A DNA stretch of 64,000 nucleotides from Aigarchaeota archaeon. GTDB taxonomy: Archaea > Thermoproteota > Nitrososphaeria_A > Caldarchaeales > Calditenuaceae. The number at the start of each line of letters is the position of its first letter. Position 1 is the stretch's first letter. The stretch covers positions 297,783 to 361,782 of the forward strand of contig JANXDH010000004.1 in NCBI GenBank assembly GCA_025059745.1. Direction: 5' to 3'. Below the pieces are notes generated by a model. It had not been told where the DNA came from, searched no databases, and was given only the letters and a program-made list of their open reading frames with translations. A program made the position numbers and the translations under genes. Positions 1 to 64,000 of the stretch are shown in pieces.

Positions 1-1742
1 AGACCAGGCCGACTGGGGTAGTCAAGATAACCCCGAAGACCAAGCTCATCATCCACAACAGGGCGGTGCACGAGAAGACGTTGAACACAAACGTGACCTA
101 CGAGGACATAGGAGGCCTAGAGGGTGAGATACAGAGGATAAGGGAGATGATCGAGCTACCCCTCCGCTATCCCGAACTCTTCCAGAAGCTCGGCATAGAC
201 CCGCCAAAAGGAGTACTCCTCTACGGTCCTCCTGGTTGCGGCAAGACCCTCCTGGCTAAGGCCGTGGCGACCGAGGCTGAGGCGAACTTCATATTGATAA
301 ACGGTCCCGAGATAATGAACAAGTACTACGGCGAGACGGAGGCGAAGCTGAGAGAGATCTTCAGGAAGGCCGAGGAGGAGGCGCCGAGCATAGTATTCAT
401 AGACGAGATAGATGCGATAGCGCCGAAGCGTGGTGAGGTAACAGGAGAGGTGGAGAAGAGGGTCGTCGCCCAGCTCTTGGCCCTGATGGACGGTCTAGAG
501 AGCAGGGGACAGGTCATCGTCATAGGTGCAACGAACAGACCGAACGCTCTAGATCCGGCCCTCAGGAGGCCCGGGAGGTTCGATAGGGAGATAGAGATAG
601 GAATACCTGACAGGAGAGGGAGGAAGGAGATACTGATGATCCACACTAGGGGCATGCCTTTGAGTAGCGACGTAGATCTGGACAGGTTAGCCGAACTCAC
701 CAAGGGTTACACCGGCGCAGATATAGCCGCGCTCTGCAGGGAGGCCGCGATGAAGTGCATAAGGAGGATACTACCGAACATAGACTTCAACGAGGAGAGG
801 ATATCACCTGAGCTCCTCAACTCGTTGGAGGTGAACATGAAGGACTTCCTCGACGCGTACAAGGACGTGACGCCCACAGCCCTCAGGGAGGTCGAGATAG
901 AGACACCGACTGTCAGGTGGGAGGAGATAGGAGGTCTGGAGGAGGTCAAACAGAGGCTGATAGAGGCCGTCGAGTGGCCGATAAAGTACCCCGATAAGTT
1001 CGAGAAGTTCGGGATCGTCCCACCGAAGGGGCTACTCCTCTACGGTCCTCCTGGTTGCGGCAAGACCCTCCTGGCTAAGGCCGTGGCCACTGAGTCAGAG
1101 GCGAACTTCATAACGATAAAGGGCCCCGAGGTCTTCTCGAAGTGGGTCGGCGAGTCGGAGCGTGCGATAAGGGAGGTCTTCAGGAAGGCCAGACAGGCAG
1201 CGCCCTGCATAATATTCCTTGATGAGATCGAGACGCTGGTCCCGAGGAAGGACCTGATAGACGACTCAAGCGGCGTGGCCAACCGAGTCGCTAGCCAACT
1301 CCTCGCGGAGATGGACGGGATAGAGGAGCTGAGGGAGGTGCTGGTCATAGGGGGCACGAACAGACCGGACCTCATAGACCCTGCTATACTGAGGCCAGGG
1401 CGGTTCGATAGGCTCTTATACGTTCCGCCGCCAGACGAGAAGGCCCGCCTCCAGATATTCAGGATCTACACCAGGAGGATGCCGGTAGCGAGCGACGTCA
1501 ACCTGGAGAAGCTGGCCTCAATGACCGAGGGGTACTCGGGCGCAGACGTGCAGTCAGTCTGCAGGGAGGCCGCGATAAATGCCTTGAGACGAGATATAAA
1601 CTCTGAGTACGTTACGTGGCAGGACTTCCAGGAGGCCATGAAGATAGTCAAGCCCAGCATCTCACCTGCGACCATAAAGGACTACCAGCGCATATCCGAG
1701 TCGCTCAAGGCGACCGACAGGCCGCTGAGCATGATAGGCTGA
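1..1742 (+). CDS. cdc48: Cdc48/VCP-type AAA ATPase (5' end outside window)
   Basis: This is an archaeal Cdc48 (VAT/p97) unfoldase, which threads substrate proteins through a hexameric ring using ATP. The reading frame is already open at base 3, so the N-domain lies outside the window and only the two AAA modules are seen. D1 has its P-loop GPPGCGKT near nt 225-248 and Walker B VFIDEID near nt 392. D2 has the same P-loop near nt 1044-1067 and Walker B IIFLDEIE. Both P-loops carry Cys where Cdc48 proteins usually have Thr. The C-terminus ends in SMIG and has no HbYX proteasome-docking motif. A 55-bp stretch is identical between D1 and D2. A small gene follows after 5 nt. Confidence 0.96.
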
Positions 1743-1747
1743 ATCAC

Positions 1748-1960
1748 TTGAAGACATCACTCTACATAACGATACTGAATGCCCTCCAGCGCAACAGCGG
1801 CAAGATGCTGAACGTAAATCTAGTCGACTACCTCAGAGGCAAGGGGCTCCAGTACTCGGGCGAGGAGGTCATGAAGGCTTTACTCGTCTTGGAGGTCATG
1901 GGAAAGCTCCGGGTGATCAGTTTGGACGAGGAGAGGAAGGTAATAGAGCTGATCAGCTAA
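1748..1960 (+). CDS. small winged-helix-like protein downstream of cdc48
   Basis: This predicted 70-residue protein starts at TTG 5 nt after the cdc48 stop, so it is probably cotranscribed with cdc48. The pattern of short amphipathic helices (ITILNALQRNSGK, then GEEVMKALLVLEVMGK) followed by a strand pair (LRVISLDEERKVIELI) fits a compact winged helix-turn-helix. A longer reading starting inside cdc48 at 1616 is open but would begin with out-of-frame cdc48 sequence, so I chose the TTG. I do not recognise the family. The position suggests a Cdc48-linked adaptor or a DNA-binding protein, but that is only inferred from context. Confidence 0.6.
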   Translation: MKTSLYITILNALQRNSGKMLNVNLVDYLRGKGLQYSGEEVMKALLVLEVMGKLRVISLDEERKVIELIS

Positions 1961-1963
1961 CGA

Positions 1964-2998
1964 TCAGAACCACTCGTCAAGCCTCCTTTCCTGTCTCGAG
2001 GACCTGATCCTCGCGGCGTACTCCTCCAATGCCTTTCTCACACGATCCTCGGAGAAGTCATGCTCCTCGCAAAGCAGGTCCACCACCCCCTCCTCGTCTA
2101 CATCCCTCCACCCCAACTTGTAATTCTCGGTAACGTTCGGCGAGGTGAAGGCTTCTCTCACGGCTTCTAAGTCGCATTCGAGTTCTATCCCGAGTGCGTG
2201 CAGTACGTTTTCGACTCGGCCGTGCTCTCTGATGAGCGCGTAGGCGCGTTTCGGCCCTATCCCCTTCACTCCGTCGCAGTAGTCGTTACCTATGAGGATC
2301 GACATCTCTATGAGGTCCTCCCTCCTAATGGAGAGTTTGTTGAGTATTCGTTCCAGATGGATCACCTCTGGCACCACCTCTACGTATTCCCTCCTCCCAG
2401 GCAACTTGCGCCTCCCGACTATCGAGAGGTTCTTGACCAACCGTGGAGACCCGAAGAGGAGCGAGTCGTAGTCCTGAGACGCAGAGGCCCAAGCGTCACC
2501 CTTCCTCGTCATATGAGCGGTCTGAGCCTCACCCTCTGAGGGCGCAAGCACGTAGGGCACGCCCATCACCTCCAAGAGCCTGATCGATCCCTCGACCATG
2601 TACTCCTCAAGGGACGCCGCGCGTACCGAGTACTTCCTCATGGCCTCCAAATCACCTGTCTCTAGCGCCCTCTTGTACTCCTCCATCGCCTCGGCCCTCA
2701 CTGCAGTCCTCCGTTCAACAGTCCTCCTCTTCAATTCTGGCGGTCTGCCGTCGAAGACGTAAACGGGCAGCATACCCTCGGCCAGGTAGTTGAGCGTCCG
2801 GAAGAAGAGACCGTTGAGGTGACTCGTGACCCTCCCCCTCCTATCAGAGAGCGGCCTTCCGTCGGGGCCTCTGATGATTGTGATGAACTGGTAGAGCATG
2901 TTGAAACAGTCTATGGCGATCACCCTACCCCTCAGGTCTTTCAGCTCTATCTCCTCGACGGCCTCGCGAGGCACTATATCGGATAGCTTTACTCCCAT
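1964..2998 (-). CDS. fen: flap endonuclease 1
   Basis: FEN1 removes 5' flaps during Okazaki fragment maturation and base excision repair. The protein is 344 residues, normal for the family, and starts MGVKLSDIVP as archaeal FEN1 proteins do. Metal ligands are visible in order: D30 (AIDCFN), D83 (VFDGRP), E155 and E157 (SEGEAQ), D176 and D178 (SQDYDS) and D239 (GNDYCDG). A helix-hairpin-helix GVKGIGPKRA lies at about 243-252. The last nine residues, QERRLDEWF, form a PCNA-interacting PIP box. It converges on the small gene after cdc48 with a 3-nt gap, and lies 18 nt downstream of trm5 on the same strand, so the two probably form one unit. Confidence 0.96.
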   Translation of the reverse strand: MGVKLSDIVPREAVEEIELKDLRGRVIAIDCFNMLYQFITIIRGPDGRPLSDRRGRVTSHLNGLFFRTLNYLAEGMLPVYVFDGRPPELKRRTVERRTAVRAEAMEEYKRALETGDLEAMRKYSVRAASLEEYMVEGSIRLLEVMGVPYVLAPSEGEAQTAHMTRKGDAWASASQDYDSLLFGSPRLVKNLSIVGRRKLPGRREYVEVVPEVIHLERILNKLSIRREDLIEMSILIGNDYCDGVKGIGPKRAYALIREHGRVENVLHALGIELECDLEAVREAFTSPNVTENYKLGWRDVDEEGVVDLLCEEHDFSEDRVRKALEEYAARIRSSRQERRLDEWF

Positions 2999-3016
2999 CC
3001 CAGGAGTTCTGATGCA

Positions 3017-4081
3017 TCAGACGAAATAAGTCTTGTGTAAAAGCCTCAGGTCCATCACGTAAATCCCCCTCCTGGGAGAGACCTCCCTGACGAGGCTTAC
3101 CCTACAGTCGATCACGGCACCCTCATCGATGTGCCTCACCTTCTCCGATACTCTACTAGTCCACTCCGCTTCGTCCGATGCGAAGCCGTAGACGTGAACG
3201 GTCCCTCCCTCGACTGTTAGCCTGAGCGCCACGTCGAGGAAGCTGAGCGAGTCGGACGGGTGGTTCATGATGACCCTGTTCGCTAGATCTGCTTTCTTCC
3301 TAAATATGTCACGGGCATCGCCTAAGAAGGCCTCGACGTTACGCTCGACTTTGTTCGCGGCTAGGTTGAGCAGTAGCAAACCGTAAGCAGCCTCGTTGAC
3401 CTCACTCGCGAATACTTTAGCTCCCTTGTGTTTAGCGAGCTCTATTGAGAACGGCCCGACTCCGGCGAACATATCCACGACCACCTCCCCCCTCTTCGCG
3501 AGCTTAACCACCCTCGCCCTCTCCGTTGAGAGCCGCGGCGAGAAGTAAACCCTATCAACATCCACATGAAAGACGCATCCGTTCTCTCTGTAAACGGTCC
3601 TAGTCCTCTCCTCGCCCCCTATGTGCTCCAGACCCCTGACGCGGAAGGTCCCCTCAACCTTACTGGTCTCCATGAAGATAGATCTCACCGAGGGGTTCAC
3701 ATCGAGTAGTGAGCGCGCTATCAGGTGCCTGAACTCGTAGAGCTCCGGCGGTACCCTCAATATGGCTATGTCGCCGATGACGTCATAGGAGGAGGGAACA
3801 CGCGCGAGCAGGTCCCGAGGGATAACACCGCTCAATGACTCCTTGAGAGTTGCCGGCCTCCTACCGTAGGCCTCGAACTCGAACTCTGAGACCTGCACCC
3901 CCAAGATCTCAGACGCTCTCTCGGCGACGCCCTCCTCCGATATCAGGGGGAAGACCACCTCATCATCTAGCCTCAACGGCCTCAACGACCTCTCTAGCAG
4001 ACCGACCTCGACGAGCGACCTCTTCACGAGATCGGCCGAACCCTTGCTCACGGCTACGCCCAGCGCGCGCCTCGTTACCAT
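3017..4081 (-). CDS. trm5: tRNA (guanine-37-N1)-methyltransferase Trm5
   Basis: Trm5 methylates G37 next to the anticodon and prevents frameshifting during translation. The 354-residue length fits archaeal Trm5. An N-terminal recognition region precedes the class I SAM-binding motif VVDMFAGVGPFSIEL and the following acidic loop FASEVN. The motif IV segment reads NHPSDS, where Trm5 proteins commonly have an NLP-type motif. The C-terminal strands carry HVYGFAS, typical of the fold. The gene starts at ATG and is read away from the GTPase gene, with a shared 107-bp promoter region. FEN1 follows on the same strand. Confidence 0.9.
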   Translation of the reverse strand: MVTRRALGVAVSKGSADLVKRSLVEVGLLERSLRPLRLDDEVVFPLISEEGVAERASEILGVQVSEFEFEAYGRRPATLKESLSGVIPRDLLARVPSSYDVIGDIAILRVPPELYEFRHLIARSLLDVNPSVRSIFMETSKVEGTFRVRGLEHIGGEERTRTVYRENGCVFHVDVDRVYFSPRLSTERARVVKLAKRGEVVVDMFAGVGPFSIELAKHKGAKVFASEVNEAAYGLLLLNLAANKVERNVEAFLGDARDIFRKKADLANRVIMNHPSDSLSFLDVALRLTVEGGTVHVYGFASDEAEWTSRVSEKVRHIDEGAVIDCRVSLVREVSPRRGIYVMDLRLLHKTYFV

Positions 4082-4188
4082 TCATCAGGTACCCTGAGGT
4101 TCACTCCGAACCTGCGCATATAAACCTCGTGGGTCGTTATCCCTTATATTTCCCCCCTCACATCTTGACTTAGGCTGGATACCAAAAG
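4082..4188. promoter_or_regulatory. divergent promoter region trm5 / GTPBP1-like GTPase
   Basis: This spacer separates two divergently read genes. On the minus strand a TATA-like GTTTATATGC lies at 4116-4125, about 39 nt from the trm5 start. On the plus strand CTTATATTT lies at 4143-4151, about 42 nt from the GTPase start. Both leave room for short leaders. Confidence 0.6.
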
Positions 4189-5757
4189 ATGGCGGCTGGC
4201 CCCAATCTACCCAAGAAGGAGGGCGGACACATCGAGTTCAAGGAGAGGTTATCCAAATCCCTTCACCTCAAGGGCGAGAGGAGACAGCAGCTCGCCACTC
4301 AACTGATCTCGAGGCTATTCGAGGGCCGAGGGGTTGCGCTCTACGTCTTGGGAGTGAACGATGACGGCGAGGTAGTGGGACTCAACGATCTCGAGGTCGA
4401 GGAGAGCATCTCGGTCCTGAACTCGATCGCAAACGAGTGCGGCGCGAAGGTAGAGCGGATAGATCGTTACTCCACGGAGTCAGGCTGGGTGGTGAAGGTG
4501 CTGGTGAAGAGCCTCGGGGTGGTCCCCGGCAAGCACGTCATGGTGGCCATCGCGGGTCACGTCAACCACGGAAAGTCCACGCTGATAGCGTGTCTGATGA
4601 CAGGGAGACCAGATGACGGTAACAGCTGGCTCTACCTAGATACCCTCCCCCACGAGATAGAGCGGAGGCTGTCCGCGGATCTCCACTTCGCGGTCATAGG
4701 CTTCAAGGCCGGGTCACCTGTCCTCCTCAACAACCCGCTCGACAAGTCAGAGAGGAGCAGACTCGTGGAGGACGTGGATAAGGTGGTGAGCCTGGTAGAT
4801 ACTGTCGGTCACCTTGGATTCCTCAGCACGACGTTGAGGGGTCTCACCGGCCAAGAGATAGATTATGGAGTCCTCGTGGTGGCTGCCGACGACGGGCCGA
4901 CCCAAGTGACGAAGGAGCACCTAGGCGTGATGCTAGCGCTGGGCGTGCCCGTGATCATCTGCATAACGAAGACCGACTTGGTATCCAGGGAGAGGTTAGA
5001 TGAGGTGAGGGAGGAGGTAGCGAGGGTCCTGAAGAGGGTGGGGAGGGTCCCGTTCCACCTCAAGTCACTTGATGACGTTCAACTAGTGATCGACAAGCTG
5101 AACGTCCTGGTCCCCATAATAGAGACCTCAGCCATCACCCTTAACGGCTACGACAGGTTATACTCTATCCTCTCTTCGCTGACTCCTAGGCCGAGGCCTA
5201 TCGATAAACCGTTCTTGTTGTACATAGATAAGATATACGAGATCGATAACGTGGGACCCGTTGTCTCGGGCAGCGTGAAGCAGGGTAGACTCATCCCGGG
5301 GCGTGAACTACTCATTGGGCCCTTCAGCAACGGTCTCTTCAAGAGGGTTAAGACGAAGAGCATCGAGACCCATCACGCGCGGCTGATGGAGGCCCTACCG
5401 GGTCTGGTAGTGGGGATAGCGCTTAGAGGGGTGAAGAGGGATGATGTGAAGCGAGGGATGGTGCTATGCGATGTGGAGCTGAACCCGACCGCGGTGTGGA
5501 GGTTCGAGGCCGAGACGATCGTCCTAGGGAACCCGACGAGGCTGAGCGTCGGCTACGAGCCGGTAATCCACTGTCACACCATAGTGCAGAGCGTGAGGGT
5601 CATTGATCTGGAGAAGGAGTACCTGAGGACCGGAGAGGAGGGGCTGGTCAAGTACGAGTTCAAGTACTCGCCTGCACTCATCTTTAAGGGCGACAGGTTC
5701 GTTCTGCGTGAGGGGAGGACGAAGGGAATCGGCACCGTGACAAGGATACTCGAGTGA
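4189..5757 (+). CDS. GTPBP1-like translational GTPase
   Basis: This 522-residue protein belongs to the EF-Tu/eEF1A-like GTPBP1 group. The G1 loop GHVNHGKST is at about 123-131, G3 is DTVGH at about 203, and G4 is TKTD at about 263. After the G domain come two beta-barrel domains (from IDKIYEIDNVGPVVSG and AETIVLGNPT) as in EF-Tu. The first 120 residues form an extra N-terminal domain seen in archaeal GTPBP1-type proteins. Known eukaryotic relatives act in ribosome quality control and mRNA surveillance. The archaeal role is not established, so no exact function is claimed. It starts at ATG and has its own TATA box. Confidence 0.85.
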   Translation: MAAGPNLPKKEGGHIEFKERLSKSLHLKGERRQQLATQLISRLFEGRGVALYVLGVNDDGEVVGLNDLEVEESISVLNSIANECGAKVERIDRYSTESGWVVKVLVKSLGVVPGKHVMVAIAGHVNHGKSTLIACLMTGRPDDGNSWLYLDTLPHEIERRLSADLHFAVIGFKAGSPVLLNNPLDKSERSRLVEDVDKVVSLVDTVGHLGFLSTTLRGLTGQEIDYGVLVVAADDGPTQVTKEHLGVMLALGVPVIICITKTDLVSRERLDEVREEVARVLKRVGRVPFHLKSLDDVQLVIDKLNVLVPIIETSAITLNGYDRLYSILSSLTPRPRPIDKPFLLYIDKIYEIDNVGPVVSGSVKQGRLIPGRELLIGPFSNGLFKRVKTKSIETHHARLMEALPGLVVGIALRGVKRDDVKRGMVLCDVELNPTAVWRFEAETIVLGNPTRLSVGYEPVIHCHTIVQSVRVIDLEKEYLRTGEEGLVKYEFKYSPALIFKGDRFVLREGRTKGIGTVTRILE

Positions 5758-5760
5758 GAG

Positions 5761-7326
5761 CTAGCGTACGTAGGTGAGGCTCTTCTCTCTCGCGAACTGG
5801 AGGAGGTAGTATGGTCCGCCGACCCCCTTTCCCGTCGTCCCGCTCGCCTTCCATCCGACGAACGACTGGGCGCCGGGCCATGCACCGGTCGTGGCGCCAC
5901 CCCGTCTGTTCGCGTAACAGACCCCGAACTCGACCTCCCTGAAGAACCGGTCTATCTCAGATGAATCGTCGCTGAATATACCCGCGGTGAGGCCGTACTC
6001 TGTATCGTTGCACGACCTTATCGCCTCGTCAAGGGTTCGATACTTAGCGAGTAACAGGAACGGTACGAATAACTCTTCCTTGAAGAGCACGTTATCGTGG
6101 GCCAGATTCGTCACAACCGTGTGTTGCACGTAATAGCCGTGAGCGTACTGACCGTACTCCAAGACCTCGCCACCATAGTTTATGGTACCTCCACTCCTCT
6201 TGGCCTCGGAGACAGCGGCCCTGAACTTCTGGAGGGCCTGAGCGTTTATCATTGGGCCCATGAACACCCTCCTCTCTCGGGGGTCGCCGACTATGAGCCT
6301 GCTGCTCTTATCGACCAGGAGCTCCAAGAACTCACGGAAGACCGTCTCCTGGACGTAGACCCTAGAGGTGGCGCTACACTTCTGTCCTTGGAATCCAAAC
6401 GCACCTCTGATCACTCCCTCGGCCGCCCTCTCTAGGTCAGTCCTCGCGGTCACTATCACAGGGTTCTTACTCCCCATCTCGGCTATCACAGGCTTCGGCC
6501 AGGGTTGCAGCCTCACGAACTCCCTGTAGAGGTTCATGCCAACGTCACGTGACCCCGTGAAGGCCAACCCATCGATATCGCTCCTTACCACCTGCTCACC
6601 TATCTCTCCACCCGGTCCAGTTATCAGAGAGACGGCCTCAGGGGGGACCCCAGCCTCCACGTAGCACCTATAGAGCTTGACGGCCGTAAGCGGCGACTCG
6701 CTACTCGGCTTCATTATCACACCGTTCCCCATCAACAGGGCCGCGGTCGCCATGTTGTTGAGCAGCATGAGGGGGAAGTTCCAGGGCGATATGACGAAGA
6801 AGACGCCGAAGGGCCTGAGCAGACTCATAGGCTCCTCGTTGGTCAGCGGAGAACTCATCGGGACCTCGTAACCCTTGTTCGTCTCCATTAGGTCCGCACA
6901 ATACTTGAGGAAGTCCATCACCTCGAAGACCTCCGCGAGGGCCTCGAACCTGTTCTTCCCAACCTCATAAGTAATTAACGCGGCGAGCCTGAACTTCTCT
7001 CTGTCGATCACCTCGATCATGTTTCTGATCACCTCGACCCTCCTCTTCCACCCCATAGACTCCCAGACGCGTTGACCGCTCCTTACAGCTCTTATCGCGT
7101 CGTTCAGGTGCTCTGCGGACGCCCTCTGGAACCTACCTATCACGATCCTCCTATCGATCGGTGACGTCTTCACGAACTCGCCCGAGTTCGAGTATACGTC
7201 GCGGCCGTTGATGTACAGCGGGTGAGTCTTTCCCAATTCGTTGGAGACCTCTGTAAGAGCGGACTCGTAATGAGGGTGTACGGACTCGTCAACCTGGAGT
7301 GTCGCGTACGTTATCTTACCTGTCAC
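5761..7326 (-). CDS. aldehyde dehydrogenase, 1-pyrroline-5-carboxylate dehydrogenase type
   Basis: This NAD(P)-dependent aldehyde dehydrogenase has 521 residues, the usual length for P5C dehydrogenases of the PutA/RocA type. The catalytic cysteine sits in FQGQKCSATSRVYV and the general-base glutamate in IAEMGSKNPVIV. The C-terminus GGPYYLLQFAREKSLTYVR matches the P5CDH tail. It probably oxidises glutamate semialdehyde to glutamate in proline or arginine catabolism, but no proline dehydrogenase is nearby, so the substrate is inferred from family resemblance only. It starts at GTG and is convergent with the GTPase, 3 nt from its stop. Confidence 0.87.
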   Translation of the reverse strand: MTGKITYATLQVDESVHPHYESALTEVSNELGKTHPLYINGRDVYSNSGEFVKTSPIDRRIVIGRFQRASAEHLNDAIRAVRSGQRVWESMGWKRRVEVIRNMIEVIDREKFRLAALITYEVGKNRFEALAEVFEVMDFLKYCADLMETNKGYEVPMSSPLTNEEPMSLLRPFGVFFVISPWNFPLMLLNNMATAALLMGNGVIMKPSSESPLTAVKLYRCYVEAGVPPEAVSLITGPGGEIGEQVVRSDIDGLAFTGSRDVGMNLYREFVRLQPWPKPVIAEMGSKNPVIVTARTDLERAAEGVIRGAFGFQGQKCSATSRVYVQETVFREFLELLVDKSSRLIVGDPRERRVFMGPMINAQALQKFRAAVSEAKRSGGTINYGGEVLEYGQYAHGYYVQHTVVTNLAHDNVLFKEELFVPFLLLAKYRTLDEAIRSCNDTEYGLTAGIFSDDSSEIDRFFREVEFGVCYANRRGGATTGAWPGAQSFVGWKASGTTGKGVGGPYYLLQFAREKSLTYVR

Positions 7327-7434
7327 GGATCAGAAGACGTTCAACACGAAAATATGTCTTTTGTGTCCTCGATCAACTGGCGATCCCATCTAGCAAATCT
7401 TAAATCAGGCTGATAACTCTGATCCTTAGCGATC
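7327..7434. promoter_or_regulatory. divergent promoter region ALDH / HMG-CoA reductase
   Basis: This is an AT-rich spacer between divergent genes. AATCTTAAATC at about 7396-7406 is a plausible TATA box for the HMG-CoA reductase gene, about 34 nt before its TTG start. An AT-rich stretch around 7350-7362 could serve the dehydrogenase. No RNA gene or repeat was seen. Confidence 0.45.
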
Positions 7435-8667
7435 TTGAAGGAAGAGGAACTGTTAGATCGTCTCTTCAGAGGCGAGTTCCAGCTCCATCAACTCGATGAG
7501 GTTCTGGGGAGCTCCGTCAAGGCCACCGAGGTCAGGAGGAGATTCCTCGAGACGAAGCTGGGTATGGACCTCTCTACACTAAGGGTCGATCTGCCCTACG
7601 ATAATGTGGTCGGTAGGAGCTGTGAGAACACGATAGGGGGAGTGGTCCTACCGTTGGGTGTGGTGGGACCGATAACCGTCAGGGGTAAGCACGCACACGG
7701 AGAGTTCTTCGTACCCCTCGCGACGACCGAGGGCGCGTTGGTCGCCAGCGTGAACAGGGGGTGCTCCGCGATAAGGGCCTCAGGGGGTGCGGTAGTTGCG
7801 GTACTCGATGACGGCATGACGAGAGCGCCGGTAATAGAGACGCCGGGCCTTGAGTACAGCGTCGAGTTAGCGTCGTGGGTCAGGGAGAACTTTCACGAGC
7901 TCAAGAGGAGGTTCGAGTCGACCACGAGCCACGGGAGGTTACTCGAGGCCAACCCCATCATCGTCGGCAAATTCGTCTACCTCAGGTTGAAGGCTTTCAC
8001 TGGTGACGCCATGGGGATGAACATGGTGACGAAGGGATCGGACGAGGTGGTTAGGTTGATAGAGGATCGGTTCGGGTGGTCCCGTCAGCTCGCGCTCTCG
8101 AGCAACGCGTGCACCGATAAGAAGGCCTCGGCGATCAACTGGATAATGGGACGCGGGAAGTCAGTCTCCGCGGAGGCAATAATACGCAGGGAAGTAGTGG
8201 TGGAGAAGCTTAAGACTACGCCAGAGGCCGTTGAAGAGGTCGTCTGGTCCAAGAACTTCATAGGGTCCGCGCGGAGCGGTTCGCTCGGAGGTTTCAACGC
8301 ACACGTGGCGAACGTGGTAGCAGCGGTCTTCATAGCTACCGGACAGGACCCCGCGCAGGTAGTCGAGAGCAGCATGTCAATATCTTACGCTGAGCGGACG
8401 AAGGACGGCGACCTCTACATCTCGCTGACCATACCGAGCCTCGAAGTAGGCACGGTCGGAGGCGGGACCTGGTTACCGACCCAGAGGAAGGCCCTGGAGA
8501 TAATGGGCGTCGCGGGCTCCGGCACCCCACCCGGGACCAACTCATTGAAGTTCGCGGAGGTCCTGGCTGGCGTCGCGCTCGCAGGCGAGCTATCTCTCCT
8601 ATCGGCCATAGCGTCGCGCCACTTGGCGGAAGCTCACATGAGGCTCGGGAGGGGGGAGAAACTATGA
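7435..8667 (+). CDS. hmgA: 3-hydroxy-3-methylglutaryl-CoA reductase (class I)
   Basis: HMG-CoA reductase makes mevalonate for archaeal isoprenoid ether lipids. The soluble 410-residue protein has all class I motifs: ENTIGGVVLPLGVVGP with the catalytic Glu, TTEGALVASVNRG, DAMGMNMVTKGS with the catalytic Lys, GTVGGGTWLPTQ, and a C-terminal AEAHM carrying the catalytic His. The start is TTG, read from the best position relative to the upstream TATA. Its stop overlaps the ATG of the following alcohol dehydrogenase (ATGA), so the two are translationally coupled. The isopentenyl phosphate kinase further along belongs to the same pathway. Confidence 0.97.
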   Translation: MKEEELLDRLFRGEFQLHQLDEVLGSSVKATEVRRRFLETKLGMDLSTLRVDLPYDNVVGRSCENTIGGVVLPLGVVGPITVRGKHAHGEFFVPLATTEGALVASVNRGCSAIRASGGAVVAVLDDGMTRAPVIETPGLEYSVELASWVRENFHELKRRFESTTSHGRLLEANPIIVGKFVYLRLKAFTGDAMGMNMVTKGSDEVVRLIEDRFGWSRQLALSSNACTDKKASAINWIMGRGKSVSAEAIIRREVVVEKLKTTPEAVEEVVWSKNFIGSARSGSLGGFNAHVANVVAAVFIATGQDPAQVVESSMSISYAERTKDGDLYISLTIPSLEVGTVGGGTWLPTQRKALEIMGVAGSGTPPGTNSLKFAEVLAGVALAGELSLLSAIASRHLAEAHMRLGRGEKL

Positions 8668-9677
8668 AAGCGACGATCCTGAAGAGGTTTCAGAGCGTCC
8701 CTGAGGTCGTTGATCTACCAGACCCACTAGGCCCAGGACCTGGTGAGGTCCTCGTCAAGGTCGGTGCGAGCGGCATATGTTACAGGGACCTCTTGGTGAG
8801 TGAGGGCTACTTCCCTAGAGCGAAACCACCGCTGATACTCGGTCACGAGTTCGCGGGCGTCGTCGAGGAGGTAGGTGAGGGAGTTGAATGGCCGAGTAAG
8901 GGCACCAGGGTCGCATCGCTACCATACGTTCAGTGCGGGAGGTGCTACAGGTGCATCTCCGGTGAGGAGAACCTCTGCAGGTCTAGAGTTTTTCTCGGGG
9001 AGGAGGTAGCTGGGTGCTATGCAGAGAGGGTTATAGTCAGGTCGCGCGCCCTCGTGGAGTTGCCGCAGGACGTAGGTTTTGAGGCCGGTGCGATCTCAGC
9101 CTGCGTGATAGGTACGCTCCTAAACGGGATACGACAAGCTGCCCTGAATCCGAACGCGCACGTTCTGGTCACCGGTGGTGGAGGAGGTGTCGGCATTCAC
9201 GCGGTCCAATTGGCAAAGGCCATGGGCTTCTCGGTCATAGCGGCCACTCACTCTGAGTGGAAGGTGCCGGCTATCTACGGCGCTGGTGCCGATCAGGTAC
9301 TCACGTCTCCTGAATTCTCCCAGGAAGCTAAGCGGACGGTGAGTGAGGGAGTCGACCTGGTGATAGAGACAGTCGGTCAACGCACGCTCGACCAGAGTCT
9401 CCGGTCTCTCAGGTGGGGCGGGAAGTTGCTGTTGGTAGGGAACGTTGATGCAGGAGCCGCGTCGATACAACTAGCCCAGTTGATTCTGAGGGGCGTAAGT
9501 GTAATTGGCGTCAATAACTCTAGCAGGAGAGACCTAATGGAGGCGCTCGATCTGGTAAAGAAGAGGAGGGTGCGGCCCATAATCTCGTCCGCGGTGAGTC
9601 TGGAGAGCGTGCCAGAGGCGCTCCAGTCCCTGAAGGACGCTAAACCGATAGGCCGTCAGGTCGTAAAGTTATGGTAA
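8664..9677 (+). CDS. zinc-dependent alcohol dehydrogenase (MDR family)
   Basis: This 337-residue medium-chain dehydrogenase has a GroES-like catalytic domain followed by a Rossmann domain. The catalytic zinc region shows GICYRDL and GHEFAGVVEEVGEGV. The structural zinc site is the four-cysteine lobe CGRCYRCISGEENLC with the usual spacing. The NAD(P) loop is VTGGGGGVGIHAVQLAKAMG. The substrate cannot be told from sequence. It overlaps the HMG-CoA reductase stop by 4 nt, which could mean a role linked to prenyl alcohols or the same regulon, but this is only context. Confidence 0.92.
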   Translation: MKATILKRFQSVPEVVDLPDPLGPGPGEVLVKVGASGICYRDLLVSEGYFPRAKPPLILGHEFAGVVEEVGEGVEWPSKGTRVASLPYVQCGRCYRCISGEENLCRSRVFLGEEVAGCYAERVIVRSRALVELPQDVGFEAGAISACVIGTLLNGIRQAALNPNAHVLVTGGGGGVGIHAVQLAKAMGFSVIAATHSEWKVPAIYGAGADQVLTSPEFSQEAKRTVSEGVDLVIETVGQRTLDQSLRSLRWGGKLLLVGNVDAGAASIQLAQLILRGVSVIGVNNSSRRDLMEALDLVKKRRVRPIISSAVSLESVPEALQSLKDAKPIGRQVVKLW

Positions 9678-9708
9678 TAAGATCGCCCCCGGACCCATAT
9701 ACAACGCT

Positions 9709-10884
9709 TTGGTCGAGGGTGAGGTAACGAGGGGAGAGAACTTGAGGGTCCCCCCCTGGCCGATATGGGACGAGGAGGAGGAGAGGAACCTGCTATCGGT
9801 CTTAAGGAGCGGTAAGTGGGGTCTGGGAGGGAGCTGGGTCCAAAAGTTCGAGAGAGAGTTCGCAGCCTATCACGGCTGTCAGTACGGTATCGGGTGCGCC
9901 AACGGCACGGTCGCGCTGAAGGTCGCGTTACGCGCGGTCGGGGTCAAGAGCGGTGATGAGGTCATAACATCGCCCTACACCTTCGTGTCGACTACATCGG
10001 TCATCATAGAACTAGGAGCCATCCCGGTCTTCGCGGACATAAATTTGGAGACGCTGACGATAGAACCGAGCGAGGTGGAGCGGAGACTCAGCGAGAAGAC
10101 CAGGGCGATACTTCCGGTCCACATAGGGGGGTGCCCCGCGGAGATGGAGGGACTGATCGAGGTATCGAGGGGGAGGGACATCCGAATAGTGGAGGACGCC
10201 GCACAGGCACACGGCTCTGAGTACAGGAACCGGCGAGTCGGCGGATTGGGGGACGCTGGGTGCTTCAGTTTCCAGTCAAACAAACTGGTGACCGCTGGCG
10301 AGGGGGGCGTGATAACGACCAACGACGCAGAGACCGCGGCGCTCTCCAGGTCCCTCATCAACTGCGGTAGGACTCCGACTGAGGACTGGTACGAGAGCGT
10401 CGTACTGGGATATAATTACAGGATGTCTGAGTTCGCCGCCGCGGTGCTATCGGCTCAGATGAAGAGGCTGGACGATCACATGAGGAGACGCGAAGAGTCG
10501 TTCAGGGAGTTATCGATCCTCTGCAGGGGACTGGACGGGTTCGAGTGGTTGGAGGTACCGTCGTACGTAACGCGCCACAGCCACTACTTCATCCCCTTGA
10601 CGATCAACCGGAATCACTTCGGGTCGATCGATAAGAGGCGGTTGGTCTCGGAGATAGTCTCCCGAGGCATCCCCTGCTCTACGGGCTACACGGTGCCACT
10701 ATCGCGTCACAGACCGATAGTCGAGTACCTGATGTCACGAGATTACGCGCAGCAAGAGCTCACCAACGTCGAGACCGCGTGCCGTGACGTCATATGGTTT
10801 CCCCACACCATCCTCCTGTTACACCCATCTGAGATGTATCACGTGTACAGGGTCCTCAGGGACGTGAGCAATAATAACACTTGA
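9709..10884 (+). CDS. DegT/DnrJ/EryC1-family sugar aminotransferase
   Basis: This PLP enzyme has 391 residues and probably transfers an amino group to a nucleotide-linked keto-sugar for cell-surface glycans. The PLP-binding region VEDAAQAHGSEY and the loop SFQSNKLVTAGEGG, with the Schiff-base lysine at about K192, are typical. The C-terminal SFQ/HYFIPLTI region also fits. It starts at TTG 31 nt after the alcohol dehydrogenase. There are no sugar genes next to it, but glycan genes lie near 39-42 kb. It could instead act in a small-molecule pathway. Confidence 0.88.
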   Translation: MVEGEVTRGENLRVPPWPIWDEEEERNLLSVLRSGKWGLGGSWVQKFEREFAAYHGCQYGIGCANGTVALKVALRAVGVKSGDEVITSPYTFVSTTSVIIELGAIPVFADINLETLTIEPSEVERRLSEKTRAILPVHIGGCPAEMEGLIEVSRGRDIRIVEDAAQAHGSEYRNRRVGGLGDAGCFSFQSNKLVTAGEGGVITTNDAETAALSRSLINCGRTPTEDWYESVVLGYNYRMSEFAAAVLSAQMKRLDDHMRRREESFRELSILCRGLDGFEWLEVPSYVTRHSHYFIPLTINRNHFGSIDKRRLVSEIVSRGIPCSTGYTVPLSRHRPIVEYLMSRDYAQQELTNVETACRDVIWFPHTILLLHPSEMYHVYRVLRDVSNNNT

Positions 10885-11018
10885 AATTGGCCGCTCGAGA
10901 GCTATCTACTCAGCTGCTTACATCCTACCGCCAACTGTTTTGAACAATAAGTTAATATATTAATCAAATATTGCCGTGATGAAGGCATAATATAAAAGTC
11001 TATCTGGAAAAACCTAAA
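10885..11018 (+). promoter_or_regulatory. AT-rich promoter region of the archaellum operon
   Basis: This spacer is much richer in A and T than its surroundings. A TATA box ATAATATAAAAG lies at about 10987-10998. Its centre is about 27 nt before the TTG at 11019, the distance expected if the transcript begins at the start codon. A second AT-rich run at 10946-10970 may bind regulators. No gene was seen inside. Confidence 0.65.
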
Positions 11019-11543
11019 TTGTGGATCCATCATATATTTGATATGATAAATCAAAAGTTTATAAAAAATATAGATAATACCACTCCCGGAGAACCACTCA
11101 TTAACGTAGTAGATTTAAAGGTCATCGGTGAGATGCTTGAATCTATACTCGATACTGACTGCATTAAGGCGCTGATGTATTATATGGGTAAGTCCTTTGG
11201 TACCCGGTGGATATCGGCAAACCTCTCCAATATTTCAGGCCTCGTGGACTTAGAGAGGCTAATGAACGAATTCCTGAGGCGGTTCTGCCTGAATGAGGCC
11301 CTCTGGTTCAAGATAATGCTGGCGGACGACTCGATGAGGAGCTTGAAGGCACTCCTGAGAGGGTTGAAATGCCCCTACTTCGAAGGCGGTTTCAATGCCC
11401 AAGTGACGAACTTCATCAGAGGCTTCCTGTTAGCTGTATTCTTGGAGGTCAGGGCGAAGTACCTTCCAGATCACATCAAGTGCGTCCTCCTTGAACTCGA
11501 GGGCTCCTTCTTCATCGAGAAGATGGGTGAAGCTGGTGCCTGA
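11019..11543 (+). CDS. V4R-like domain protein, first gene of archaellum operon
   Basis: This is a 174-residue protein. The C-terminal half (from about 95, ending FIRGFLLAVFLEVRAKY, then IKCVLLELEGSFFIEKM) resembles the end of the V4R (4-vinyl reductase-like) ligand-binding domain, although the usual cysteines are thinned out. The N-terminal half, GEMLESILDTDCIKALMYYMG, also fits a V4R alpha-beta start. The first 20 codons are very AT-rich, unlike the rest, but the TATA spacing supports the TTG at 11019 as the start. Standing first in the archaellum operon, it may be a sensor or regulator of motility. The domain call is moderate and the role is inferred. Confidence 0.55.
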   Translation: MWIHHIFDMINQKFIKNIDNTTPGEPLINVVDLKVIGEMLESILDTDCIKALMYYMGKSFGTRWISANLSNISGLVDLERLMNEFLRRFCLNEALWFKIMLADDSMRSLKALLRGLKCPYFEGGFNAQVTNFIRGFLLAVFLEVRAKYLPDHIKCVLLELEGSFFIEKMGEAGA

Positions 11544-12162
11544 GGAGGTTGGTGAGGCGGATCAGATAAGGAGGTTGATGCAGGAGATAAACTCCGTCAA
11601 GGGACCCTTGGAGAGCACGTTGATGGACATAAGAGAGGTACTCAACACTCTAGACAACCCACTCTCTCTGATAGGGTCGATTTCCACGAAGGAGAAAGAG
11701 AGGACCAACGGAGCCCCCGCCCAAGTCACCACGAGTGGCGCGACCAAACATGAGAGGCCACAAGAGAGGCACGCGGTTGGTGTGAACGGAGAGCATCAAG
11801 CCTCCATCAGACACGTAGCCACCAACAACCGGAGCCTCAGACTCATCAACGCATCCACTTGCGCGATGCTCCTCCTGAACCTCTTGGGCAAGACCGAGGC
11901 AGAGAGACTCGTGTACAGCATGTTGAAGCGTAGCAGCTCGATGAGCGAGGAACTCCTGGCGGTCGTCGATCACCTCAATAACCTCACCAACGCGATGTTG
12001 GTGGATCTGGAGAAACCCAACAGGACTGCATCATCAAGGGACGGTTACTTACTAACCTCGTTGTCGTTCCTGAACATGTTACAGAATAACCCGGAGGACC
12101 CCTTCATATCGATTCTGGCGATCTCGACGATACACCTCTTACACTCGTGCCGAGGGGACTGA
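11527..12162 (+). CDS. archaellum accessory protein, ArlC/D/E-like
   Basis: This soluble protein is about 211 residues. Its N-terminal helix (RRLMQEINSVKGPLESTLMD, IREVLNTLDNPLSL) resembles the short coiled region of ArlC/D/E proteins, which link the archaellum motor to chemotaxis. A Thr/Ser/His-rich linker follows (about 65-115), then a helical C-terminal domain beginning ASTCAMLLLNLLGKTEAERL. There is no membrane segment, unlike crenarchaeal ArlX. The start is GTG 11527 or GTG 11536. Both overlap the previous gene by a few codons. The assignment rests on position before ArlG/ArlF and weak sequence features. Confidence 0.5.
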   Translation: MKLVPEEVGEADQIRRLMQEINSVKGPLESTLMDIREVLNTLDNPLSLIGSISTKEKERTNGAPAQVTTSGATKHERPQERHAVGVNGEHQASIRHVATNNRSLRLINASTCAMLLLNLLGKTEAERLVYSMLKRSSSMSEELLAVVDHLNNLTNAMLVDLEKPNRTASSRDGYLLTSLSFLNMLQNNPEDPFISILAISTIHLLHSCRGD

Positions 12163-12165
12163 GAG

Positions 12166-12657
12166 ATGGTAGGCAGCGTATTAGTCGATAGCGTCATGCT
12201 GATCTCTACGTTACTGATCGTGACTGCGATGCTCGGCGTCTACACGATGAATTTCTCAGCTATGACTGACGCAAACCGTCTGCAGGTAGAGAAGCTGAGA
12301 GAGAGGTTGATGACAGAGATAATGATAACGGTTGTATTCTATAATCCAGTAAATAATAAAGTCGTGATTTACCTGAAGAACGTAGGGTCGGCAGACGTAT
12401 CGCACGGTGATCTAACGATATCCGATGTTTACATCATCTCTCAAGACAGGTACATTCATCTGACGTACTCGAGCGCCCCTGAGACTGGAAAGTGGACTTA
12501 CGAGTTATTGAACGACTTGAACCGCGACGCTAAGTGGGGACCTGGTGAGACGACAGTGATAACCGCGTTAATTGACAGGCCTTTGAGCAGCGGCTCTCAT
12601 AAGGTGATGGTTGTCCTGAAGAACGGCGTATCGGCAGAGGAGGTCTTCTCGACCTGA
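12166..12657 (+). CDS. arlG: archaellum stator protein ArlG-like
   Basis: This 163-residue protein has one N-terminal membrane helix (about 5-28, VDSVMLISTLLIVTAMLGVY), followed by an immunoglobulin-like beta domain with strands such as NNKVVIYLKNVGSADV and TTVITALIDRPL. Known ArlG proteins have this layout and form part of the stator that anchors the rotating archaellum to the S-layer. The order G then F then H-I-J matches crenarchaea. ArlF and ArlG are hard to tell apart from sequence alone, so the letters are assigned by order. Confidence 0.72.
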   Translation: MVGSVLVDSVMLISTLLIVTAMLGVYTMNFSAMTDANRLQVEKLRERLMTEIMITVVFYNPVNNKVVIYLKNVGSADVSHGDLTISDVYIISQDRYIHLTYSSAPETGKWTYELLNDLNRDAKWGPGETTVITALIDRPLSSGSHKVMVVLKNGVSAEEVFST

Positions 12658-12669
12658 GGGGGGTGGGAC

Positions 12670-13185
12670 GTGTCAGCGTTCACATCACCAATCACGGTCT
12701 TCGTTGTCATGGTTCTGATCTTAAATCTATACTTGATGAACAGCATAAACCTGAGCGAGTGGAACGATCTACTGAGGACTTATCAGAGACACCTCACAAG
12801 CGAGAAGAAGTATGAGTTCGGCTCATCGGCCCTCTTCAGGAACGGATCGTTCGCAATCATCAAGATATGGATGGTCAATGACGGCCTGCCCTGCGACGTT
12901 CTCTCACTCTTCGATATGGTGCTGACCTATAGGGACGTGTACGGCAACGCCGCCTCCAAGGTATTGAGGTTCAACGATCCAATGGGATGGCGTCCGATTA
13001 ACGTCACTCTTCGTGGAGGAGCGGAACTGATGAATCCCGTGAGGCTCGACCACCTTACGGGTGTACTGGACCCCGGAGAGGAGATGTTGGTTACCGTTCG
13101 CCTTCCATACGATATGGCCCCCGACTCACCGGTCTACGTGATAATGACGTCTCCCGGGGGATGGAGGGAGGTGTTGGTCCTGTGA
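12670..13185 (+). CDS. arlF: archaellum stator protein ArlF-like
   Basis: This 171-residue protein has an N-terminal membrane anchor (about 6-24, SPITVFVVMVLILNLYLMN) and an exposed beta-sandwich domain (SFAIIKIWMVNDGLPCDVLS to VYVIMTSPGGW). In known archaella, ArlF binds S-layer protein and keeps the motor static. The gene starts at GTG 12 nt after arlG and its stop overlaps the GTG of arlH (GTGA), so F and H are coupled. The match is by architecture and gene order. Confidence 0.72.
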   Translation: MSAFTSPITVFVVMVLILNLYLMNSINLSEWNDLLRTYQRHLTSEKKYEFGSSALFRNGSFAIIKIWMVNDGLPCDVLSLFDMVLTYRDVYGNAASKVLRFNDPMGWRPINVTLRGGAELMNPVRLDHLTGVLDPGEEMLVTVRLPYDMAPDSPVYVIMTSPGGWREVLVL

Positions 13186-13901
13186 CGGATAAACCATCGA
13201 AGAAAGTCTTACTCACTAAGAACGAGGAGCTCGACAAGAGGATCGGCGGGATCCCCCTACCCTCGTTGGTGGTGATAGAGGGGCCGAACGACTCGGGGAA
13301 GAGCGTCCTGGCCCAACAGATGATATACGGCGGGTTGGAGTGCGACCTGAGGATATGCTACATCTCGTCCGAGGGGAGCGGCAGCTACATACTGTCTGCG
13401 ATGGAGAACCTCGGTTTCAACGTCAAGGGACATTACCTATCGGGCAGGCTGGGACTGATCTCCCTACACGTGAAAGGGATGGAGTGGGCACCCGAGGTTG
13501 CCAAGGAGGCGCTGTTCCTCCTGGTAAATTACTTCAAGAGGAAGTCGAAGAAATACGACCTATTTGTCGTGGACTCGTTGACCCTCCTCTTCACCAAGGT
13601 AGACGACAACTCAGTCTTGAACTTCCTCTCGGAGGTACGGAGGCTCATAGACGACGAGAACTTCTCGTTCATCTTCACCTTACATCATTACGCGCTTAAT
13701 CAGGAACAGCTCGTCCGGATAAGGTCGATATCCGATACTCACTTCCAGCTCGCGGTCAAGGAGATGGGCGAGAAACTGATAAGGATACTCGAGGTACTGA
13801 AGGTGAGAGGCGCGACAAAACCGTCGTCCTTCCTCCTAAGCTTCGAGGTCGACAGTAACTTCGGGATAAAGGTTCTCCCCTTCACTCAGGTGAGGCTATG
13901 A
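13182..13901 (+). CDS. arlH: archaellum motor ATP-binding protein ArlH
   Basis: ArlH is a RecA/KaiC-like protein that binds ATP without strong hydrolysis and forms a ring under ArlI in the archaellum motor. The protein has 239 residues. The P-loop GPNDSGKS lies at 34-41 and the Walker B strand is KYDLFVVDSLTLLF near 124-137. The start GTG at 13182 overlaps the arlF stop. An ATG 21 nt upstream is also in frame but lies inside arlF. Its stop overlaps the arlI ATG (ATGA). ArlH is not found in simple type IV pilus systems, so it supports the archaellum reading of the operon. Confidence 0.88.
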   Translation: MTDKPSKKVLLTKNEELDKRIGGIPLPSLVVIEGPNDSGKSVLAQQMIYGGLECDLRICYISSEGSGSYILSAMENLGFNVKGHYLSGRLGLISLHVKGMEWAPEVAKEALFLLVNYFKRKSKKYDLFVVDSLTLLFTKVDDNSVLNFLSEVRRLIDDENFSFIFTLHHYALNQEQLVRIRSISDTHFQLAVKEMGEKLIRILEVLKVRGATKPSSFLLSFEVDSNFGIKVLPFTQVRL

Positions 13902-16855
13902 GCCTCGAGGAGCTAGAGGAGTTATTGACCGAGAACCCACACCTCAGATCCTATCTAGAGTCCTATGTATCGGAGGGCAACCAGTTCCCGCTCTACGTGA
14001 CCCAGCTCTCAAGGGATTTACGGGAACTTCACGAGGTAAACGTGCTCTATCCCATCGGTGACCCGTACTTCATCCACATAGTCAGCTCACCTGGCACCTA
14101 CTGGAAGTCGTACTCAGTCATCAGTCCGGAGGTCCAACCAGAGGCCTACTCCGCGCTGATCTCAGTCGAGGAGGCACTCGCATACCTTTTGGTAGACAAC
14201 CCGGTACCTAAGACGAAGGACGAGAAGGAGGGGCTACTGAGGCAGCTCCTGGATGTGGCGGTGAGGGATGACCACTCTCTCAAGGCGGGAGAGTTCAAGG
14301 TCGTTCGAAGGCGCGGAGTCGTCAAGCACGTCCTCGCGGAACCGGTCCTGTCGAGGGCCCTCAAGCACGTGGTGCTTGTCGAGAAGATAGGACTCGGGAT
14401 AATAGACCCCCTCATCAAGGACCCTTACATAGAGGACATAAGTTGCGACGGCATTGGACCGATATTTATCGAGCACAAGGTCTTTGGGAGCTGCAAGTCC
14501 AACATAGTCCTCAAGACGGTCGAGGATGTGGACCTCCTGATCGCGCGTCTCGCGGAGAGGTCTGGGAGACCTGTCACGGTCAGGTCACCCATAGCAGATG
14601 CGACGTTACCGGATGGTTCGAGGATCAACGTGATCTACGGCAGCGACATCAGTAGGCGCGGATCGAACTTCACCGTAAGGAAGTTCGCTGACACGCCAAT
14701 AAGCATAACTCAGCTGATAAAGTGGGGCACACTCAGCTCACTAGAGGCGGCGTATCTCTGGTTCCTCTTAGAGTACGGGCTGAACATATGGTTCATCGGT
14801 GAGACCGCCTCGGGTAAGACGACGCTCCTGAGGGCGGCCTGCGCATTCATAAAACCGACTGCTAAGATAGTGTCCATAGAGGACACCCCTGAGATAGTAG
14901 TACCTCATGAGAACTGGATAAGCGAGGTCACAAGGTCCGGACAGGACGGGACCGAGAAGGTCGACCTCTTCGACCTCCTCAAGGCCGCGCTGAGGCAGAG
15001 ACCTAACTACATCATAGTGGGCGAGATAAGGGGGAAGGAGGCCGCGATCGCATTCCAAGCGATGCAGTGCGTGGAGGACGCGTACGTGGCGACCCCCTCG
15101 GGTGTGATCAAGATCTCCTCCCTCTACTCGCAGTTTGGTCGCGATACGGACTCTGAGCTGGTGAACCTGCCTTACCCGGTAATGGTCTACGTGACGAGAC
15201 CGAACGGGACGCTGACCCTCTCGAGGTGCATCGGGATCAAGCGTATGCGTTCGAGTCAGTTGGTACGCGTCAGGTTCAGCGATGGAGGCGAGCTCAGGGT
15301 CACTCCCAATCACAAATTCATAATGACCGATGGGAACGGAGAGTACGAGATCACCGCATCAGAGCTCCTGGCCTCATGGGAGGCGGGACGGAGGGGACTG
15401 AGGCTAGCGATTAGAGGTCCCCCGATGATAAGTGAAGCCTCTAACGGATCTGAGTCGTTCTACATACCGGCAAACCACCCGGAGCTCTGGTGGATGGTAG
15501 GCAGGCTGGCGGGAGGGGACGTGATCACCAAGAACGGCGGCAGGTACGTATGGGTCTCCGACGTCAGATCGAAAGGTGAGTTCGACAGGTTGAGGAAGGC
15601 GATAAAACGAGTATACCCGAGCGTGAACCTGAGGGTCAGGCCTAAGAGGAACGCGCTGAGGGTGAACATGAGGAACGTCCCCCCACAGTTGATACACTGG
15701 TTGATGATGAACGGCCTCCTCGTTGAGTGTGGGAGCGTTATGGTAGGATCTTCCACAGGTCTGGACAGGAGATTCGAGGCTCAATTCAGAGAGGGGATGT
15801 TGAGCGCGATGGAGGTGAGCGGGGGTACCAACAAGCTCAGGTCCGAGAGCAAGATGGAGGGCGCGATACAGGTAGCGTATAACCTATCGAGCCTCGGCCT
15901 CAACGGCAACTCTTACCTGAAGATCTACGCTGGATACGGCATCCCGGACGATAGGCTCTCCAGACTCTTGACAGTTATAGATAACCTGTCCATCAGATGC
16001 GACCTGAGGAGGGTATCGACGATCAGGGGGATGTCCCTGAGGTTCAGGACGAATAAGAAGGACTGCGAGGCGGAGGACGTCGGCGGTACGTGCCTCGGGG
16101 ACCTTCACGAACTAGAGTATTCTACAGAGGAGGACGGCGACCAACAGAGGATCCCGGTAACCTACTGGGTCAAGGGGAGCCGCGTGGCGGTCTTCTCTGA
16201 GGGCAAGAGAGTCTACACGTACTTCAACCCGCCCAACGCAGTCTACGTAACTGATGTTAAACCATCAGAAGGCTCATACGTCTACGACTTGGTGATAGAG
16301 GGAGGAGGTTACTACATAGGTGGTCTGGGGACTTCAATACCCATCGAGGACACGGGACACGGTGTGATATCGACCTTCCACGCCGGATCGGTACAGAAAC
16401 TCATTCAACGATTGACCGGAGACCCGATCGAGATACCCAAGACCTTCGTTGATAACCTGAACTCGGTAGTGATACAGAGCGCGGTGAGGGTACCGAAGAC
16501 TGGGAAGCTGGAGAGGCGCGTGCTGTCGATCAACGAGATCATAGGACTGGACCCGGAGACCCAGGGGATCAACTTCATCGAGCTATTCAGCTGGGAGCCG
16601 ACCCACGACGCTCACGAGTTCAGGGGGGAGGGCACCAGTTACGTGCTTGACAACAAGATCTCGGTCCTGAGGGGCCTCAGCAGGCGAGAGGTGAAGAGGA
16701 TCTACGCGGAGCTCCGCGAAAGGGCGCGGTTCCTAGAGACCCTGATAGGGGCTGGCGTCATGGACTACTACCAGACATTCAGGCTGATCTCGATCGCGAC
16801 CCAGAGGGGGATAGGAGAGGCTCTTCAGGTACTGAGGGAGGGGGTCTCTGCTTAA
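13898..16855 (+). CDS. arlI: archaellum motor ATPase ArlI, intein-containing
   Basis: ArlI is the hexameric secretion-type ATPase that assembles and rotates the archaellum. The precursor has 985 residues and becomes a 557-residue protein, a normal ArlI length, after removal of a 428-residue intein. Walker A GETASGKTT is near 300-308 and Walker B IIVGEIRG near 375. The conserved AFQAMQ/TGHGV...TFHA segment is interrupted by the intein between Gln390 and the Thr. Downstream, VQKLIQRLTGDPIEIPKTF and VDNLNSVVIQSA match crenarchaeal ArlI closely, as I recall that family. The ATG overlaps the arlH stop. The intein has its own entry. Confidence 0.93.
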   Translation: MSLEELEELLTENPHLRSYLESYVSEGNQFPLYVTQLSRDLRELHEVNVLYPIGDPYFIHIVSSPGTYWKSYSVISPEVQPEAYSALISVEEALAYLLVDNPVPKTKDEKEGLLRQLLDVAVRDDHSLKAGEFKVVRRRGVVKHVLAEPVLSRALKHVVLVEKIGLGIIDPLIKDPYIEDISCDGIGPIFIEHKVFGSCKSNIVLKTVEDVDLLIARLAERSGRPVTVRSPIADATLPDGSRINVIYGSDISRRGSNFTVRKFADTPISITQLIKWGTLSSLEAAYLWFLLEYGLNIWFIGETASGKTTLLRAACAFIKPTAKIVSIEDTPEIVVPHENWISEVTRSGQDGTEKVDLFDLLKAALRQRPNYIIVGEIRGKEAAIAFQAMQCVEDAYVATPSGVIKISSLYSQFGRDTDSELVNLPYPVMVYVTRPNGTLTLSRCIGIKRMRSSQLVRVRFSDGGELRVTPNHKFIMTDGNGEYEITASELLASWEAGRRGLRLAIRGPPMISEASNGSESFYIPANHPELWWMVGRLAGGDVITKNGGRYVWVSDVRSKGEFDRLRKAIKRVYPSVNLRVRPKRNALRVNMRNVPPQLIHWLMMNGLLVECGSVMVGSSTGLDRRFEAQFREGMLSAMEVSGGTNKLRSESKMEGAIQVAYNLSSLGLNGNSYLKIYAGYGIPDDRLSRLLTVIDNLSIRCDLRRVSTIRGMSLRFRTNKKDCEAEDVGGTCLGDLHELEYSTEEDGDQQRIPVTYWVKGSRVAVFSEGKRVYTYFNPPNAVYVTDVKPSEGSYVYDLVIEGGGYYIGGLGTSIPIEDTGHGVISTFHAGSVQKLIQRLTGDPIEIPKTFVDNLNSVVIQSAVRVPKTGKLERRVLSINEIIGLDPETQGINFIELFSWEPTHDAHEFRGEGTSYVLDNKISVLRGLSRREVKRIYAELRERARFLETLIGAGVMDYYQTFRLISIATQRGIGEALQVLREGVSA
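15068..16351 (+). mobile_element. intein in ArlI with degenerate homing endonuclease
   Basis: An in-frame 428-residue insertion begins with Cys (CVEDAYVATPSG, block A) and has block B as GGELRVTPNHKFIM with the TxxH motif. Block F is VYDLVIEGGGYYIGG. It ends IPIED before the +1 Thr of TGHG. The last residue is therefore Asp where Asn is usual, with Glu before it where His is usual. The middle holds two LAGLIDADG-like halves, WWMVGRLAGGDV and REGMLSAMEVSGG. The second has lost the usual acidic residue, so the endonuclease is probably inactive. Boundaries are set by the ArlI sequence that closes up when it is removed. Confidence 0.88.
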
Positions 16856-18323
16856 CCTAAGACTCCAGAGACGTAGCGGTCGATCGGATCAGCTCGTCTC
16901 ACTGCTATATCTAGCGTCGATCGCTCAGTCGGAGCTCGACGACTCGGTATACATCAGGTCCGTCGCGGGTGCCAGTGGGTCCCTCTCAGAGATAGGCGAG
17001 AGCTTCAGGAAGGTGCTCACGCTGAACAGGGAGTGGGGTTACAAACTTGCCGACTCCTTCTCCGTGATATCCAAGAGCGCCCATCCGAGGTGGCTGTCTG
17101 AACTACTGAAGAGGGTAAGCCAGGCCATAAACATAGGCATCAGGCTCTCCTCGATCATAAGGGGTGAGTTCTCAAAGGCGAGGGAGATCATAATAATGGA
17201 CTTCGAGAGGAGGATGGATCGTCTCAAGACTCTGGGCGATGCGTTCTCGGCGATGCTCAGCTCGCTCTCCTTCCTCCTTATCGCCATCACATTACTCTCG
17301 TTCCTGATGGGCGGTGAGGCCAAGTTCATACTGACTCTACTGATATACGTGATAGCCGGGATATACGGAGCTTTCATCGCCTACTCCCTCAAGGTCTCGG
17401 TGCACGACAGGCTCTTCAACGGCCTGCCCAATGGCTCCTTGATCGTCTACCTGATCGAGAAGTACTCGCCCCCCTTGTTGGTAGTTGTAAGCCTCTCCGC
17501 GGGTCTGACAATACTCTTCTCGGGAGAGCCGAACGTACTGCTCTCTTTGATACTTCCGGGGGCTGCATTGGCAGTGCCCACTTTTATCGCGCGGAGGGTA
17601 GTCTCGAGTATCTCTATCATCGACAAATACGCTCCGTTCCTCATGAAGGACCTCTGCGAGACCCTCTCCCTCACTAATGTCATCGAGCGGTCCCTGGAGG
17701 TGGTACGCGTCAACGATTACGGCCCCCTATCCCGTCACATCTCCCGCCTTCACCTCAGGCTGAAATCGGGAATCGACCAGGAGGTCGCGTGGCGCGCGTT
17801 CATGGCGGAGTCGGGCAGCCAGCTACTTAGGGAGGTCGGCGAGGTCTTCATAGAGGGCGTGAAGAGGGGGGCGCCGATAAAGGAGCTGGGGAGGTTGCTC
17901 TACGACCACCTGAGCGACAGGTTAGCGATGAGGAGGAGGAGACAACAGGTCGCCGGTTACATCAAGGGTCTCGTGATACCGATAACTCTATCGGTCTCTG
18001 GAATTCTGGGGCTCATGGACACGCTCTTCATGACACTCGGTCTCATAAGCGAGCTGACGAGGGGCATCGAGGGGATGATCTTTACCTTCGTGGACGTGGG
18101 GGACCTCAAGATCTACTCGCTGCTGTTCCTGCTGGTAGTCTCTATCGGTGGAGGACTCTTCGTCCACGTCGTAGAGAGGCGGAGCTTCATAGATGCGATA
18201 TTCTACACGGGATTACTGCTCTCGGTCTCGGGGACCGTCTACCTGGTCGTGGCAAACCTCGCCGTCAACCTGCTCTCTGGATTCACTCAGCACCTCTTCA
18301 ACATTCCGGGGCAACTGAGGTAG
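16848..18323 (+). CDS. arlJ: archaellum membrane platform protein ArlJ (non-standard start)
   Basis: ArlJ is the polytopic membrane platform on which ArlI works. Hydrophobic segments are visible around SFLLIAITLLSFLM, LTLLIYVIAGIYGAFIAYSL, PPLLVVVSLSAGLTILFS, VIPITLSVSGILGLMD, LLFLLVVSIGGGLFV and FYTGLLLSVSGTVYLVVA. The first GTG is at 17013, but family-like coding sequence (SDQLVSLLYLASIAQSELDD, then IGESFRKVLTLNREWGY) continues upstream in frame to a stop at 16833 without any ATG, GTG or TTG. The only likely start codons are CTG 16848, which overlaps the arlI stop, or CTG 16902. With CTG 16848 the protein has 491 residues, normal for ArlJ. Confidence 0.85.
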   Translation: MLNLRLQRRSGRSDQLVSLLYLASIAQSELDDSVYIRSVAGASGSLSEIGESFRKVLTLNREWGYKLADSFSVISKSAHPRWLSELLKRVSQAINIGIRLSSIIRGEFSKAREIIIMDFERRMDRLKTLGDAFSAMLSSLSFLLIAITLLSFLMGGEAKFILTLLIYVIAGIYGAFIAYSLKVSVHDRLFNGLPNGSLIVYLIEKYSPPLLVVVSLSAGLTILFSGEPNVLLSLILPGAALAVPTFIARRVVSSISIIDKYAPFLMKDLCETLSLTNVIERSLEVVRVNDYGPLSRHISRLHLRLKSGIDQEVAWRAFMAESGSQLLREVGEVFIEGVKRGAPIKELGRLLYDHLSDRLAMRRRRQQVAGYIKGLVIPITLSVSGILGLMDTLFMTLGLISELTRGIEGMIFTFVDVGDLKIYSLLFLLVVSIGGGLFVHVVERRSFIDAIFYTGLLLSVSGTVYLVVANLAVNLLSGFTQHLFNIPGQLR

Positions 18324-18329
18324 GACGAG

Positions 18330-18848
18330 TTGGACGATCTCACGGGGATTCTGTTGATGGCCTTCACCCTCGCGGTCTTCTGCTACGCACTACTCCTGAC
18401 CAAACCATTGAAGTCGGTAGACGGGCGAAACGAACCCCAAGGAGGGGAGGTGGAGGAGAGAGATCAAGGGAAGGTCAAACCGACCTCGGTACTCAAGATC
18501 GAGAGCGGATCGGAGAAGAAGGAGCTACCGGTAAAGCCCTTGACCTCGAAGGCCGTTGATGTGGGCAATAAGCAAGGACGTTCCGAGACCCCCCCGCCGA
18601 GTAAAGTCCAGGAACCGACCACTAAGCCCGCGTCGAGTGACGAGGAACCTAAGAGAGACGATGAGGCTCCTAAGAACGACCCCAATCAGTTAAAGAGGGT
18701 TGAGGACGCGGAACTGAAGCTCATGAGGGAGAAGATAGTCGCCGAGATTCAGGAGATCAATCAGCTGTTCAGGGAGCTGACCGAGGAGGCCGAGACTCTG
18801 AAGAAGGCGATCTCTAAGTTATCCGATGATCGTCAAGTAGCCTCCTAG
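18330..18848 (+). CDS. membrane-anchored coiled-coil protein, possible ArlX analogue
   Basis: This 172-residue protein starts at TTG 6 nt after arlJ and closes the archaellum operon. It has one N-terminal membrane helix (about 5-24, GILLMAFTLAVFCYALLLTK), a long charged Pro/Lys/Glu-rich stretch (about 28-115), and a C-terminal coiled coil (ELKLMREKIVAEIQEINQLF to LKKAISKL). Crenarchaeal ArlX, which forms a ring around the motor, has a single membrane helix and a coiled coil, so this may fill the same place. There is no clear sequence match and the low-complexity middle limits certainty. Its end overlaps the convergent PUA gene by 35 bp. Confidence 0.55.
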   Translation: MDDLTGILLMAFTLAVFCYALLLTKPLKSVDGRNEPQGGEVEERDQGKVKPTSVLKIESGSEKKELPVKPLTSKAVDVGNKQGRSETPPPSKVQEPTTKPASSDEEPKRDDEAPKNDPNQLKRVEDAELKLMREKIVAEIQEINQLFRELTEEAETLKKAISKLSDDRQVAS

Positions 18849-19314
18849 CCGTCCTCCAGGTCTCATCACCGACGTGGTGAAAGTTCTTGAGCACCCTCCC
18901 CTTCGAGAGGCCGACCAACTCTTTGCTGTTGACCAGGGCCCTGCAGAGCGCTATCGGCTTGAGGTAGACCTCGTCCCTGACCACCACGACGTCGTTCTCT
19001 CCGAACTCTCCCTCGACGCTCCTTATCCCCGGTCTCATCACGTCAGCCCCCTCAGCCACCCTACTGACTGCACCGCTGTCGACCTTGACGGAGGGCATCA
19101 TCGCTAGCAACCGCTCGTTCCTCTCATCGATCACTGGGACTACCTCCCCATCGCTCTCGAAGAGGACCACGTCATCGAGTTTATAGAGTGTCACCCCCTC
19201 GCCCTTAAGAACCATCGCCTCTGACCTCTTAGACCAGGCACCGAACCTCTCCTCTAACCTTCTGATCAGCTCCTTGGTCTCGCTCTTGCTCAGTCTGTGA
19301 AACTTCAACCGCAT
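18814..19314 (-). CDS. PUA-domain RNA-binding protein (MCT-1-like)
   Basis: This 166-residue protein has an N-terminal pre-PUA region (1-75) and a C-terminal PUA domain (about 75-155: VKVDSGAVSRVAEGADVMRP, GEFGENDVVVVRDE, KPIALCRALV). The layout and size fit the archaeal relatives of MCT-1/eIF2D, proteins thought to act on the small ribosomal subunit and tRNA. It starts at ATG and diverges from the pterin dehydratase gene. Its 3' end overlaps the end of the archaellum operon. RNA binding is well supported, the exact target is not. Confidence 0.75.
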   Translation of the reverse strand: MRLKFHRLSKSETKELIRRLEERFGAWSKRSEAMVLKGEGVTLYKLDDVVLFESDGEVVPVIDERNERLLAMMPSVKVDSGAVSRVAEGADVMRPGIRSVEGEFGENDVVVVRDEVYLKPIALCRALVNSKELVGLSKGRVLKNFHHVGDETWRTARRLLDDHRIT

Positions 19315-19375
19315 CTCAGTGACCGTCAGCGTCCAGATAAGCTTATTTCTGGCTTCGATGCGGTCTACGTTGAAG

Positions 19376-19687
19376 ATGAGGCTCAGAAAGTTAAAGGTCG
19401 GCGAGATAAGGACTCACCTCAACGAACTCAAGGGCTGGAGGATCACTGGCAAGAGGGTGAAGAAGCTGGTGAAGAGGTTCAGTTACGAGGGTTTCATGCC
19501 GGGCGTCGAGCTGATCAACGAGATCGCAAAGGTTGCCGAGGAGATGAACCATCACCCGGACGTCTACCTCTCCTACGGGTCGATAAGGTTCGTCCTGACG
19601 ACTCACGATATAGGGGGGCTATCGACGAACGACGTGGAGCTAGCCAAGAAAATAGACGCGATAGTGGCCTCTACCCTAAAGCCCTGA
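19376..19687 (+). CDS. phhB: pterin-4a-carbinolamine dehydratase-like protein
   Basis: This short protein (103 residues from ATG 19376) has the family signature AEEMNHHPDVYLSYG, with the catalytic HHP, preceded by VELINEIAKV. The fold recycles oxidised pterin cofactor or, in some organisms, acts in another pterin step. No aromatic hydroxylase is nearby. In-frame starts at 19358 (ATG) and 19370 (TTG) are alternatives. A TATA-like GCTTATTT at 19341-19348 points to transcription starting near 19370. The longer reading from 19319 would have to start upstream of the promoter. The gene overlaps the convergent peptidase by 17 bp. Confidence 0.85.
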   Translation: MRLRKLKVGEIRTHLNELKGWRITGKRVKKLVKRFSYEGFMPGVELINEIAKVAEEMNHHPDVYLSYGSIRFVLTTHDIGGLSTNDVELAKKIDAIVASTLKP

Positions 19688-20723
19688 GCACCTCGGGGGC
19701 TCTGGAGGCGACCTCGGTGGCGAGCCTGATCACCGAATCTAGGTCGTTGAGGTCTATGATGAGGTTGGGAGAGTGGAGGTACCTCGAGGGTGTGGAGAGC
19801 ACCACAGTCGGCACCCCCCTCCCTTGGGTGTGGATGCGTCCAGCGTCCGTCCCGCCCCCGGTCATCAACTGCAACTGATGAGGTATCCCGCTCTCCTCGG
19901 CTACTCTGACAACTGCGTCCAAGAGTCCCTTCCTTGAGATCATCGAGGAGTCCATGACCCTGATGGCAGCGCCCTGAGAGATAGAGGTCACGTAATCCTG
20001 TGGTGAGGTGTGCGGTATATCTGCGGCCACCGTGCACTCCAGGACTATCGTCAGATCTGGATTCACTTGGTTGACCAGAGTGGAGGCCCCGCGGAGTCCA
20101 ACCTCCTCCTGAACCGTGAAGACCGCATAGACCTCTGAGTCAGACTCTTCAGAGAGGTTCCTCGCGACCGCGATCTCGGCCGCGCAACCCACCCTGTCGT
20201 CGAAGGACTTCCCCATGACCCTCGTCCCCAACATCTCTGAGAAGTACGCGGGGAAAGTGACGTAGCTGCCGACCCTTATGCCCGCCGTCCTGACCTCCTC
20301 TCTGGATGAGGCACCGATATCGACGAACAACTCCCTCAAGTTGGGTGACTGTTTGACCTCCTCCTGACTCAGCAAATGGGGCGGCCTGATACCGATGCAC
20401 CCGTCAACTGCTGAATCACCGAAGACCTTCACCCTTTGGCCGACCAGCACTCTGGGATCTAGACCTCCTAGGGGCGATATGTGGAGGAACCCCCTGTCAT
20501 CTACGTGCCTCACAATCATAGCGACCTCGTCCATGTGGGCGACCAGTAGTATCCTAGGACCTCTCCCGCTGGATACCTTGACGAAGAGGTTGCCCATGAA
20601 GTCGCGCCAACTGCCCTGAGATACCTCACCCATGAACTCCAGGATCCTCTGGACCACTGGTTCCTCCCACGCCGGCGGGCCGTAGGACTCCGAGAGGGTC
20701 CTAAGGACGTACTTTAGATCCAT
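19671..20723 (-). CDS. M42-family aminopeptidase (tetrahedral aminopeptidase type)
   Basis: M42 peptidases are large cobalt/zinc tetrahedral complexes that trim peptides made by the proteasome. The 350-residue protein has the metal ligands and catalytic residues in order: AHMDEVAMIV (His/Asp), GKSFDDRVGCAAEIAVA (bridging Asp), TVQEEVGLRGA (catalytic Glu pair), LECTVAADIP, and a C-terminal GGGTDAGRIH. It starts at ATG, with the promoter in the 45-bp gap from the MFS gene on the same strand. The 3' end overlaps the pterin dehydratase gene. Confidence 0.93.
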   Translation of the reverse strand: MDLKYVLRTLSESYGPPAWEEPVVQRILEFMGEVSQGSWRDFMGNLFVKVSSGRGPRILLVAHMDEVAMIVRHVDDRGFLHISPLGGLDPRVLVGQRVKVFGDSAVDGCIGIRPPHLLSQEEVKQSPNLRELFVDIGASSREEVRTAGIRVGSYVTFPAYFSEMLGTRVMGKSFDDRVGCAAEIAVARNLSEESDSEVYAVFTVQEEVGLRGASTLVNQVNPDLTIVLECTVAADIPHTSPQDYVTSISQGAAIRVMDSSMISRKGLLDAVVRVAEESGIPHQLQLMTGGGTDAGRIHTQGRGVPTVVLSTPSRYLHSPNLIIDLNDLDSVIRLATEVASRAPEVLRALG

Positions 20724-20768
20724 GAGGTCAGATTGTGCGAGGGAGGGTTTAAACTAGACGGTCCGATC

Positions 20769-21947
20769 CTACGGCTTCTTCGATCTCCCTCTTAGCCCCC
20801 AGGTTGCACCGAGTAAGATCCCTCCACCGATGAGACCGATGACCGCCAGCATGACGAAGGACGTGCTGAACCCATAGAGGTCTATCACCCGTCCCAGCAA
20901 GGGCGACAGCAACCCGCCACCGCCTAAGGAGATACCGTAGATCAGGCTCGTGGCCAGTCCTTTCCTATTCGGCATCATCTCGTGAGTTACCAGTATGAGG
21001 ATCGCGTGGACGGAGGCTAAGAACGCACCGATGACGAATATAACGACCGGTAAGAGCTCGACGATTATACCCGATATGGACGGGACGAGCAACGCTGTTG
21101 AGAACATCAGGACCGCGGCGTAGATCCCCCTTGGGAGTATGTCTGAGAGCGATACTAAAATCGGGACCCCTATGACCTGACCCATCATCATGACCGTCAG
21201 GAGGAGGGCACCGAACTCTAAATTCATCCCGGTCGCTACCGCGAAGGGCGAGAGGAACGATATCAGGCCTAGGCCTATGAAGTGCAGGAGGATGCCCGCG
21301 AAGATTACTCCGCTTACCCTCAGGACCGGTATCGGACCCGTCTGGAGGGTGGCCTGGGCTCCATTGAGGAATCGTGCCTGCTCCAAGGCCGCGTTGACGC
21401 TCATCCTGTATAGGGGTACTATGAGCACCAACGCGGGTATCAGTAGGGTTATGATCAAACCCTGCAAGCCCATGAAGGTGACCGTCGTTATCGCTATCAG
21501 GGGACCCGACGCAGCTCCCAGTCTCCCCGCGGTCATGAAGACCGAGAAGAGAGTGCCCCTGTATTTCGTGGCCTCGTAGGACGAGTAGGCGGTAGCGGGG
21601 GGATGGAATATCGCGGATCCGAGACCCGATAGAGCTATGAGTATCAGGACCATCAGGAAGTTGTTCACGTAACCTATCAGCCCCAGCCCAACTCCACCGA
21701 GGATGAGCGCCAAGGACATGAATATCGCCGGCCTCCTCTTGTCGTGAAGGTACCCGAATAGAGGCTGGAGGAGCGCCGAGCATAACTGATACGCCGCAGT
21801 CATCATCCCGGTCATCGCGTAGGAGAGGCCGTAGATCTGTATGAGTCTAGGGTACAGTGGGGGAGCGACGGTCGAGTAGATGTCGTTGACGTAGTGTGCG
21901 ATGGATAACATCGAGAGCTGCCTCAACCTGCCTGCTTTTTCTGACAT
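20769..21947 (-). CDS. MFS transporter, fosmidomycin-resistance (Fsr)-like
   Basis: This 392-residue membrane protein with about twelve hydrophobic segments is a major facilitator. The N-terminus IAHYVNDIYSTVAPPLYPRL and the loop GYLHDKRRPAIF resemble Fsr-type exporters, and GLGSAIFHPPATAYSSY is the motif typical of that branch. The substrate is unknown and could be a sugar phosphate-like compound or a drug. It starts at ATG and diverges from the M29-like gene across a 130-bp AT-rich spacer. Confidence 0.85.
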   Translation of the reverse strand: MSEKAGRLRQLSMLSIAHYVNDIYSTVAPPLYPRLIQIYGLSYAMTGMMTAAYQLCSALLQPLFGYLHDKRRPAIFMSLALILGGVGLGLIGYVNNFLMVLILIALSGLGSAIFHPPATAYSSYEATKYRGTLFSVFMTAGRLGAASGPLIAITTVTFMGLQGLIITLLIPALVLIVPLYRMSVNAALEQARFLNGAQATLQTGPIPVLRVSGVIFAGILLHFIGLGLISFLSPFAVATGMNLEFGALLLTVMMMGQVIGVPILVSLSDILPRGIYAAVLMFSTALLVPSISGIIVELLPVVIFVIGAFLASVHAILILVTHEMMPNRKGLATSLIYGISLGGGGLLSPLLGRVIDLYGFSTSFVMLAVIGLIGGGILLGATWGLRGRSKKP

Positions 21948-22077
21948 CTACTCATCTAATGAAACGAAATAGTAGATAACCTTTTCGACCCGCCAGCTTT
22001 GGACGACCCGATCTGTTCAGATGAGATATGATATTTTGTTTTTAATTCTTATATAAAACTAAGCTGTCATTCATTAC
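21948..22077. promoter_or_regulatory. divergent promoter region MFS / M29-like protein
   Basis: The spacer becomes very AT-rich at 22028-22060. CTTATATAAAAC at 22048-22059 is a strong TATA box. Its centre lies 25-27 nt before the ATG at 22078, so the M29-like transcript is probably leaderless. Nothing else was seen. Confidence 0.65.
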
Positions 22078-23517
22078 ATGTGCACTTCTGGTGATGAAGT
22101 GGGCATCGCCAACGTTAACGCATGGGACGATAAGAACGAGGAATTGATAGCCCTTCGGAGGGAGCTGTTCACAAATCCCACTCTCGAGGGTTTCGCGCAT
22201 TACCTCTCACACATGAAACAGGAGTTCATCTACGGACGTCACCAAGCGGGTTTCCAAGCGTACGGAGATATAAGGCCGGGCGACAAGGTTCTGTTGGCTG
22301 TCAGCAACCTGCACGACCAGGAAGTCGTTGAGGCAATAGCGAGAGCTCTGCGTGAAAGGGGCGCAAAGGTCGTTGACGTAATGATATTAGATGACGGATA
22401 CGACAGGGAGCTAGACTACGATACCGAGGTAAAACTCATCATGCGGAAGGAGCCTTGGTGGGTCAATCCAAGGTGGTACGACTACCAAGAGCGCGTGATC
22501 AATTACGCCAAGGACAACGGGTATGACCTACTCATTCACGGACGTGGTGGACCGATACCCAAGTCGAACTCGAGGGGCGAGGTACTGCCGTACAGGTTCG
22601 AGGCTATACCATGGCAGACAAAGGAGCTCTTCTTATCTAAAGCGACCATCTTTCCGCCGAAGCTGAATTACCTGATAAATCTGAAGACGTGGAGGATGAT
22701 CTATAGCATGGGTAGGGGACAGAAGGTCAGAGTGACCGACCCTGAGGGGACGGAATTAGAGTTCACCCTACACGAGAAATATTACAACAGGACTCTAGAC
22801 GAGAGGGGCGGTTTCGGGCCTATACCCACCATCAGTCACCTCTTTGGGCACCCCACTCCACCAATAATCGAGGAGGAGGACGCATCTGGGGTGGTGGCCG
22901 GTACCACATCACACATCACCAGACCGTTCCCTCACCTGAAGGTTGAACTGGAGGACGGAAAGGCGGTGAACATAGAGGGTGGGGGGAGGTACGGTGGGAT
23001 CTGGAGGGAGTTGATGCTGGAATCGGACGGGATACAGTACCCTGAGTTCCCCAGGAGAGGCCTCTTCTGGCTATGGGAGCTGGCGATAGGAACCAACCCC
23101 AAGATATCCCGACCCTCCAACTGCCTCAGGTTGAAGAGCGGCGGGTTCGAGATCGAGAGGAGCAGGTCCGGCGTCATACACGTCGGCTTCGGTACTAGGT
23201 GGCGTGGCCCCAGCGAGAGGTGGGCTGGGGAGAGGGGCATCCTTTACGGCCACCTCCACATCCACCTCCTATTTGCGACCTACGAGGTTATCAGGTCTAA
23301 CGGCGATACCTTAACAGTTATCGAGAACGGTAGGCTCAAGGCACTGGACGACCCAGAGGTGAGGGACCTGGCGAGAAAGTACGGAGACCCTGACGAGCTC
23401 TTGAGTGAGGACTGGATACCAGAGATCCCCGGTATAAGCGCACCGGGGAGCTACGAAGACTACGCGAAGGACCCCTACGGATGGTTAGTGAGGCGGTACC
23501 GTAGAGGCGGTGACTGA
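22078..23517 (+). CDS. M29 aminopeptidase-fold protein (AmpS/NicX-like)
   Basis: This 479-residue protein looks like a member of the M29 peptidase/NicX fold. An N-terminal Rossmann-like part (RPGDKVLLAVSNLHD, then ALRERGAKVVDVMILDDG) is followed by the metal-site part with VRVTDPEGTELEFTLHEKYY, DGKAVNIEGGGRYGGIWREL, WELAIGTNPK, GVIHVGFGTRWRG and GHLHIHLLFATYEV. The last two segments would supply Glu/His metal ligands. M29 members are aminopeptidases or dioxygenases of dihydroxypyridines. The residues seen here do not decide between these, so no reaction is assigned. A Ni/Co transporter follows 5 nt downstream, which may hint at the metal. Confidence 0.65.
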   Translation: MCTSGDEVGIANVNAWDDKNEELIALRRELFTNPTLEGFAHYLSHMKQEFIYGRHQAGFQAYGDIRPGDKVLLAVSNLHDQEVVEAIARALRERGAKVVDVMILDDGYDRELDYDTEVKLIMRKEPWWVNPRWYDYQERVINYAKDNGYDLLIHGRGGPIPKSNSRGEVLPYRFEAIPWQTKELFLSKATIFPPKLNYLINLKTWRMIYSMGRGQKVRVTDPEGTELEFTLHEKYYNRTLDERGGFGPIPTISHLFGHPTPPIIEEEDASGVVAGTTSHITRPFPHLKVELEDGKAVNIEGGGRYGGIWRELMLESDGIQYPEFPRRGLFWLWELAIGTNPKISRPSNCLRLKSGGFEIERSRSGVIHVGFGTRWRGPSERWAGERGILYGHLHIHLLFATYEVIRSNGDTLTVIENGRLKALDDPEVRDLARKYGDPDELLSEDWIPEIPGISAPGSYEDYAKDPYGWLVRRYRRGGD

Positions 23518-23522
23518 TCGGG

Positions 23523-24284
23523 ATGACGCCTGAACTATACTTGCCCTTCGTCCTCACGTTCTTGCTCAGCTTCAAACACGCTATGGACGGCGACCACCTA
23601 CTCGCGACCTCCAACTACATCGTGAGGAGCAAGTCAATAACTGAGTCCTTGAAGGTCACTTCCTTTTGGGTCGCGGGCCATCAGACCTCCAGCATACCGT
23701 TCGCTACGGTGGCGCTCTTATTAGCGACCCAGATATTGCCTATAGAGAACGTGATAGATGTGATCGTGGGGTGCATGATGATCTTCCTGGGCGCTGTCTT
23801 CTTGATGTCGGACTTCGGGTTACTAAGGACCATAATACACGAGCACCCTCACTCCCACTCGACCGAGGAGATCCATCAGCATCCTCACCCGCATAGGTTC
23901 TGGCCGTTGAGCAGTCTCGTTCACTGGTTCCACAGGCACAAGCACGCGCAGCTCTATGCGATCGGTACGGTCCACGGCCTCGCGAGCAACGACGAGATGA
24001 TGGCAACCTTCGCTATCCTGCTCGGGCTAATAGCCGTGGGCGGCTTCGACCTAGTCAACATCTCGATCATAGTCGCGATATACACGATAGGGTTGCTGGC
24101 GGGTATGTTCACCTTCGCGACCTTACTCTCGGGTGGTGTGAGGAGGTCTGCGAACTTCCCTAAACTGTTCAAAGGCATAAGGGTCTCGGCTGAGGCGTTA
24201 ACTCTGACCTACGGGATAATGATGCTATTAGGTCTCGAGGGCTTCAATCTGATAGGCACCCTCTTCAACATAGAACCGGGATGA
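23523..24284 (+). CDS. nickel/cobalt transporter (NiCoT family)
   Basis: This 253-residue membrane protein carries the NiCoT signature HAMDGDH (H-x4-D-H) in its first helix, and a His-rich cytoplasmic or extracellular loop around 107-125 (HEHPHSHS, HQHPHPH). A second characteristic segment is GTVHGLASNDEMM. It imports Ni2+ or Co2+. No urease or hydrogenase gene is near, so the consumer is unknown. The adjacent M29-like protein is one candidate. It starts at ATG 5 nt after that gene and precedes an MFS transporter. Confidence 0.9.
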   Translation: MTPELYLPFVLTFLLSFKHAMDGDHLLATSNYIVRSKSITESLKVTSFWVAGHQTSSIPFATVALLLATQILPIENVIDVIVGCMMIFLGAVFLMSDFGLLRTIIHEHPHSHSTEEIHQHPHPHRFWPLSSLVHWFHRHKHAQLYAIGTVHGLASNDEMMATFAILLGLIAVGGFDLVNISIIVAIYTIGLLAGMFTFATLLSGGVRRSANFPKLFKGIRVSAEALTLTYGIMMLLGLEGFNLIGTLFNIEPG

Positions 24285-24341
24285 GAGTATGAGCCTAAAG
24301 AGAGCGGGTGATGAGCGATCGGCAACCACTCGAGTAGCGGA

Positions 24342-25529
24342 CTGAGAGGGGGCTACGTACTCGCGGCGACCTCAGCGTCGCACCTCTTCAACCACCTCAG
24401 CATTACCGTCATGTCTTTCCTCATACCGGTGATTGTCGCGAAGGAGCTCGGATTGAATACTGTTCAGGTGGGGTTGCTCTCGGCCTCGGTACAACTGACC
24501 GCTGGTGCCTCACAGATGTTCTTCGGGGCACTCGGCAACGTCATGAAGAAGAGTACTGTGTTCAGCATCGGTAACGCCCTCCAGGCCGCATCGGGACTGA
24601 TCGCGACGGTCGCGAGGGGTTTCCTTGATATTCTGGCTCTGAGGGTCCTCTGGGGTATAGGATCCGCCCCACAGCACCCCGTCGGGTCCTCGATGATCTC
24701 CGAGTCGTTCGGGGAGAAGAGACGTGGATTCGCGCTCTCAATACATATGGGTATCGCGTACATCGGAAACATGATCGGCCCGATCGTAGCGACCTACCTC
24801 TCCTCGGTCATCGGGTGGAGGCTGGCCTTCGTAGTTGTGGGGATACCACAGTTTCTACTGTCAATGGTCTTCTTTCTGCTAGCGAGGGCTGATCAAGGGC
24901 CATCGAGAGACGGCTACAACGGCGCTACGAGGATCGGTTCCATCAAGGGGTCGATAATACGTTCCCTGAAGAGCCGGAACAACCTGATGGTGAACGTGGC
25001 TCAGGCCCTGATAATGGCGGCCCGCGGTCTGAACCTTTGGATCACTTACCTCCCGATATATCTGATAAGTGTGCACGCATACGACGCAGGCACCAGCGCC
25101 GCGATAGTCTCCATCTTCCTGGCGTCCGGCTCGATAGGTACGATCTTCTTCGGGTGGGCGGGCCAGAGGCTCAATAAAATGACGTTGGCCGCGACCTCCA
25201 CCGTGATCACCTCGGCCTCCCTCATCTACCTAAGCGTCTTCGGAGCGTCCGGGTACATGCTGATCGCGATAATCGCGGCTCTCGGTTTCGTATCGCTCGA
25301 GATAGTAGTCGCCCTCCAGAGCTATCTCGGGGGGATAACCGATAACTCGCTCCGCGACGCATCGTTCGGGATATTCTTCACGGTCGGTTTCCTAGCGGCA
25401 TCGTTCTGGACTGCCTTCGTGGGATATCTGATACAGGCGTCTGGTTTCGGTCTAGCGTTCCTCTTCATGGGATTGATCAATCTACCAGCTGCTCTTATCA
25501 TGCTAATTCTCCGGACTAGGTCTCCGTAA
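24342..25529 (+). CDS. MFS transporter (non-standard start or frameshifted)
   Basis: This is a major facilitator protein of about 395 residues. The first hydrophobic helix begins at GGYVLAATSASHLFNHLSI, which is upstream of the first ATG at 24411. That ATG would cut the helix in half. In this frame there is no ATG, GTG or TTG back to the stop at 24312. The only start-like codon is CTG at 24342. A short open frame begins at ATG 24289, 4 nt after the Ni/Co gene, and stops at a TGA overlapping that CTG (CTGA). So either CTG initiates, or a one-base frameshift separates the true N-terminus from the rest. The substrate is unknown. Confidence 0.8.
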   Translation: MRGGYVLAATSASHLFNHLSITVMSFLIPVIVAKELGLNTVQVGLLSASVQLTAGASQMFFGALGNVMKKSTVFSIGNALQAASGLIATVARGFLDILALRVLWGIGSAPQHPVGSSMISESFGEKRRGFALSIHMGIAYIGNMIGPIVATYLSSVIGWRLAFVVVGIPQFLLSMVFFLLARADQGPSRDGYNGATRIGSIKGSIIRSLKSRNNLMVNVAQALIMAARGLNLWITYLPIYLISVHAYDAGTSAAIVSIFLASGSIGTIFFGWAGQRLNKMTLAATSTVITSASLIYLSVFGASGYMLIAIIAALGFVSLEIVVALQSYLGGITDNSLRDASFGIFFTVGFLAASFWTAFVGYLIQASGFGLAFLFMGLINLPAALIMLILRTRSP

Positions 25530-25613
25530 AGAGGGTCGTCCTCTACCTAAGGAGGATCCGGGTGAATGCGAATTTATTTTATACCCCTGAATCACTAAGT
25601 TAGTGCCATCGGG

Positions 25614-26384
25614 GTGCGCGAACTCTCGATACTGAAACTTGGCGGGTCTCTCATAACTGGTAAGGGGGATGACGGGAAGTTCAGGGAGGAGTTGTTGAGG
25701 GAGATAGGGTCGTTGCTTGCGAGAGAGTCGAGGGGGTACTTGATAATAGTTCACGGAGCGGGGTCGATAGGCCATCCCTTGGCTAAGGAGTACAGGTTAG
25801 ATGAGGGATACAGGTCGCCGAGACATCTCGAGGGCTTCGTGAAGACTGTGAACGCCATGAGGGTTCTGAACAGCGAGGTCGTGAGGGTGCTCACGGAGGC
25901 CGGTCTGTTCTCGATAGGGGTCCCCGGGAGTCTGGCGTTTCAGACCAGAAATTACTCCATAGAGAGCGTCGATCTATCGAAATTTATTGCGGCCCTCGAT
26001 ATGGAGCTGGTGCCCGTGACCTGCGGGGACGTAGTATTCGACAGGGTCAGGAAGTTCGCGATACTCTCTGGTGACTCGATGGCGGTGGAACTCGCTACAC
26101 GTCTCCACGCAAAGAGAGTGATCTTCGCTACCGACGTCGATGGAGTCTACAAGCGTTACGGTGACACCTCCTCCCTCATACCCGAGCTCAAGTTGGGCGA
26201 CCACTTGAGGGCCTCCTACGCACCGGTCGATGACGTGACGGGGGGGATGGCATACAAGGTTGAGGTCGGTTTCGAGGCCGCGAAGGCTGGCGCGGAGGTC
26301 TTGATAGTGAACGGTCTCCATCCCGAGAGGATCGTGAGGGCACTCAGGGGTGAAAGGGTGATGGCGACGAGGCTGGTCACTTGA
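25614..26384 (+). CDS. ipk: isopentenyl phosphate kinase
   Basis: This kinase of the amino-acid-kinase fold makes isopentenyl diphosphate from isopentenyl phosphate in the archaeal mevalonate route. The 256-residue protein starts RELSILKLGGSLITGKG (phosphate-binding loop) and has IVHGAGSIGHPLA with the catalytic His, the hallmark that separates this family from other kinases of the fold. ATDVDGVYKRY and DDVTGGMAYKVE close the nucleotide site. It starts at GTG about 30 nt after a TATA-like TTTTATACC at 25577-25585. Its stop overlaps the next gene (TTGA). Confidence 0.92.
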   Translation: MRELSILKLGGSLITGKGDDGKFREELLREIGSLLARESRGYLIIVHGAGSIGHPLAKEYRLDEGYRSPRHLEGFVKTVNAMRVLNSEVVRVLTEAGLFSIGVPGSLAFQTRNYSIESVDLSKFIAALDMELVPVTCGDVVFDRVRKFAILSGDSMAVELATRLHAKRVIFATDVDGVYKRYGDTSSLIPELKLGDHLRASYAPVDDVTGGMAYKVEVGFEAAKAGAEVLIVNGLHPERIVRALRGERVMATRLVT

Positions 26385-26914
26385 CGGACTCCCAATGCAG
26401 GGTCATGGTGATCGGGAGGGGGCCGATCGATGAGGGAGATTACGTGATCAAGATTTACTCTGAGGGACCGAGAGTTAAAGACCCATCCTCAGACGAGGTA
26501 GAGGCCGATCTATCGAGGTTACCCTTCAGGCTCGAATCGTTTGATGCGGTTACCGTTTGGGGGGATAACTTAGAGGAGGTCGAGTTATTAGAGATCAACA
26601 GGGTCCTCAAACACGGTGAGAAATTGACCGTGCTCTCAAGGTCCTCAATTTTAGAACTTGAGCATGAGATGGTACAGGCCGGTTTCTCGAGCTCAGGGTA
26701 CAGGGAACTCATAATAGAGGACGACCCGGTCAAGGCTCTCGATTTTCGTAAGACGTGGCGACGCTACTATCCCGATATCTGTCCCCACTGTGGAGGCAAG
26801 AAGATACTCCCGCTCATACCCATCGATAGCAGGGCGACCAAGACCTGGAGTGTCTACTGTAGCTCCTGTTCCTATAACTGGAGCGTGGTGGAACCGATAG
26901 GGAGAGTGGAATAA
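26381..26914 (+). CDS. methyltransferase-like core fused to zinc ribbon, unknown function
   Basis: This 177-residue protein starts at TTG overlapping the kinase stop. Residues 35-90 (DLSRLPFRLESFDAVTVWGD, then EVELLEINRVLKHGEKLTVL) look like the second half of a class I SAM-methyltransferase fold, but the glycine-rich SAM loop is missing. The C-terminus is a zinc ribbon, CPHCGG...CSSCSYNW (about 133-165). I do not recognise the family. It may bind a partner or nucleic acid rather than methylate. It lies just upstream of the ubiquitin-like gene but has a separate promoter between. Confidence 0.55.
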   Translation: MTDSQCRVMVIGRGPIDEGDYVIKIYSEGPRVKDPSSDEVEADLSRLPFRLESFDAVTVWGDNLEEVELLEINRVLKHGEKLTVLSRSSILELEHEMVQAGFSSSGYRELIIEDDPVKALDFRKTWRRYYPDICPHCGGKKILPLIPIDSRATKTWSVYCSSCSYNWSVVEPIGRVE

Positions 26915-26988
26915 GCGTGTTGTCAAGGGGTTCTGTACGTCTATCATCCGTATGATTTGAATAATGTCGATCAGGACGTTCGGTTATC

Positions 26989-26999
26989 GATTTATACTT
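26989..26999 (+). promoter_or_regulatory. TATA box of ubiquitin-like gene
   Basis: TTTATACT at 26991-26998 has its centre 27 nt before the ATG at 27021. This fits a transcript that begins at the start codon. It argues against the in-frame ATG at 26964, which lies upstream of the box. Confidence 0.7.
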
Positions 27000-27020
27000 G
27001 GAGGTGAGGGGGGCTCTGTT

Positions 27021-27257
27021 ATGCGGATAAAGGTGATACCTCTCATCGGCCCCCACAGGAAGATCGAGCTCGACGTGCACCCCAACACACTGATAAGGCA
27101 CTTCATAGAGCAGGTATGCGACCTGCTGGAGCTGAGGGAGACAAACATTAGGCTCTCATACAACGGTAGGGTACTGAACGAGTTCGCCACTTTTGCAGAG
27201 GAGTCGGCCAAGGAAGAGGAGGCTTACCTGATGTACCCCCAGGGAGAAGGAGGGTAG
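27021..27257 (+). CDS. ubiquitin-like protein with C-terminal Gly-Gly
   Basis: This 78-residue protein has the beta-grasp pattern of ubiquitin: MRIKVIPLIG and IELDVHPNTLIRHFIEQVCD (strand, strand, helix), then NIRLSYNGRVLNEFATFAEE, where the Y-x-G-R-x-L segment recalls the KLIFAGKQL/DG-type loop of ubiquitin, then EAYLMYPQG. It ends exactly in GEGG, so no processing is needed to expose Gly-Gly. From memory, it resembles the Ubl of Caldiarchaeum more than SAMP or Urm1. It could be conjugated to proteins or carry sulphur. No E1, E2 or E3 is in the window. A JAMM protease lies at 47035. The start is fixed by the TATA spacing. Confidence 0.75.
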   Translation: MRIKVIPLIGPHRKIELDVHPNTLIRHFIEQVCDLLELRETNIRLSYNGRVLNEFATFAEESAKEEEAYLMYPQGEGG

Positions 27258-27368
27258 TCTGTCCAGTCACCACCTTCTCGATCTCAACAGTCCTGATATC
27301 GGTTCCCACTCGTGAAGAGCAGAGGTTAAGATATATATTAGGCTCGTGAAATGTAACGGGCGGGTCTT

Positions 27369-28379
27369 CTGACCGCGAATGACAGTAACCTGGGTCTGAA
27401 ATGGTACGTACGCCTCGCATCGAAGTTCCTTGACCCCGAAAGTCTACACAAGTTATGGCTTAACGCTCTGAAGTACCTTCCGATCTCCCTAAAACCGGTG
27501 GAGGGCCTGGGCGTGATCACCAAGCTCGGGGCTCTAAGGAGTCCCATAGGGCTGGCGGCGGGCTACGACAAGACGGGGAGGTATCTTGACGCTCTGGCAA
27601 AGTTAGGGTTCGGATACGTGGTAGCGGGGACCTTCACTCTCAATCGACGTATAGGCCACCCGAGACCAAGAGTAGCCTACAGGCCGAAGGATCTGGCAGT
27701 GGTAAACGCCATGGGGATGCCCAACCCCGGTCTAAGGGAGGCCATGAGGTGGCTCAAGAGGCCCCGTTCGAACTGTAGACTCGTGATCAGCCTGACGGGA
27801 TCGACCCTAGACGAGATCGCTGAGTGCTACAGGTTAGCAAGCACGGTAGCGGACGGGATCGAGGTCAACATATCATCGCCGAACTTCCCATCAGATGGAA
27901 GGCTTCAGGAGAGGGACTTCATGAGTAGGCTCTGCGGTAAACTGAAACCCTTGAGGTCAAAGCCGACGTACCTGAAGATACCGCCTACAAAATCAGAGAA
28001 AGAGGAGGAGCTGATAGTAGACCTGGTGAGCGGTTGGGTCGATGCGGGGTTCGAGGGCGTGACGGCGGTCAACGCGCTTCCTATTGAGGCTCCAGAGCTC
28101 GCGGTAGGCAGAGGAGGGTTGAGCGGTGCACCACTGAGGAGGTACATGAAGAGCACCGTGGAGCTGTTGAGGAGAGAGCTGGGGGGTGGGTTCGAGTTGA
28201 ACGCGGTCGGCGGCATCATGAGCGGTCTAGACGCAGCGGAGGCCCTCAAGGCCGGCGCGACCACCGTCCAGATATACACCGCGATACTATACCGCGGTTA
28301 CAGGGCACCAGTACTGATAGCTGAGGAGATGAAGGGCCTCTTGACACGCGAGGTTCTCAGCGCAGTCCATAACCCATGA
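27369..28379 (+). CDS. pyrD: dihydroorotate dehydrogenase (non-standard start)
   Basis: PyrD oxidises dihydroorotate to orotate with FMN. The frame shows LRSPIGLAAGYDKTGRYL, LGFGYVVAGTFTLN, NAMGMPNPGL, VNISSPN, KIPPT and the C-terminal NAVGGIMSGLDAAEALKAGA with TTVQIYTAILYRG. The first GTG is at 27498, yet typical family sequence (LKWYVRLASKFLDPESLHKL) precedes it. In frame back to the TAA at 27354 there is no ATG, GTG or TTG, only CTG codons at 27369, 27390 and 27396. A TATA-like run at 27329-27339 predicts transcription from about 27361. I take CTG 27369 as start, though 27396 is equally possible. The class (class 2-like layout) is provisional. Confidence 0.88.
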   Translation: MTANDSNLGLKWYVRLASKFLDPESLHKLWLNALKYLPISLKPVEGLGVITKLGALRSPIGLAAGYDKTGRYLDALAKLGFGYVVAGTFTLNRRIGHPRPRVAYRPKDLAVVNAMGMPNPGLREAMRWLKRPRSNCRLVISLTGSTLDEIAECYRLASTVADGIEVNISSPNFPSDGRLQERDFMSRLCGKLKPLRSKPTYLKIPPTKSEKEEELIVDLVSGWVDAGFEGVTAVNALPIEAPELAVGRGGLSGAPLRRYMKSTVELLRRELGGGFELNAVGGIMSGLDAAEALKAGATTVQIYTAILYRGYRAPVLIAEEMKGLLTREVLSAVHNP

Positions 28380-28560
28380 TGCTGTCGTCGTCCTTTCGTA
28401 TCAATACGGTGAACCTCTTTCTAACACCTGACATCTTTACCTCACCGGAGACCTCTGTGACCTCCTCGCTCTCATGGATCCTCAATATCTTGACCTCGGT
28501 CGCGTTGAAACGGCTCATCATGAAGCTCTTGACCAACTCATCATACCGGGACATCCCCAA
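28357..28560 (-). CDS. small conserved-looking protein, unknown
   Basis: This 67-residue protein is read against pyrD, overlapping its last 23 bp. It starts TTG GGG ATG, so M3 may be the true start. A TATA-like GATAAATTAAG lies upstream on the minus strand near 28577-28587. The sequence SEEVTEVSGEVKMSGVRKRF, then TVLIRKDDDSIMGYGLR, has alternating hydrophobic residues as in a small beta sheet. I do not recognise it. Support comes from the promoter and the protein-like pattern only. Confidence 0.5.
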   Translation of the reverse strand: MGMSRYDELVKSFMMSRFNATEVKILRIHESEEVTEVSGEVKMSGVRKRFTVLIRKDDDSIMGYGLR

Positions 28561-28655
28561 CCAATCGGGCGTTCCTTAATTTATCAATCGCCACCAGTCT
28601 CACTCATTAACCCTTAGTAAACTTATAACGTACTGTCGTTGGATGGTACTCCAAG

Positions 28656-29861
28656 GTGGCCGATATCATACCTGAGCAGAGGGTCGACGAGGAGAAGATC
28701 TACGTCAGTAAGATAGAGAAGGGCGTGGTCATCGATCACATAGACCCCTGCAAGGGGTTGCTGGTCTACAAGGCCCTGAACCCTGAACCTGATGCGACAT
28801 CGGTGATAGCCAAGAACGTCTCGAGCAAGAGACTGGGCCGGAAGGACTTGGTCAAGATAGAGGGCGAGTACCTCGCGTCCTCCCAGATAGACTTGATAGC
28901 CCTGATATCTCCGAGATCGACGGTCAACATAATCGACGGTTGGAGGGTCAAGGAGAAGAGGCGCGTAAAGCCACCAACTGAGATAACGTACATCCTCGAC
29001 TGCAAGAACCCGGTGTGCGCCTCCAGGGGTCAGATGAGCGCGTTTAGGGTCAATCTGAAGGAACCCATCGAGCACAGTCACCTTGACTGTACCTACTGCG
29101 GTTACAGGGTATTCTACAACGAGGCAATAGAGGCGATACTCAACAAGGCCTCCTCGAACCTCCTCTTCTCCAGGAGCAGGATAAAGCGCGAGTTTCTTAA
29201 CTTACTGCTCTCCAAGGGAGGGTTGAGGACGGAGGGAGGATACGTCCTGAAGAGCAAGAGGGTGAGTCCGTACTTCGTGAACTTGGGGGCTCTTAATGAC
29301 GGAGAATCGTTATCGAGGCTCAGATGGATCCTCGCGGGCTACGCATGGATTCTATTGAACGAGGGTGAGATAGAGGACTTCGACTTCATATTCGGACCCG
29401 CTTACAAGGGGATCAACTTAGCCGCGTTAACGTGCGAGGGATTCAACGAGTACGTGGGTCTGAACAAGAGGTACATCTACGACAGGAAGGAGATCAAGAC
29501 TTACGGCGACACCAGCATGGACATGTCGATAGTAGGGGCCGAGTACCTGAAGGGAGGCCAAAAGATACTCGTCGTTGATGATACGATCACCACCGGGTTC
29601 ACCAAGGTCGAATCGGTAAAGAAGATCATCGAGATGGGAGAGAACAAGGTAGTGGGAGTGCTCGTCTGCGTCGACAGACAGGAGCTGAGCGAGGACGGAT
29701 CCACGGCGACCGAGAAGTTAGAGAGGGCCCTGAACGTCAAGGTCTTCTCGATACTCACCGCGAGGGAGATATTCGAGTCGTTAAAGCCCCGGCTAGACGC
29801 GACCAAGAAGAACGAGTGGATTGAGTACTACGAGAAGTACGGAGCGATCAAGCTCCACTAG
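28656..29861 (+). CDS. pyrI-pyrE: fusion of aspartate carbamoyltransferase regulatory chain and orotate phosphoribosyltransferase
   Basis: One 401-residue frame joins two pyrimidine enzymes. Residues 1-155 are PyrI: SKIEKGVVIDHIDPCKGL, KRLGRKDLVKIEGEYL, IALISPRSTVNIIDGW, and the zinc ligands CKNPVC and CTYC. Residues about 165-401 are PyrE: FGPAYKGINLAA, YDRKEIKTYGD, and the PRPP loop KILVVDDTITTGFTK at about 303-317. PyrI normally controls the catalytic chain PyrB, which is not in the window. The fusion may tether OMP synthesis to the carbamoyltransferase. The start GTG lies about 30 nt after a TATA box at 28621-28628. The end overlaps the convergent pyrF by 14 bp. Confidence 0.92.
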   Translation: MADIIPEQRVDEEKIYVSKIEKGVVIDHIDPCKGLLVYKALNPEPDATSVIAKNVSSKRLGRKDLVKIEGEYLASSQIDLIALISPRSTVNIIDGWRVKEKRRVKPPTEITYILDCKNPVCASRGQMSAFRVNLKEPIEHSHLDCTYCGYRVFYNEAIEAILNKASSNLLFSRSRIKREFLNLLLSKGGLRTEGGYVLKSKRVSPYFVNLGALNDGESLSRLRWILAGYAWILLNEGEIEDFDFIFGPAYKGINLAALTCEGFNEYVGLNKRYIYDRKEIKTYGDTSMDMSIVGAEYLKGGQKILVVDDTITTGFTKVESVKKIIEMGENKVVGVLVCVDRQELSEDGSTATEKLERALNVKVFSILTAREIFESLKPRLDATKKNEWIEYYEKYGAIKLH

Positions 29862-30528
29862 ATAGGACCTCTCGTTGCTTGTTCACATAGGCCTCCGCGG
29901 CATCCTCGATGAGGCGTGGATCAATCAGAAGTCGTCTGCCCACTATCTCGAAGTCCGCTCCGTAGGTCAACGCCGTCACGTCCCTCCCTCCCTGCGCGCC
30001 TATCCCAGGACTGAACACCACGAACCCCCCCCTCTTCGCTGAGGCTATGATGCTGCGCTTCCTTGCGCCGACGACCACGCCCTTCATTCCCACGCGCCTC
30101 GCGTACCTCAGGTTGGTCTCGAATAACCGATCTAGGAGCACGGATCTGTGGCTCATCGCCAGTATGCCTATCAACTCCGGGAGGGCCTCCATCCTCACCT
30201 CCTCCAGCCCTCGCTGGAACAGATGCACCGTCGCACCGTCGAACCCCGCGTCCAATAGCCTCTTACCGATCTGCTCGTTTATATGAGGTATGTCGGCGAG
30301 CTTCAGGTCTGCCATGAAGTAGAAGTCATCCCTCCACTCCGAGATGATTGAGGAGATCTTCTCGATGCTCAGGACGATGAGCGCCACATACCCCAGCTTT
30401 ATGCCGACCGCGCACCTCTCCAACGACCTCAACGCTCCCTCCAGTCCCTTCAGCACTCCCTCCTCATCGATCGCGACTATTAGTCTGGAGTTCTTCTCTC
30501 TACTCAGCCTCCAGAGCTTCTCAAACAT
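29848..30528 (-). CDS. pyrF: orotidine 5'-phosphate decarboxylase
   Basis: PyrF makes UMP from OMP, the last de novo step. The 226-residue beta-barrel protein has the catalytic motif FMADLKLADIPH (Lys and Asp), IVAIDEEG at the N-terminus (substrate Asp), and the phosphate-binding end VFSPGIGAQGG with EIVGRRLLI. Length fits archaeal PyrF. It starts at ATG and shares its 5' gap with the aIF2-beta gene on the same strand. It converges on the PyrI-PyrE gene, which supplies its substrate. Confidence 0.93.
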   Translation of the reverse strand: MFEKLWRLSREKNSRLIVAIDEEGVLKGLEGALRSLERCAVGIKLGYVALIVLSIEKISSIISEWRDDFYFMADLKLADIPHINEQIGKRLLDAGFDGATVHLFQRGLEEVRMEALPELIGILAMSHRSVLLDRLFETNLRYARRVGMKGVVVGARKRSIIASAKRGGFVVFSPGIGAQGGRDVTALTYGADFEIVGRRLLIDPRLIEDAAEAYVNKQREVLSSGA

Positions 30529-30583
30529 CAGCCCTCGCTATCCCTTAGGAGGGCACTTAGATTTTAAATTAACATAAGGAGGG

Positions 30584-31018
30584 TTAAATTTTCCTCACCG
30601 GGTTCTTCGCCCCACAGACCTCACAGGTGATGAACCTGAAGCGCTTCTCGCTAACTATGGCCGTGTCCACTCCTTCACACACGGGGCACTTCACGAACTC
30701 GCGGAAGTACATCTGGAGCAGCTTCGCCACCTCATCAGGAGATACCTTGCCGCTGATCACAAGCCTCTCGCCCTCTATCATCCCCGGCTTACCGCTCTCT
30801 TTGAAGATGAACCTCGCCAGGTGTTCAGAGTCCCTGCTGAGGAGCTCGGCCAGATGTGAGAAGTTGGTTATTATGGTCTGTTTGGACTCCTGTATTATGC
30901 TCGGTTTCAGTTCTATCAACCTGTCGCCGACTTTACTACCTCTCTTTCCGAGATGTGATAACACGTAATCGAGTAACTTCAAGTAAGCCTCCTTTGACCT
31001 GAGCTCGACCCCCATCAC
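30584..31018 (-). CDS. translation initiation factor aIF2 beta subunit
   Basis: This is the beta subunit of the heterotrimeric factor that brings initiator tRNA to the ribosome. The 144-residue protein contains the central alpha-beta domain (IITNFSHLAELLSRDSEHLA, RFIFKESGKPGMIEGERLVI) and a C-terminal zinc-binding domain CPVCEG...CEVCGAK. The start is ATG, with a second ATG directly after. It is read away from radA. Confidence 0.95.
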   Translation of the reverse strand: MMGVELRSKEAYLKLLDYVLSHLGKRGSKVGDRLIELKPSIIQESKQTIITNFSHLAELLSRDSEHLARFIFKESGKPGMIEGERLVISGKVSPDEVAKLLQMYFREFVKCPVCEGVDTAIVSEKRFRFITCEVCGAKNPVRKI

Positions 31019-31083
31019 GGTATCCTCTGTGTCGACTCGTTAAAAAATGTGTCACGAGACCGTCACTTTCAATCGGCTCACAT

Positions 31084-31093
31084 GCTTATATAT
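31084..31093 (+). promoter_or_regulatory. TATA box of radA
   Basis: CTTATATA at 31085-31092 has its centre 27-28 nt before GTG 31116. This sets the radA start at that GTG rather than at an in-frame upstream codon at 31047. Confidence 0.7.
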
Positions 31094-31115
31094 CCACAAC
31101 CCTCATCGTAGATCG

Positions 31116-33083
31116 GTGAAGCAGAAGATAAAGGAGAAGAAGGACGTTTTTACGGACATCTCGGAGCTACCGGGAGTGGGACCTGCTACCGCTGAGAAGC
31201 TGAAGGAGATCGGGTATTCGACTATAGAGTCGCTGGCGACAGCGACGGTGGCCGAGCTTGAGGTCGCGGGCATAGGAGAGAAGAGGGCCTTAGAACTCAT
31301 CGAGCTGGCGAGGCAGGCGATCGAGGTATCCTGGGTCACGGCGAAGGAGCTGGCGGCCATCAGGAGTAGTGTAGGGAGGCTCTCCACGTCGAGTAAAGCG
31401 CTCGACGCCCTCATAGGTGGCGGTATCGAGACTCAGTCGATAACGGAGTTCTTCGGCGAGTTCGGTTGCCACTCTGCCGATACCCAGGTTCTGACCCCCC
31501 ACGGTGTCAGGGACTGGCGCGAGATCGAGGTCGGAGACGTTGTGCTCGGTGTGGACCGCACGGGTCGTCTGACCGAGTCAAAGGTGAAGAGGGTATACGT
31601 CTATCACTACATCGGCCCTATGATGCACCTCGTCTCGGGTGAGTACGATCTCTTGGTTACCCCGAATCACAGGATGGTCTTCAAACCAGCCTGCTCCCTG
31701 ATGCCCTACCGCTACGTTCCAGCGGCGACCGTTGCTGAGTTTTCATCGGGCAGCCTGATGTCTCGCTTCGTATACGAAGGCTACACCGCGCCCGAGCGTC
31801 TAGAGGTCCACAATTGCCCCGGGCTGAGGCTCCCAGAGGACGCGGACCGTCTGAGGACCGATCGCTTGCTCAGATTAATCGGCCTCTATATTTCCGGCGG
31901 ATTCATACATAGGCTCAACGATGAGGAGCGCGTCGCGATACGTACCGATGGCTCGATCGAGCTGGCGAGGCAATATCTGGAAGATCAGAGGATGAGTTTC
32001 AGGGTTGACGGCGACATGGTGATCATCGACGAGCAGTGGCTCACCGAGTACTTAAAGATCTACGGTACCGCGGGAGAGGACAAGACCATCCCGTCGGAGG
32101 TACTCTCGATGGATAGGAGGCACTTGAGCGTTATCTTCGAGACTCTGGTGAGACGGTCGGGGAGTGGCGACCGGTTCGTCTATCGGACTAAGTCAAGGAG
32201 GATGAGGGACGCCATGCTACTGCTGGGCCTAAAGCTGGGTTACACGGCCAGTTTCATCACCAGGGAACTGCCCTCCTCCGGTCGTGAGACGTACGAGATG
32301 TACTTTACGGGAGGCCATGGAGGCCACTGGGAACGCAGCAGTAACCTCGAGGCCGTGCAGTACCGGGGTACCGTCTGGTGTCTCGAGACTTCGACGGGAA
32401 ACTTCTTTACCGTGAGGAACGGCACGGTATCGTTCTCTGGCAACTCGGGCAAGAGTCAGATGTGTCATCAGTTATGCGTGAACGTCCAGATGCCCCCTGA
32501 GAAGGGGGGTCTCGGAGGAGCGGCCCTCTACATAGACACCGAGAACACGTTCAGGATCGAGAGGATCGAGCAGATGGCTAAAGCTGCGGGCCTCGACTTT
32601 GATGAGGTCGCCGAGAGGATCATCTACTCCGAGGCCTACAATTCGGACCACCAGATACTTCTACTCGAGAAGGCTGACAAGATAATAAAGGAGAACAACG
32701 TCAGGTTGGTAGTCATAGACTCCCTGACCGCGCACTTCCGTAGCGAGTACACCGGGAGGGAGATGTTGGCGGAGCGTCAACAGAAGCTGAACAAGCACAT
32801 GCACAGGCTTGGCAGGCTCGCGAGGGCCTTCAACCTGGTAGCTGTGGTGACGAACCAGGTGATGGCGCGCCCCGACGAGTTCTTCTCGCCGATAGCAGTC
32901 TCACCTGTCGGAGGCCACATAGTCGGCCACACCAGCCACACTAGGCTACACATAAGGAAGACCTCGGGGAAGAACGTAAGGGTAGTGAGACTGGTCTCCA
33001 GTCCTTACCTCCCGGAAGGTGAGGTTCTTATTAAGATTACCGAGAAAGGAATAGAGGACGCGGACGTCCCGGAGAAGCGATAG
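31116..33083 (+). CDS. radA: DNA repair recombinase RadA, intein-containing
   Basis: RadA is the archaeal RecA/Rad51 strand-exchange protein. The precursor has 655 residues. Removing a 326-residue intein leaves 329 residues, the usual RadA length. Residues 9-60 hold the helix-hairpin-helix domain (LPGVGPATAEKLKEIGYSTI, GIGEKRALELIE). The P-loop GEFG/SGKSQMCHQL is split by the intein after GEFG. Walker B is VRLVVIDSLTAHFRSEY. VVTNQVMARPDEFF and PVGGHIVGHTSHTRL follow as in RadA. The GTG start is fixed by the TATA box. Ribosomal genes follow 55 nt downstream with their own promoter. Confidence 0.96.
   Translation: MKQKIKEKKDVFTDISELPGVGPATAEKLKEIGYSTIESLATATVAELEVAGIGEKRALELIELARQAIEVSWVTAKELAAIRSSVGRLSTSSKALDALIGGGIETQSITEFFGEFGCHSADTQVLTPHGVRDWREIEVGDVVLGVDRTGRLTESKVKRVYVYHYIGPMMHLVSGEYDLLVTPNHRMVFKPACSLMPYRYVPAATVAEFSSGSLMSRFVYEGYTAPERLEVHNCPGLRLPEDADRLRTDRLLRLIGLYISGGFIHRLNDEERVAIRTDGSIELARQYLEDQRMSFRVDGDMVIIDEQWLTEYLKIYGTAGEDKTIPSEVLSMDRRHLSVIFETLVRRSGSGDRFVYRTKSRRMRDAMLLLGLKLGYTASFITRELPSSGRETYEMYFTGGHGGHWERSSNLEAVQYRGTVWCLETSTGNFFTVRNGTVSFSGNSGKSQMCHQLCVNVQMPPEKGGLGGAALYIDTENTFRIERIEQMAKAAGLDFDEVAERIIYSEAYNSDHQILLLEKADKIIKENNVRLVVIDSLTAHFRSEYTGREMLAERQQKLNKHMHRLGRLARAFNLVAVVTNQVMARPDEFFSPIAVSPVGGHIVGHTSHTRLHIRKTSGKNVRVVRLVSSPYLPEGEVLIKITEKGIEDADVPEKR
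31467..32444 (+). mobile_element. intein in the RadA P-loop
   Basis: A 326-residue in-frame insertion begins with Cys (CHSADTQVLTPHG, block A), has block B YDLLVTPNHRMVF, and ends TVSFSGN before the Ser of SGKS. The last residue is the usual Asn, although the one before is Gly instead of His. Block F reads VWCLETSTGNFFTVRNG. The middle has two faint LAGLIDADG-like parts (LLRLIGLYISGGFI and FETLVRRSGSGDRFVY) without the acidic residues, so the homing endonuclease is probably dead. Insertion in the RadA P-loop at GEFG/SGK is a known intein site in Pyrococcus, as I recall. Confidence 0.92.
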
Positions 33084-33101
33084 AGGCCTAGGACGAAAGG
33101 C

Positions 33102-33110
33102 GTTTAAATT
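33102..33110 (+). promoter_or_regulatory. TATA box of ribosomal protein operon
   Basis: GTTTAAATT sits in the 55-bp gap after radA, about 33 nt before the uS8 ATG. It gives the five-gene ribosomal cluster its own promoter. Confidence 0.55.
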
Positions 33111-33138
33111 GTAGTCTTAAGCAGAGAGAGGTAGCGGG

Positions 33139-33528
33139 ATGGTATCGAAGGACCTAGTCGCAGGGCTCTTCACCACGTTACAGAACAACGAGATGGTCAG
33201 AAACAAGGAGTTCGTATACTCCTACTCGAAGCTCGTGGTCAACGTGTTGAAGACGCTCCAGAGGTTCGGATACATAGGGACTTTCGAGCACATCGACGAC
33301 GGGAGGGGCGGCAAGGTCATCATCCAGTTGCTCGGACGTATAAACAAGGCGGCTCCTATAAATCCGCGGTTCAGCGTCTCTTACACGGACTACGAGGACT
33401 GGGAGAAACTCTACCTGCCGAGCCGCGACATAGGGATTCTGGTGGTGACGACGAACAACGGCGTGATGTCGCACAGGGAGGCAAAGGAGAAGAGACTCGG
33501 CGGTAAATTACTGGGTTACGTGTGGTGA
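33139..33528 (+). CDS. rps8: 30S ribosomal protein uS8
   Basis: uS8 is a primary 16S rRNA-binding protein of the small subunit. The 129-residue sequence has the archaeal pattern MVSKDLVAGLFTTLQNNEMV, LKTLQRFGYIG, and the C-terminal GILVVTTNNGVMSHREA with GGKLLGYVW. It begins the cluster uS8-uL6-eL32-eL19-uL18. Its usual upstream neighbour uS14 is absent. Confidence 0.96.
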   Translation: MVSKDLVAGLFTTLQNNEMVRNKEFVYSYSKLVVNVLKTLQRFGYIGTFEHIDDGRGGKVIIQLLGRINKAAPINPRFSVSYTDYEDWEKLYLPSRDIGILVVTTNNGVMSHREAKEKRLGGKLLGYVW

Positions 33529-33534
33529 GGGTAG

Positions 33535-34110
33535 GTGTCGTCGTCTGCTACGAAGGAGGCCTCTAAACCCAAGGTCGCCAAGTGTACTTTCGAGATCCCC
33601 AAAGACGTGGAGCTGGTGCTCAACTCGCCGACCTCGGTCACTGTTAAGGGCAAGCTCGGTACCATCACGAAGCACTTCACCAACTCAGGGGCGGTCATCT
33701 CAAAGGAAGGTAACGTAGTGACGATACAGTCGTCCATCGGTGGGAAACGAGGGGCAGCGGTCGTCAACACCATAAGGTCGCTCCTGAAGAACATGTGTAC
33801 GGGGGTCGTGAACGGCTACGTCTACAAGATGAAGGTGGTCACCTCTCACTTCCCCGTGACTGTGAAGGTATCCGGGAGGAGGATCTCGATAGAGAACTTC
33901 ATCGGCGAGAAGGTGCCGAGGGTAGTAGAGGTGCCGGAAGGCGTGGAGGTTAACGTGAAGGGAGACGAGGTTATAATAAAGGGCATAGACAAGGAGAAGG
34001 TCGGGTTGGTGGCGGGACGCATAGAGAACGCCACTCGGATAAAATACAGGGACCCGCGTAAGTTCCTTGACGGCATCTACATCTTAGAGAGGGGTGTGGG
34101 TGGAACTTGA
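33535..34110 (+). CDS. rpl6: 50S ribosomal protein uL6
   Basis: uL6 lies near the GTPase centre of the large subunit. The 191-residue protein shows two copies of the family's alpha-beta fold, with LVLNSPTSVTVKGKLGTITK and VNVKGDEVIIKGIDKEKVGL as equivalent strands, and the C-terminal YRDPRKFLDGIYI. It starts at GTG 6 nt after uS8. Its stop overlaps the TTG start of eL32 (TTGA). Confidence 0.95.
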   Translation: MSSSATKEASKPKVAKCTFEIPKDVELVLNSPTSVTVKGKLGTITKHFTNSGAVISKEGNVVTIQSSIGGKRGAAVVNTIRSLLKNMCTGVVNGYVYKMKVVTSHFPVTVKVSGRRISIENFIGEKVPRVVEVPEGVEVNVKGDEVIIKGIDKEKVGLVAGRIENATRIKYRDPRKFLDGIYILERGVGGT

Positions 34111-34565
34111 CCTCGGTCGAGAACTCAGCTGGAGAACCCGAGGGTCACCAGGTCACCGAGGAGATCAAAGCCAAACCCATCAAACCCATGGTCAGGATAA
34201 AGCGTTCAGTATTGATCCAACGAAGGAGGAGGCCGGAGTTCAAACGCCAGGAGTCCTGGAGGTACAAGAGGATCGATGAGAGGTGGAGGAGGGCGCGGGG
34301 TAAGGACAGTAAGGTGAGGTTACAGGTAAAGGGATGGCCCCCCCTCGTTAAGGTAGGCTACCGTTCGCCCAGGGCGTTCAGGTGTCTTCACCCCTCTGGT
34401 TTCAGAGAGGTCCTCGTGCACAACCCGACCGAGTTGAGAGGACTGGACCCAGCGATCCACGCAGTTAGAATAGCCTCGTCTGTCGGCCGCGCGAAGAGGA
34501 TCAAGATCTACGACGCAGCCGTAGCAGCAGGCCTACGCGTCCTGAATCCTCCGAGGGGTGTCTGA
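34107..34565 (+). CDS. rpl32e: 50S ribosomal protein eL32
   Basis: eL32 occurs only in archaea and eukaryotes. The 152-residue protein has a variable N-terminal tail (about 1-35) and the conserved part RPEFKRQESWRYKRIDERWR, PPLVKVGYRSPRAFRCLHPS and RIASSVGRAKR. It starts at TTG overlapping the uL6 stop and ends 4-8 nt inside the eL19 start region. Confidence 0.95.
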   Translation: MTSVENSAGEPEGHQVTEEIKAKPIKPMVRIKRSVLIQRRRRPEFKRQESWRYKRIDERWRRARGKDSKVRLQVKGWPPLVKVGYRSPRAFRCLHPSGFREVLVHNPTELRGLDPAIHAVRIASSVGRAKRIKIYDAAVAAGLRVLNPPRGV

Positions 34566-35004
34566 CGTGTCGCTGAGGTTCCAGAGGAGGTTGGCATCGT
34601 CGATATTGAAGTGCGGTGAGAACAGGGTCAGGTTCGATACCGAGAGGCTGGAGGACATAGAGGACGCGATCACACGCGATGACATAAGGAGGCTCATAAT
34701 AGAGGGCGCGATATACGCGGTACACGAGAGAGGCCAGACGAGGTCCAGGGTCAAGGAGAAACGGGGCATGGGACGACGGAAGGGAGGTCGGTACTCCAAG
34801 TTGACGAGGAAGGAGCGATGGATACAGAGGGTCAGAGCTCAGAGGAGGTTACTCCGGCACCTCAGGGACTCCGGGTCACTGGACCCCTCAGAGTACCGTT
34901 CCCTCTACCTCCAGGTCAAGGCGGGGAGGTTCAAGTCCCTCGCGGACCTAAAGTTGTTATTGAGGGAGAAGGGCGTCCTGTCCAAGGGATCAATGAGTAG
35001 GTGA
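34558..35004 (+). CDS. rpl19e: 50S ribosomal protein eL19
   Basis: eL19 is an archaeal/eukaryotic large-subunit protein. The 148-residue sequence has the usual opening SLRFQRRLASSILKCGENRV, DTERLEDIEDAITRDDIRRL, then KRGMGRRKGGRYSK and the basic helix WIQRVRAQRRLLRHLRDSG. GTG 34558 overlaps eL32. GTG 34567 is an alternative start and would give the more typical N-terminus. Its stop overlaps the uL18 GTG (GTGA). Confidence 0.95.
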   Translation: MSDVSLRFQRRLASSILKCGENRVRFDTERLEDIEDAITRDDIRRLIIEGAIYAVHERGQTRSRVKEKRGMGRRKGGRYSKLTRKERWIQRVRAQRRLLRHLRDSGSLDPSEYRSLYLQVKAGRFKSLADLKLLLREKGVLSKGSMSR

Positions 35005-35594
35005 AGTCTGTGCCGCGCGATCTCTTCTATCGTAGGTTTCCTCCGCGTCGGAGGAGGGAGGGTAAGACCGATTACCGCGGTCGCCTCAGGTTAGTCAAGT
35101 CGGGTAAGCCAAGGCTCGTGGTGAGGAGGTCGAACCGTTACATCACCGTGATGACGGTCAGATCGAAGGCAGGCGGTGACGAGACCATAGTCTCAGTCAA
35201 CTCGAAGCAACTGAGTAAGTACGGATGGCAGCTAGGAACGAAGAGTGTGCCTGCGGCCTACCTCACCGGTTACTTAGCGGCCAAGCTCTCCCTCAAAAAG
35301 GGCGTACGCGATGCGGTGGCGGATATAGGTATCCACAAATCCACTCGCGGTTCGAGAGTATTCGCTGCGATAAAGGGCGCTATAGACGCCGGCCTCAACG
35401 TCCCTATGGGCGAGGGGGTGGCACCCGGAGACGAGAGGTTGAGGGGACAACACATCGCGGAATACGGTAAGATCGTAGAGAGTCTCCCTCAGTCGCACCA
35501 GTTCTCTAGGACGAAGAGGGAAGTATTGAGGGACGCGTCTAGTCACTTCGAGGAGGTCAGAGGGAAGCTGGACTCAGTCACCGCGATAAACTAA
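35001..35594 (+). CDS. rpl18: 50S ribosomal protein uL18
   Basis: uL18 binds 5S rRNA. The 197-residue length is that of archaeal uL18/eukaryotic L5-like proteins. Key segments are RRFPPRRRREGKTDYRGRLR, GKPRLVVRRSNRYITV, KSVPAAYLTGYLAAK and DIGIHKSTRGSRVFAA. It ends the cluster. The usual next genes uS5, uL30 and uL15 are missing and the strand switches. Its stop overlaps the convergent PUA gene by 4 bp. Confidence 0.95.
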   Translation: MKSVPRDLFYRRFPPRRRREGKTDYRGRLRLVKSGKPRLVVRRSNRYITVMTVRSKAGGDETIVSVNSKQLSKYGWQLGTKSVPAAYLTGYLAAKLSLKKGVRDAVADIGIHKSTRGSRVFAAIKGAIDAGLNVPMGEGVAPGDERLRGQHIAEYGKIVESLPQSHQFSRTKREVLRDASSHFEEVRGKLDSVTAIN

Positions 35595-36061
35595 TCGAGT
35601 TCATTCTCAGGTACCCTCCTCCATTTGGGTATCTGAGGATAGACCCTACCGTCCCTGCCTACTCTCCCGGATCCCAAGTAGAGGTTCTTGAACTTCGCGA
35701 TGACGTACGTAACGTCTCCCAAGTCCGTACGGATTATTGGCCCTCCCGTCATCCACGCACTCACCTCGCTCTCACTCAACTCGATCAGGTTCTTTTTTAT
35801 CGACTCACCGAAGAGCTGACTGCCCTCCAGACTGAGGGAGGAACCGTCCCTCGTCATCTTAACAACGTAGAGGCCGACGTTGACGACCCCCCTTATCGTC
35901 CTGGAGAACTCCAGGACCTCGACCCGCGAGACCTTCAATTTCCTCTCACCTGCAGCGAGAAAGACCAGATCCTTGGGGAGCGACTCGATACCGTAGCACC
36001 TCTTCAGCTCACCCTCAAGTGACCTTAACTCCCTCTGACTCAGCGGTTCTATCCTCATCAC
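35591..36061 (-). CDS. PUA-like RNA-binding protein paired with m5C methyltransferase
   Basis: This 156-residue protein resembles the C-terminal RNA-binding part of RsmF/NSUN-type enzymes: an N-terminal alpha-beta part (SQRELRSLEGELKRCYGIES) and a PUA-like end (GGPIIRTDLGDVTYVIAKF, YLGSGRVGRDGRVYPQIPKW). It starts at ATG overlapping the methyltransferase stop by 4 nt (ATGA), so the two are made together and probably form a two-chain enzyme. A free PUA protein acting in ribosome biogenesis is the alternative. Confidence 0.75.
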   Translation of the reverse strand: MMRIEPLSQRELRSLEGELKRCYGIESLPKDLVFLAAGERKLKVSRVEVLEFSRTIRGVVNVGLYVVKMTRDGSSLSLEGSQLFGESIKKNLIELSESEVSAWMTGGPIIRTDLGDVTYVIAKFKNLYLGSGRVGRDGRVYPQIPKWRRVPENELD

Positions 36062-36996
36062 CGTCCCCTCCTGATTAGGGCCACGAAGAAACCTTCAGCC
36101 CAGTTGTCATAAGGATAGGCCTTGAAGCACCTCTTGACCTCTGACCTAAAGGTCAACCCCTCCCACTCCTCCAGAGGACTCCTACTCTTGAGTACGGAGG
36201 GCCTCAAAGAAAGTACCTCTGCAGAGTCCCTCTCCTCTAAGAGATTACTGACAGGCCACTCGTTCTCTAACGGATGGACTGTGCAGGTCGAGTAGACGAG
36301 TAGCCCGCCCTCCCTCAAGCAATCGAAGGCAGATATCAGGAGGGAAAGCTGCAACCTGGATAACCTCTCAGAGACTGTCTTTGAGTAAGTTCTCACGAGA
36401 CTCCAGTCCTTCGCGGCGATCCCCAAGGAACTGCAGGGCACATCTACTAGAACCCGGTCGAAGGTGTGAGAGGCGAACCTGCTGAACCGACGGCCATCGA
36501 CTTGAGTGACGAGGTGATTGAGGACCCCGAACCTCTGTAGGTTCGAGATCAACGGCCTTATCCTCTTCGTCGAGACCTCGTTACACACGAGCACCCCCCT
36601 GTTCTCCATAAGCTGCGCCATCTGAGTCGACTTACTACCTGGTGCCGCGCAGAGGTCTAGAACCCTGTCGCCGGGTCTGACGTCGAGTGACTCTGCGGGG
36701 AGCATCGAGAGGGGGCCTTGGATGTAGATCAACCCCGCCATGTGGTAGACAGAGGACCCAACCCCCTCGGTCGAGTCTATGAAGTAGCCATACCTAGCCC
36801 ACGGCACCGGCCTCAAAGTCCACCCCCTCTCCTCTAACATCTGCACGACCTCAGCTTCTTGCATCTTGAGCGTGTTTACCCTTGCGCACTCAGGTAGTGG
36901 TCTGGTTATAGCCTCGCGGTAGAGTTCGACCTCCATATCAGGGATCCCCTCCATCAGCCCAGACAGGTCATCAGAGAGCTCTATCGGTCGACTCAT
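36058..36996 (-). CDS. NSUN/RsmB-family RNA m5C methyltransferase
   Basis: This 312-residue enzyme methylates cytosine-5 in tRNA or rRNA. Motif I is VLDLCAAPGSKSTQMAQLM, motif IV is VLVDVPCSSLG with its Cys, and motif VI is LVYSTCTVHPLENE with the nucleophilic Cys. It lacks a fused PUA domain. The next gene encodes one separately with a 4-nt overlap. It starts at ATG and diverges from the tRNA-Leu gene. The target RNA cannot be told. Confidence 0.92.
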   Translation of the reverse strand: MSRPIELSDDLSGLMEGIPDMEVELYREAITRPLPECARVNTLKMQEAEVVQMLEERGWTLRPVPWARYGYFIDSTEGVGSSVYHMAGLIYIQGPLSMLPAESLDVRPGDRVLDLCAAPGSKSTQMAQLMENRGVLVCNEVSTKRIRPLISNLQRFGVLNHLVTQVDGRRFSRFASHTFDRVLVDVPCSSLGIAAKDWSLVRTYSKTVSERLSRLQLSLLISAFDCLREGGLLVYSTCTVHPLENEWPVSNLLEERDSAEVLSLRPSVLKSRSPLEEWEGLTFRSEVKRCFKAYPYDNWAEGFFVALIRRGR

Positions 36997-37080
36997 CAGC
37001 CCCCTGAGATCTTTAACGTACTACCTATATGGGTTCTTCCTACAAACTACATAAGTCGGTTAATCACTATCTGAGGCGGT

Positions 37081-37205
37081 GCGGGGGTCGCCAAGCCTGG
37101 TCAAAGGCGCAGGGCTCAGGTTCCTCTAGGATGGGAACCCCTGTCCCGTAGGCCGGAGTGAGAGTGGGGCGGATGGGTTCGTGGGTTCGAATCCCACCCC
37201 CCGCA
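37081..37205 (+). tRNA. tRNA-Leu(CAG) with two apparent introns
   Basis: The acceptor stem GCGGGGG (37081-37087) pairs with CCCCCGC (37198-37204), followed by A73 and no encoded CCA. The D arm uses GCC/GGC, and the T arm GTGGG-TTCGAAT-CCCAC is at 37181-37197. The anticodon stem CAGGG (37110-37114) pairs with CCCTG (37139-37143). The anticodon CAG is at 37117-37119. A 17-nt intron (about 37121-37137) sits at the usual 37/38 position. The variable arm is 37 nt long. Removing about 23 nt (37153-37175) leaves TCCCGTAGGGGTTC, the normal archaeal Leu variable arm. That suggests a second, non-canonical intron. Confidence 0.9.
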
Positions 37206-37260
37206 TAGATGCGGACAGTAGGAGCGTGACTCCGGTGAGGTGGTACTCGACGATTAGAGT

Positions 37261-37269
37261 GATATATGG
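37261..37269 (+). promoter_or_regulatory. TATA box of C/D box sRNA
   Basis: GATATATGG has its centre about 25-27 nt before the first base of the terminal stem of the sRNA at 37289. The spacing matches that of protein genes in this window. Confidence 0.6.
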
Positions 37270-37288
37270 CCGCGCGTCACTGAGTTTT

Positions 37289-37359
37289 GGTGCCCCCTCA
37301 TGATGACCGTTGGAACGCCTGATCGATGAAGAGAAGAGGGTTAGCTGAATAGGGGCACC
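37289..37359 (+). ncRNA. C/D box guide sRNA
   Basis: This 71-nt element has all the marks of an archaeal 2'-O-methylation guide. The terminal stem GGTGCCCC (37289-37296) pairs perfectly with GGGGCACC (37352-37359). Box C ATGATGA is at 37300-37306, box D' CTGA at 37319-37322, box C' CGATGA at 37324-37329 (one mismatch) and box D CTGA at 37345-37348. The D' guide is CCGTTGGAACGC (12 nt) and the D guide lies at 37330-37344 (up to 15 nt). By the N+5 rule the modified bases pair with A37314 and G37340. I could not identify the target RNA. The gap between D' and C' is short (1 nt). Confidence 0.82.
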
Positions 37360-37406
37360 TTCTACCTCAACAAGGTATAAATCTGGACCGTATTCCAGTA
37401 TAACTA

Positions 37407-39008
37407 ATGCGAAAAACTGACGCGTTTATCGCCGTATTGCTCGCAATCGGGCTATCAATATTGCCCATTAACGTCGAGGCCCAGGCCGGAGTAAGGACCG
37501 TTTACGTTGAGAGACAGATGACCCTTGAGCAAGGAGGTCTGATTTACGTCATCGATAGAGTCGAGTGGGGTTCGGGGGATAGCTTTACCTACGGCATCGC
37601 GAGTAGGACGTTCGGCGTCTTAGAACACATATCTGCAGACGGTGGTGAGATCAAGTACAAGGGAGGGACCAAGGACGTCGAGTACTTCGAGGTGACCCCC
37701 AAACGGTCCACCGTCACAATCAAGATGGTGTTGAGGTCCATGGTCGCTGGGTTCGCGACCAACGAGTACGGCATCATAATCGAACCCTACCCGTACATTG
37801 AGGGGGTGAACGCGAACGTATCCGCGGTGCTAATGCGTAAGGGGGACATGAGGTACATCTCTCCGCCCGCTGGTTGGGAGGAGACCGAGAGGGGACTGGA
37901 GACGAGGAACGTACTGGTCAACAGCACCGATCAACTGACCCCCACGATATTCCCCTTCACTTCCACGACCTTCACTGTCCTCGAGATAGAGAGGATCGAG
38001 TACGTCTATAACGTTGGGTCGGAGACTCTGAGCGTGAACCTGAGGATAAAGAACAACTCCCCGAGAACCATAACCGATCTCAGATTGTTCCTGCCGAGGG
38101 GCGTTGACGTCACATCAGTCTTCGACTCAGTAGGCGACGTGGCTTTCAGGAGGGAGGGGGATGCGCTGATCATATTGCTTTCTCAGAGCAGGTTCTCGCT
38201 GGAGAGGGGGTGGAAGATCTCGTTCACAGTAACACTGAAGAGGTCCGGCGGCGTTGAAACCTTCGGCTCAACCGGTGACGGAGCATTCATCAGACCGTTC
38301 AGCGTCTTGAACTCATCAGTAGGCTCGATCCTGTACACGTTCGTACTCCCACCGTCGTCTAGGTTGCTTGACTATAGTAAAGTCTACGAGGTCTACAACT
38401 CACCAGCTGGGGAGACGGTCGTTAGTTACCTCGGCAGTCCTAAGGAGATATACGATGCTGGAGTGATCTCAGTCGGCTTTTCGCGTGGAGGCAGTCAACA
38501 GCTAGCGTCTCTACTACTCTTCGCGGGGATCGCAATACTAGCGGTAGGAGGGGCTGTGGTCACAAGGTCAAGGAAGAGGGCAGCAAAACCGAGGGTGAAG
38601 AGGGAACAGATCAACGTGATACTCGAGGAGCTGACCAAGGTGAACTCGGTGGCGATGGAGATACTCCGGTTGACGGAGTCCCGTAGGGCATCCAAGGAGG
38701 TGAATGTACAGCTCCACTCAGGTCTGACCGCGATAAGGAGGGGCAAGGCGAAGGTCTCTGAGGTGGTCACTCAGATGAAGCGAGAGCAACCCCATATACC
38801 TTCCCGGGTCGACCAGACCATCGCATTGGTGGACACCATATACGAGTCATGCAGGGCGTTGGTCAAGAACTACGAGGACCTGCATAAGGGGTCGATCGGA
38901 AGGTCATCGTTCGAGAGGATCGCTACTTCGCTGAAGAAGGACCTGCGGCGAGACACATCGAACCTGGCGAACCTGATAGAGCAGCTCAGGAGCACTGAGA
39001 CCTATTGA
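37407..39008 (+). CDS. secreted-domain membrane protein with cytoplasmic helical tail, unknown
   Basis: This 533-residue protein has a signal peptide (about 1-26, AFIAVLLAIGLSILPINVEA), an extracellular beta-rich region (about 27-365), one membrane helix (about 369-390, LASLLLFAGIAILAVGGAVV), a basic stop-transfer and a cytoplasmic helical region to the end (EELTKVNSVAMEILRLTESR and on, coiled-coil-like). Asn-x-Ser/Thr sites outside (for example NNSPRT) would suit N-glycosylation. I do not recognise the family. The start ATG lies 27 nt after a TATA box GTATAAATC (37375-37383). It overlaps the convergent DUF354 gene by 7 bp. Confidence 0.8.
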   Translation: MRKTDAFIAVLLAIGLSILPINVEAQAGVRTVYVERQMTLEQGGLIYVIDRVEWGSGDSFTYGIASRTFGVLEHISADGGEIKYKGGTKDVEYFEVTPKRSTVTIKMVLRSMVAGFATNEYGIIIEPYPYIEGVNANVSAVLMRKGDMRYISPPAGWEETERGLETRNVLVNSTDQLTPTIFPFTSTTFTVLEIERIEYVYNVGSETLSVNLRIKNNSPRTITDLRLFLPRGVDVTSVFDSVGDVAFRREGDALIILLSQSRFSLERGWKISFTVTLKRSGGVETFGSTGDGAFIRPFSVLNSSVGSILYTFVLPPSSRLLDYSKVYEVYNSPAGETVVSYLGSPKEIYDAGVISVGFSRGGSQQLASLLLFAGIAILAVGGAVVTRSRKRAAKPRVKREQINVILEELTKVNSVAMEILRLTESRRASKEVNVQLHSGLTAIRRGKAKVSEVVTQMKREQPHIPSRVDQTIALVDTIYESCRALVKNYEDLHKGSIGRSSFERIATSLKKDLRRDTSNLANLIEQLRSTETY

Positions 39009-40066
39009 CCGCCATTTACGACCCTCTCGATCACCTTGTAGATGAGGAGGGCCGGATCCTCCATCGACGAAATCAACGACCTAGCCCTCTCCCTCAACGT
39101 CCTCTTCACAGGCGCCGAGGTCAGTCTCTCTATCACGTCCCGTAATTCTCTCAATTGACCTGGGCCTACATAGTCGATCAGACCCTTCCTCAACAGAAAC
39201 TTATGGACCTCGGGCACCTCACCAGGATAGAAGAGTACCGTCGGTCTCCCTAGCAGCGCAGCTTCTTGAGCTATCGTGCCACCGCCGCAGATCACCACCT
39301 CGGCGTTCTTTATCAGCGGGAGCGCGAGCACCGGTTTACTCAGGAACTTTATCGACGGGTCCCTGAGTGACTTCCTGAGCTCTAGGGACTCGCTCGAGAA
39401 CCTCGTCATCACAAGGACCTTACCGTCCCAAAACTCTATCAGAGACTTGACCAGTGCGACCGTCTCCTCGAGGCCCTTTCCGGTCAGGTAGGAGGCCGTG
39501 CTCTCAGGCACCCTCACCAAGGCGTACCCGTCTTGGAGGGGTTTGGGCAGGTTTACGTCAATCAGGTCTCTGTAACGTATCAGCCACGCGTAGGGGTCGA
39601 GCGCTCGGTAAGTGAATATCCTTGAGGGAGATATGCCGTAACGCGTCCATGATTCCTTAGGTATCACGTACGGTGATGTGATCGACTCCGAGAGGGGGAC
39701 GCACATCCTGTTTATGGGCGAGTGCGGTGTATCAGACGATAGAACGTGAGGGACCTTCAGACCGTAACATATCCTGCAGGCCTCGATTGAACCGCTCGAG
39801 ATGCCGACTGATACGTCCTCCTCACCTATGAGCTTCACTAACCTCAGCTGTCGCTCAGAGCTCGCTAGGAGCTTCCCGTAGAGCGTGGAACCGCCGTACT
39901 CGCCGAACACGAGTGGTTTGATGCCTAAGTGGCTCCACATCCAGTTGACCTGTTCGTAGTCCCTAGAGGTGGTGATGACCTCGATACTCCTCTTCTGGAG
40001 CACCTTGCTCAGAGCCCAATAGAAGAGCGCTTGTTTAGGTGTTAGAACGTCTATCCATACCTTCAT
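39002..40066 (-). CDS. DUF354-type glycosyltransferase-fold protein
   Basis: This 354-residue protein opens MKVWIDVLTPKQALFYWALS and continues with ITTSRDYEQVNWMWSHLGIK, the pattern of the archaeal DUF354 family with a GT-B fold similar to UDP-GlcNAc 2-epimerase. The C-terminal nucleotide-sugar site is AEVVICGGGTIAQEAALLGR, then VLFYPGEVPE. The reaction is not established. Its place next to glycolipid genes suggests a role in surface glycan synthesis. It diverges from the GlcNAc-1-P-transferase-like gene. Confidence 0.8.
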   Translation of the reverse strand: MKVWIDVLTPKQALFYWALSKVLQKRSIEVITTSRDYEQVNWMWSHLGIKPLVFGEYGGSTLYGKLLASSERQLRLVKLIGEEDVSVGISSGSIEACRICYGLKVPHVLSSDTPHSPINRMCVPLSESITSPYVIPKESWTRYGISPSRIFTYRALDPYAWLIRYRDLIDVNLPKPLQDGYALVRVPESTASYLTGKGLEETVALVKSLIEFWDGKVLVMTRFSSESLELRKSLRDPSIKFLSKPVLALPLIKNAEVVICGGGTIAQEAALLGRPTVLFYPGEVPEVHKFLLRKGLIDYVGPGQLRELRDVIERLTSAPVKRTLRERARSLISSMEDPALLIYKVIERVVNGGQ

Positions 40067-40131
40067 CGATCCAACCTCCGAGATCGGTCCTAACTCCTCT
40101 CGTCCCTTCTAAGCATTTAGAACTTTTTAAC

Positions 40132-40141
40132 CCTATATTTA
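40132..40141 (+). promoter_or_regulatory. TATA box of glycolipid operon
   Basis: CCTATATTTA has its centre 27 nt before ATG 40163, which suggests a leaderless transcript for the operon of the next three genes. Confidence 0.65.
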
Positions 40142-40162
40142 GGCCGTCAACTCTAAGGGTGG

Positions 40163-41149
40163 ATGTCGGACTCACCATACCTGATCTCGTTCATCGTACT
40201 GACCTCACTACCCTTAACGATCCTCATGACTGGCGCGTTCAACAGACTGTCCTTCAGGTTCAAATTGCTCGGAAGGGACGTCCACAAACCCACGATGCCC
40301 TTGGTGCCGAGCGTCGGAGGACTGGGGTTCGTGTGCAGTTATCTCTTCGTAACAGCTCTCTCCCTCTCGTTCTTGGGAGCCTCGGCAGGGGTCGTGGTCT
40401 TCGTCTTGGTACCCCTCATAGCGGCGCTGATAGGCCTCGTCGAGGACCTCCGCGAGCTCAACCCTGTGCTGAAACCGTTCCTCTTGGTGATACCCGGCGT
40501 TGTGGTCCTGGTCCTGGGGCTCTACGACCCCTTCCCCATTATACCGTTCATAGGTCAGGTTAGACTGACCATAGTCTACCCCCTCATACTATTACTCGCT
40601 TACCCTGTAGTTTGCAACGCCGTCAACAGCCTAGACGTCCTGAACGGTTCACTGATACTCACCTCAGTACCAGTCTTATCTGTGCTGGGTGCGCTATCGT
40701 ACTTGAACGGATCTTTAGACTCAGCCATAGCGGCCGTGACTCTATCGCTCGGCCTGTTGGGCTTCGCGAGGTTCAACCTCTACCCCGCGAGGAGCTTCAG
40801 CGGCAACGCAGGGAGCCTGATGATAGGAGCAGTCATAACCTCGGTCGCCATCTACTCGAAGCTGGAGGTGGTCGCGCTGACCGCGCTATTGCCTCACATA
40901 ATGAACGAGTTCCACCTCCTATCGTCTATAGGCGGCTTGAAGTCAGGGAAGTCCTATCGGAGGAGGCCCGTGGAGGTGGCGAACGGTATGATAAGGGCGA
41001 GCGTTGAGCCGAGTGCACCGCTCACCCTAGTCCGCATGCTGACTCTAAGTGCACCTCAGGGTGAGGCTAGATTGGTCTTGCGTCTAGGGTTAATATCCAC
41101 GACCTCCTCGGTTTTAGCAGTAATGACGCATGTACTCGGTGGTCTCTGA
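40163..41149 (+). CDS. GlcNAc-1-phosphate transferase-like enzyme (MraY/ALG7 family)
   Basis: This 328-residue membrane enzyme probably moves a sugar phosphate from a UDP-sugar to a polyprenyl phosphate, the first step of lipid-linked glycan assembly. The family marks are visible: LLGRDVHKPTMPLVPSVGGL, LIGLVEDLRELNPVLKP (catalytic acidic pair), VCNAVNSLDVLNG, and RSFSGNAGSLMIGA. About ten hydrophobic segments are present. In archaea such enzymes act in N-glycosylation (AglH-like). The substrate is inferred. The stop overlaps the next start by 1 nt. Confidence 0.88.
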   Translation: MSDSPYLISFIVLTSLPLTILMTGAFNRLSFRFKLLGRDVHKPTMPLVPSVGGLGFVCSYLFVTALSLSFLGASAGVVVFVLVPLIAALIGLVEDLRELNPVLKPFLLVIPGVVVLVLGLYDPFPIIPFIGQVRLTIVYPLILLLAYPVVCNAVNSLDVLNGSLILTSVPVLSVLGALSYLNGSLDSAIAAVTLSLGLLGFARFNLYPARSFSGNAGSLMIGAVITSVAIYSKLEVVALTALLPHIMNEFHLLSSIGGLKSGKSYRRRPVEVANGMIRASVEPSAPLTLVRMLTLSAPQGEARLVLRLGLISTTSSVLAVMTHVLGGL

Positions 41150-41427
41150 TGGGCGACACATTGAACGTCCTAGCAGTGATAGTGACAGCGTGGGCTACGT
41201 TACTTATGCTCCTCGCCTTTATCAGCAACACCATTTTGCCGCTGATAGAGGGGACGAGCCCATTTATCACTGGTCTCCTGAGGGTTACAGTCTCAGTATC
41301 ACTCTTCATAGCGTGGTTGGCTTGGTGGTTCGCCCTGAGCAAATTCTTGGTCTACAGGGGGATACTCAGGCTGATGAGGGCCAGGGGCGAGAACGGTAAG
41401 AATACTAATAGTAGTTCACCCCATTGA
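41149..41427 (+). CDS. small two-helix membrane protein
   Basis: This 92-residue protein has two hydrophobic helices (about 7-30, LAVIVTAWATLLMLLAFIS, and 41-68) and a charged C-terminal tail (LRLMRARGENGKNTNS). It is locked between the transferase and the dehydrogenase by 1-nt and 4-nt overlaps, so it is probably part of the same glycolipid pathway. I do not recognise the family. It may be a helper subunit. Confidence 0.7.
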   Translation: MGDTLNVLAVIVTAWATLLMLLAFISNTILPLIEGTSPFITGLLRVTVSVSLFIAWLAWWFALSKFLVYRGILRLMRARGENGKNTNSSSPH

Positions 41428-42431
41428 GATGTCAGGTCATGGACCAAAGGGAAATCCGGGTCGGAGTCATAGGGACTGGATGGTGGGGGAGACATCACGT
41501 CAGGGTACTGGGAGATTTACCGGGAGTTGTGGTCGGCGTGATCTGTGACCTCAACCCGGAGAGGGCAGCGGAGGTAGCTAAGCGTTATAGCATCAAGAAG
41601 TATACGCGCGACTACAGGGCGGTGCTCCGCGATGATGAGATCGACGCAGTCACCATATGTACGCCATCCATAACTCACTCGGAGATCTGCAAGGAGGCCC
41701 TCAGGGCGGGGAAGGACGTCCTCGTAGAGAAACCGATGGCTGAGAACGTGAAGAGCGCGCTAGAGATACTCGACACGGTTCGTTCCACTGGTAAGTCGGT
41801 CATGGTCGGGTTCATAGAGCGGTTCAACGCGGGCGTAAAGTACGCGTCAAACTTGATGAGGGAGAACGGGATAGGTGAGGTCCTCTCGATTTACGGGAGG
41901 CGTATAGGTCCGTGGCCCGTGAGGATAGGTGACGTGGGAGCGGTAATGGATACCGCGATACACGATATAGACCTCTCGATAATGATGATGGGCCGCATAC
42001 CCTCGATGATCTACGCTGCTGGCGGTTCTTTAAGACACATCTATGAGGACCACGTCCAGGCACTCCTCAACTTCAATGATGGGAAGTGCGCTATCATCGA
42101 GGCTAACTGGTTGACTCCGAGAAAGAAGAGGGAGCTCCGCGTCACAGGCTCCGAGGGGGTGGTCCACATAGAGTTCCTGACCCCAGAGGTGACGGTGGAG
42201 AGGTCTAACGGTTCTTACGTACCCAACCTAACGAATGAGGAGCCCCTACGATCGGAGCTCATGCACTTCACCGAGTCCCTGAGGAGAGACATAAAACCCG
42301 TGCCGAACGAGGTAGACGGCCTGAGGGCACTGATAGTAGCCGAGTCGATACTGAACTCCATGAAGAGCAGGCACCCGGTCATCGTCGACGAGTTGATCGC
42401 CGAGTACGGAGTAAACCTTAACAGGCTCTAG
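41424..42431 (+). CDS. Gfo/Idh/MocA-family oxidoreductase
   Basis: This NAD(P)-dependent sugar dehydrogenase has about 335 residues. The N-terminal Rossmann loop is VGVIGTGWWGRHHVRVLGDL, the EKP motif is DVLVEKPMAENVK, and the catalytic region is MDTAIHDIDLSIMMM. Relatives oxidise inositol or UDP-amino sugars. Given its operon with a glycolipid transferase, a UDP-sugar 3-dehydrogenase is likely. It starts at TTG 41424, overlapping the previous stop, or ATG 41439. Confidence 0.88.
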   Translation: MRCQVMDQREIRVGVIGTGWWGRHHVRVLGDLPGVVVGVICDLNPERAAEVAKRYSIKKYTRDYRAVLRDDEIDAVTICTPSITHSEICKEALRAGKDVLVEKPMAENVKSALEILDTVRSTGKSVMVGFIERFNAGVKYASNLMRENGIGEVLSIYGRRIGPWPVRIGDVGAVMDTAIHDIDLSIMMMGRIPSMIYAAGGSLRHIYEDHVQALLNFNDGKCAIIEANWLTPRKKRELRVTGSEGVVHIEFLTPEVTVERSNGSYVPNLTNEEPLRSELMHFTESLRRDIKPVPNEVDGLRALIVAESILNSMKSRHPVIVDELIAEYGVNLNRL

Positions 42432-42441
42432 ATGGTCTTCT

Positions 42442-43488
42442 ATGGGCGGGATGAGGAGCAAACTGACGACCCTTCGTTGGCGTAACGGCATCCTCTATCT
42501 GTTGGATCAGAGGTCCCTACCTTTGAGGAAGAAATTCGTGAGGTGCAGGACTTACGCTGACGTCGCGAAGGCAATAAAGGAGATGACGGTGAGGGGCGCC
42601 CCGGCTATAGGGGTCGCGGCAGCATACGGGTTGGCACTCGCAGCGAAGTCCTCGAGGAGGTACGGTAAAGCCAAGCAACTGGAGGTGGTGAGGAAGGCCG
42701 CTAGGGTCCTGGCGAGCACCAGGCCGACTGCAGTGAACCTGTTCTGGGGTATAGAGCGCGTCATGAAGAAGATAGAGGAGGCCGCGGGCGGTAACGAGTC
42801 TCTCTACAAGGTGGCGCTGAACGAGGCCAACAAGATGTTCAACGAGGACATAGAGGCTAACAGGAGGCTTGGCCGGTACGGTGCGAGTCTGTTACCCGAG
42901 AGGTGCATCGTGATGACGTACTGCAATGCAGGAGCGCTAGCGACCGTCGGTTACGGGACCGCGCTCGGAGTGATAAGGGCAGCGGTCGAGGATAAGAAAA
43001 GAGTGACAGTGCTGGTCCCCGAGACGAGGCCGAAGCTGCAGGGATCCAGGTTGACGGCCTACGAGCTAGAGGTGGAGGGCATAGATTACCGGGTGATAAC
43101 CGATAACATGGCCGCCTTCGTGATGAGCAAGGGGATGGTGGACTACGTGATAGTGGGAGCGGATAGAGTATTGGCGCGCACCGGACACGCGATAAACAAA
43201 ATCGGTACTCTGAACTTGGCCGTGTTGGCCAAGCACTTCAACATTCCGTTCTACGTGGCCGCACCCCTGAGTAGCTTCGACTTCAAGAGCGACGTGGAGG
43301 AGGTGGTAATAGAAGAGAGGAGCGAGGAGGAGGTCCTCAGCGTGAACGGCAGGCCCATATCACCCAAGAACGCCAGAGCGCTCAACCCCGCGTTCGATAT
43401 CACGCCCCCTGAACTCATCACGGCGGTCATAACGGAGTTCGGCATATACAGTCCTAAGGAGCTCATCTCCCTGTCGGAGAGGCAATGA
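42442..43488 (+). CDS. mtnA: S-methyl-5-thioribose-1-phosphate isomerase
   Basis: MtnA opens the sugar ring in methionine salvage. The 348-residue protein has EMTVRGAPAIGVAAAYGLAL, the catalytic Cys in IVMTYCNAGALATVGYGTAL, the catalytic Asp in YVIVGADRVLARTG, and the C-terminal signature NPAFDITPPELITAVITEFG. These separate it from the related eIF2B and ribose-1,5-bisphosphate isomerases. It starts at ATG 10 nt after the oxidoreductase, so it may share that transcript although the pathways differ. Confidence 0.94.
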   Translation: MGGMRSKLTTLRWRNGILYLLDQRSLPLRKKFVRCRTYADVAKAIKEMTVRGAPAIGVAAAYGLALAAKSSRRYGKAKQLEVVRKAARVLASTRPTAVNLFWGIERVMKKIEEAAGGNESLYKVALNEANKMFNEDIEANRRLGRYGASLLPERCIVMTYCNAGALATVGYGTALGVIRAAVEDKKRVTVLVPETRPKLQGSRLTAYELEVEGIDYRVITDNMAAFVMSKGMVDYVIVGADRVLARTGHAINKIGTLNLAVLAKHFNIPFYVAAPLSSFDFKSDVEEVVIEERSEEEVLSVNGRPISPKNARALNPAFDITPPELITAVITEFGIYSPKELISLSERQ

Positions 43489-43495
43489 TAGACCT

Positions 43496-44734
43496 CTAGC
43501 CCGCGAGGGTTATGGCGTCGATGGGTAAGACCGAGGTTAGGCTGGGGACGCTGTTCAGCTGGAGTATGCACGTCTCGCTATTGGATACCACAACTTGACC
43601 TCTGACTCTCTCGAAGAGTCTACGGCCGCTCTCGAGGGAGACGCGCCTGTTGTCCCTGATCATCCCCCATAGACCGCCCATACCGCAGCACTCGGTTACG
43701 ACCCCCATCACCTCGCACCCTGAAAACTCAAGAATGCCCTCGATAAGCGCCGTGAGTCTAAGCCTCTGGGAGAAACAAGTAGAGTGTAGCAGGACACCAT
43801 CGTAGTAGGCCTTTGTGCGGAGTCTGCCCTTCTCGATCTGACTGGAGAGGTACTCGTGCACATCCACGACTCGTTCCGAGACCTCGATGGACTTTTGATT
43901 GCCCAACAACTTTGGGTACTCGTGCCTGAGCATCAGGGTGGCCGCGGGCGAAGTTGTTATAATGTACCGACCCTGTCTTACGTGGTTGTGGAGCGATTCG
44001 ACGTTGAACCTCATGAACGCTTCCAACTCGTCCAGTAGGCCGAGCTCCAATAACACGATACCCGAGTCCCTCTGGGGTGGCATGACGTATGAGTCGCCGC
44101 AGCTCCTGAGTAAAGAGAGTAGCCTGAGTCCTATCGAGGGCCTGACGTACCTCACGAACGTGTCTGCGAAGTAAGCGAACCGCGCATCGGAGACCCTCAA
44201 GTCCCTCAGCCTCGAATCAAGGGTACCGCCCTCAGGCAGGGGGAGGGGTATGTCATCAGCTATCCCGAGCGTACAGGATAAAAGCGATCTAAACTTTTGA
44301 TGAGCCATCAACTTCCTGGATAGCGGACTCATACGTGAGATGATGCGAGCGACCGTATGGTAGTTCGCTAGTGCCATCTCTGCGACCCTGATCTTACCCT
44401 TGCCCCTGATCGAGTAGTATGCGTGTCTGTACCGTTGCATGATACGCGGTATAGGTATGCCTGCCGGGCAAACGCTCTCGCACCTAGTGCAACCGAAGCA
44501 CAGATCGATGAGTCCCTTGAATTTCTCTGTGAAGGGATCGGGCGAACCGATCGAGAGGACTGACTGGAGGAGGACCAGCCTCCCCCTACTGGTCCTAGAG
44601 GGGGGAAAGGCCGACTCTATGAGAGAGGTGGGACAGACGCTGTTACAGAAGCCGCACCTGATGCACCTCTCGACCTCCAGCGTCAAATCACCGAACAACT
44701 CCCTCAGGGTGACGTCCGCTCTCTCCCTACCCAA
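43496..44734 (-). CDS. Fe-S oxidoreductase (GlcF/HdrD-like)
   Basis: This 412-residue electron-transfer protein has two [4Fe-4S] sites near the N-terminus, CIRCGFCNSVCPTSL and CFGCTRCESVCPAG, and two CCG-type domains, the first marked by IITTSPAATLMLRHEYP and the second by HSTCFSQRL and VTECCGMGGLWG. This layout is that of glycolate/lactate oxidase iron-sulphur subunits and HdrD. No flavoprotein partner lies beside it, so the donor is unknown. It diverges from the CCA enzyme gene. Confidence 0.88.
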   Translation of the reverse strand: MGRERADVTLRELFGDLTLEVERCIRCGFCNSVCPTSLIESAFPPSRTSRGRLVLLQSVLSIGSPDPFTEKFKGLIDLCFGCTRCESVCPAGIPIPRIMQRYRHAYYSIRGKGKIRVAEMALANYHTVARIISRMSPLSRKLMAHQKFRSLLSCTLGIADDIPLPLPEGGTLDSRLRDLRVSDARFAYFADTFVRYVRPSIGLRLLSLLRSCGDSYVMPPQRDSGIVLLELGLLDELEAFMRFNVESLHNHVRQGRYIITTSPAATLMLRHEYPKLLGNQKSIEVSERVVDVHEYLSSQIEKGRLRTKAYYDGVLLHSTCFSQRLRLTALIEGILEFSGCEVMGVVTECCGMGGLWGMIRDNRRVSLESGRRLFERVRGQVVVSNSETCILQLNSVPSLTSVLPIDAITLAG

Positions 44735-44830
44735 GACGCACCACCCGTACGATCGAACGCTCTGATAAAAGTCCTAAGCTCAACGTAGGCGACTCAGCCT
44801 TATGTAGTACGCGCTATATGGATTAGCCGG

Positions 44831-46234
44831 ATGGATCTGAGAGAGCTGATAGGGACGATGAGGGAGCTCTCGCGACCGAGCGAAGACGAGTCGAGGCAGC
44901 TGATGGAACTGGCGAATTCCCTCGTCTCCTCGGTCAGGGAGATCTTCAGAGGCGTGATGGGATTCAGGGACGTGAGTTTGGAGGGGTCCGCGGCCCGGGG
45001 GACTTGGACAAGACAGAACCCAGAGGTGGACGTGTTCGTGCACTTCGATGCAGATCTACCAGTCGATATCCTAGAGGAGGTCGTGGTCAAAAGGGGCATA
45101 GAGGCCGTGACGAGGCTGGGCGGCACTTACAGGCTGAGGTACGCGGACCATCCGTACGTAGAGGGAATCTTCAGTAGGATGAAGGCGAACGTGGTGGGAT
45201 GTTACGACGTACCTCCGGGTCACTGGAAGAGCCCCGTCGATAGGACACCATATCATACCAAGTACATAGTCTCCAAGATGACCGATGAGTTACGGGACGA
45301 CGCGAGGGCTCTGAAGTTCCTGCTCTCAAAGATAGACGCTTACGGTGCGGAGGTGAGGGTGAAGGGTTTCAGCGGCTACCTCGCCGAGCTACTGGTCATC
45401 GCGTTCAGAAGCCTCGAGAACCTGCTGAGAGAGGCGTCTAAATGGAAGTATCCTGTCTTCATCGATATCGAGAGTACTGTCGATTACAACGAGGCGATAA
45501 CTAAGTTCCCGAGGGACCCTCTGATCGTGATAGACCCAGTAGATCGAAACAGGAACGTCGCTTCTGCAGTATCTCTGACGAGGCTCTCGGAGTTCGTTCT
45601 ATTCTCCAAGTTGTTGCTGAACAGACCGTCGTTGAAGTTCATAGATGGGAGGTGGGCGAGCCCAGACGAGAGGGGGCTGAGAGACGCCCTCAAAGGGAGG
45701 GAGACGCTAATGGTGAAGTTCAGATTGAACGGTCAGACGCCACCCGACGTCCTATGGGGAGAGCTATACCGGTCCTTGAAGGGCATAGTTAGGTCTCTCG
45801 AGGTCGAGGGGTTTTCCGTCTACAGGAGCTCCGTATTCGTCCCGGACTCAGAGGCCTTCATCATGCTGGAGCTCGATTCGTTGACACTGCCTACCCTCTA
45901 CAAGCAGATTGGCCCTCCAGTCTACATAAGTGACGTCGTGGCGTTCGTGGAGAAGCATAACAAAGACGATCGCACCGTCTCTGGCCCGTGGGTGGAGGGC
46001 GACCGCGTGTATTACCTTAAGAGGAGGGAGGAGACCCGTGCAGACCAGGTACTACTGAGGAAGCTTCGTAAGAACGAAGTCTCGATCTCGCGAGAGTTAT
46101 CGAGGAGCGTGATGAACGCAACAATATCGACTGACCGCGAGGTGATAGTGAGGGAGCTACTCGGCGTCAGAGACGGAGATCGCTGGCTTCACGAGTTTCT
46201 GATCGGGAGGTACGTCAGAATGAGGGATGAGTGA
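44831..46234 (+). CDS. cca: CCA-adding enzyme (tRNA nucleotidyltransferase, class I)
   Basis: This enzyme adds CCA to tRNA ends without a template. It is needed here because the tRNA-Leu gene in this window does not encode CCA. The 467-residue protein has the class I catalytic motif SLEGSAARGTWTRQNPEVD, then VFVHFD with its acidic residues, TPYHTKYI and GFSGYLAELLVIAF. Length is usual for archaea. The start is ATG after a TATA-like stretch. The last 8 nt overlap the kinase gene. Confidence 0.95.
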   Translation: MDLRELIGTMRELSRPSEDESRQLMELANSLVSSVREIFRGVMGFRDVSLEGSAARGTWTRQNPEVDVFVHFDADLPVDILEEVVVKRGIEAVTRLGGTYRLRYADHPYVEGIFSRMKANVVGCYDVPPGHWKSPVDRTPYHTKYIVSKMTDELRDDARALKFLLSKIDAYGAEVRVKGFSGYLAELLVIAFRSLENLLREASKWKYPVFIDIESTVDYNEAITKFPRDPLIVIDPVDRNRNVASAVSLTRLSEFVLFSKLLLNRPSLKFIDGRWASPDERGLRDALKGRETLMVKFRLNGQTPPDVLWGELYRSLKGIVRSLEVEGFSVYRSSVFVPDSEAFIMLELDSLTLPTLYKQIGPPVYISDVVAFVEKHNKDDRTVSGPWVEGDRVYYLKRREETRADQVLLRKLRKNEVSISRELSRSVMNATISTDREVIVRELLGVRDGDRWLHEFLIGRYVRMRDE

Positions 46235-46970
46235 ACGATGGGTCTCCCTCGAACGTCTCTGGACCTCAGAGTTACTGAGAGAATTAGCGTACCCCAGTAA
46301 GGACGTAAATTACGCCAGGGAGGTGCTCCGCGAGCTCGAGTCGTCTTCAATCATTGAGGTCTCGGTTTGCGATGAAGGGCTAACGGTCCTAGGTAAGGGT
46401 TACAGGAGCATAGTGGTGAGATGCAAGATGGACGATGGGGTAGTCGCGGCTAAGATACTCCGAACGGACTCACCTCTCAGAGACGTCCTACATGAGGCAT
46501 CGATGCAGAGGTACGCCAACGAACACGGTATCGGCCCCAAATTGTTCTCGTCTACGCCCCGCGTCATAGTGATGGAGGAAGTAACCGGGGTTGACCTCGG
46601 TCGGTGGCTCGTGGGGACCGGGAGAGATCGGGTGAAAGTGGCGCGTGACATCATATTAGAGCTTCTACGGATGGGCCGGTCATTGGACGAGATACGTCTG
46701 AGGCACGGGGAGTTGAGTAACGCTAAGAGACACGTCATCGTTAGCTATCGCGGACCGGTCATCATCGACTTCAGCGCCTCATCTCTTCACGAGAGACCTG
46801 CCAACCTCAACGCGCTTCTGAATTACCTCTTCTACGGTGAGGTGAGAGACGTTGTGACGCAGACGATAGGTCTGAGGAGCCCCTCCCTCGGTCCCTTGAA
46901 GGCCTATAAGAGATATCACTCAGATCACTGGTATCGGAAGATCCTGGAGGAGTTGATTGCTGAGTGCTGA
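46227..46970 (+). CDS. RIO/Bud32-like Ser/Thr kinase
   Basis: This 247-residue protein has an N-terminal helical extension (1-50) and a small kinase fold: Gly loop LGKGYRSIVV, the ATP-binding Lys in GVVAAKILR, the hinge VIVMEEVTGVDLGRWL, HGELSNAKRHVIV (catalytic loop, where Glu takes the place of Asp) and the metal loop IIDFSAS. The HGELxxxN form is that of archaeal Bud32-like kinases, but the usual Kae1 link is not visible. It overlaps the CCA gene by 8 nt, suggesting a tRNA-related role. Confidence 0.75.
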   Translation: MSERWVSLERLWTSELLRELAYPSKDVNYAREVLRELESSSIIEVSVCDEGLTVLGKGYRSIVVRCKMDDGVVAAKILRTDSPLRDVLHEASMQRYANEHGIGPKLFSSTPRVIVMEEVTGVDLGRWLVGTGRDRVKVARDIILELLRMGRSLDEIRLRHGELSNAKRHVIVSYRGPVIIDFSASSLHERPANLNALLNYLFYGEVRDVVTQTIGLRSPSLGPLKAYKRYHSDHWYRKILEELIAEC

Positions 46971-47034
46971 TCGGTAACCCCTCCAGAGCAGTCCTCTTAC
47001 GTTTTTATCCTAGAGGACGAGGGAGTGAGTTGGC

Positions 47035-47454
47035 GTGCTGAAGATCCCGAAGACAGTCCTCGATGGGGTGATATCGAGCGTGGAAGCCTCCTATCCTGAG
47101 GAGGGTTGCGGCCTCCTCGTAGGTTTCATCGACAGAGGCGTCAGGGTCGTAACTACATCGATCGCTACTCGGAACACCTACTCAAAGTCTAGGCGCAACC
47201 GTTACGCAATCGACCCATTGGAGTACATGAGAGTGGAAGAGGCCGCAATCAAAGACGGACGCCAGGTCATCGGAGTCTTCCACAGTCACCCTGACTCACC
47301 TGCCGTGCCGAGCAGATATGACACAGAGTACGCCCTACCGCTCTTCACCTACCTCATAATCTCGGTGTGGAGGGGGAGGGCGGAGCAGGTGATGGCCTGG
47401 CAGTTGGACGAGGTGAGGGGCGAATTCTTTCAAGAGAGGATAGAGGTAACCTAA
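47035..47454 (+). CDS. JAMM/MPN+ metalloprotease
   Basis: This 139-residue single-domain protein has the complete JAMM zinc site: Glu in YPEEGCGLLVG and GVFHSHPDSPAVPSRYDTE (H-x-H-P-x6-S-x2-D). Such proteins cut isopeptide bonds to ubiquitin-like modifiers, as in archaeal SAMP removal and Rpn11. With a Gly-Gly-ending Ubl at 27021 it is a good candidate for the deconjugating enzyme of the same genome. A sulphur-carrier peptidase is the alternative. It starts at GTG about 25 nt after GTTTTTATCC and overlaps the convergent RNA kinase gene by 4 bp. Confidence 0.9.
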   Translation: MLKIPKTVLDGVISSVEASYPEEGCGLLVGFIDRGVRVVTTSIATRNTYSKSRRNRYAIDPLEYMRVEEAAIKDGRQVIGVFHSHPDSPAVPSRYDTEYALPLFTYLIISVWRGRAEQVMAWQLDEVRGEFFQERIEVT

Positions 47455-48632
47455 GGAGGAACCCTAAGGACGTGAACCTCCTCGAAGTCTCTACTAAGCA
47501 CTACTCCTCCCAACTTTATCAGGCTTATCGGCCCCCGATAGGGTGTGAAGACCCTCAGGAAGTTCTTGTCTGAACCCATGAATAGACCCAGCGACTCGAA
47601 GGCACCAGTTGGACCGTATAAGTAAGAGATGATTCCGATACCCAGACGCGAAGTATCGAGGCTCTGGACGCCGATCACACCGTTCATGATTATCCTCCCT
47701 GAACTCCTGAGTTCCTCAATAGCCCATCCGATGTACTCCTCGTAAGTTAACTCACTGAAATGAGAGACCACTATCTCGACTGAGGACCAGTTTCTAGGTA
47801 TGGACCTGAGCGAGCTACCGCTGAGGTATCTGGTATAGTTCATCACGCGTAGGTCCCTCCTATCCTCCACTCTCCTCTTACTGATGGCTGTCGGCCTATC
47901 GAGGAGGTGAAGCTCGAAACCTAAGCGGTCTCCTAACTCACTCAACGCGTCCATGAAACCGACATCGCCGAGGATCACTACGTCACTCGGCTTGAAGGTA
48001 TCCACTATGGCGGTCTTGTGAAGGGCTGCTCCCTCGTCCATCACCCACCCATCAGAGTCAATTATCACCAGTCCTCGGGGTAATCCCTCTGCAACTGTCG
48101 AGGCCACCTTCAACGAACCTCTTACGTCGAGTTGAGATGAGGTATATCCGAAGGGATAGATGACGTTAGGCCTCAGATTATAGAGGTCGTAGACGGGTGT
48201 GCTGCTGAGTGCGACACCCATGGTCGTCGGCGGACACATCTCTGACTGGCCTGTGTCTAACTCCACCAAGATGACTCTTTTCGACCTCGAGAGTGCGTTG
48301 TTGTACAGATAGGTGGCCAATGAGGTCTTGCCCGAGTCCGTGCTGCCAAGTATGAGGACCCTACGATCCTCTTCAAGTGTTGATGCGAGATCTTTCCAGC
48401 CGTCCGGTATCGTGTCCCTATCAACTGTCGTTACCGTGCCCCCCTCTCCCACCTCTACCTCTAACTCCGAATCCGTTACAGCATGTATCGGGAGGATCCT
48501 CCACGGCCTCGCCACCACGTTGACGTTCCTCCGCATGTGATAACCGAATATAGTGGCGTCTCCTTGGACCAACCTCACCCTGCACGGCCCACCCGCCAGA
48601 ACGGTGTGGGACTGCGTGACAGATAACCTCAA
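47451..48632 (-). CDS. RNA 5'-hydroxyl kinase, Clp1/Grc3 family
   Basis: This 393-residue protein phosphorylates RNA 5'-OH ends or is a structural relative. An N-terminal beta domain (GGPCRVRLVQGDATIFGYHM) leads to the P-loop VLILGSTDSGKTSLATYL, ILVELDTGQSEMCPP (Walker B-like, substrate site) and IDSDGWVMDEGAALHKTAI. A C-terminal domain follows (GVIGVQSLDTSRLGIG). Archaeal Clp1 can act on RNA ends made by tRNA splicing, fitting the intron-containing tRNA here. It starts at ATG, 23 nt downstream of the aldo/keto reductase stop on the same strand. Confidence 0.85.
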   Translation of the reverse strand: MRLSVTQSHTVLAGGPCRVRLVQGDATIFGYHMRRNVNVVARPWRILPIHAVTDSELEVEVGEGGTVTTVDRDTIPDGWKDLASTLEEDRRVLILGSTDSGKTSLATYLYNNALSRSKRVILVELDTGQSEMCPPTTMGVALSSTPVYDLYNLRPNVIYPFGYTSSQLDVRGSLKVASTVAEGLPRGLVIIDSDGWVMDEGAALHKTAIVDTFKPSDVVILGDVGFMDALSELGDRLGFELHLLDRPTAISKRRVEDRRDLRVMNYTRYLSGSSLRSIPRNWSSVEIVVSHFSELTYEEYIGWAIEELRSSGRIIMNGVIGVQSLDTSRLGIGIISYLYGPTGAFESLGLFMGSDKNFLRVFTPYRGPISLIKLGGVVLSRDFEEVHVLRVPP

Positions 48633-48655
48633 CCTCCCTGCTCACCACAGGCCTG

Positions 48656-49654
48656 TCAAATCCCCATAAGGTTCAACGGAATCCTGAGGAAGCTGACGAA
48701 CTTATCTATCTTCACGGATCGGTAGGCGCGTTCTATCTCCTCGAGCTCCGCCTCGGTCAGCACGACCTCAGCAGACCTCGCGTTCTCCTCGGCTTGCCTC
48801 GCGTTCTTCACCCCCGGTATCGCAACTATCTCCGGTGACCTTATCAGCCAACAGAGCGCTAAGTTGACTACGCTGACGCCTTTGCTCTCTGCAACTCGAG
48901 CTAGGACGTTCATGAGAGGCTCTAGCCTCCTCAGGTTACCCTTGTCGAAGAGCACGTTCACCCTCCTCACCAGGTCCTTGGGACGGTTGTTGGGGTTGTA
49001 CTTCCCGGTCAGCATGCCCTGTGCCAGAGGACTGTAACTGATGATGGTTATCCTCTCCCTCTTCGCGTAGGGGATCAGGTCCTTCTCGGGACCGCGTTCG
49101 ATCAGGTTGTACTTCACCTGATTCGAGACTATCTCTTCCCTTGAGAGGGCCTCCTGGGCCCTCACCATCATCCTGAGCGGGAAGTTGCTCACTCCGATAT
49201 GCCTCACCTTCCCCTCCTTGACCAGCCTCTCCATTGCTCTCATGGTCTCCCTCATTGGTATGAAAGGATTCGGCCAGTGTATCTGGTAGAGGTCTATCAC
49301 GTCAGTCTTCAACCTCCTGAGGCTACGCTCGCACGCTCTCAGGACCCTGCGATAGGTGAGGTTGGTGCCCCAGACCTTGGTGGCGATCACCACCTCATCC
49401 CTCATATCCTTTATAGCGTCTCCAACTATCTCCTCAGAGGTGCCATTGCCGTAGATCTCCGCGGTATCAATGAGGTTTACCCCCAACTCTATGGACCTCC
49501 TTACGGCCTCTATTGCGTCACCTCTCCCGTAACCTTTCCCCCATCCCCACAACTTAGTGCCGAACTGCCAGGTACCTACTCCTATGCTCGAGATCCTCGT
49601 ACCGCTCTTGCCCAACTCTGTGTAGATCATCCCCATCCCCCGCGTATATTCCAC
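48656..49654 (-). CDS. aldo/keto reductase
   Basis: This 332-residue NADPH-dependent reductase has the catalytic tetrad in place: NLIDTAEIYGNG (Asp, Tyr), EVVIATKVWGTNL (Lys) and DVIDLYQIHWPNPF (His). The cofactor end is VAIPGVKNARQAEENARSAE. The substrate is not evident. It may reduce sugars or aldehydes. It diverges from the molybdenum hydroxylase genes. Confidence 0.92.
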   Translation of the reverse strand: MEYTRGMGMIYTELGKSGTRISSIGVGTWQFGTKLWGWGKGYGRGDAIEAVRRSIELGVNLIDTAEIYGNGTSEEIVGDAIKDMRDEVVIATKVWGTNLTYRRVLRACERSLRRLKTDVIDLYQIHWPNPFIPMRETMRAMERLVKEGKVRHIGVSNFPLRMMVRAQEALSREEIVSNQVKYNLIERGPEKDLIPYAKRERITIISYSPLAQGMLTGKYNPNNRPKDLVRRVNVLFDKGNLRRLEPLMNVLARVAESKGVSVVNLALCWLIRSPEIVAIPGVKNARQAEENARSAEVVLTEAELEEIERAYRSVKIDKFVSFLRIPLNLMGI

Positions 49655-49776
49655 AGCCTCAGATCAATATAATTTGAGCTCATACACCACGGATTTAGTT
49701 GACAAATCTCCGATGAGAATTTCTAATCTTTAAATACTTCAACCCACTTTTTAAACCTTGAGACGGGAGAAAGGAA
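49655..49776. promoter_or_regulatory. divergent promoter region aldo/keto reductase / Mo-hydroxylase
   Basis: This AT-rich spacer has several TATA-like candidates. For the right-hand operon CTTTAAATAC (49729-49738) and CTTTTTAAAC (49747-49756) lie about 46 and 25 nt before ATG 49777. On the left AATATAATTT (49667-49676) is close to the reductase start. No other element was seen. Confidence 0.5.
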
Positions 49777-50631
49777 ATGAGCGCGTCGTGCGAGGTGTAC
49801 GCCCCTAGTGACCTCAAGACCGCTCTGCATCTGAAGTCCCGATATAGAGACGACCTTCACGTGGTAGCGGGCGGAACTCTCTCGGTCCGTCTGATGAGCG
49901 CGAACGCTATAGAAACCAAGAACCTGATGCTCTTGGAGAGACTGCCCCTCAGCTTCATAAGAGTAAGCGGGCGAAACGTCCAGATAGGTGCCATGACGAG
50001 ACTGATCGACCTGATCGATAACAGGCTGCCTAAGGCCCTCGTACTCGCTGCGAGATCGGTCCGCGGCCTATCCATCAAGAGCATGGCTACCGTCGGCGGT
50101 AACGTCTTCTCCCCATCCCCTGGGTGTGACGTAGCGACGGCCCTCATGGCGTTGGACGCGCACCTTACCCTGCAGAGCATGAATCGCAAGCGTTCCGTAC
50201 CCTTGGAGAAATTTTACAGAGGTCCGCTAAAGTATAGCATCAGAAGTAATGAGTTGGTGGCCATGATAACCGTGCGGAACCCGCCACAATACTCGACCTT
50301 CACCAAGCTGACACCCCTCCCGAACAGCGGCCCGACTATTGCTAGCGTAGCGATCGCACTGGACGTAAACAAGCGCGAGATCGTAAGGAGGGCCTCAGTC
50401 GCTGTAGGTGGAATAACCACTCACCCCTACCGAGCAAAATATGTAGAGAGATTCATGCTGAACAAAAAGTTATCGAACATCACGTTGGATCAAGTAGAGC
50501 AGGGGCTCGTGCCGAAAGGACTGACGATCATTAAGGACGCGAACGCAAGCAGCGAGTACCGGGAGCGAATGGTGCCAGTTCTCTTTATGCGCGCCCTCAA
50601 TTCGTTGGTTAAGGAGGTGAGTCGGAGATGA
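49777..50631 (+). CDS. molybdenum hydroxylase FAD subunit
   Basis: This is the medium FAD-binding subunit of a xanthine dehydrogenase/aldehyde oxidase-type enzyme, which passes electrons from the Fe-S subunit to the acceptor. The 284-residue protein has the FAD motifs VVAGGTLSVRLM and IKSMATVGGNVFSPSPGCDV, and the C-terminal CO_deh_flav region (TKLTPLPNSGPTIASVAIAL). The stop overlaps the next ATG by 4 nt, opening a tight four-gene operon. Confidence 0.92.
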   Translation: MSASCEVYAPSDLKTALHLKSRYRDDLHVVAGGTLSVRLMSANAIETKNLMLLERLPLSFIRVSGRNVQIGAMTRLIDLIDNRLPKALVLAARSVRGLSIKSMATVGGNVFSPSPGCDVATALMALDAHLTLQSMNRKRSVPLEKFYRGPLKYSIRSNELVAMITVRNPPQYSTFTKLTPLPNSGPTIASVAIALDVNKREIVRRASVAVGGITTHPYRAKYVERFMLNKKLSNITLDQVEQGLVPKGLTIIKDANASSEYRERMVPVLFMRALNSLVKEVSRR

Positions 50632-51104
50632 GCTCCTCGAAAGTCAATATCATCAGGTTCGTTCTGAACGATGAGCCCGTAGAGGTATTGGTGCCTCCGA
50701 CTGAGATCCTATTGAACACCCTGAGGGAGAGGGTAAACGTCAAGTCGATAAGATACGGATGTGGTGAAGGGAGCTGCGGTGCGTGCACCGTGCTAGTAGA
50801 CGGTAAGCCAAGGCTCTCATGTCTGACCCTGACGATATCCGTAGACGGAAGAGATGTGACGACTGTTGAGGGACTCTCCAAGGACGGAGAGCTGCACCCC
50901 ATTCAGAAGGCGTTCATCGAGCACAACGCCGCCCAGTGTGGCTACTGTACTCCAGGCTTCATACTCCTCTTGAAAGCTCTCTTGGACAGGAACCCGAACC
51001 CGTCTCGAGATGAGGTGATCGATTCTCTGTCAAGTAACCTCTGCAGGTGCACCGGTTACAAGAACATCCTCGAGGCAGCCATGAGCGTAGTCAGGAGGAG
51101 GTGA
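50628..51104 (+). CDS. molybdenum hydroxylase [2Fe-2S] subunit
   Basis: This small 158-residue subunit carries two [2Fe-2S] clusters. The first site is CGEGSCGACTVLVDG with a fourth Cys in RLSC, the plant-ferredoxin type. The second is CGYCTPG and CRCTGYKNI. It starts at ATG overlapping the FAD subunit gene and is followed 1 nt later by the large-subunit N-part. Confidence 0.95.
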   Translation: MSSSKVNIIRFVLNDEPVEVLVPPTEILLNTLRERVNVKSIRYGCGEGSCGACTVLVDGKPRLSCLTLTISVDGRDVTTVEGLSKDGELHPIQKAFIEHNAAQCGYCTPGFILLLKALLDRNPNPSRDEVIDSLSSNLCRCTGYKNILEAAMSVVRRR

Positions 51105-51105
51105 G

Positions 51106-52461
51106 ATGATGGAGCTCTCTACTATCGGTAAACCGGTACCTAACTTCTACGCCCAGTCGCACGCCACCGGTCAGACCCAGTACGTAGACGACGTCTCGTT
51201 CCCCGGGATGCTCTGGGCAAAGGCGTTCAGGAGTCCGGTGCCGAGAGGGAGGATCAAGAGGATTGACTATCAGAAGGCACTAAATGTCCCCGGTGTAGTG
51301 TCGGTCCTGACCTCGAAGGACGTACCAAATAACCTGACCGTAGATCTGTTCATGATTGGAGTGGGTCCACCGGACGAACCTGTATTGGCTGAGGAGTACG
51401 TGAACTACATTGGTGAACCGATATGTTTGGTCGTTGCTAAGGATCAATACGCTGCTCAGAAAGGAGCGGAGAGGATCGAAGCGGACATCGAGGAGCTGGA
51501 ACCCCTGTTGGATCCGGAGGAGGCCTTGAGACCGGGAGCGCCCATCATCAAGAGCTGGGGCCATAACGCGTTCATATATGGTTCGGGGACCGACGGAGCG
51601 ACGCCCCCTGGGGGGCAGGGGAGGCCTTACTTCCAGGTGAAGCGCGGGGACGTCGAGAGGGCTTTCCAGAGCGCCGATCACGTGATAAAGGGCGAGTACG
51701 TCATGCACCCACAGGAGCACGCACCGATAGAGACCCACGTGTGCGTCGCAAAGCCGGAACCTGATGGGAGGTTGACGATATACTCGAGCAGTCAGGCCCC
51801 CTACTTCGTGAGGTCGAACGTCGCTAACGTGCTGAAGATGCAGGAAAGCAAGATAAGGGTGATCTCACTAAATGTAGGTGGCGGGTTCGGGGGGAAGGTT
51901 GATCCTGATATAGAACAGTTGACGGCATTGGCGGCACTCAAGACTAACAGGCCCGTTAAGTGGAGGTGGACCAGAGAGGAGGAGTTCACTGTCTCCACTG
52001 TTAGGGCGGGTACCAAGGTGTATCTTGAGGACGCGGTCTCGAGAGACGGGCTGATTTTGGGAAGGAAGGGGAGGCTGATCCACGACGCGGGGGCCTACAG
52101 CAAGACCTCGCCCTACGGCGTCATCAAGGCCACCGTCAACCTATCTGGACCCTACAGGATACCGAGCGCATACTACCAGGGTTACTGCGTCTACACCAAT
52201 AAACAACCATCGAGCGCTATGAGGGGTTACGGCGCATACGAGTCGACGTTCGCGGTCGAGCTACACATGGAGCGGATCGCCAAGAGCATTGGCATCGACT
52301 CCTGGGAGTTCAGGTTCAAGAACGCGTACAGGAGGGGAGACGTCTCTGTGACCGGAAAGGTCATGGAGGACGCCTACCTCATAGAGGTCATGAAGGAGGC
52401 GGCGAGGCTGGCGAACTTGAGGTTGCCCGAGCACCTACTACTTATGAGCTCTGAGAGGTGA
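51106..52461 (+). CDS. molybdenum hydroxylase large subunit, N-terminal half
   Basis: This 451-residue protein covers the a/b hammerhead domain (VPNFYAQSHATGQTQYVDDV) and the first molybdopterin-binding domain (PQEHAPIETHVCVAKPEPDG, SLNVGGGFGGKVDPD). The loop AMRGYGAYES is of the xanthine/aldehyde oxidase type and not the CO dehydrogenase AYxCSFR type. It ends at TGA right after the domain boundary. The second molybdopterin domain is in the next gene, in another frame. The sum of both parts, 784 residues, equals a normal single large subunit. Confidence 0.9.
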   Translation: MMELSTIGKPVPNFYAQSHATGQTQYVDDVSFPGMLWAKAFRSPVPRGRIKRIDYQKALNVPGVVSVLTSKDVPNNLTVDLFMIGVGPPDEPVLAEEYVNYIGEPICLVVAKDQYAAQKGAERIEADIEELEPLLDPEEALRPGAPIIKSWGHNAFIYGSGTDGATPPGGQGRPYFQVKRGDVERAFQSADHVIKGEYVMHPQEHAPIETHVCVAKPEPDGRLTIYSSSQAPYFVRSNVANVLKMQESKIRVISLNVGGGFGGKVDPDIEQLTALAALKTNRPVKWRWTREEEFTVSTVRAGTKVYLEDAVSRDGLILGRKGRLIHDAGAYSKTSPYGVIKATVNLSGPYRIPSAYYQGYCVYTNKQPSSAMRGYGAYESTFAVELHMERIAKSIGIDSWEFRFKNAYRRGDVSVTGKVMEDAYLIEVMKEAARLANLRLPEHLLLMSSER

Positions 52462-52465
52462 TCAC

Positions 52466-53467
52466 ATGGCGAAGCTCAGAGGAGTCGGTATGGCTGCAAT
52501 AAATTACCCCACCGGTATGAACCTAGGAGGTGACCCAAGCGAGGCTCTAATCTACGCGCAGACTGGCGGTCACTTCGTGGTTGAGGTCGCTGCGGTTGAG
52601 CTAGGCCAAGGACTCGCTACGGTGATGGCGCAGATAGCAGCTGAGTCGATAGGTGTGAAGGTCGAGGACGTAACGGTGAAGTTCGGTGACACTGGATCGG
52701 CACCCTTCGATACTGGTACGTTTGCAAGCAGGGTCACACACAGGATGGGGAACGCCGTGGGCATGGCCGGGAAGGAGATGAGGGAAGCGATCCTCAAGGT
52801 CGCGGCCGGACACTTGGAGGCGAACGTTGACGACCTAGAGATCAAGGACGGCAACATATACGTAAAGGGAGTCCCAGGGAAGAGCATCAGCGTGGCGGAT
52901 GTGGTAGGTTTAGCCCACTTCGTCTATCAGGTACCCCTAGTCGGGAAGGGTTACTACGTGAAGCCCAAGAGCGTGGTCAACCCAGAGACCGGTGAGTGCG
53001 ATCCAGAGTCCGCCTACGGTCACGGGTGTATAGTCGCCGAGGTTGAGGTGGACACAGAGACGGGACAGGTGGAGGTCAAGAAGCTCAGCATAGTCTATGA
53101 GGCCGGTAGGATAGTCAATCCGAGACTCGCGGAGGGACAGGCCATAGGTGGTGCCATAATGGGTCTGGGAGGGTGCCTGACGGAGACCGTATACCCCTAC
53201 TATCCGTCAGTGGAGTACCAGGCTAAGAACTTCAGCGACTACCCACTCTTGAGGGCCTCGGACTTACCCGAGATCACGGTCAAGATCGTTGAGTCACCCA
53301 CAACGACGAACGTGTACGGGATAAAGGGGATAGGGGAGATGGTAGTGACCGGAATAGCACCGGCGGTCCTTAACGCGATCTACAACGCGACGGGCGTCCA
53401 GATCACCGAGATACCCGTGAAACCCGAGAAGGTGCTGAAGGCGTTAGAGGCAAAAAAGAAGAAGTGA
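52466..53467 (+). CDS. molybdenum hydroxylase large subunit, C-terminal half
   Basis: This 333-residue protein is the second molybdopterin-binding domain: AAVELGQGLATVMAQIAAES, GTFASRVTHRMGNAVGMAGK, GHGCIVAEVEVDTETGQVEV and GIKGIGEMVVTGIAPAVLNA, which holds the catalytic Glu of GxGE. It has its own ATG and a good ribosome site GGTGATC just before it, so it looks like a true separate subunit rather than a simple frameshift. Nicotinate dehydrogenase of Eubacterium barkeri has a similar split, as I recall. The substrate is not known. Confidence 0.9.
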   Translation: MAKLRGVGMAAINYPTGMNLGGDPSEALIYAQTGGHFVVEVAAVELGQGLATVMAQIAAESIGVKVEDVTVKFGDTGSAPFDTGTFASRVTHRMGNAVGMAGKEMREAILKVAAGHLEANVDDLEIKDGNIYVKGVPGKSISVADVVGLAHFVYQVPLVGKGYYVKPKSVVNPETGECDPESAYGHGCIVAEVEVDTETGQVEVKKLSIVYEAGRIVNPRLAEGQAIGGAIMGLGGCLTETVYPYYPSVEYQAKNFSDYPLLRASDLPEITVKIVESPTTTNVYGIKGIGEMVVTGIAPAVLNAIYNATGVQITEIPVKPEKVLKALEAKKKK

Positions 53468-53549
53468 CCACACGAGACTGGCGCCTCTAGTCTTAGGTCC
53501 TTTACGAGCCTACCGTTTTATACGACCCCTAGGATATTCCATCTATCAG

Positions 53550-54299
53550 ATGATCGTGATCGACTCGAGAGAGGCCGCTGAGTCTCCGAAAATCGTGGAG
53601 AGTCTCAGCAAGGTCGTGAGCGTCGAGGTGAGACCACTTGACTTCGGAGACTACCTCATACTCGGTGATGGGAGGAAGGCGATAATAGAGCGGAAGACGA
53701 TAATGGACTTCCTGAACAGCGCGAAGGGTAGGTTGTGGGAGCAGCTCACCGCAATAAAGGGGTTCGACGGAGAGAGCACCCTACTCCTCGAGGGATATCT
53801 CGCGCTCTACAGAAAGAGGGAGTGGAACGAGGCTTCGGTGCTGGCAATGATGGACTCGATAATCCACAAGTGGGGGATTCCGATACTCTACGTACCCGAC
53901 GTGAGGGCGACTCTAGCCTATCTGGTCTGGAAGGACAAGGACCTCGGCGCGGTCAAGGAGCCGAGGGAGAGGGCACTCAGGATGAGGAGGAGAGACATGA
54001 GCGTCCCTGAACAGGCACTCTACACGTTGGAGGGGTTGTGCGGACACGAGACGGCAAAGGCCCTATTAGCTAAGTTCGGGAGCTTGGGGAACGCCATAAC
54101 GTTCATGAACACCGCCGAGAACGCGGCCGCCACTATAGGCACGTTGAAGGTAGGGAACCGTAGGATACCTTCAAAGACCGTCGACCGGATCCTCAAGGTG
54201 GTCAAGTTCGACTTCTCCCGCTACTGGTCCAGTAAGGACGAACCGCCCCAAGCGAGTCTGGAGGAGCGGCCCGTATCCGAGGATGAGGAGACCGGCTGA
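53550..54299 (+). CDS. xpf: XPF/ERCC4-type structure-specific nuclease
   Basis: This short nuclease cuts branched DNA. The 249-residue protein lacks the helicase domain, as in crenarchaea. The ERCC4 active site is VIDSREAAES, DFGDYLILGDG and IIERKTIMDFLNSAKG. Two helix-hairpin-helix motifs follow (LYTLEGLCGHETAKALLAKF, GSLGNAITFMN). The charged C-terminus has no clear PIP box. It starts at ATG after a TATA-like GTTTTATACG (53515-53524). Confidence 0.92.
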   Translation: MIVIDSREAAESPKIVESLSKVVSVEVRPLDFGDYLILGDGRKAIIERKTIMDFLNSAKGRLWEQLTAIKGFDGESTLLLEGYLALYRKREWNEASVLAMMDSIIHKWGIPILYVPDVRATLAYLVWKDKDLGAVKEPRERALRMRRRDMSVPEQALYTLEGLCGHETAKALLAKFGSLGNAITFMNTAENAAATIGTLKVGNRRIPSKTVDRILKVVKFDFSRYWSSKDEPPQASLEERPVSEDEETG

Positions 54300-54407
54300 T
54301 CGGACGTAAATTTAATTAAAGGATATCCTATTAAAATTGCTCAGTAATGACAACGGATCAAGGTAGAGGCCCCCCAAGAGGATCGATCGGAGTGGAGGTG
54401 TGATGCG
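54300..54407 (+). promoter_or_regulatory. promoter and ribosome site of 54408 gene
   Basis: The 108-bp spacer has TATA-like TAAATTTAATTAAAGG (54307-54322) and CCTATTAAAATTG. GGAGGTGTG at 54394-54402 just before TTG 54408 is an unusually good Shine-Dalgarno site for this window and supports that start. Confidence 0.55.
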
Positions 54408-54923
54408 TTGTCACTCGGTCAGCGTGAGAGGATAGAACTCCTCCGGCAGGGGATATTGCACAGGGCCGTGGTACCGCTCCTAGAGATGAGGGGCTTCTTT
54501 CCAAGCAACTGGAGGAGGCCTATCTCCCTTGAGGACCTAGAGCTCAGGGAGGACGGGTGGGTGCCCGTATATTCGCAGTACACGACATGGGAGACGTACG
54601 TGAGGGAGCACCCCCTTCACGTCTTCTTCAACACCTACTACGGAGACGTTTACGAGCGGGCCTACAGACACTGTTTCGTTGAGTTCATACTACCGTTCAG
54701 GAACGAGGAGATAGACTCCAGTCTGATAGGTCTCTTTACTAGGCTGAACCTCAAGGAGGGTGGCTACGTCTGGAAGAACAAGCAACTGGTGGACATCTCT
54801 GACCCTAAATCTGCCGTCGCGGAGATAGAGAACCACTACGATCAGCTCCTGCTGGAGGTCATCAACATGAAGTCTCACAAGGAGCAGAGGAGCAACCGGT
54901 CACGCGCCCATCAACACAGGTAG
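54408..54923 (+). CDS. conserved-looking protein, unknown
   Basis: This 171-residue soluble protein is rich in aromatic residues in its middle (PVYSQYTTWETYVREHPLHV, FFNTYYGDVYERAYRHCFVE) and in polar residues at the end (KEQRSNRSRAHQHR). No known motif was seen. It starts at TTG with a strong ribosome site and ends directly against the GTG of the next gene, so both are probably made together. Confidence 0.7.
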   Translation: MSLGQRERIELLRQGILHRAVVPLLEMRGFFPSNWRRPISLEDLELREDGWVPVYSQYTTWETYVREHPLHVFFNTYYGDVYERAYRHCFVEFILPFRNEEIDSSLIGLFTRLNLKEGGYVWKNKQLVDISDPKSAVAEIENHYDQLLLEVINMKSHKEQRSNRSRAHQHR

Positions 54924-55436
54924 GTGAGCGCTATGGGTAGGCGAGTCCAGATACTGGTCGTCGGTTACAACCAAGAGATCTGCACGCCCGAGGCATTACG
55001 TATAGCCTACGAGGTCGGCCGCGCGGTTGCTAGGCGGGGCTGTATACTAGTCACGGGCGGGCTGGGGGGCGTCATGGAGGCCGCATCGAGGGGTGCTCTC
55101 GAGGAGGGTGGCATGACGGTATCGATAATACCACAAAAAATGCTAAACGTTGCGAACCCGTATAGCACGGTAGTTGTAGCGACAGGTCTGGGACACATGC
55201 GGAACTTCGTGAACGTCTACAGCGCTGACGGCGTGATAGTGGTGGGCGGAGGAGCGGGCACCCTATCCGAGGTCTCAGAGGCCTATATCGAGGGGAAACC
55301 GATAGTTTGCATCGAGGGTTCTGGAGGTATCGCGGACAACCTGCCTGAGTTCCTGGACGAGAGGAGGACGGTCAGGATCATGAGGGCCAGGGCCCCCGAT
55401 GAGGCCGTGAGCTTGATACTCGACATGTTGAAGTGA
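54924..55436 (+). CDS. LOG/TIGR00725-type Rossmann protein
   Basis: This 170-residue protein matches the short TIGR00725 group of the lysine decarboxylase-like (LOG) superfamily: QILVVGYNQEICTPEALRIA, ILVTGGLGGVMEAASRGALE, and IVVGGGAGTLSEVSEAYIEG with the PGGxGTxxE-like site. Relatives bind nucleotides or are LOG nucleosidases. Here the reaction is not clear. It starts at GTG directly after the previous stop and converges on the VKOR gene. Confidence 0.85.
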   Translation: MSAMGRRVQILVVGYNQEICTPEALRIAYEVGRAVARRGCILVTGGLGGVMEAASRGALEEGGMTVSIIPQKMLNVANPYSTVVVATGLGHMRNFVNVYSADGVIVVGGGAGTLSEVSEAYIEGKPIVCIEGSGGIADNLPEFLDERRTVRIMRARAPDEAVSLILDMLK

Positions 55437-55438
55437 CC

Positions 55439-55867
55439 TTACCTCACGTATGCCAAGTAGGCCGAAGCGAAGACGACCGTCCCCATCACATGAGCCACTG
55501 TGCAGTAGACGCATAGAGAGTTTATCACGAAGACCTCTAAGTAGACTAGGTAGGTTATCGAGAGGAGCCCCAGTATTGACCAGACCATCATGGCCATCGT
55601 GTATGACCTCTCCCTCCCCAGGTTAATGGAGAGGAACCCCGCGACCACGAACCATACCAGCCCGAGGAGTGCGAGGGGTACGCCGTAGACGCTCGAGTAG
55701 GGGCTTGAGAGCACGTTGGTACAAGAGAACGTCGTCCCTATCTCGCATATGGGGGTGCTCTCTACTAAATTAGGATCGAGGAGGATGGCCGAGACTAATG
55801 CACCCGCAGATGAAGCGCCGATAGAAGTGATGCGAAGGACCCTCGACCTATCAATCAATTCACTCAA
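55439..55867 (-). CDS. VKOR-family disulphide-forming membrane protein
   Basis: VKOR homologues pass electrons from newly made disulphides to quinones. This 142-residue protein has four membrane helices, the loop cysteines in TPICEIGTTFSCTNVL, the conserved Ser/loop VYGVPLALLGLVWF and the active site CVYC in SLCVYCTVAHVMG. It starts at TTG overlapping the stop of the thioredoxin-like gene (TTGA), so the two form a redox pair. Confidence 0.92.
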   Translation of the reverse strand: MSELIDRSRVLRITSIGASSAGALVSAILLDPNLVESTPICEIGTTFSCTNVLSSPYSSVYGVPLALLGLVWFVVAGFLSINLGRERSYTMAMMVWSILGLLSITYLVYLEVFVINSLCVYCTVAHVMGTVVFASAYLAYVR

Positions 55868-56451
55868 TTGTTTAGTGCCCTCCTGATCAACGCGGCGAGG
55901 CTCTCATAAGTCTGAGAGCCGACGAGATTCCCGACTATCGTACCGTCAGAGTCCACGACGTAATAAGTGGGAGTTCCTTGGACGTTATATCGCGCGAAGA
56001 CCTCCAGCCTCTGATCGAAGACTACTTTCCATGGTATAGAGTGCCTCGCGACGAAGGCTGCGGTCTGGTCCTCATCAGTTCTCTCATCGTCTCCAGCGAT
56101 CGTGACGAACTCGACGTTGTACGGCCTGAAGTCGTTGTAGAGCCTCTTCAGGGTCGGTTCCATGCTGTTACAGTGAGGGCACCAGGATAGCACGAAGTCA
56201 AGGAGCACTACCTTCCCCCTGAGCGTGGAGAGGGAGAGGCGTTCGGGCGTCAGACCTGACGAGGTTATGACGTTTAGTGTGAAGTCCGGGGCAATCCTTC
56301 CCGGTCCAGTACCGGTCTGTAAGGGCTGAGAGCTCTGCTGGGACGTGAGCATGAAGACCACGACCCCTATCACGAGGACCAAAGGGAGGAGCGCTATGAA
56401 GTACTTTCCCGCCACCTTTCCCTTCTCCCTCCTCTTACCTTTCCTCACCAT
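55864..56451 (-). CDS. membrane-anchored thioredoxin-like protein (TlpA/DsbA role)
   Basis: This 195-residue protein has a basic N-terminus, one membrane helix (about 17-35, YFIALLPLVLVIGVVVFML), and an outer thioredoxin fold with the active site LSWCPHCNSMEP and the cis-Pro VQGTPTYYVVD. The CPHC motif is that of DsbA-like oxidants. It probably oxidises exported proteins and is recharged by the VKOR encoded by the overlapping gene. It starts at ATG near an AT-rich promoter shared with argG. Confidence 0.92.
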   Translation of the reverse strand: MVRKGKRREKGKVAGKYFIALLPLVLVIGVVVFMLTSQQSSQPLQTGTGPGRIAPDFTLNVITSSGLTPERLSLSTLRGKVVLLDFVLSWCPHCNSMEPTLKRLYNDFRPYNVEFVTIAGDDERTDEDQTAAFVARHSIPWKVVFDQRLEVFARYNVQGTPTYYVVDSDGTIVGNLVGSQTYESLAALIRRALNN

Positions 56452-56561
56452 GATTTCAGAGAAGGATCACGTCATCATCTAATATATCTTTGGCGCGAAT
56501 TAGTAGAGAGTTAGGTGGTCGAAATTTACCCTTTATATCTGACTGATAGGTACGAGAATGT
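56452..56561. promoter_or_regulatory. divergent promoter region thioredoxin-like / argG
   Basis: CTTTATATCT at 56531-56540 has its centre 27 nt before GTG 56562 of argG. On the minus strand AGATATATTAG at about 56479-56489 is about 32 nt from the ATG at 56451. Both fit leaderless or near-leaderless transcripts. Confidence 0.65.
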
Positions 56562-57749
56562 GTGAAAGTCGCCCTCGCTTACAGCGGCGGACTGGATACC
56601 ACAGTCTCGATACCGTGGCTCCGCGAAAAGTACAACGCTGAGGTCATAACTGTCACGGTTGATGTGGGTCAACCGGACGATTTCAAGGAGGTCGAGCAGA
56701 GAAGCAAGAGCGCAGGCGCCATAAGACACTATCATATAGATGCGAAGAGGGAGTTCGTGGAGGACTTCGTGAAACCATGCATAAAGGCGAATGCGCTCTA
56801 CGAGGGAGAGTACCCGCTGATATCCGCGCTGAGCAGGCCCTTGATCGCCATGAAGGTCGCTGAGATAGCTATCAAGGAGGGTTGCGATGCGGTAGCACAC
56901 GGTTGTACGGGAAAAGGCAACGATCAGGTCAGGTTCGATGTGACGTTCGCCGCGGTAGCCCCTCACCTCAAGATAGTAGCGCCAGTGAGGGAGTGGAACA
57001 TGACCAGGGACCAAGAGATCGAGTACGCGAGGCAGAGGGGACTGATGCTCGATTACAAGAAGAGCAGGTTCAGCATAGACGAGAACCTATGGGGCAGATC
57101 GATAGAGGCCGCCGAGCTCGAAGACCCGTGGACTGAAGTGCCCGCGGAGGCATTGAAGTTCATCAGGGAGCCGCGGATGGCTCCCGATAAGGTAGAGAGG
57201 TTGGAGATAGAGTTCGAGGGTGGAGTACCGAAAGCTTTGAACGGTGAGGAGATGGAACTAGGACAGCTCATCCACGAGCTGAACCTCATAGGGGGTAGGA
57301 ACGGCTTCGGACTTATTGACCACATAGAGGACCGCGTGGTCGGTTTCAAATCCAGAGAGGTCTACGAGGCGCCCGCAGCCCTGACGCTGATACGATCTCA
57401 CATGGACCTGGAGAAAATGACCCTCAATGGCAAGGTCCTCTCGTTCAAGAGGTTAGTCGATACGGAGTGGGCGAATTTAGTTTACGCGGGGTTCTGGTTG
57501 GATCCGTTGATGGACGCCTTGGTCGCATTCACGGAGGAGACGCAGAGGGACGTCACAGGTAAGGTCAAGGTCGAGCTGTACAAGGGCTCTCTGAGGATAA
57601 CCGGCAGGTTAGCTGAGAGGCCGCTCTACTCTAGGGAGTTGGCGACCTACACGAAGGAGAGCGTCTTCGACCAGCTCGCAGGAGCCTCCTTCTCCAGGAT
57701 ATGGGGTCTCGAGACCGTGGTCAGCAGTTCTCGGAGGAGGAGAAAGTAA
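56562..57749 (+). CDS. argG: argininosuccinate synthase
   Basis: ArgG joins citrulline and aspartate with ATP in arginine synthesis. The 395-residue protein starts MKVALAYSGGLDTTVSIPWL with the PP-loop SGGLDT, and has AHGCTGKGNDQVRFD, REWNMTRDQEIEYA, IDENLWGRSIE and LNGKVLSFKRLVDT. Length is normal. The GTG start is set by the TATA spacing. It converges on glmS with a 9-bp gap. Confidence 0.96.
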   Translation: MKVALAYSGGLDTTVSIPWLREKYNAEVITVTVDVGQPDDFKEVEQRSKSAGAIRHYHIDAKREFVEDFVKPCIKANALYEGEYPLISALSRPLIAMKVAEIAIKEGCDAVAHGCTGKGNDQVRFDVTFAAVAPHLKIVAPVREWNMTRDQEIEYARQRGLMLDYKKSRFSIDENLWGRSIEAAELEDPWTEVPAEALKFIREPRMAPDKVERLEIEFEGGVPKALNGEEMELGQLIHELNLIGGRNGFGLIDHIEDRVVGFKSREVYEAPAALTLIRSHMDLEKMTLNGKVLSFKRLVDTEWANLVYAGFWLDPLMDALVAFTEETQRDVTGKVKVELYKGSLRITGRLAERPLYSRELATYTKESVFDQLAGASFSRIWGLETVVSSSRRRRK

Positions 57750-57758
57750 TACTCGATA

Positions 57759-59579
57759 TTAGAGTACCGTCACGCTCTTCGCAAGGTTCCTCGGTTTGTC
57801 AGGATCCAGTCCCCTCCTCAACGCGAGATAGTACGCCAGGAGCTGATATGGGATCACGTAGACTATGGGCGAGAGGAGGTAATTGACCTTTGGGACCCCC
57901 ACGAAGTGGTCTGCCAGTTCAGCGACCTCCGAGTCTCCGTCCTCACCCACTATCGTGACCTTCGCGCCCCTAGCCTTCATCTCCATCACGTTGTTGATGG
58001 CGAGTTTCCTCGTCTCATCACGCGGTATCGTGAAGACGACGTTACGGTCCTCCTCGACTATGCTTATCGGTCCGTGTTTGCTCTCACCAGCGGGGAGGGC
58101 TATCGACGGTATGTAAGATAGCTCCATCACCTTCAACCTCGCCTCGAGTGAGGTGACGTAACCCAGCCCCCTACCGAGGAAGACGAGCACCTTGGCCTGT
58201 GAGAGGACGTCCGAGAGGGACTTCACTTCTGGTTCAACACTCTTTATCGTCTCCGAGACCAACTGAGGGAGGTTGTGGAGGTCGTCCTTGAACCTATCGA
58301 TCTCTGACTGAGAGACCTTGCCGCGTTTCCTCGCCAACCTTAGAGCCAGTTGGGCCAATACGGTCAACTGTGCGGTGAACGTCTTGGTTGCGGCCACTCC
58401 TATCTCGGGGCCTGTGTTCTGCAGTATGTACGCCCTCGAGATCCTGGTGAGCGTGCTTCCCACCACGTTGGTCAGTCCGAGCACGGTCGCTGCACGTAAC
58501 CTGGCGTACTCTAAGGCGTTCAGGGTGTCGATGGTCTCACCGGACTGACTCACCGCGAGTATTACGGTATCGATACCCACAGCGTTACCGAAGTTCTCCA
58601 CGAACTCAGAGGCCACCACGGGATACGTGACCAACCTCGCAAGTTTCGAGAACATGTAGGAGGCCGCCAAGCACGCGTGATAGGACGTACCTGCCCCTAG
58701 GAGGAAGACCTCCCTCCCGCGGTCTAAGAACTCAACTATGAGGTCAGCGTACTGCTCCTGGATCCTGAGAGCCTCCCTCACGGTCAAGGGCTGATCATAT
58801 ATCTCCTTCAGCGTGAAGTGCGGGAACCCCGCTTTGTGGGCCGCCTCTATGGACCAGTTTAAGGTGACCGGTTTCCTGCTAACGCCCTCCATATTATCGA
58901 GCTTGTAGATAGTCAAACCGTTCAGGGTGAGCACACCGACCTCCCCGTCCTCGAGATAGACCACTCTGTTCGTCCTCTCTAGGAACGCGGAGACGTCCGA
59001 GGCAGCAAATACGGCACCGTCCCCAAGACCGACTATTAACGGAGACTCGCGCCTCGCCAGTATGATCCTATCAGGTGACGCGGTCGAGATTATGGCGAGT
59101 GAGTATGACCCCCTCACCCTCCTCAGCGCCTCAACAGTTGCAGCGAGTAAGTCCCCGTGCTTGGAGAAGGAGTGCGATATCAGGTGTGCCACGACCTCTG
59201 TATCCGTCTTCGATACGAAGTTGTACCTCAGCTCCATCAGCTCGCGTTTCAGCTCCAAGTAGTTCTCTATTATGCCGTTGTGGACGACAGCGATCCTGCT
59301 GTGCATGTCGAGGTGCGGGTGAGCGTTGACCGCGTTGGGTGCACCGTGTGTCGCCCACCTAGTGTGAGCGATACCTATTTTCCCCGGTAACTCACTCATC
59401 AGTAACCTCTCCTCTATCTCATCGATCTTCCCTACGTCCTTCTTGACCAGGATCTTACCGCCGTCGATAGTAGCGATGCCCGCGGAGTCGTAACCTCGGT
59501 ACTCCAGCATCTTCAGTCCTCTCACCAGTATCGGCGCGGCCCTGCCATCTCCAACTATACAACCGAAGATACCGCACAT
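57759..59579 (-). CDS. glmS: glutamine-fructose-6-phosphate aminotransferase
   Basis: GlmS makes glucosamine-6-phosphate, the entry to UDP-GlcNAc for glycans. The 606-residue protein starts MCGIFGCIVG. The catalytic Cys2 must be exposed, so I set the start at ATG 59579 and not at the codon 21 nt upstream. The N-terminal glutaminase has LEYRGYDSAGIATI and TRWATHGAPNAVNAH. Two SIS sugar-isomerase domains follow (LGAGTSYHACLAASY, FLGRGLGYVTSLEARLKVME) and the C-terminal PRNLAKSVTVL is typical. Confidence 0.96.
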   Translation of the reverse strand: MCGIFGCIVGDGRAAPILVRGLKMLEYRGYDSAGIATIDGGKILVKKDVGKIDEIEERLLMSELPGKIGIAHTRWATHGAPNAVNAHPHLDMHSRIAVVHNGIIENYLELKRELMELRYNFVSKTDTEVVAHLISHSFSKHGDLLAATVEALRRVRGSYSLAIISTASPDRIILARRESPLIVGLGDGAVFAASDVSAFLERTNRVVYLEDGEVGVLTLNGLTIYKLDNMEGVSRKPVTLNWSIEAAHKAGFPHFTLKEIYDQPLTVREALRIQEQYADLIVEFLDRGREVFLLGAGTSYHACLAASYMFSKLARLVTYPVVASEFVENFGNAVGIDTVILAVSQSGETIDTLNALEYARLRAATVLGLTNVVGSTLTRISRAYILQNTGPEIGVAATKTFTAQLTVLAQLALRLARKRGKVSQSEIDRFKDDLHNLPQLVSETIKSVEPEVKSLSDVLSQAKVLVFLGRGLGYVTSLEARLKVMELSYIPSIALPAGESKHGPISIVEEDRNVVFTIPRDETRKLAINNVMEMKARGAKVTIVGEDGDSEVAELADHFVGVPKVNYLLSPIVYVIPYQLLAYYLALRRGLDPDKPRNLAKSVTVL

Positions 59580-59644
59580 TGCCGAGAATACCTCACCCAC
59601 GACCTCTAATATATGTTAGTCCTTCCAATCTGATAGAACACGTT

Positions 59645-60256
59645 CTATAAGCTTCTACTCCTGGCCAGATCCAGGGCCCTCATGAGATCAGTCTCAGTAT
59701 CGACGTCCAAGAGCTCGATAGGGTCCACGGTCACTCCCTCTCCGTCAGCGAGGTGCCTCCTGACCAACTCCTTCGCGCCCCTGTCACCAGTTATGCTGGA
59801 GAGCTCGGGGAAGAGGACCCTGCGGAAAGCTACGGGGTTCCTGACGTCACCATCGAGCGTACAGTAGGCCACGACACGACCCCTCCGTAACGCCTCGACC
59901 AACCTGTCTATCGTCGAGGACCTGACGAAGGGCTGGTCACCGACTAGTATCACGAGTGCCTCGACTGAGTCGGGTAGAGCTCTCACCCCGGCCCTTATGC
60001 TACTCGACATACCCTCCCTCCACTCCGCGTTTCGCACGACCTTCACGTCCCTAGGCAGGACCCCCTCGACTTCGTCTGCCCTATTCCCAGTGACCACTAT
60101 GACTCCCTTGACGCTCGACCTCAAGGCAGTATAGACGCTCCACAATACCAGTGGTCTACCACCCAGGTCAACCGTCAGCTTGAACTTATCGCGCATCCTC
60201 GTCGAACCTCCTGCGGCCAATACTATGGCGTAGGCGATCAAGCTGCACCTCCCCAC
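59645..60256 (-). CDS. MobA/MocA-like nucleotidyltransferase
   Basis: This 203-residue protein has the nucleotide-binding opening AIVLAAGGSTRMRDKFKLTV, LVILVGDQPFVRSSTIDRLV and DVDTETDLMRA. This is the pattern of MocA/MobA-type enzymes that attach CTP or GTP to molybdopterin. It may supply the cofactor for the molybdenum hydroxylase at 49777-53467, whose family often uses a cytidylated or sulphurated cofactor. A sugar-phosphate transferase is the alternative. The start may be slightly downstream of the codon chosen. Confidence 0.82.
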   Translation of the reverse strand: MGRCSLIAYAIVLAAGGSTRMRDKFKLTVDLGGRPLVLWSVYTALRSSVKGVIVVTGNRADEVEGVLPRDVKVVRNAEWREGMSSSIRAGVRALPDSVEALVILVGDQPFVRSSTIDRLVEALRRGRVVAYCTLDGDVRNPVAFRRVLFPELSSITGDRGAKELVRRHLADGEGVTVDPIELLDVDTETDLMRALDLARSRSL

Positions 60257-60328
60257 ACGCTAGCCGGGTATATCAGCTTATGAGGGATGAGTTGACGTAT
60301 AGAGTTTATTTCTCGGCTCAAAGCATCC

Positions 60329-60748
60329 ATGGTGATGCTCCCTCATGCACTGTCCCACGAGGCATCGGGGAAATGCGTGGTCTGTAAGGCCGAGATCCAC
60401 GGAGTCTCTCATCGTGTCGTTGGGCTCGGCACAGTATGCATGAGGTGCGGTCTGGAGCCTGTAGAGTGCGACTCCTGCGGGTCGAAGGTCAAGCGAATGA
60501 CACTGACGTACCTTAGGGGTCGCCCTCTCTGCCTGATCTGCTACGGAAGAGAGCGCGAGAGGTCCGCGAAGAGGACGTCCGTATCGATAGACGGCTTCGG
60601 CCTCGGCCCTGAAGGGATACTGAGGGCCGCGATGGAGAAGATGCCTCCAGGCTACGTTTTAGTGGGCCTCAGACTCAACCCTAACAGCAAGACCAGCTGG
60701 GTCGCGGAGTACGAGAGGGAGGACGTCTACTCCATGAGGTGCGGATGA
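60329..60748 (+). CDS. tandem zinc-finger protein, unknown
   Basis: This 139-residue protein has eight cysteines in four CxxC pairs (CVVC, CMRC, CDSC, CLIC) spaced 17, 6 and 17 residues apart, a symmetric layout resembling LIM-type or paired treble-clef fingers. After a basic link (RERERSAKRT) comes a C-terminal part PEGILRAAMEKMPPGYVLVG. I do not recognise the family. It may bind nucleic acid or protein. Three near starts exist (60329, 60332, 60335). A TATA-like GTTTATTTC at 60304-60312 favours 60332 or 60335. Confidence 0.7.
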   Translation: MVMLPHALSHEASGKCVVCKAEIHGVSHRVVGLGTVCMRCGLEPVECDSCGSKVKRMTLTYLRGRPLCLICYGRERERSAKRTSVSIDGFGLGPEGILRAAMEKMPPGYVLVGLRLNPNSKTSWVAEYEREDVYSMRCG

Positions 60749-60755
60749 GACTCAC

Positions 60756-60765
60756 CTATTTATAG
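60756..60765 (+). promoter_or_regulatory. TATA box of trp operon
   Basis: CTATTTATAG predicts transcription from about 60787. This is 7 nt before ATG 60794 of a 14-codon open frame and about 70 nt before the first possible start of trpE, so the operon has a leader unlike most genes here. Confidence 0.6.
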
Positions 60766-60793
60766 AAGTCGGATGGAGAGAGTACGAGGGGAC

Positions 60794-60838
60794 ATGTCCG
60801 GTGGTTTAGTTTGGCGAGTTATCCGCGAGGTTAAGTAG
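60794..60838 (+). CDS. 14-codon leader frame before trpE (possible leader peptide or shifted trpE start)
   Basis: ATG 60794 opens MSGGLVWRVIREVK and stops at TAG 60836-60838. It sits right after the predicted transcript start and contains one Trp codon. The trpE frame is open beside it from 60810. So this is either a leader peptide, or the true trpE start followed by a one-base shift, or a chance frame. Support is limited to position. Confidence 0.3.
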   Translation: MSGGLVWRVIREVK

Positions 60839-60857
60839 ACGCCTCAAGGGCCTCAAG

Positions 60858-62201
60858 CTGACGAGGCTTAAATTCCCCTCCGACCCGTTCCAGTTGTACG
60901 TCAGTTGCGTTGAGCCGAGGTACGACTACTCATTCCTCTTCGAGTCGGTCAGCGGTCCCGAGAAACTCCGCGAGTACTCATTCATAGGGTTCGACCCGTA
61001 CGCCGTGATAAAGGTCAGGGGACAAGAGATCGAGGTCGTAGACTTCATCAACGGTGATGTGACAGAGATAGAGGCGCGCGACCCGCTGGAGGTGCTAAGG
61101 CATCTGATACCGAGGGCGACCATACAAGGGGGGTGTAGGTTCATGGGAGGGGCCGTCGGCTACGTCTCATATGACGCCGTGAGGTACTGGGAGGAGATCC
61201 CCCTCCTAAAACCCCGGGAGGATGAATTCTACGAGATTGAACTCGGCTTGTACAACGATGGGATCGTTATTGATCACAGGATGGGCGAGGCGTACGCCTT
61301 CTCCTGGTCTGGGGTGGAGCCGGATACGATCGAAGAGAGAGGGGTGAAAGACGGTGCTGGAGAGCTCGAGGCTGGGATTCCACAAACCAACCTCAGTAAA
61401 CGGGACTTCGAGCGGATGGTGGAGAGGGCGAAGGAGTACGTGCTCGATGGTGACGTCTTCCAGGTGGTGCTCTCGAAGCGCTACTCCATGGACCTCAAGG
61501 GAGACCCTCTGAGGTTCTACTCCAATCTCCGTCAGCTCAACCCCTCTCCTTACATGTTCTACATGAGGATGGACGAGAGACTCCTGATAGGTTCGAGCCC
61601 CGAGATGCTCTTCAGGGTGGAGGGCGGGTCGGTGAAGACGTTCCCTATCGCAGGCACAAGACCGATAACTGGTGACGAGAAGCTCGACGAGAGGCTGGGA
61701 GAGGAGCTCCTGAGGGACGAGAAGGAGCTCGCGGAGCACGTGATGCTGGTCGACCTCGCTCGCAACGACCTCGGAAGGATATGCAGATACGGTACCGTGA
61801 AGGTGAGATCGTTCATGGAGCTTCACAAGTTCAGTCACGTCCAGCACATAGTCTCGGAGGTGGAGGGTGAGCTCCAGTTAAACATGGACGCCTGCGACGC
61901 GCTCAGGGCCACCTTCCCCGCGGGTACAGTCTCTGGAGCGCCGAAGGTGAGGGCCATGGAGATAATAGAGGAGCTGGAGCCGGTACGGAGGGGTCCATAC
62001 GCTGGCTGTGTAGGTTACTACTCGTACAGCGGAGACGCCGACTTCGCAATCACTATAAGGACGCTCTTCTACGATGGTAAGAGGGCCCACGTTCAGTCGG
62101 GTGCGGGGATAGTGTACGACTCGATACCTGAGAGGGAGTGGTACGAGACGGAGCACAAGGCCGCCGCTCTGCTGAGGGCGTTGGGGGTGAGACTCGAGTG
62201 A
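60858..62201 (+). CDS. trpE: anthranilate synthase component I (non-standard start)
   Basis: TrpE makes anthranilate from chorismate. The frame shows [20 protein letters not shown] (start region), [88 protein letters not shown] and [21 protein letters not shown] 60894 would remove the conserved SDPFQLY segment. In frame back to TAG 60807 the only start-like codon is CTG 60858, giving 447 residues. The open frame to 60810 (GELSARLSRRLKG) suggests coding may reach further, with a frameshift from ATG 60794. The stop overlaps trpG (GTGA). Confidence 0.92.
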
Positions 62202-62779
62202 AGATACTGGTAATAGACAACTACGACTCGTTCGTCTATAACATCGCACAGTACCTGGGGGAGCTCGGAGCCCAGGTGCTGGTCTACAGGAACGACGCCC
62301 TGACACTAGAGGAGGTGATCGCGATGGACGTCGATGGGATAGTCGTATCGCCCGGCCCCGGTCATCCTTCTTCCAGGCGATCCTTCGGAATATCGGGCGA
62401 CATTATAGCAGAGCTGGGAGAGAGTACCCCGGTGCTGGGCGTCTGTCTCGGCCACCAGGGAATTGCGGTGGTGTTCGGTGGTACGGTGGAACGCGCGTCT
62501 AGGATAATGCACGGGAAGACGAGCACGGTCGCGCACGACGGAGAGGGGATATTCGAGGGCGTCAGGCAGCCCCTGAAGGTGACCCGGTACCACTCGCTCG
62601 TGATCAAGAAGGTCCCGGAATGCTTGAGGGTCACGGCGCACTCGCTGGACGACGGAGAGGTGATGGGCGTGAGGCACATGAGGTATCCGATAGAGGGGGT
62701 GCAGTTCCATCCTGAGTCGGTCTTGACGGTGGACGGCCACAAGATGCTCCGTAACTTCCTGAGGATGTGCAGGAGATGA
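62198..62779 (+). CDS. trpG: anthranilate synthase component II (glutamine amidotransferase)
   Basis: TrpG supplies ammonia to TrpE. The 193-residue protein starts [20 protein letters not shown] and has VVSPGPGHPSSRR, the catalytic Cys in VLGVCLGHQGIA, and the His/Glu pair in GVQFHPESVLT. It starts at GTG overlapping the trpE stop. The reading upstream from 62138 lies inside trpE and is not used. Its stop overlaps the trpD ATG. Confidence 0.96.
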   Translation: MKILVIDNYDSFVYNIAQYLGELGAQVLVYRNDALTLEEVIAMDVDGIVVSPGPGHPSSRRSFGISGDIIAELGESTPVLGVCLGHQGIAVVFGGTVERASRIMHGKTSTVAHDGEGIFEGVRQPLKVTRYHSLVIKKVPECLRVTAHSLDDGEVMGVRHMRYPIEGVQFHPESVLTVDGHKMLRNFLRMCRR

Positions 62780-63834
62780 TACTCGAGGCCATAGAGAGAC
62801 TCGTGGGTGGAGGGGAACTGACCGAGTCGGAGGCGAGGTTGGTGACTTTGGAGATACTCAGGGGTGAGGCTACGCCCGCCCAGACTGCATCCTTCCTCAC
62901 CGCGATCTCCATACGTGGAGAGACAGAAGAGGTGATCGTCGGGATGGTGAGGGCCATGCGCGAGTCATCTATAACCATAAGACCGTCTGTCAACGGTCGA
63001 TTGATAGATACCAGCGGTACCGGAGGAGACAACGGCAACACCTTTAACGCCAGCACCTCAGCGGCGATAATAGCGGCCGGTGCGGGCGTATACGTGGCTA
63101 AACACGGGAACAGGGCCGTGAGCAGCAAGTGCGGCAGCGCGGACGTACTTGGCGCTTTGGGCATCAACTTGAGCGCGGGACCCGAGGTGGTCAAGGGTTG
63201 CATAGAGAGGGTGGGGATAGGCTTCCTCTTCGCGCCTAACTTTCATCCAGCCATGAAGGCAGTAGCTGGCGTGAGGCGAGAGCTGCGGATGAGGACAGTG
63301 TTCAACCTACTGGGACCGTTGACTAACCCCGCGGGTGCGAACGCTCAGGTCATCGGTGTATCGAGCGAGAGGTTGATGGGGAAGGTGGCCTCCGTCGTAC
63401 GACGCCTCGGCACAGAGGAGTCTCTAATAGTCTACGGGAACGGTCTCGACGAGGTCTCAGTGACCGGGCCTACCACTATCATCAGAGTATCGAACGGTGA
63501 AGTCTCCCAGTTCTCGTTTTCACCGAACGAGATAGGAATGCCACTCTACGATCACACTGAGATATCGGTCGCGTCGGTAGAGTCAGCCGCCAACCTCATG
63601 TTCAACCTCCTCTACGACCCCCCCTCAGTTAAACCCGCCGTACGCGACTTCGCACTCCTCAATGCTGCAGCCGCCCTTATGGTCTCAGGCCGTGCATCGA
63701 ACTTAGAGGAGGGACGTGACATGGCGAGAGAGGCCCTCTATTCAGGGAGGCCGTACGAGAAGTTGAAGCTCCTCGTGAAGTACTCCGGTGGCGATCTAGC
63801 CGTCCTCGAGGGGATGGAGGTTGGTAGGAACTGA
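62776..63834 (+). CDS. trpD: anthranilate phosphoribosyltransferase
   Basis: TrpD joins anthranilate to PRPP. The 352-residue protein has the PRPP motif DTSGTGGDNGNTFNASTSAA, VAKHGNRAVSSKCGSADVL, NFHPAMKAVAGVRRELRMRT, VFNLLGPLTNPAGANAQVIG and GLDEVSVTGPT. I chose ATG 62776, which overlaps the trpG stop (ATGA) as at other joints in the window. GTG 62767 is an alternative. Confidence 0.96.
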   Translation: MILEAIERLVGGGELTESEARLVTLEILRGEATPAQTASFLTAISIRGETEEVIVGMVRAMRESSITIRPSVNGRLIDTSGTGGDNGNTFNASTSAAIIAAGAGVYVAKHGNRAVSSKCGSADVLGALGINLSAGPEVVKGCIERVGIGFLFAPNFHPAMKAVAGVRRELRMRTVFNLLGPLTNPAGANAQVIGVSSERLMGKVASVVRRLGTEESLIVYGNGLDEVSVTGPTTIIRVSNGEVSQFSFSPNEIGMPLYDHTEISVASVESAANLMFNLLYDPPSVKPAVRDFALLNAAAALMVSGRASNLEEGRDMAREALYSGRPYEKLKLLVKYSGGDLAVLEGMEVGRN

Positions 63835-64000
63835 GCTCGTTAAGAGATTGGCGGAGGTGGCCTGGTCCAACGTCAGGGAGGGTTACTACTCGAGGTGGTT
63901 GAGCCTCGAGCCTCCGAGACCTACTCCTCCATCACTAAAGGGAGTCATAGAAAGGCGTCGAGGCCGGGCCGTGATAGCCGAGGTGAAGTACAGCTCACCG
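63821..64000 (+). CDS. trpC: indole-3-glycerol phosphate synthase (3' end outside window)
   Basis: The last 60 codons of the window open a TrpC frame: after an N-terminal helix (GTELVKRLAEVAWSNVREGY) comes GVIERRRGRAVIAEVKYSSP, the substrate-binding start of the barrel with the catalytic Lys. The TTG start overlaps trpD by 14 nt. The rest lies beyond base 64000. The order trpE-G-D-C is visible and further trp genes may follow. Confidence 0.9.
   Translation, partial: MVGTELVKRLAEVAWSNVREGYYSRWLSLEPPRPTPPSLKGVIERRRGRAVIAEVKYSSP

Follow-up and report, generated by a model that had tools for sequence, protein, structure and literature searches.

The closest described system is that of Caldiarchaeum, for which both the E1-E2-RING cascade and the processing by Rpn11 have been reconstituted (PMC5654768). 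The Caldiarchaeum Rpn11 and the SAMP-type JAMM protease are separated in their specificity, and neither processes the modifier of the other (PMC6043591). Six Aigarchaeota genomes have been described as encoding Ub-, E1-, E2-, E3- and Dub-like proteins (PMC6053391). In the open-licence literature that we found, only a single ubiquitin is attributed to the Caldiarchaeum-type system, and no mention of a second ubiquitin in Aigarchaeota was found. The genome considered here (an assembly of 1.17 Mb, 88.8% complete) belongs to the Calditenuaceae, a family formerly named HR02 in GTDB, within the order Caldarchaeales, the old Aigarchaeota (PMC10547907), which agrees with the original prediction of a Caldiarchaeum relative. 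The window, that is, the whole stretch of 64,000 nucleotides that was analyzed, corresponds to positions 297783-361782 of contig C3 (C3:297783-361782); positions without a contig name refer to the window. In most Calditenuaceae genera, a conserved and separately encoded second ubiquitin-like protein, here called Ubl2, exists beside the known system.

The Ubl2 gene (27021-27257, plus strand) encodes a stand-alone protein of 78 residues, MRIKVIPLIGPHRKIELDVHPNTLIRHFIEQVCDLLELRETNIRLSYNGRVLNEFATFAEESAKEEEAYLMYPQGEGG, and thus confirms the predicted ubiquitin-like protein ending exactly in Gly-Gly with a free C-terminus. The reading frame is real and not a product of chance, since seven other genomes encode orthologues of similar length (110-136 bits), each with a Gly-Gly end, and the dN/dS ratio within the genus g4, where it is not saturated, is 0.06-0.16. 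Among the Pfam models, Rad60-SLD (PF11976) matched Ubl2 at 25.4 bits, above its cut-off of 23.8, and ubiquitin (PF00240) matched at 24.6 bits, just under its cut-off of 25.4. The ThiS model (PF02597) gave no match up to E = 10, and no match to Ubl2 was obtained with the MoaD/SAMP models of NCBIfam or in a PHROGs search. A profile of the Ubl2 family matched the Caldiarchaeum ubiquitin over its full length (46.7 bits). The AlphaFold2 model of Ubl2 is a predicted ubiquitin beta-grasp (pLDDT 85.1, pTM 0.73), and the best solved structures in a Foldseek search were the Caldiarchaeum ubiquitin-Rpn11 complexes 6fno/6fnn (TM 0.87, E 6.6e-7), after which came structures of SUMO2, ubiquitin, and NEDD8. 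Both the profile searches and the predicted fold bear out the earlier suggestion of a resemblance to the Caldiarchaeum Ubl rather than to SAMP or Urm1; the core is ubiquitin-like and not SAMP-, Urm1- or ThiS-like. The Caldiarchaeum ubiquitin (CsUb; PDB 6fj7, 6fnn, 2mqj) and the canonical ubiquitin of the same genome, Ubl1, share with Ubl2 the ubiquitin-type beta-grasp, a length of 78 residues up to Gly-Gly, and an alignment over the full length, with an identity of 28% to CsUb in the structural match and about 35% to the cell's own Ubl1. Unlike them, Ubl2 is encoded apart from E1, E2, and Rpn11, lacks Arg72, has a proline at position -5, carries no propeptide, and evolves faster.

An alternative in-frame ATG lies upstream of the gene at 26964. 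The shorter, leaderless form is favoured because the orthologues begin at the position of 27021 and because a TATA-like element, TTTATACTT (26991-26999, plus strand), proposed from its resemblance to the consensus and its position, is centred about 26 nt before the start. This element suggests that Ubl2 has its own promoter and a leaderless mRNA. The leaderless state, which had been claimed outright, can be regarded only as likely, since a Shine-Dalgarno-like sequence, GGAGGTGA (27000-27007), is present 13 nt upstream of the start. TATA-like elements also precede the start by about 22-35 nt in most genomes with Ubl2 (the element of locus L070 is located farther upstream), and they fit an own promoter with leaderless or near-leaderless transcription.

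The gene stands alone, as predicted: its neighbours vary among genera, and no ubiquitin-pathway gene adjoins Ubl2 in any of the compared loci of the genera g1, g3, and g4. In g1 and g3, Ubl2 shares IPK and M42-peptidase genes as close neighbours; in g4 it adjoins VKOR/TlpA genes and a LOG-like gene instead. Between IPK and Ubl2 of the window, an ORF at 26381-26914 encodes a protein of 177 aa that carries a zinc ribbon at its C-terminus and has a weakly methyltransferase-like N-terminal part, and its counterpart was not found beside Ubl2 in the other genomes. We rejected a functional link of Ubl2 with this zinc protein or with pyrD, as neither is conserved next to Ubl2. The JAMM protease gene pointed out 20 kb away is real (47035-47454, plus strand), but no specific tie to Ubl2 was found. 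It is desampylase-like, can be assigned to the SAMP-type system, and occurs in 31 of the 44 genomes of the order, so a functional link with Ubl2 was rejected as well. Two further ORFs of the window are unusually long and look intein-containing, namely a pilus-type ATPase (13898-16855, 985 aa) and a RadA-like protein (31047-33083, 678 aa).

The original prediction placed Ubl2 in a dispersed Caldiarchaeum-type route, of which it would be the ubiquitin. This was rejected, because Ubl1 and its enzymes are encoded on the same contig as Ubl2, with E2, E1, Ubl1, and Rpn11 46-58 kb downstream. In particular, the E2 gene (C3:370994-371491; UQ_con, 90.8 bits) is followed by an E1 (from about C3:371475) that has a ubiquitin-like domain at its C-terminus and by Ubl1, a canonical ubiquitin ending in VGGR (C3:381782-382021), and the set includes a divergently oriented Rpn11-like JAMM gene. 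Two RING proteins, a small one (about C3:60181-60393) and a larger one (about C3:58097-58900), are encoded about 265 kb from Ubl2, which is thus not beside E1, E2, RING or Rpn11 genes. The same contig encodes a UbaA/MoeZ-type E1 with ThiF and rhodanese domains (L085; C3:24834-26018), and two MoaD/SAMP-type proteins are encoded on contigs C2 and C4. The genome therefore has the full known ubiquitin system together with a SAMP-type system, and Ubl2 is an extra ubiquitin. The outcome named beforehand as speaking against the original observation, matches to ThiS/MoaD-type carriers alone in a genome devoid of E1 and E2, did not occur.

A search for ThiF-family E1s, covering the genomes with Ubl2 other than G010 and G011, found two clear members, one of the ubiquitin type and one of the UbaA/MoeZ type, in the genome of the window and in most g4 genomes searched; G002 (82% complete) has one, and G009 gave one clear partial match. 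Each genome with Ubl2 has a single E2. Ubl2, if activated, must therefore share an E1. Two variations of the ubiquitin set were observed across the order: Ubl1 ends in GG or GGR in the Calditenuaceae and is often extended past GG in other families (L005:782-1021, L043-L049), and the small RING gene adjoins E1 in other families and is located elsewhere in the Calditenuaceae.

A second ubiquitin-like set was found in the Calditenuaceae genus g2 (L063:5095-10396; also L062, L064, L065, and L066), where it lies among pilus-like genes and consists of a Ubl-E2 fusion (the Ubl part ends in PRPVGG and the E2 domain follows directly), a JAMM protease, an E1 without the C-terminal Ubl domain, and a RING-like zinc protein. 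Outside g2, the search of the other genomes yielded no second E2. Another Ubl-E2 fusion, with the Ubl ending in YLIGG before the E2 domain, is present in a distant Thermoproteota genome (L107:1069-1944). Other ubiquitins of Thermoproteota (L103-L108) have tails of the form MPxxxxGG, and E2-like or E1-like genes lie near some of them; L104 encodes an E1-like protein whose N-terminus carries a ubiquitin-like domain.

Among 44 genomes of the order, the search with the Ubl2 profile recovered eight Ubl2 proteins at 110-136 bits, well separated from the remaining matches, all at 22-48 bits, which are Ubl1 and the g2 fusion. All eight genomes from the genera g1, g3, and g4 encode Ubl2; the relatives among them include two Candidatus Calditenuaceae MAGs and archaeon HR02. 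Ubl2 was found neither in the four genomes of g2 (57-91% complete) nor in the 32 genomes from other families of the order. In a phylum-wide sample of 398 genomes, nothing outside the Calditenuaceae scored above 48 bits. The Ubl2 proteins form one clade (support 98/87, and bootstrap of 93-95 in wider sets). Identity among them falls to about 30%, and ten columns are invariant, including the proline at -5 and both glycines. The dN/dS ratio of Ubl1 within g4, where not saturated, is at most about 0.016; Ubl2 thus evolves faster than Ubl1 and is itself under purifying selection.

In the best tree, Ubl2 is joined to Ubl1, but this node is not firm (88/80). The alternatives, in which Ubl2 groups with the g2 fusion Ubl or with the Ubls of other Thermoproteota, are not rejected (AU p 0.16-0.19), so that Ubl1, as opposed to another archaeal ubiquitin, is no more than the likely ancestor. 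Most likely, judging from these sequences, Ubl2 is a diverged paralogue of archaeal ubiquitin.

Ubl2 also departs from Ubl1 in the C-terminal tail, encoded in the window by positions 27231-27254 (plus strand, MYPQGEGG). The exact Gly-Gly end is kept in all eight orthologues, as is the proline at -5. At the position of ubiquitin residue 72, where all five types of Ubl1 tail seen have arginine (TRTVGG), Ubl2 has Gln, Gly or Glu and never Arg; in the window copy the residue is Gln74. The last trypsin site of window-type Ubl2, Lys64, is distant from the C-terminus. The Ubl2 tails are of three types, YPQGEGG, FPGVVGG, and YPEVMGG, and fit the form hydrophobic-Pro-x-x-x-Gly-Gly of the MoaD/SAMP-type proteins from the same genome and its relatives (LPAVSGG, LPPISGG, VPMIHGG, and similar), the hydrophobic residue of Ubl2 being aromatic; the window copy has no hydrophobic residue at -3. 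When six-residue tails were compared by BLOSUM score, each of the three Ubl2 types scored closer to the SAMP/MoaD tails than did any of 4000 random tails drawn from a simple background. By the same score, the Ubl2 tails are less close to the Ubl1 tails and about as close to the tail of the g2 fusion (LVPRPVGG). A proline near the end is also found in this fusion and, one place earlier than in Ubl2, in other Thermoproteota ubiquitins (MPYNIIGG), all of them accompanied by E2 enzymes. Such tails weaken the proline at -5 as proof of SAMP-type activation, and we treat the Ubl2 tail as a lead, not as proof, for the choice of E1.

The structural basis of E1 choice at residue 72 has been described for eukaryotes. 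Asn574 and Gln576 of yeast Uba1 form part of the pocket for ubiquitin Arg72, for which the eukaryotic ubiquitin E1 is strict, and the E1 of NEDD8 rejects Arg72 (PMC3731359); this gating is known from eukaryotic and not from archaeal E1s. The ubiquitin-type E1s analyzed here carry GN-[VI]-Q, aligned with GNTQ of Uba1, and the UbaA/MoeZ-type E1s have DGQ-[VA]-[ST] at this position. Because Ubl2 lacks Arg72 and the ubiquitin-type E1 keeps the Asn/Gln pair, we infer by analogy that the loading of Ubl2 is more likely the task of the UbaA/MoeZ-type E1 than of the ubiquitin-type E1. NEDD8 and SUMO offer a parallel, as diverged relatives of ubiquitin that differ at the E1-gating residue 72 and keep the fold and Gly-Gly. 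Unlike them, Ubl2 has no dedicated E1/E2 pair that could be found, represents a separate archaeal event, and is a putative modifier. With the SAMP1/MoaD modifiers Ubl2 has in common the tail pattern and possibly the E1, but its core is matched by no ThiS, MoaD or SAMP model and the closest solved structures are ubiquitins.

These observations led us to prefer, at about an even level of confidence, the reading that Ubl2 acts as a further modifier, or as a carrier of sulphur, with a ubiquitin core and a changed tail, loaded by the UbaA/MoeZ-type E1. Under this reading, a diverged relative of ubiquitin, without Arg72 and with a MoaD/SAMP-like tail, would have kept the core and Gly-Gly. It would be made in its mature form, probably from its own promoter, with no need for processing. 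Its terminal glycine would most likely be adenylated by the other E1, of the UbaA/MoeZ type with ThiF and rhodanese domains, and the outcome may be a tag or a thiocarboxylate carrier separate from the Ubl1-E1-E2-RING-Rpn11 route. Both the presumed conjugation or sulphur transfer and the choice of E1 are drawn from sequence and from analogy with the known systems.

The main rival is that Ubl2 serves as an alternative substrate of the ubiquitin-type E1 and the single E2, a second ubiquitin sharing the whole Ubl1 cascade. A ubiquitin-like core would suit such use, the cell's sole E2 is that of the ubiquitin route, and this route is present in the genomes with Ubl2 that were searched. Other archaeal ubiquitins without the tail arginine do occur beside E2 genes, but they have their own, different E1s. 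The absence of Arg72 from Ubl2, while all Ubl1 tails seen retain it, and the conserved Asn/Gln pair of the Arg72 pocket in the ubiquitin-type E1, given the strictness of its eukaryotic counterpart, make a shared cascade unlikely in our view.

We consider it quite improbable that Ubl2 is an unconjugated ubiquitin mimic, which would bind E1, E2, Rpn11 or the proteasome and regulate the ubiquitin route. A stand-alone and faster-evolving gene, for which no dedicated E1, E2 or protease was found, is consistent with such a role; however, the invariance of Gly-Gly and of the proline at -5 across orthologues that have diverged so far would be unexpected for a free end without a function. Slightly poorer still are the prospects of a surviving modifier of another ubiquitin system, for example that of the g2 fusion, which would have lost its E1 and E2. 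Ubl2 and the fusion have similar tails with a common proline at -5, their distributions are complementary (g1, g3, and g4 versus g2), and a common clade of the two is not rejected (AU p 0.16-0.31; 0.16 with all rows), but in the best trees Ubl2 lies with Ubl1, away from the fusion Ubl, and Ubl1 obtains 34-48 bits with the Ubl2 profile, against about 22 for the fusion Ubl. Finally, an ordinary MoaD/ThiS or SAMP-type sulphur carrier misread as ubiquitin-like, to which the tail pattern alone points, was rejected as extremely improbable, since Ubl2 matches none of the respective profiles, is closest in fold and sequence to the Caldiarchaeum ubiquitin, and occurs in a genome that encodes its own MoaD/SAMP proteins.

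Eukaryotes have several ubiquitin-like tags, and their E1s distinguish these by the tail residue at position 72. By extension of the preferred reading, Ubl2 would mean that ubiquitin was divided independently in an archaeal lineage, giving two modifiers whose E1 gating is separate, one (Ubl1) accepted through Arg72 by the ubiquitin-type E1 and the other (Ubl2) rerouted through its tail to the SAMP-type E1, as a hybrid linking the ubiquitin and SAMP pathways; we put this forward tentatively, as a proposal somewhat more doubtful than the activation by the UbaA/MoeZ-type E1 itself. Ubl2 is a hint that ubiquitin gave rise to more than a single tag in archaea, as it did in eukaryotes. Cells with Ubl2, having about two E1s and one E2, provide a minimal setting for how the specificity of modifiers first splits, and Ubl2 offers a test of the overlap between the ubiquitin and SAMP pathways.
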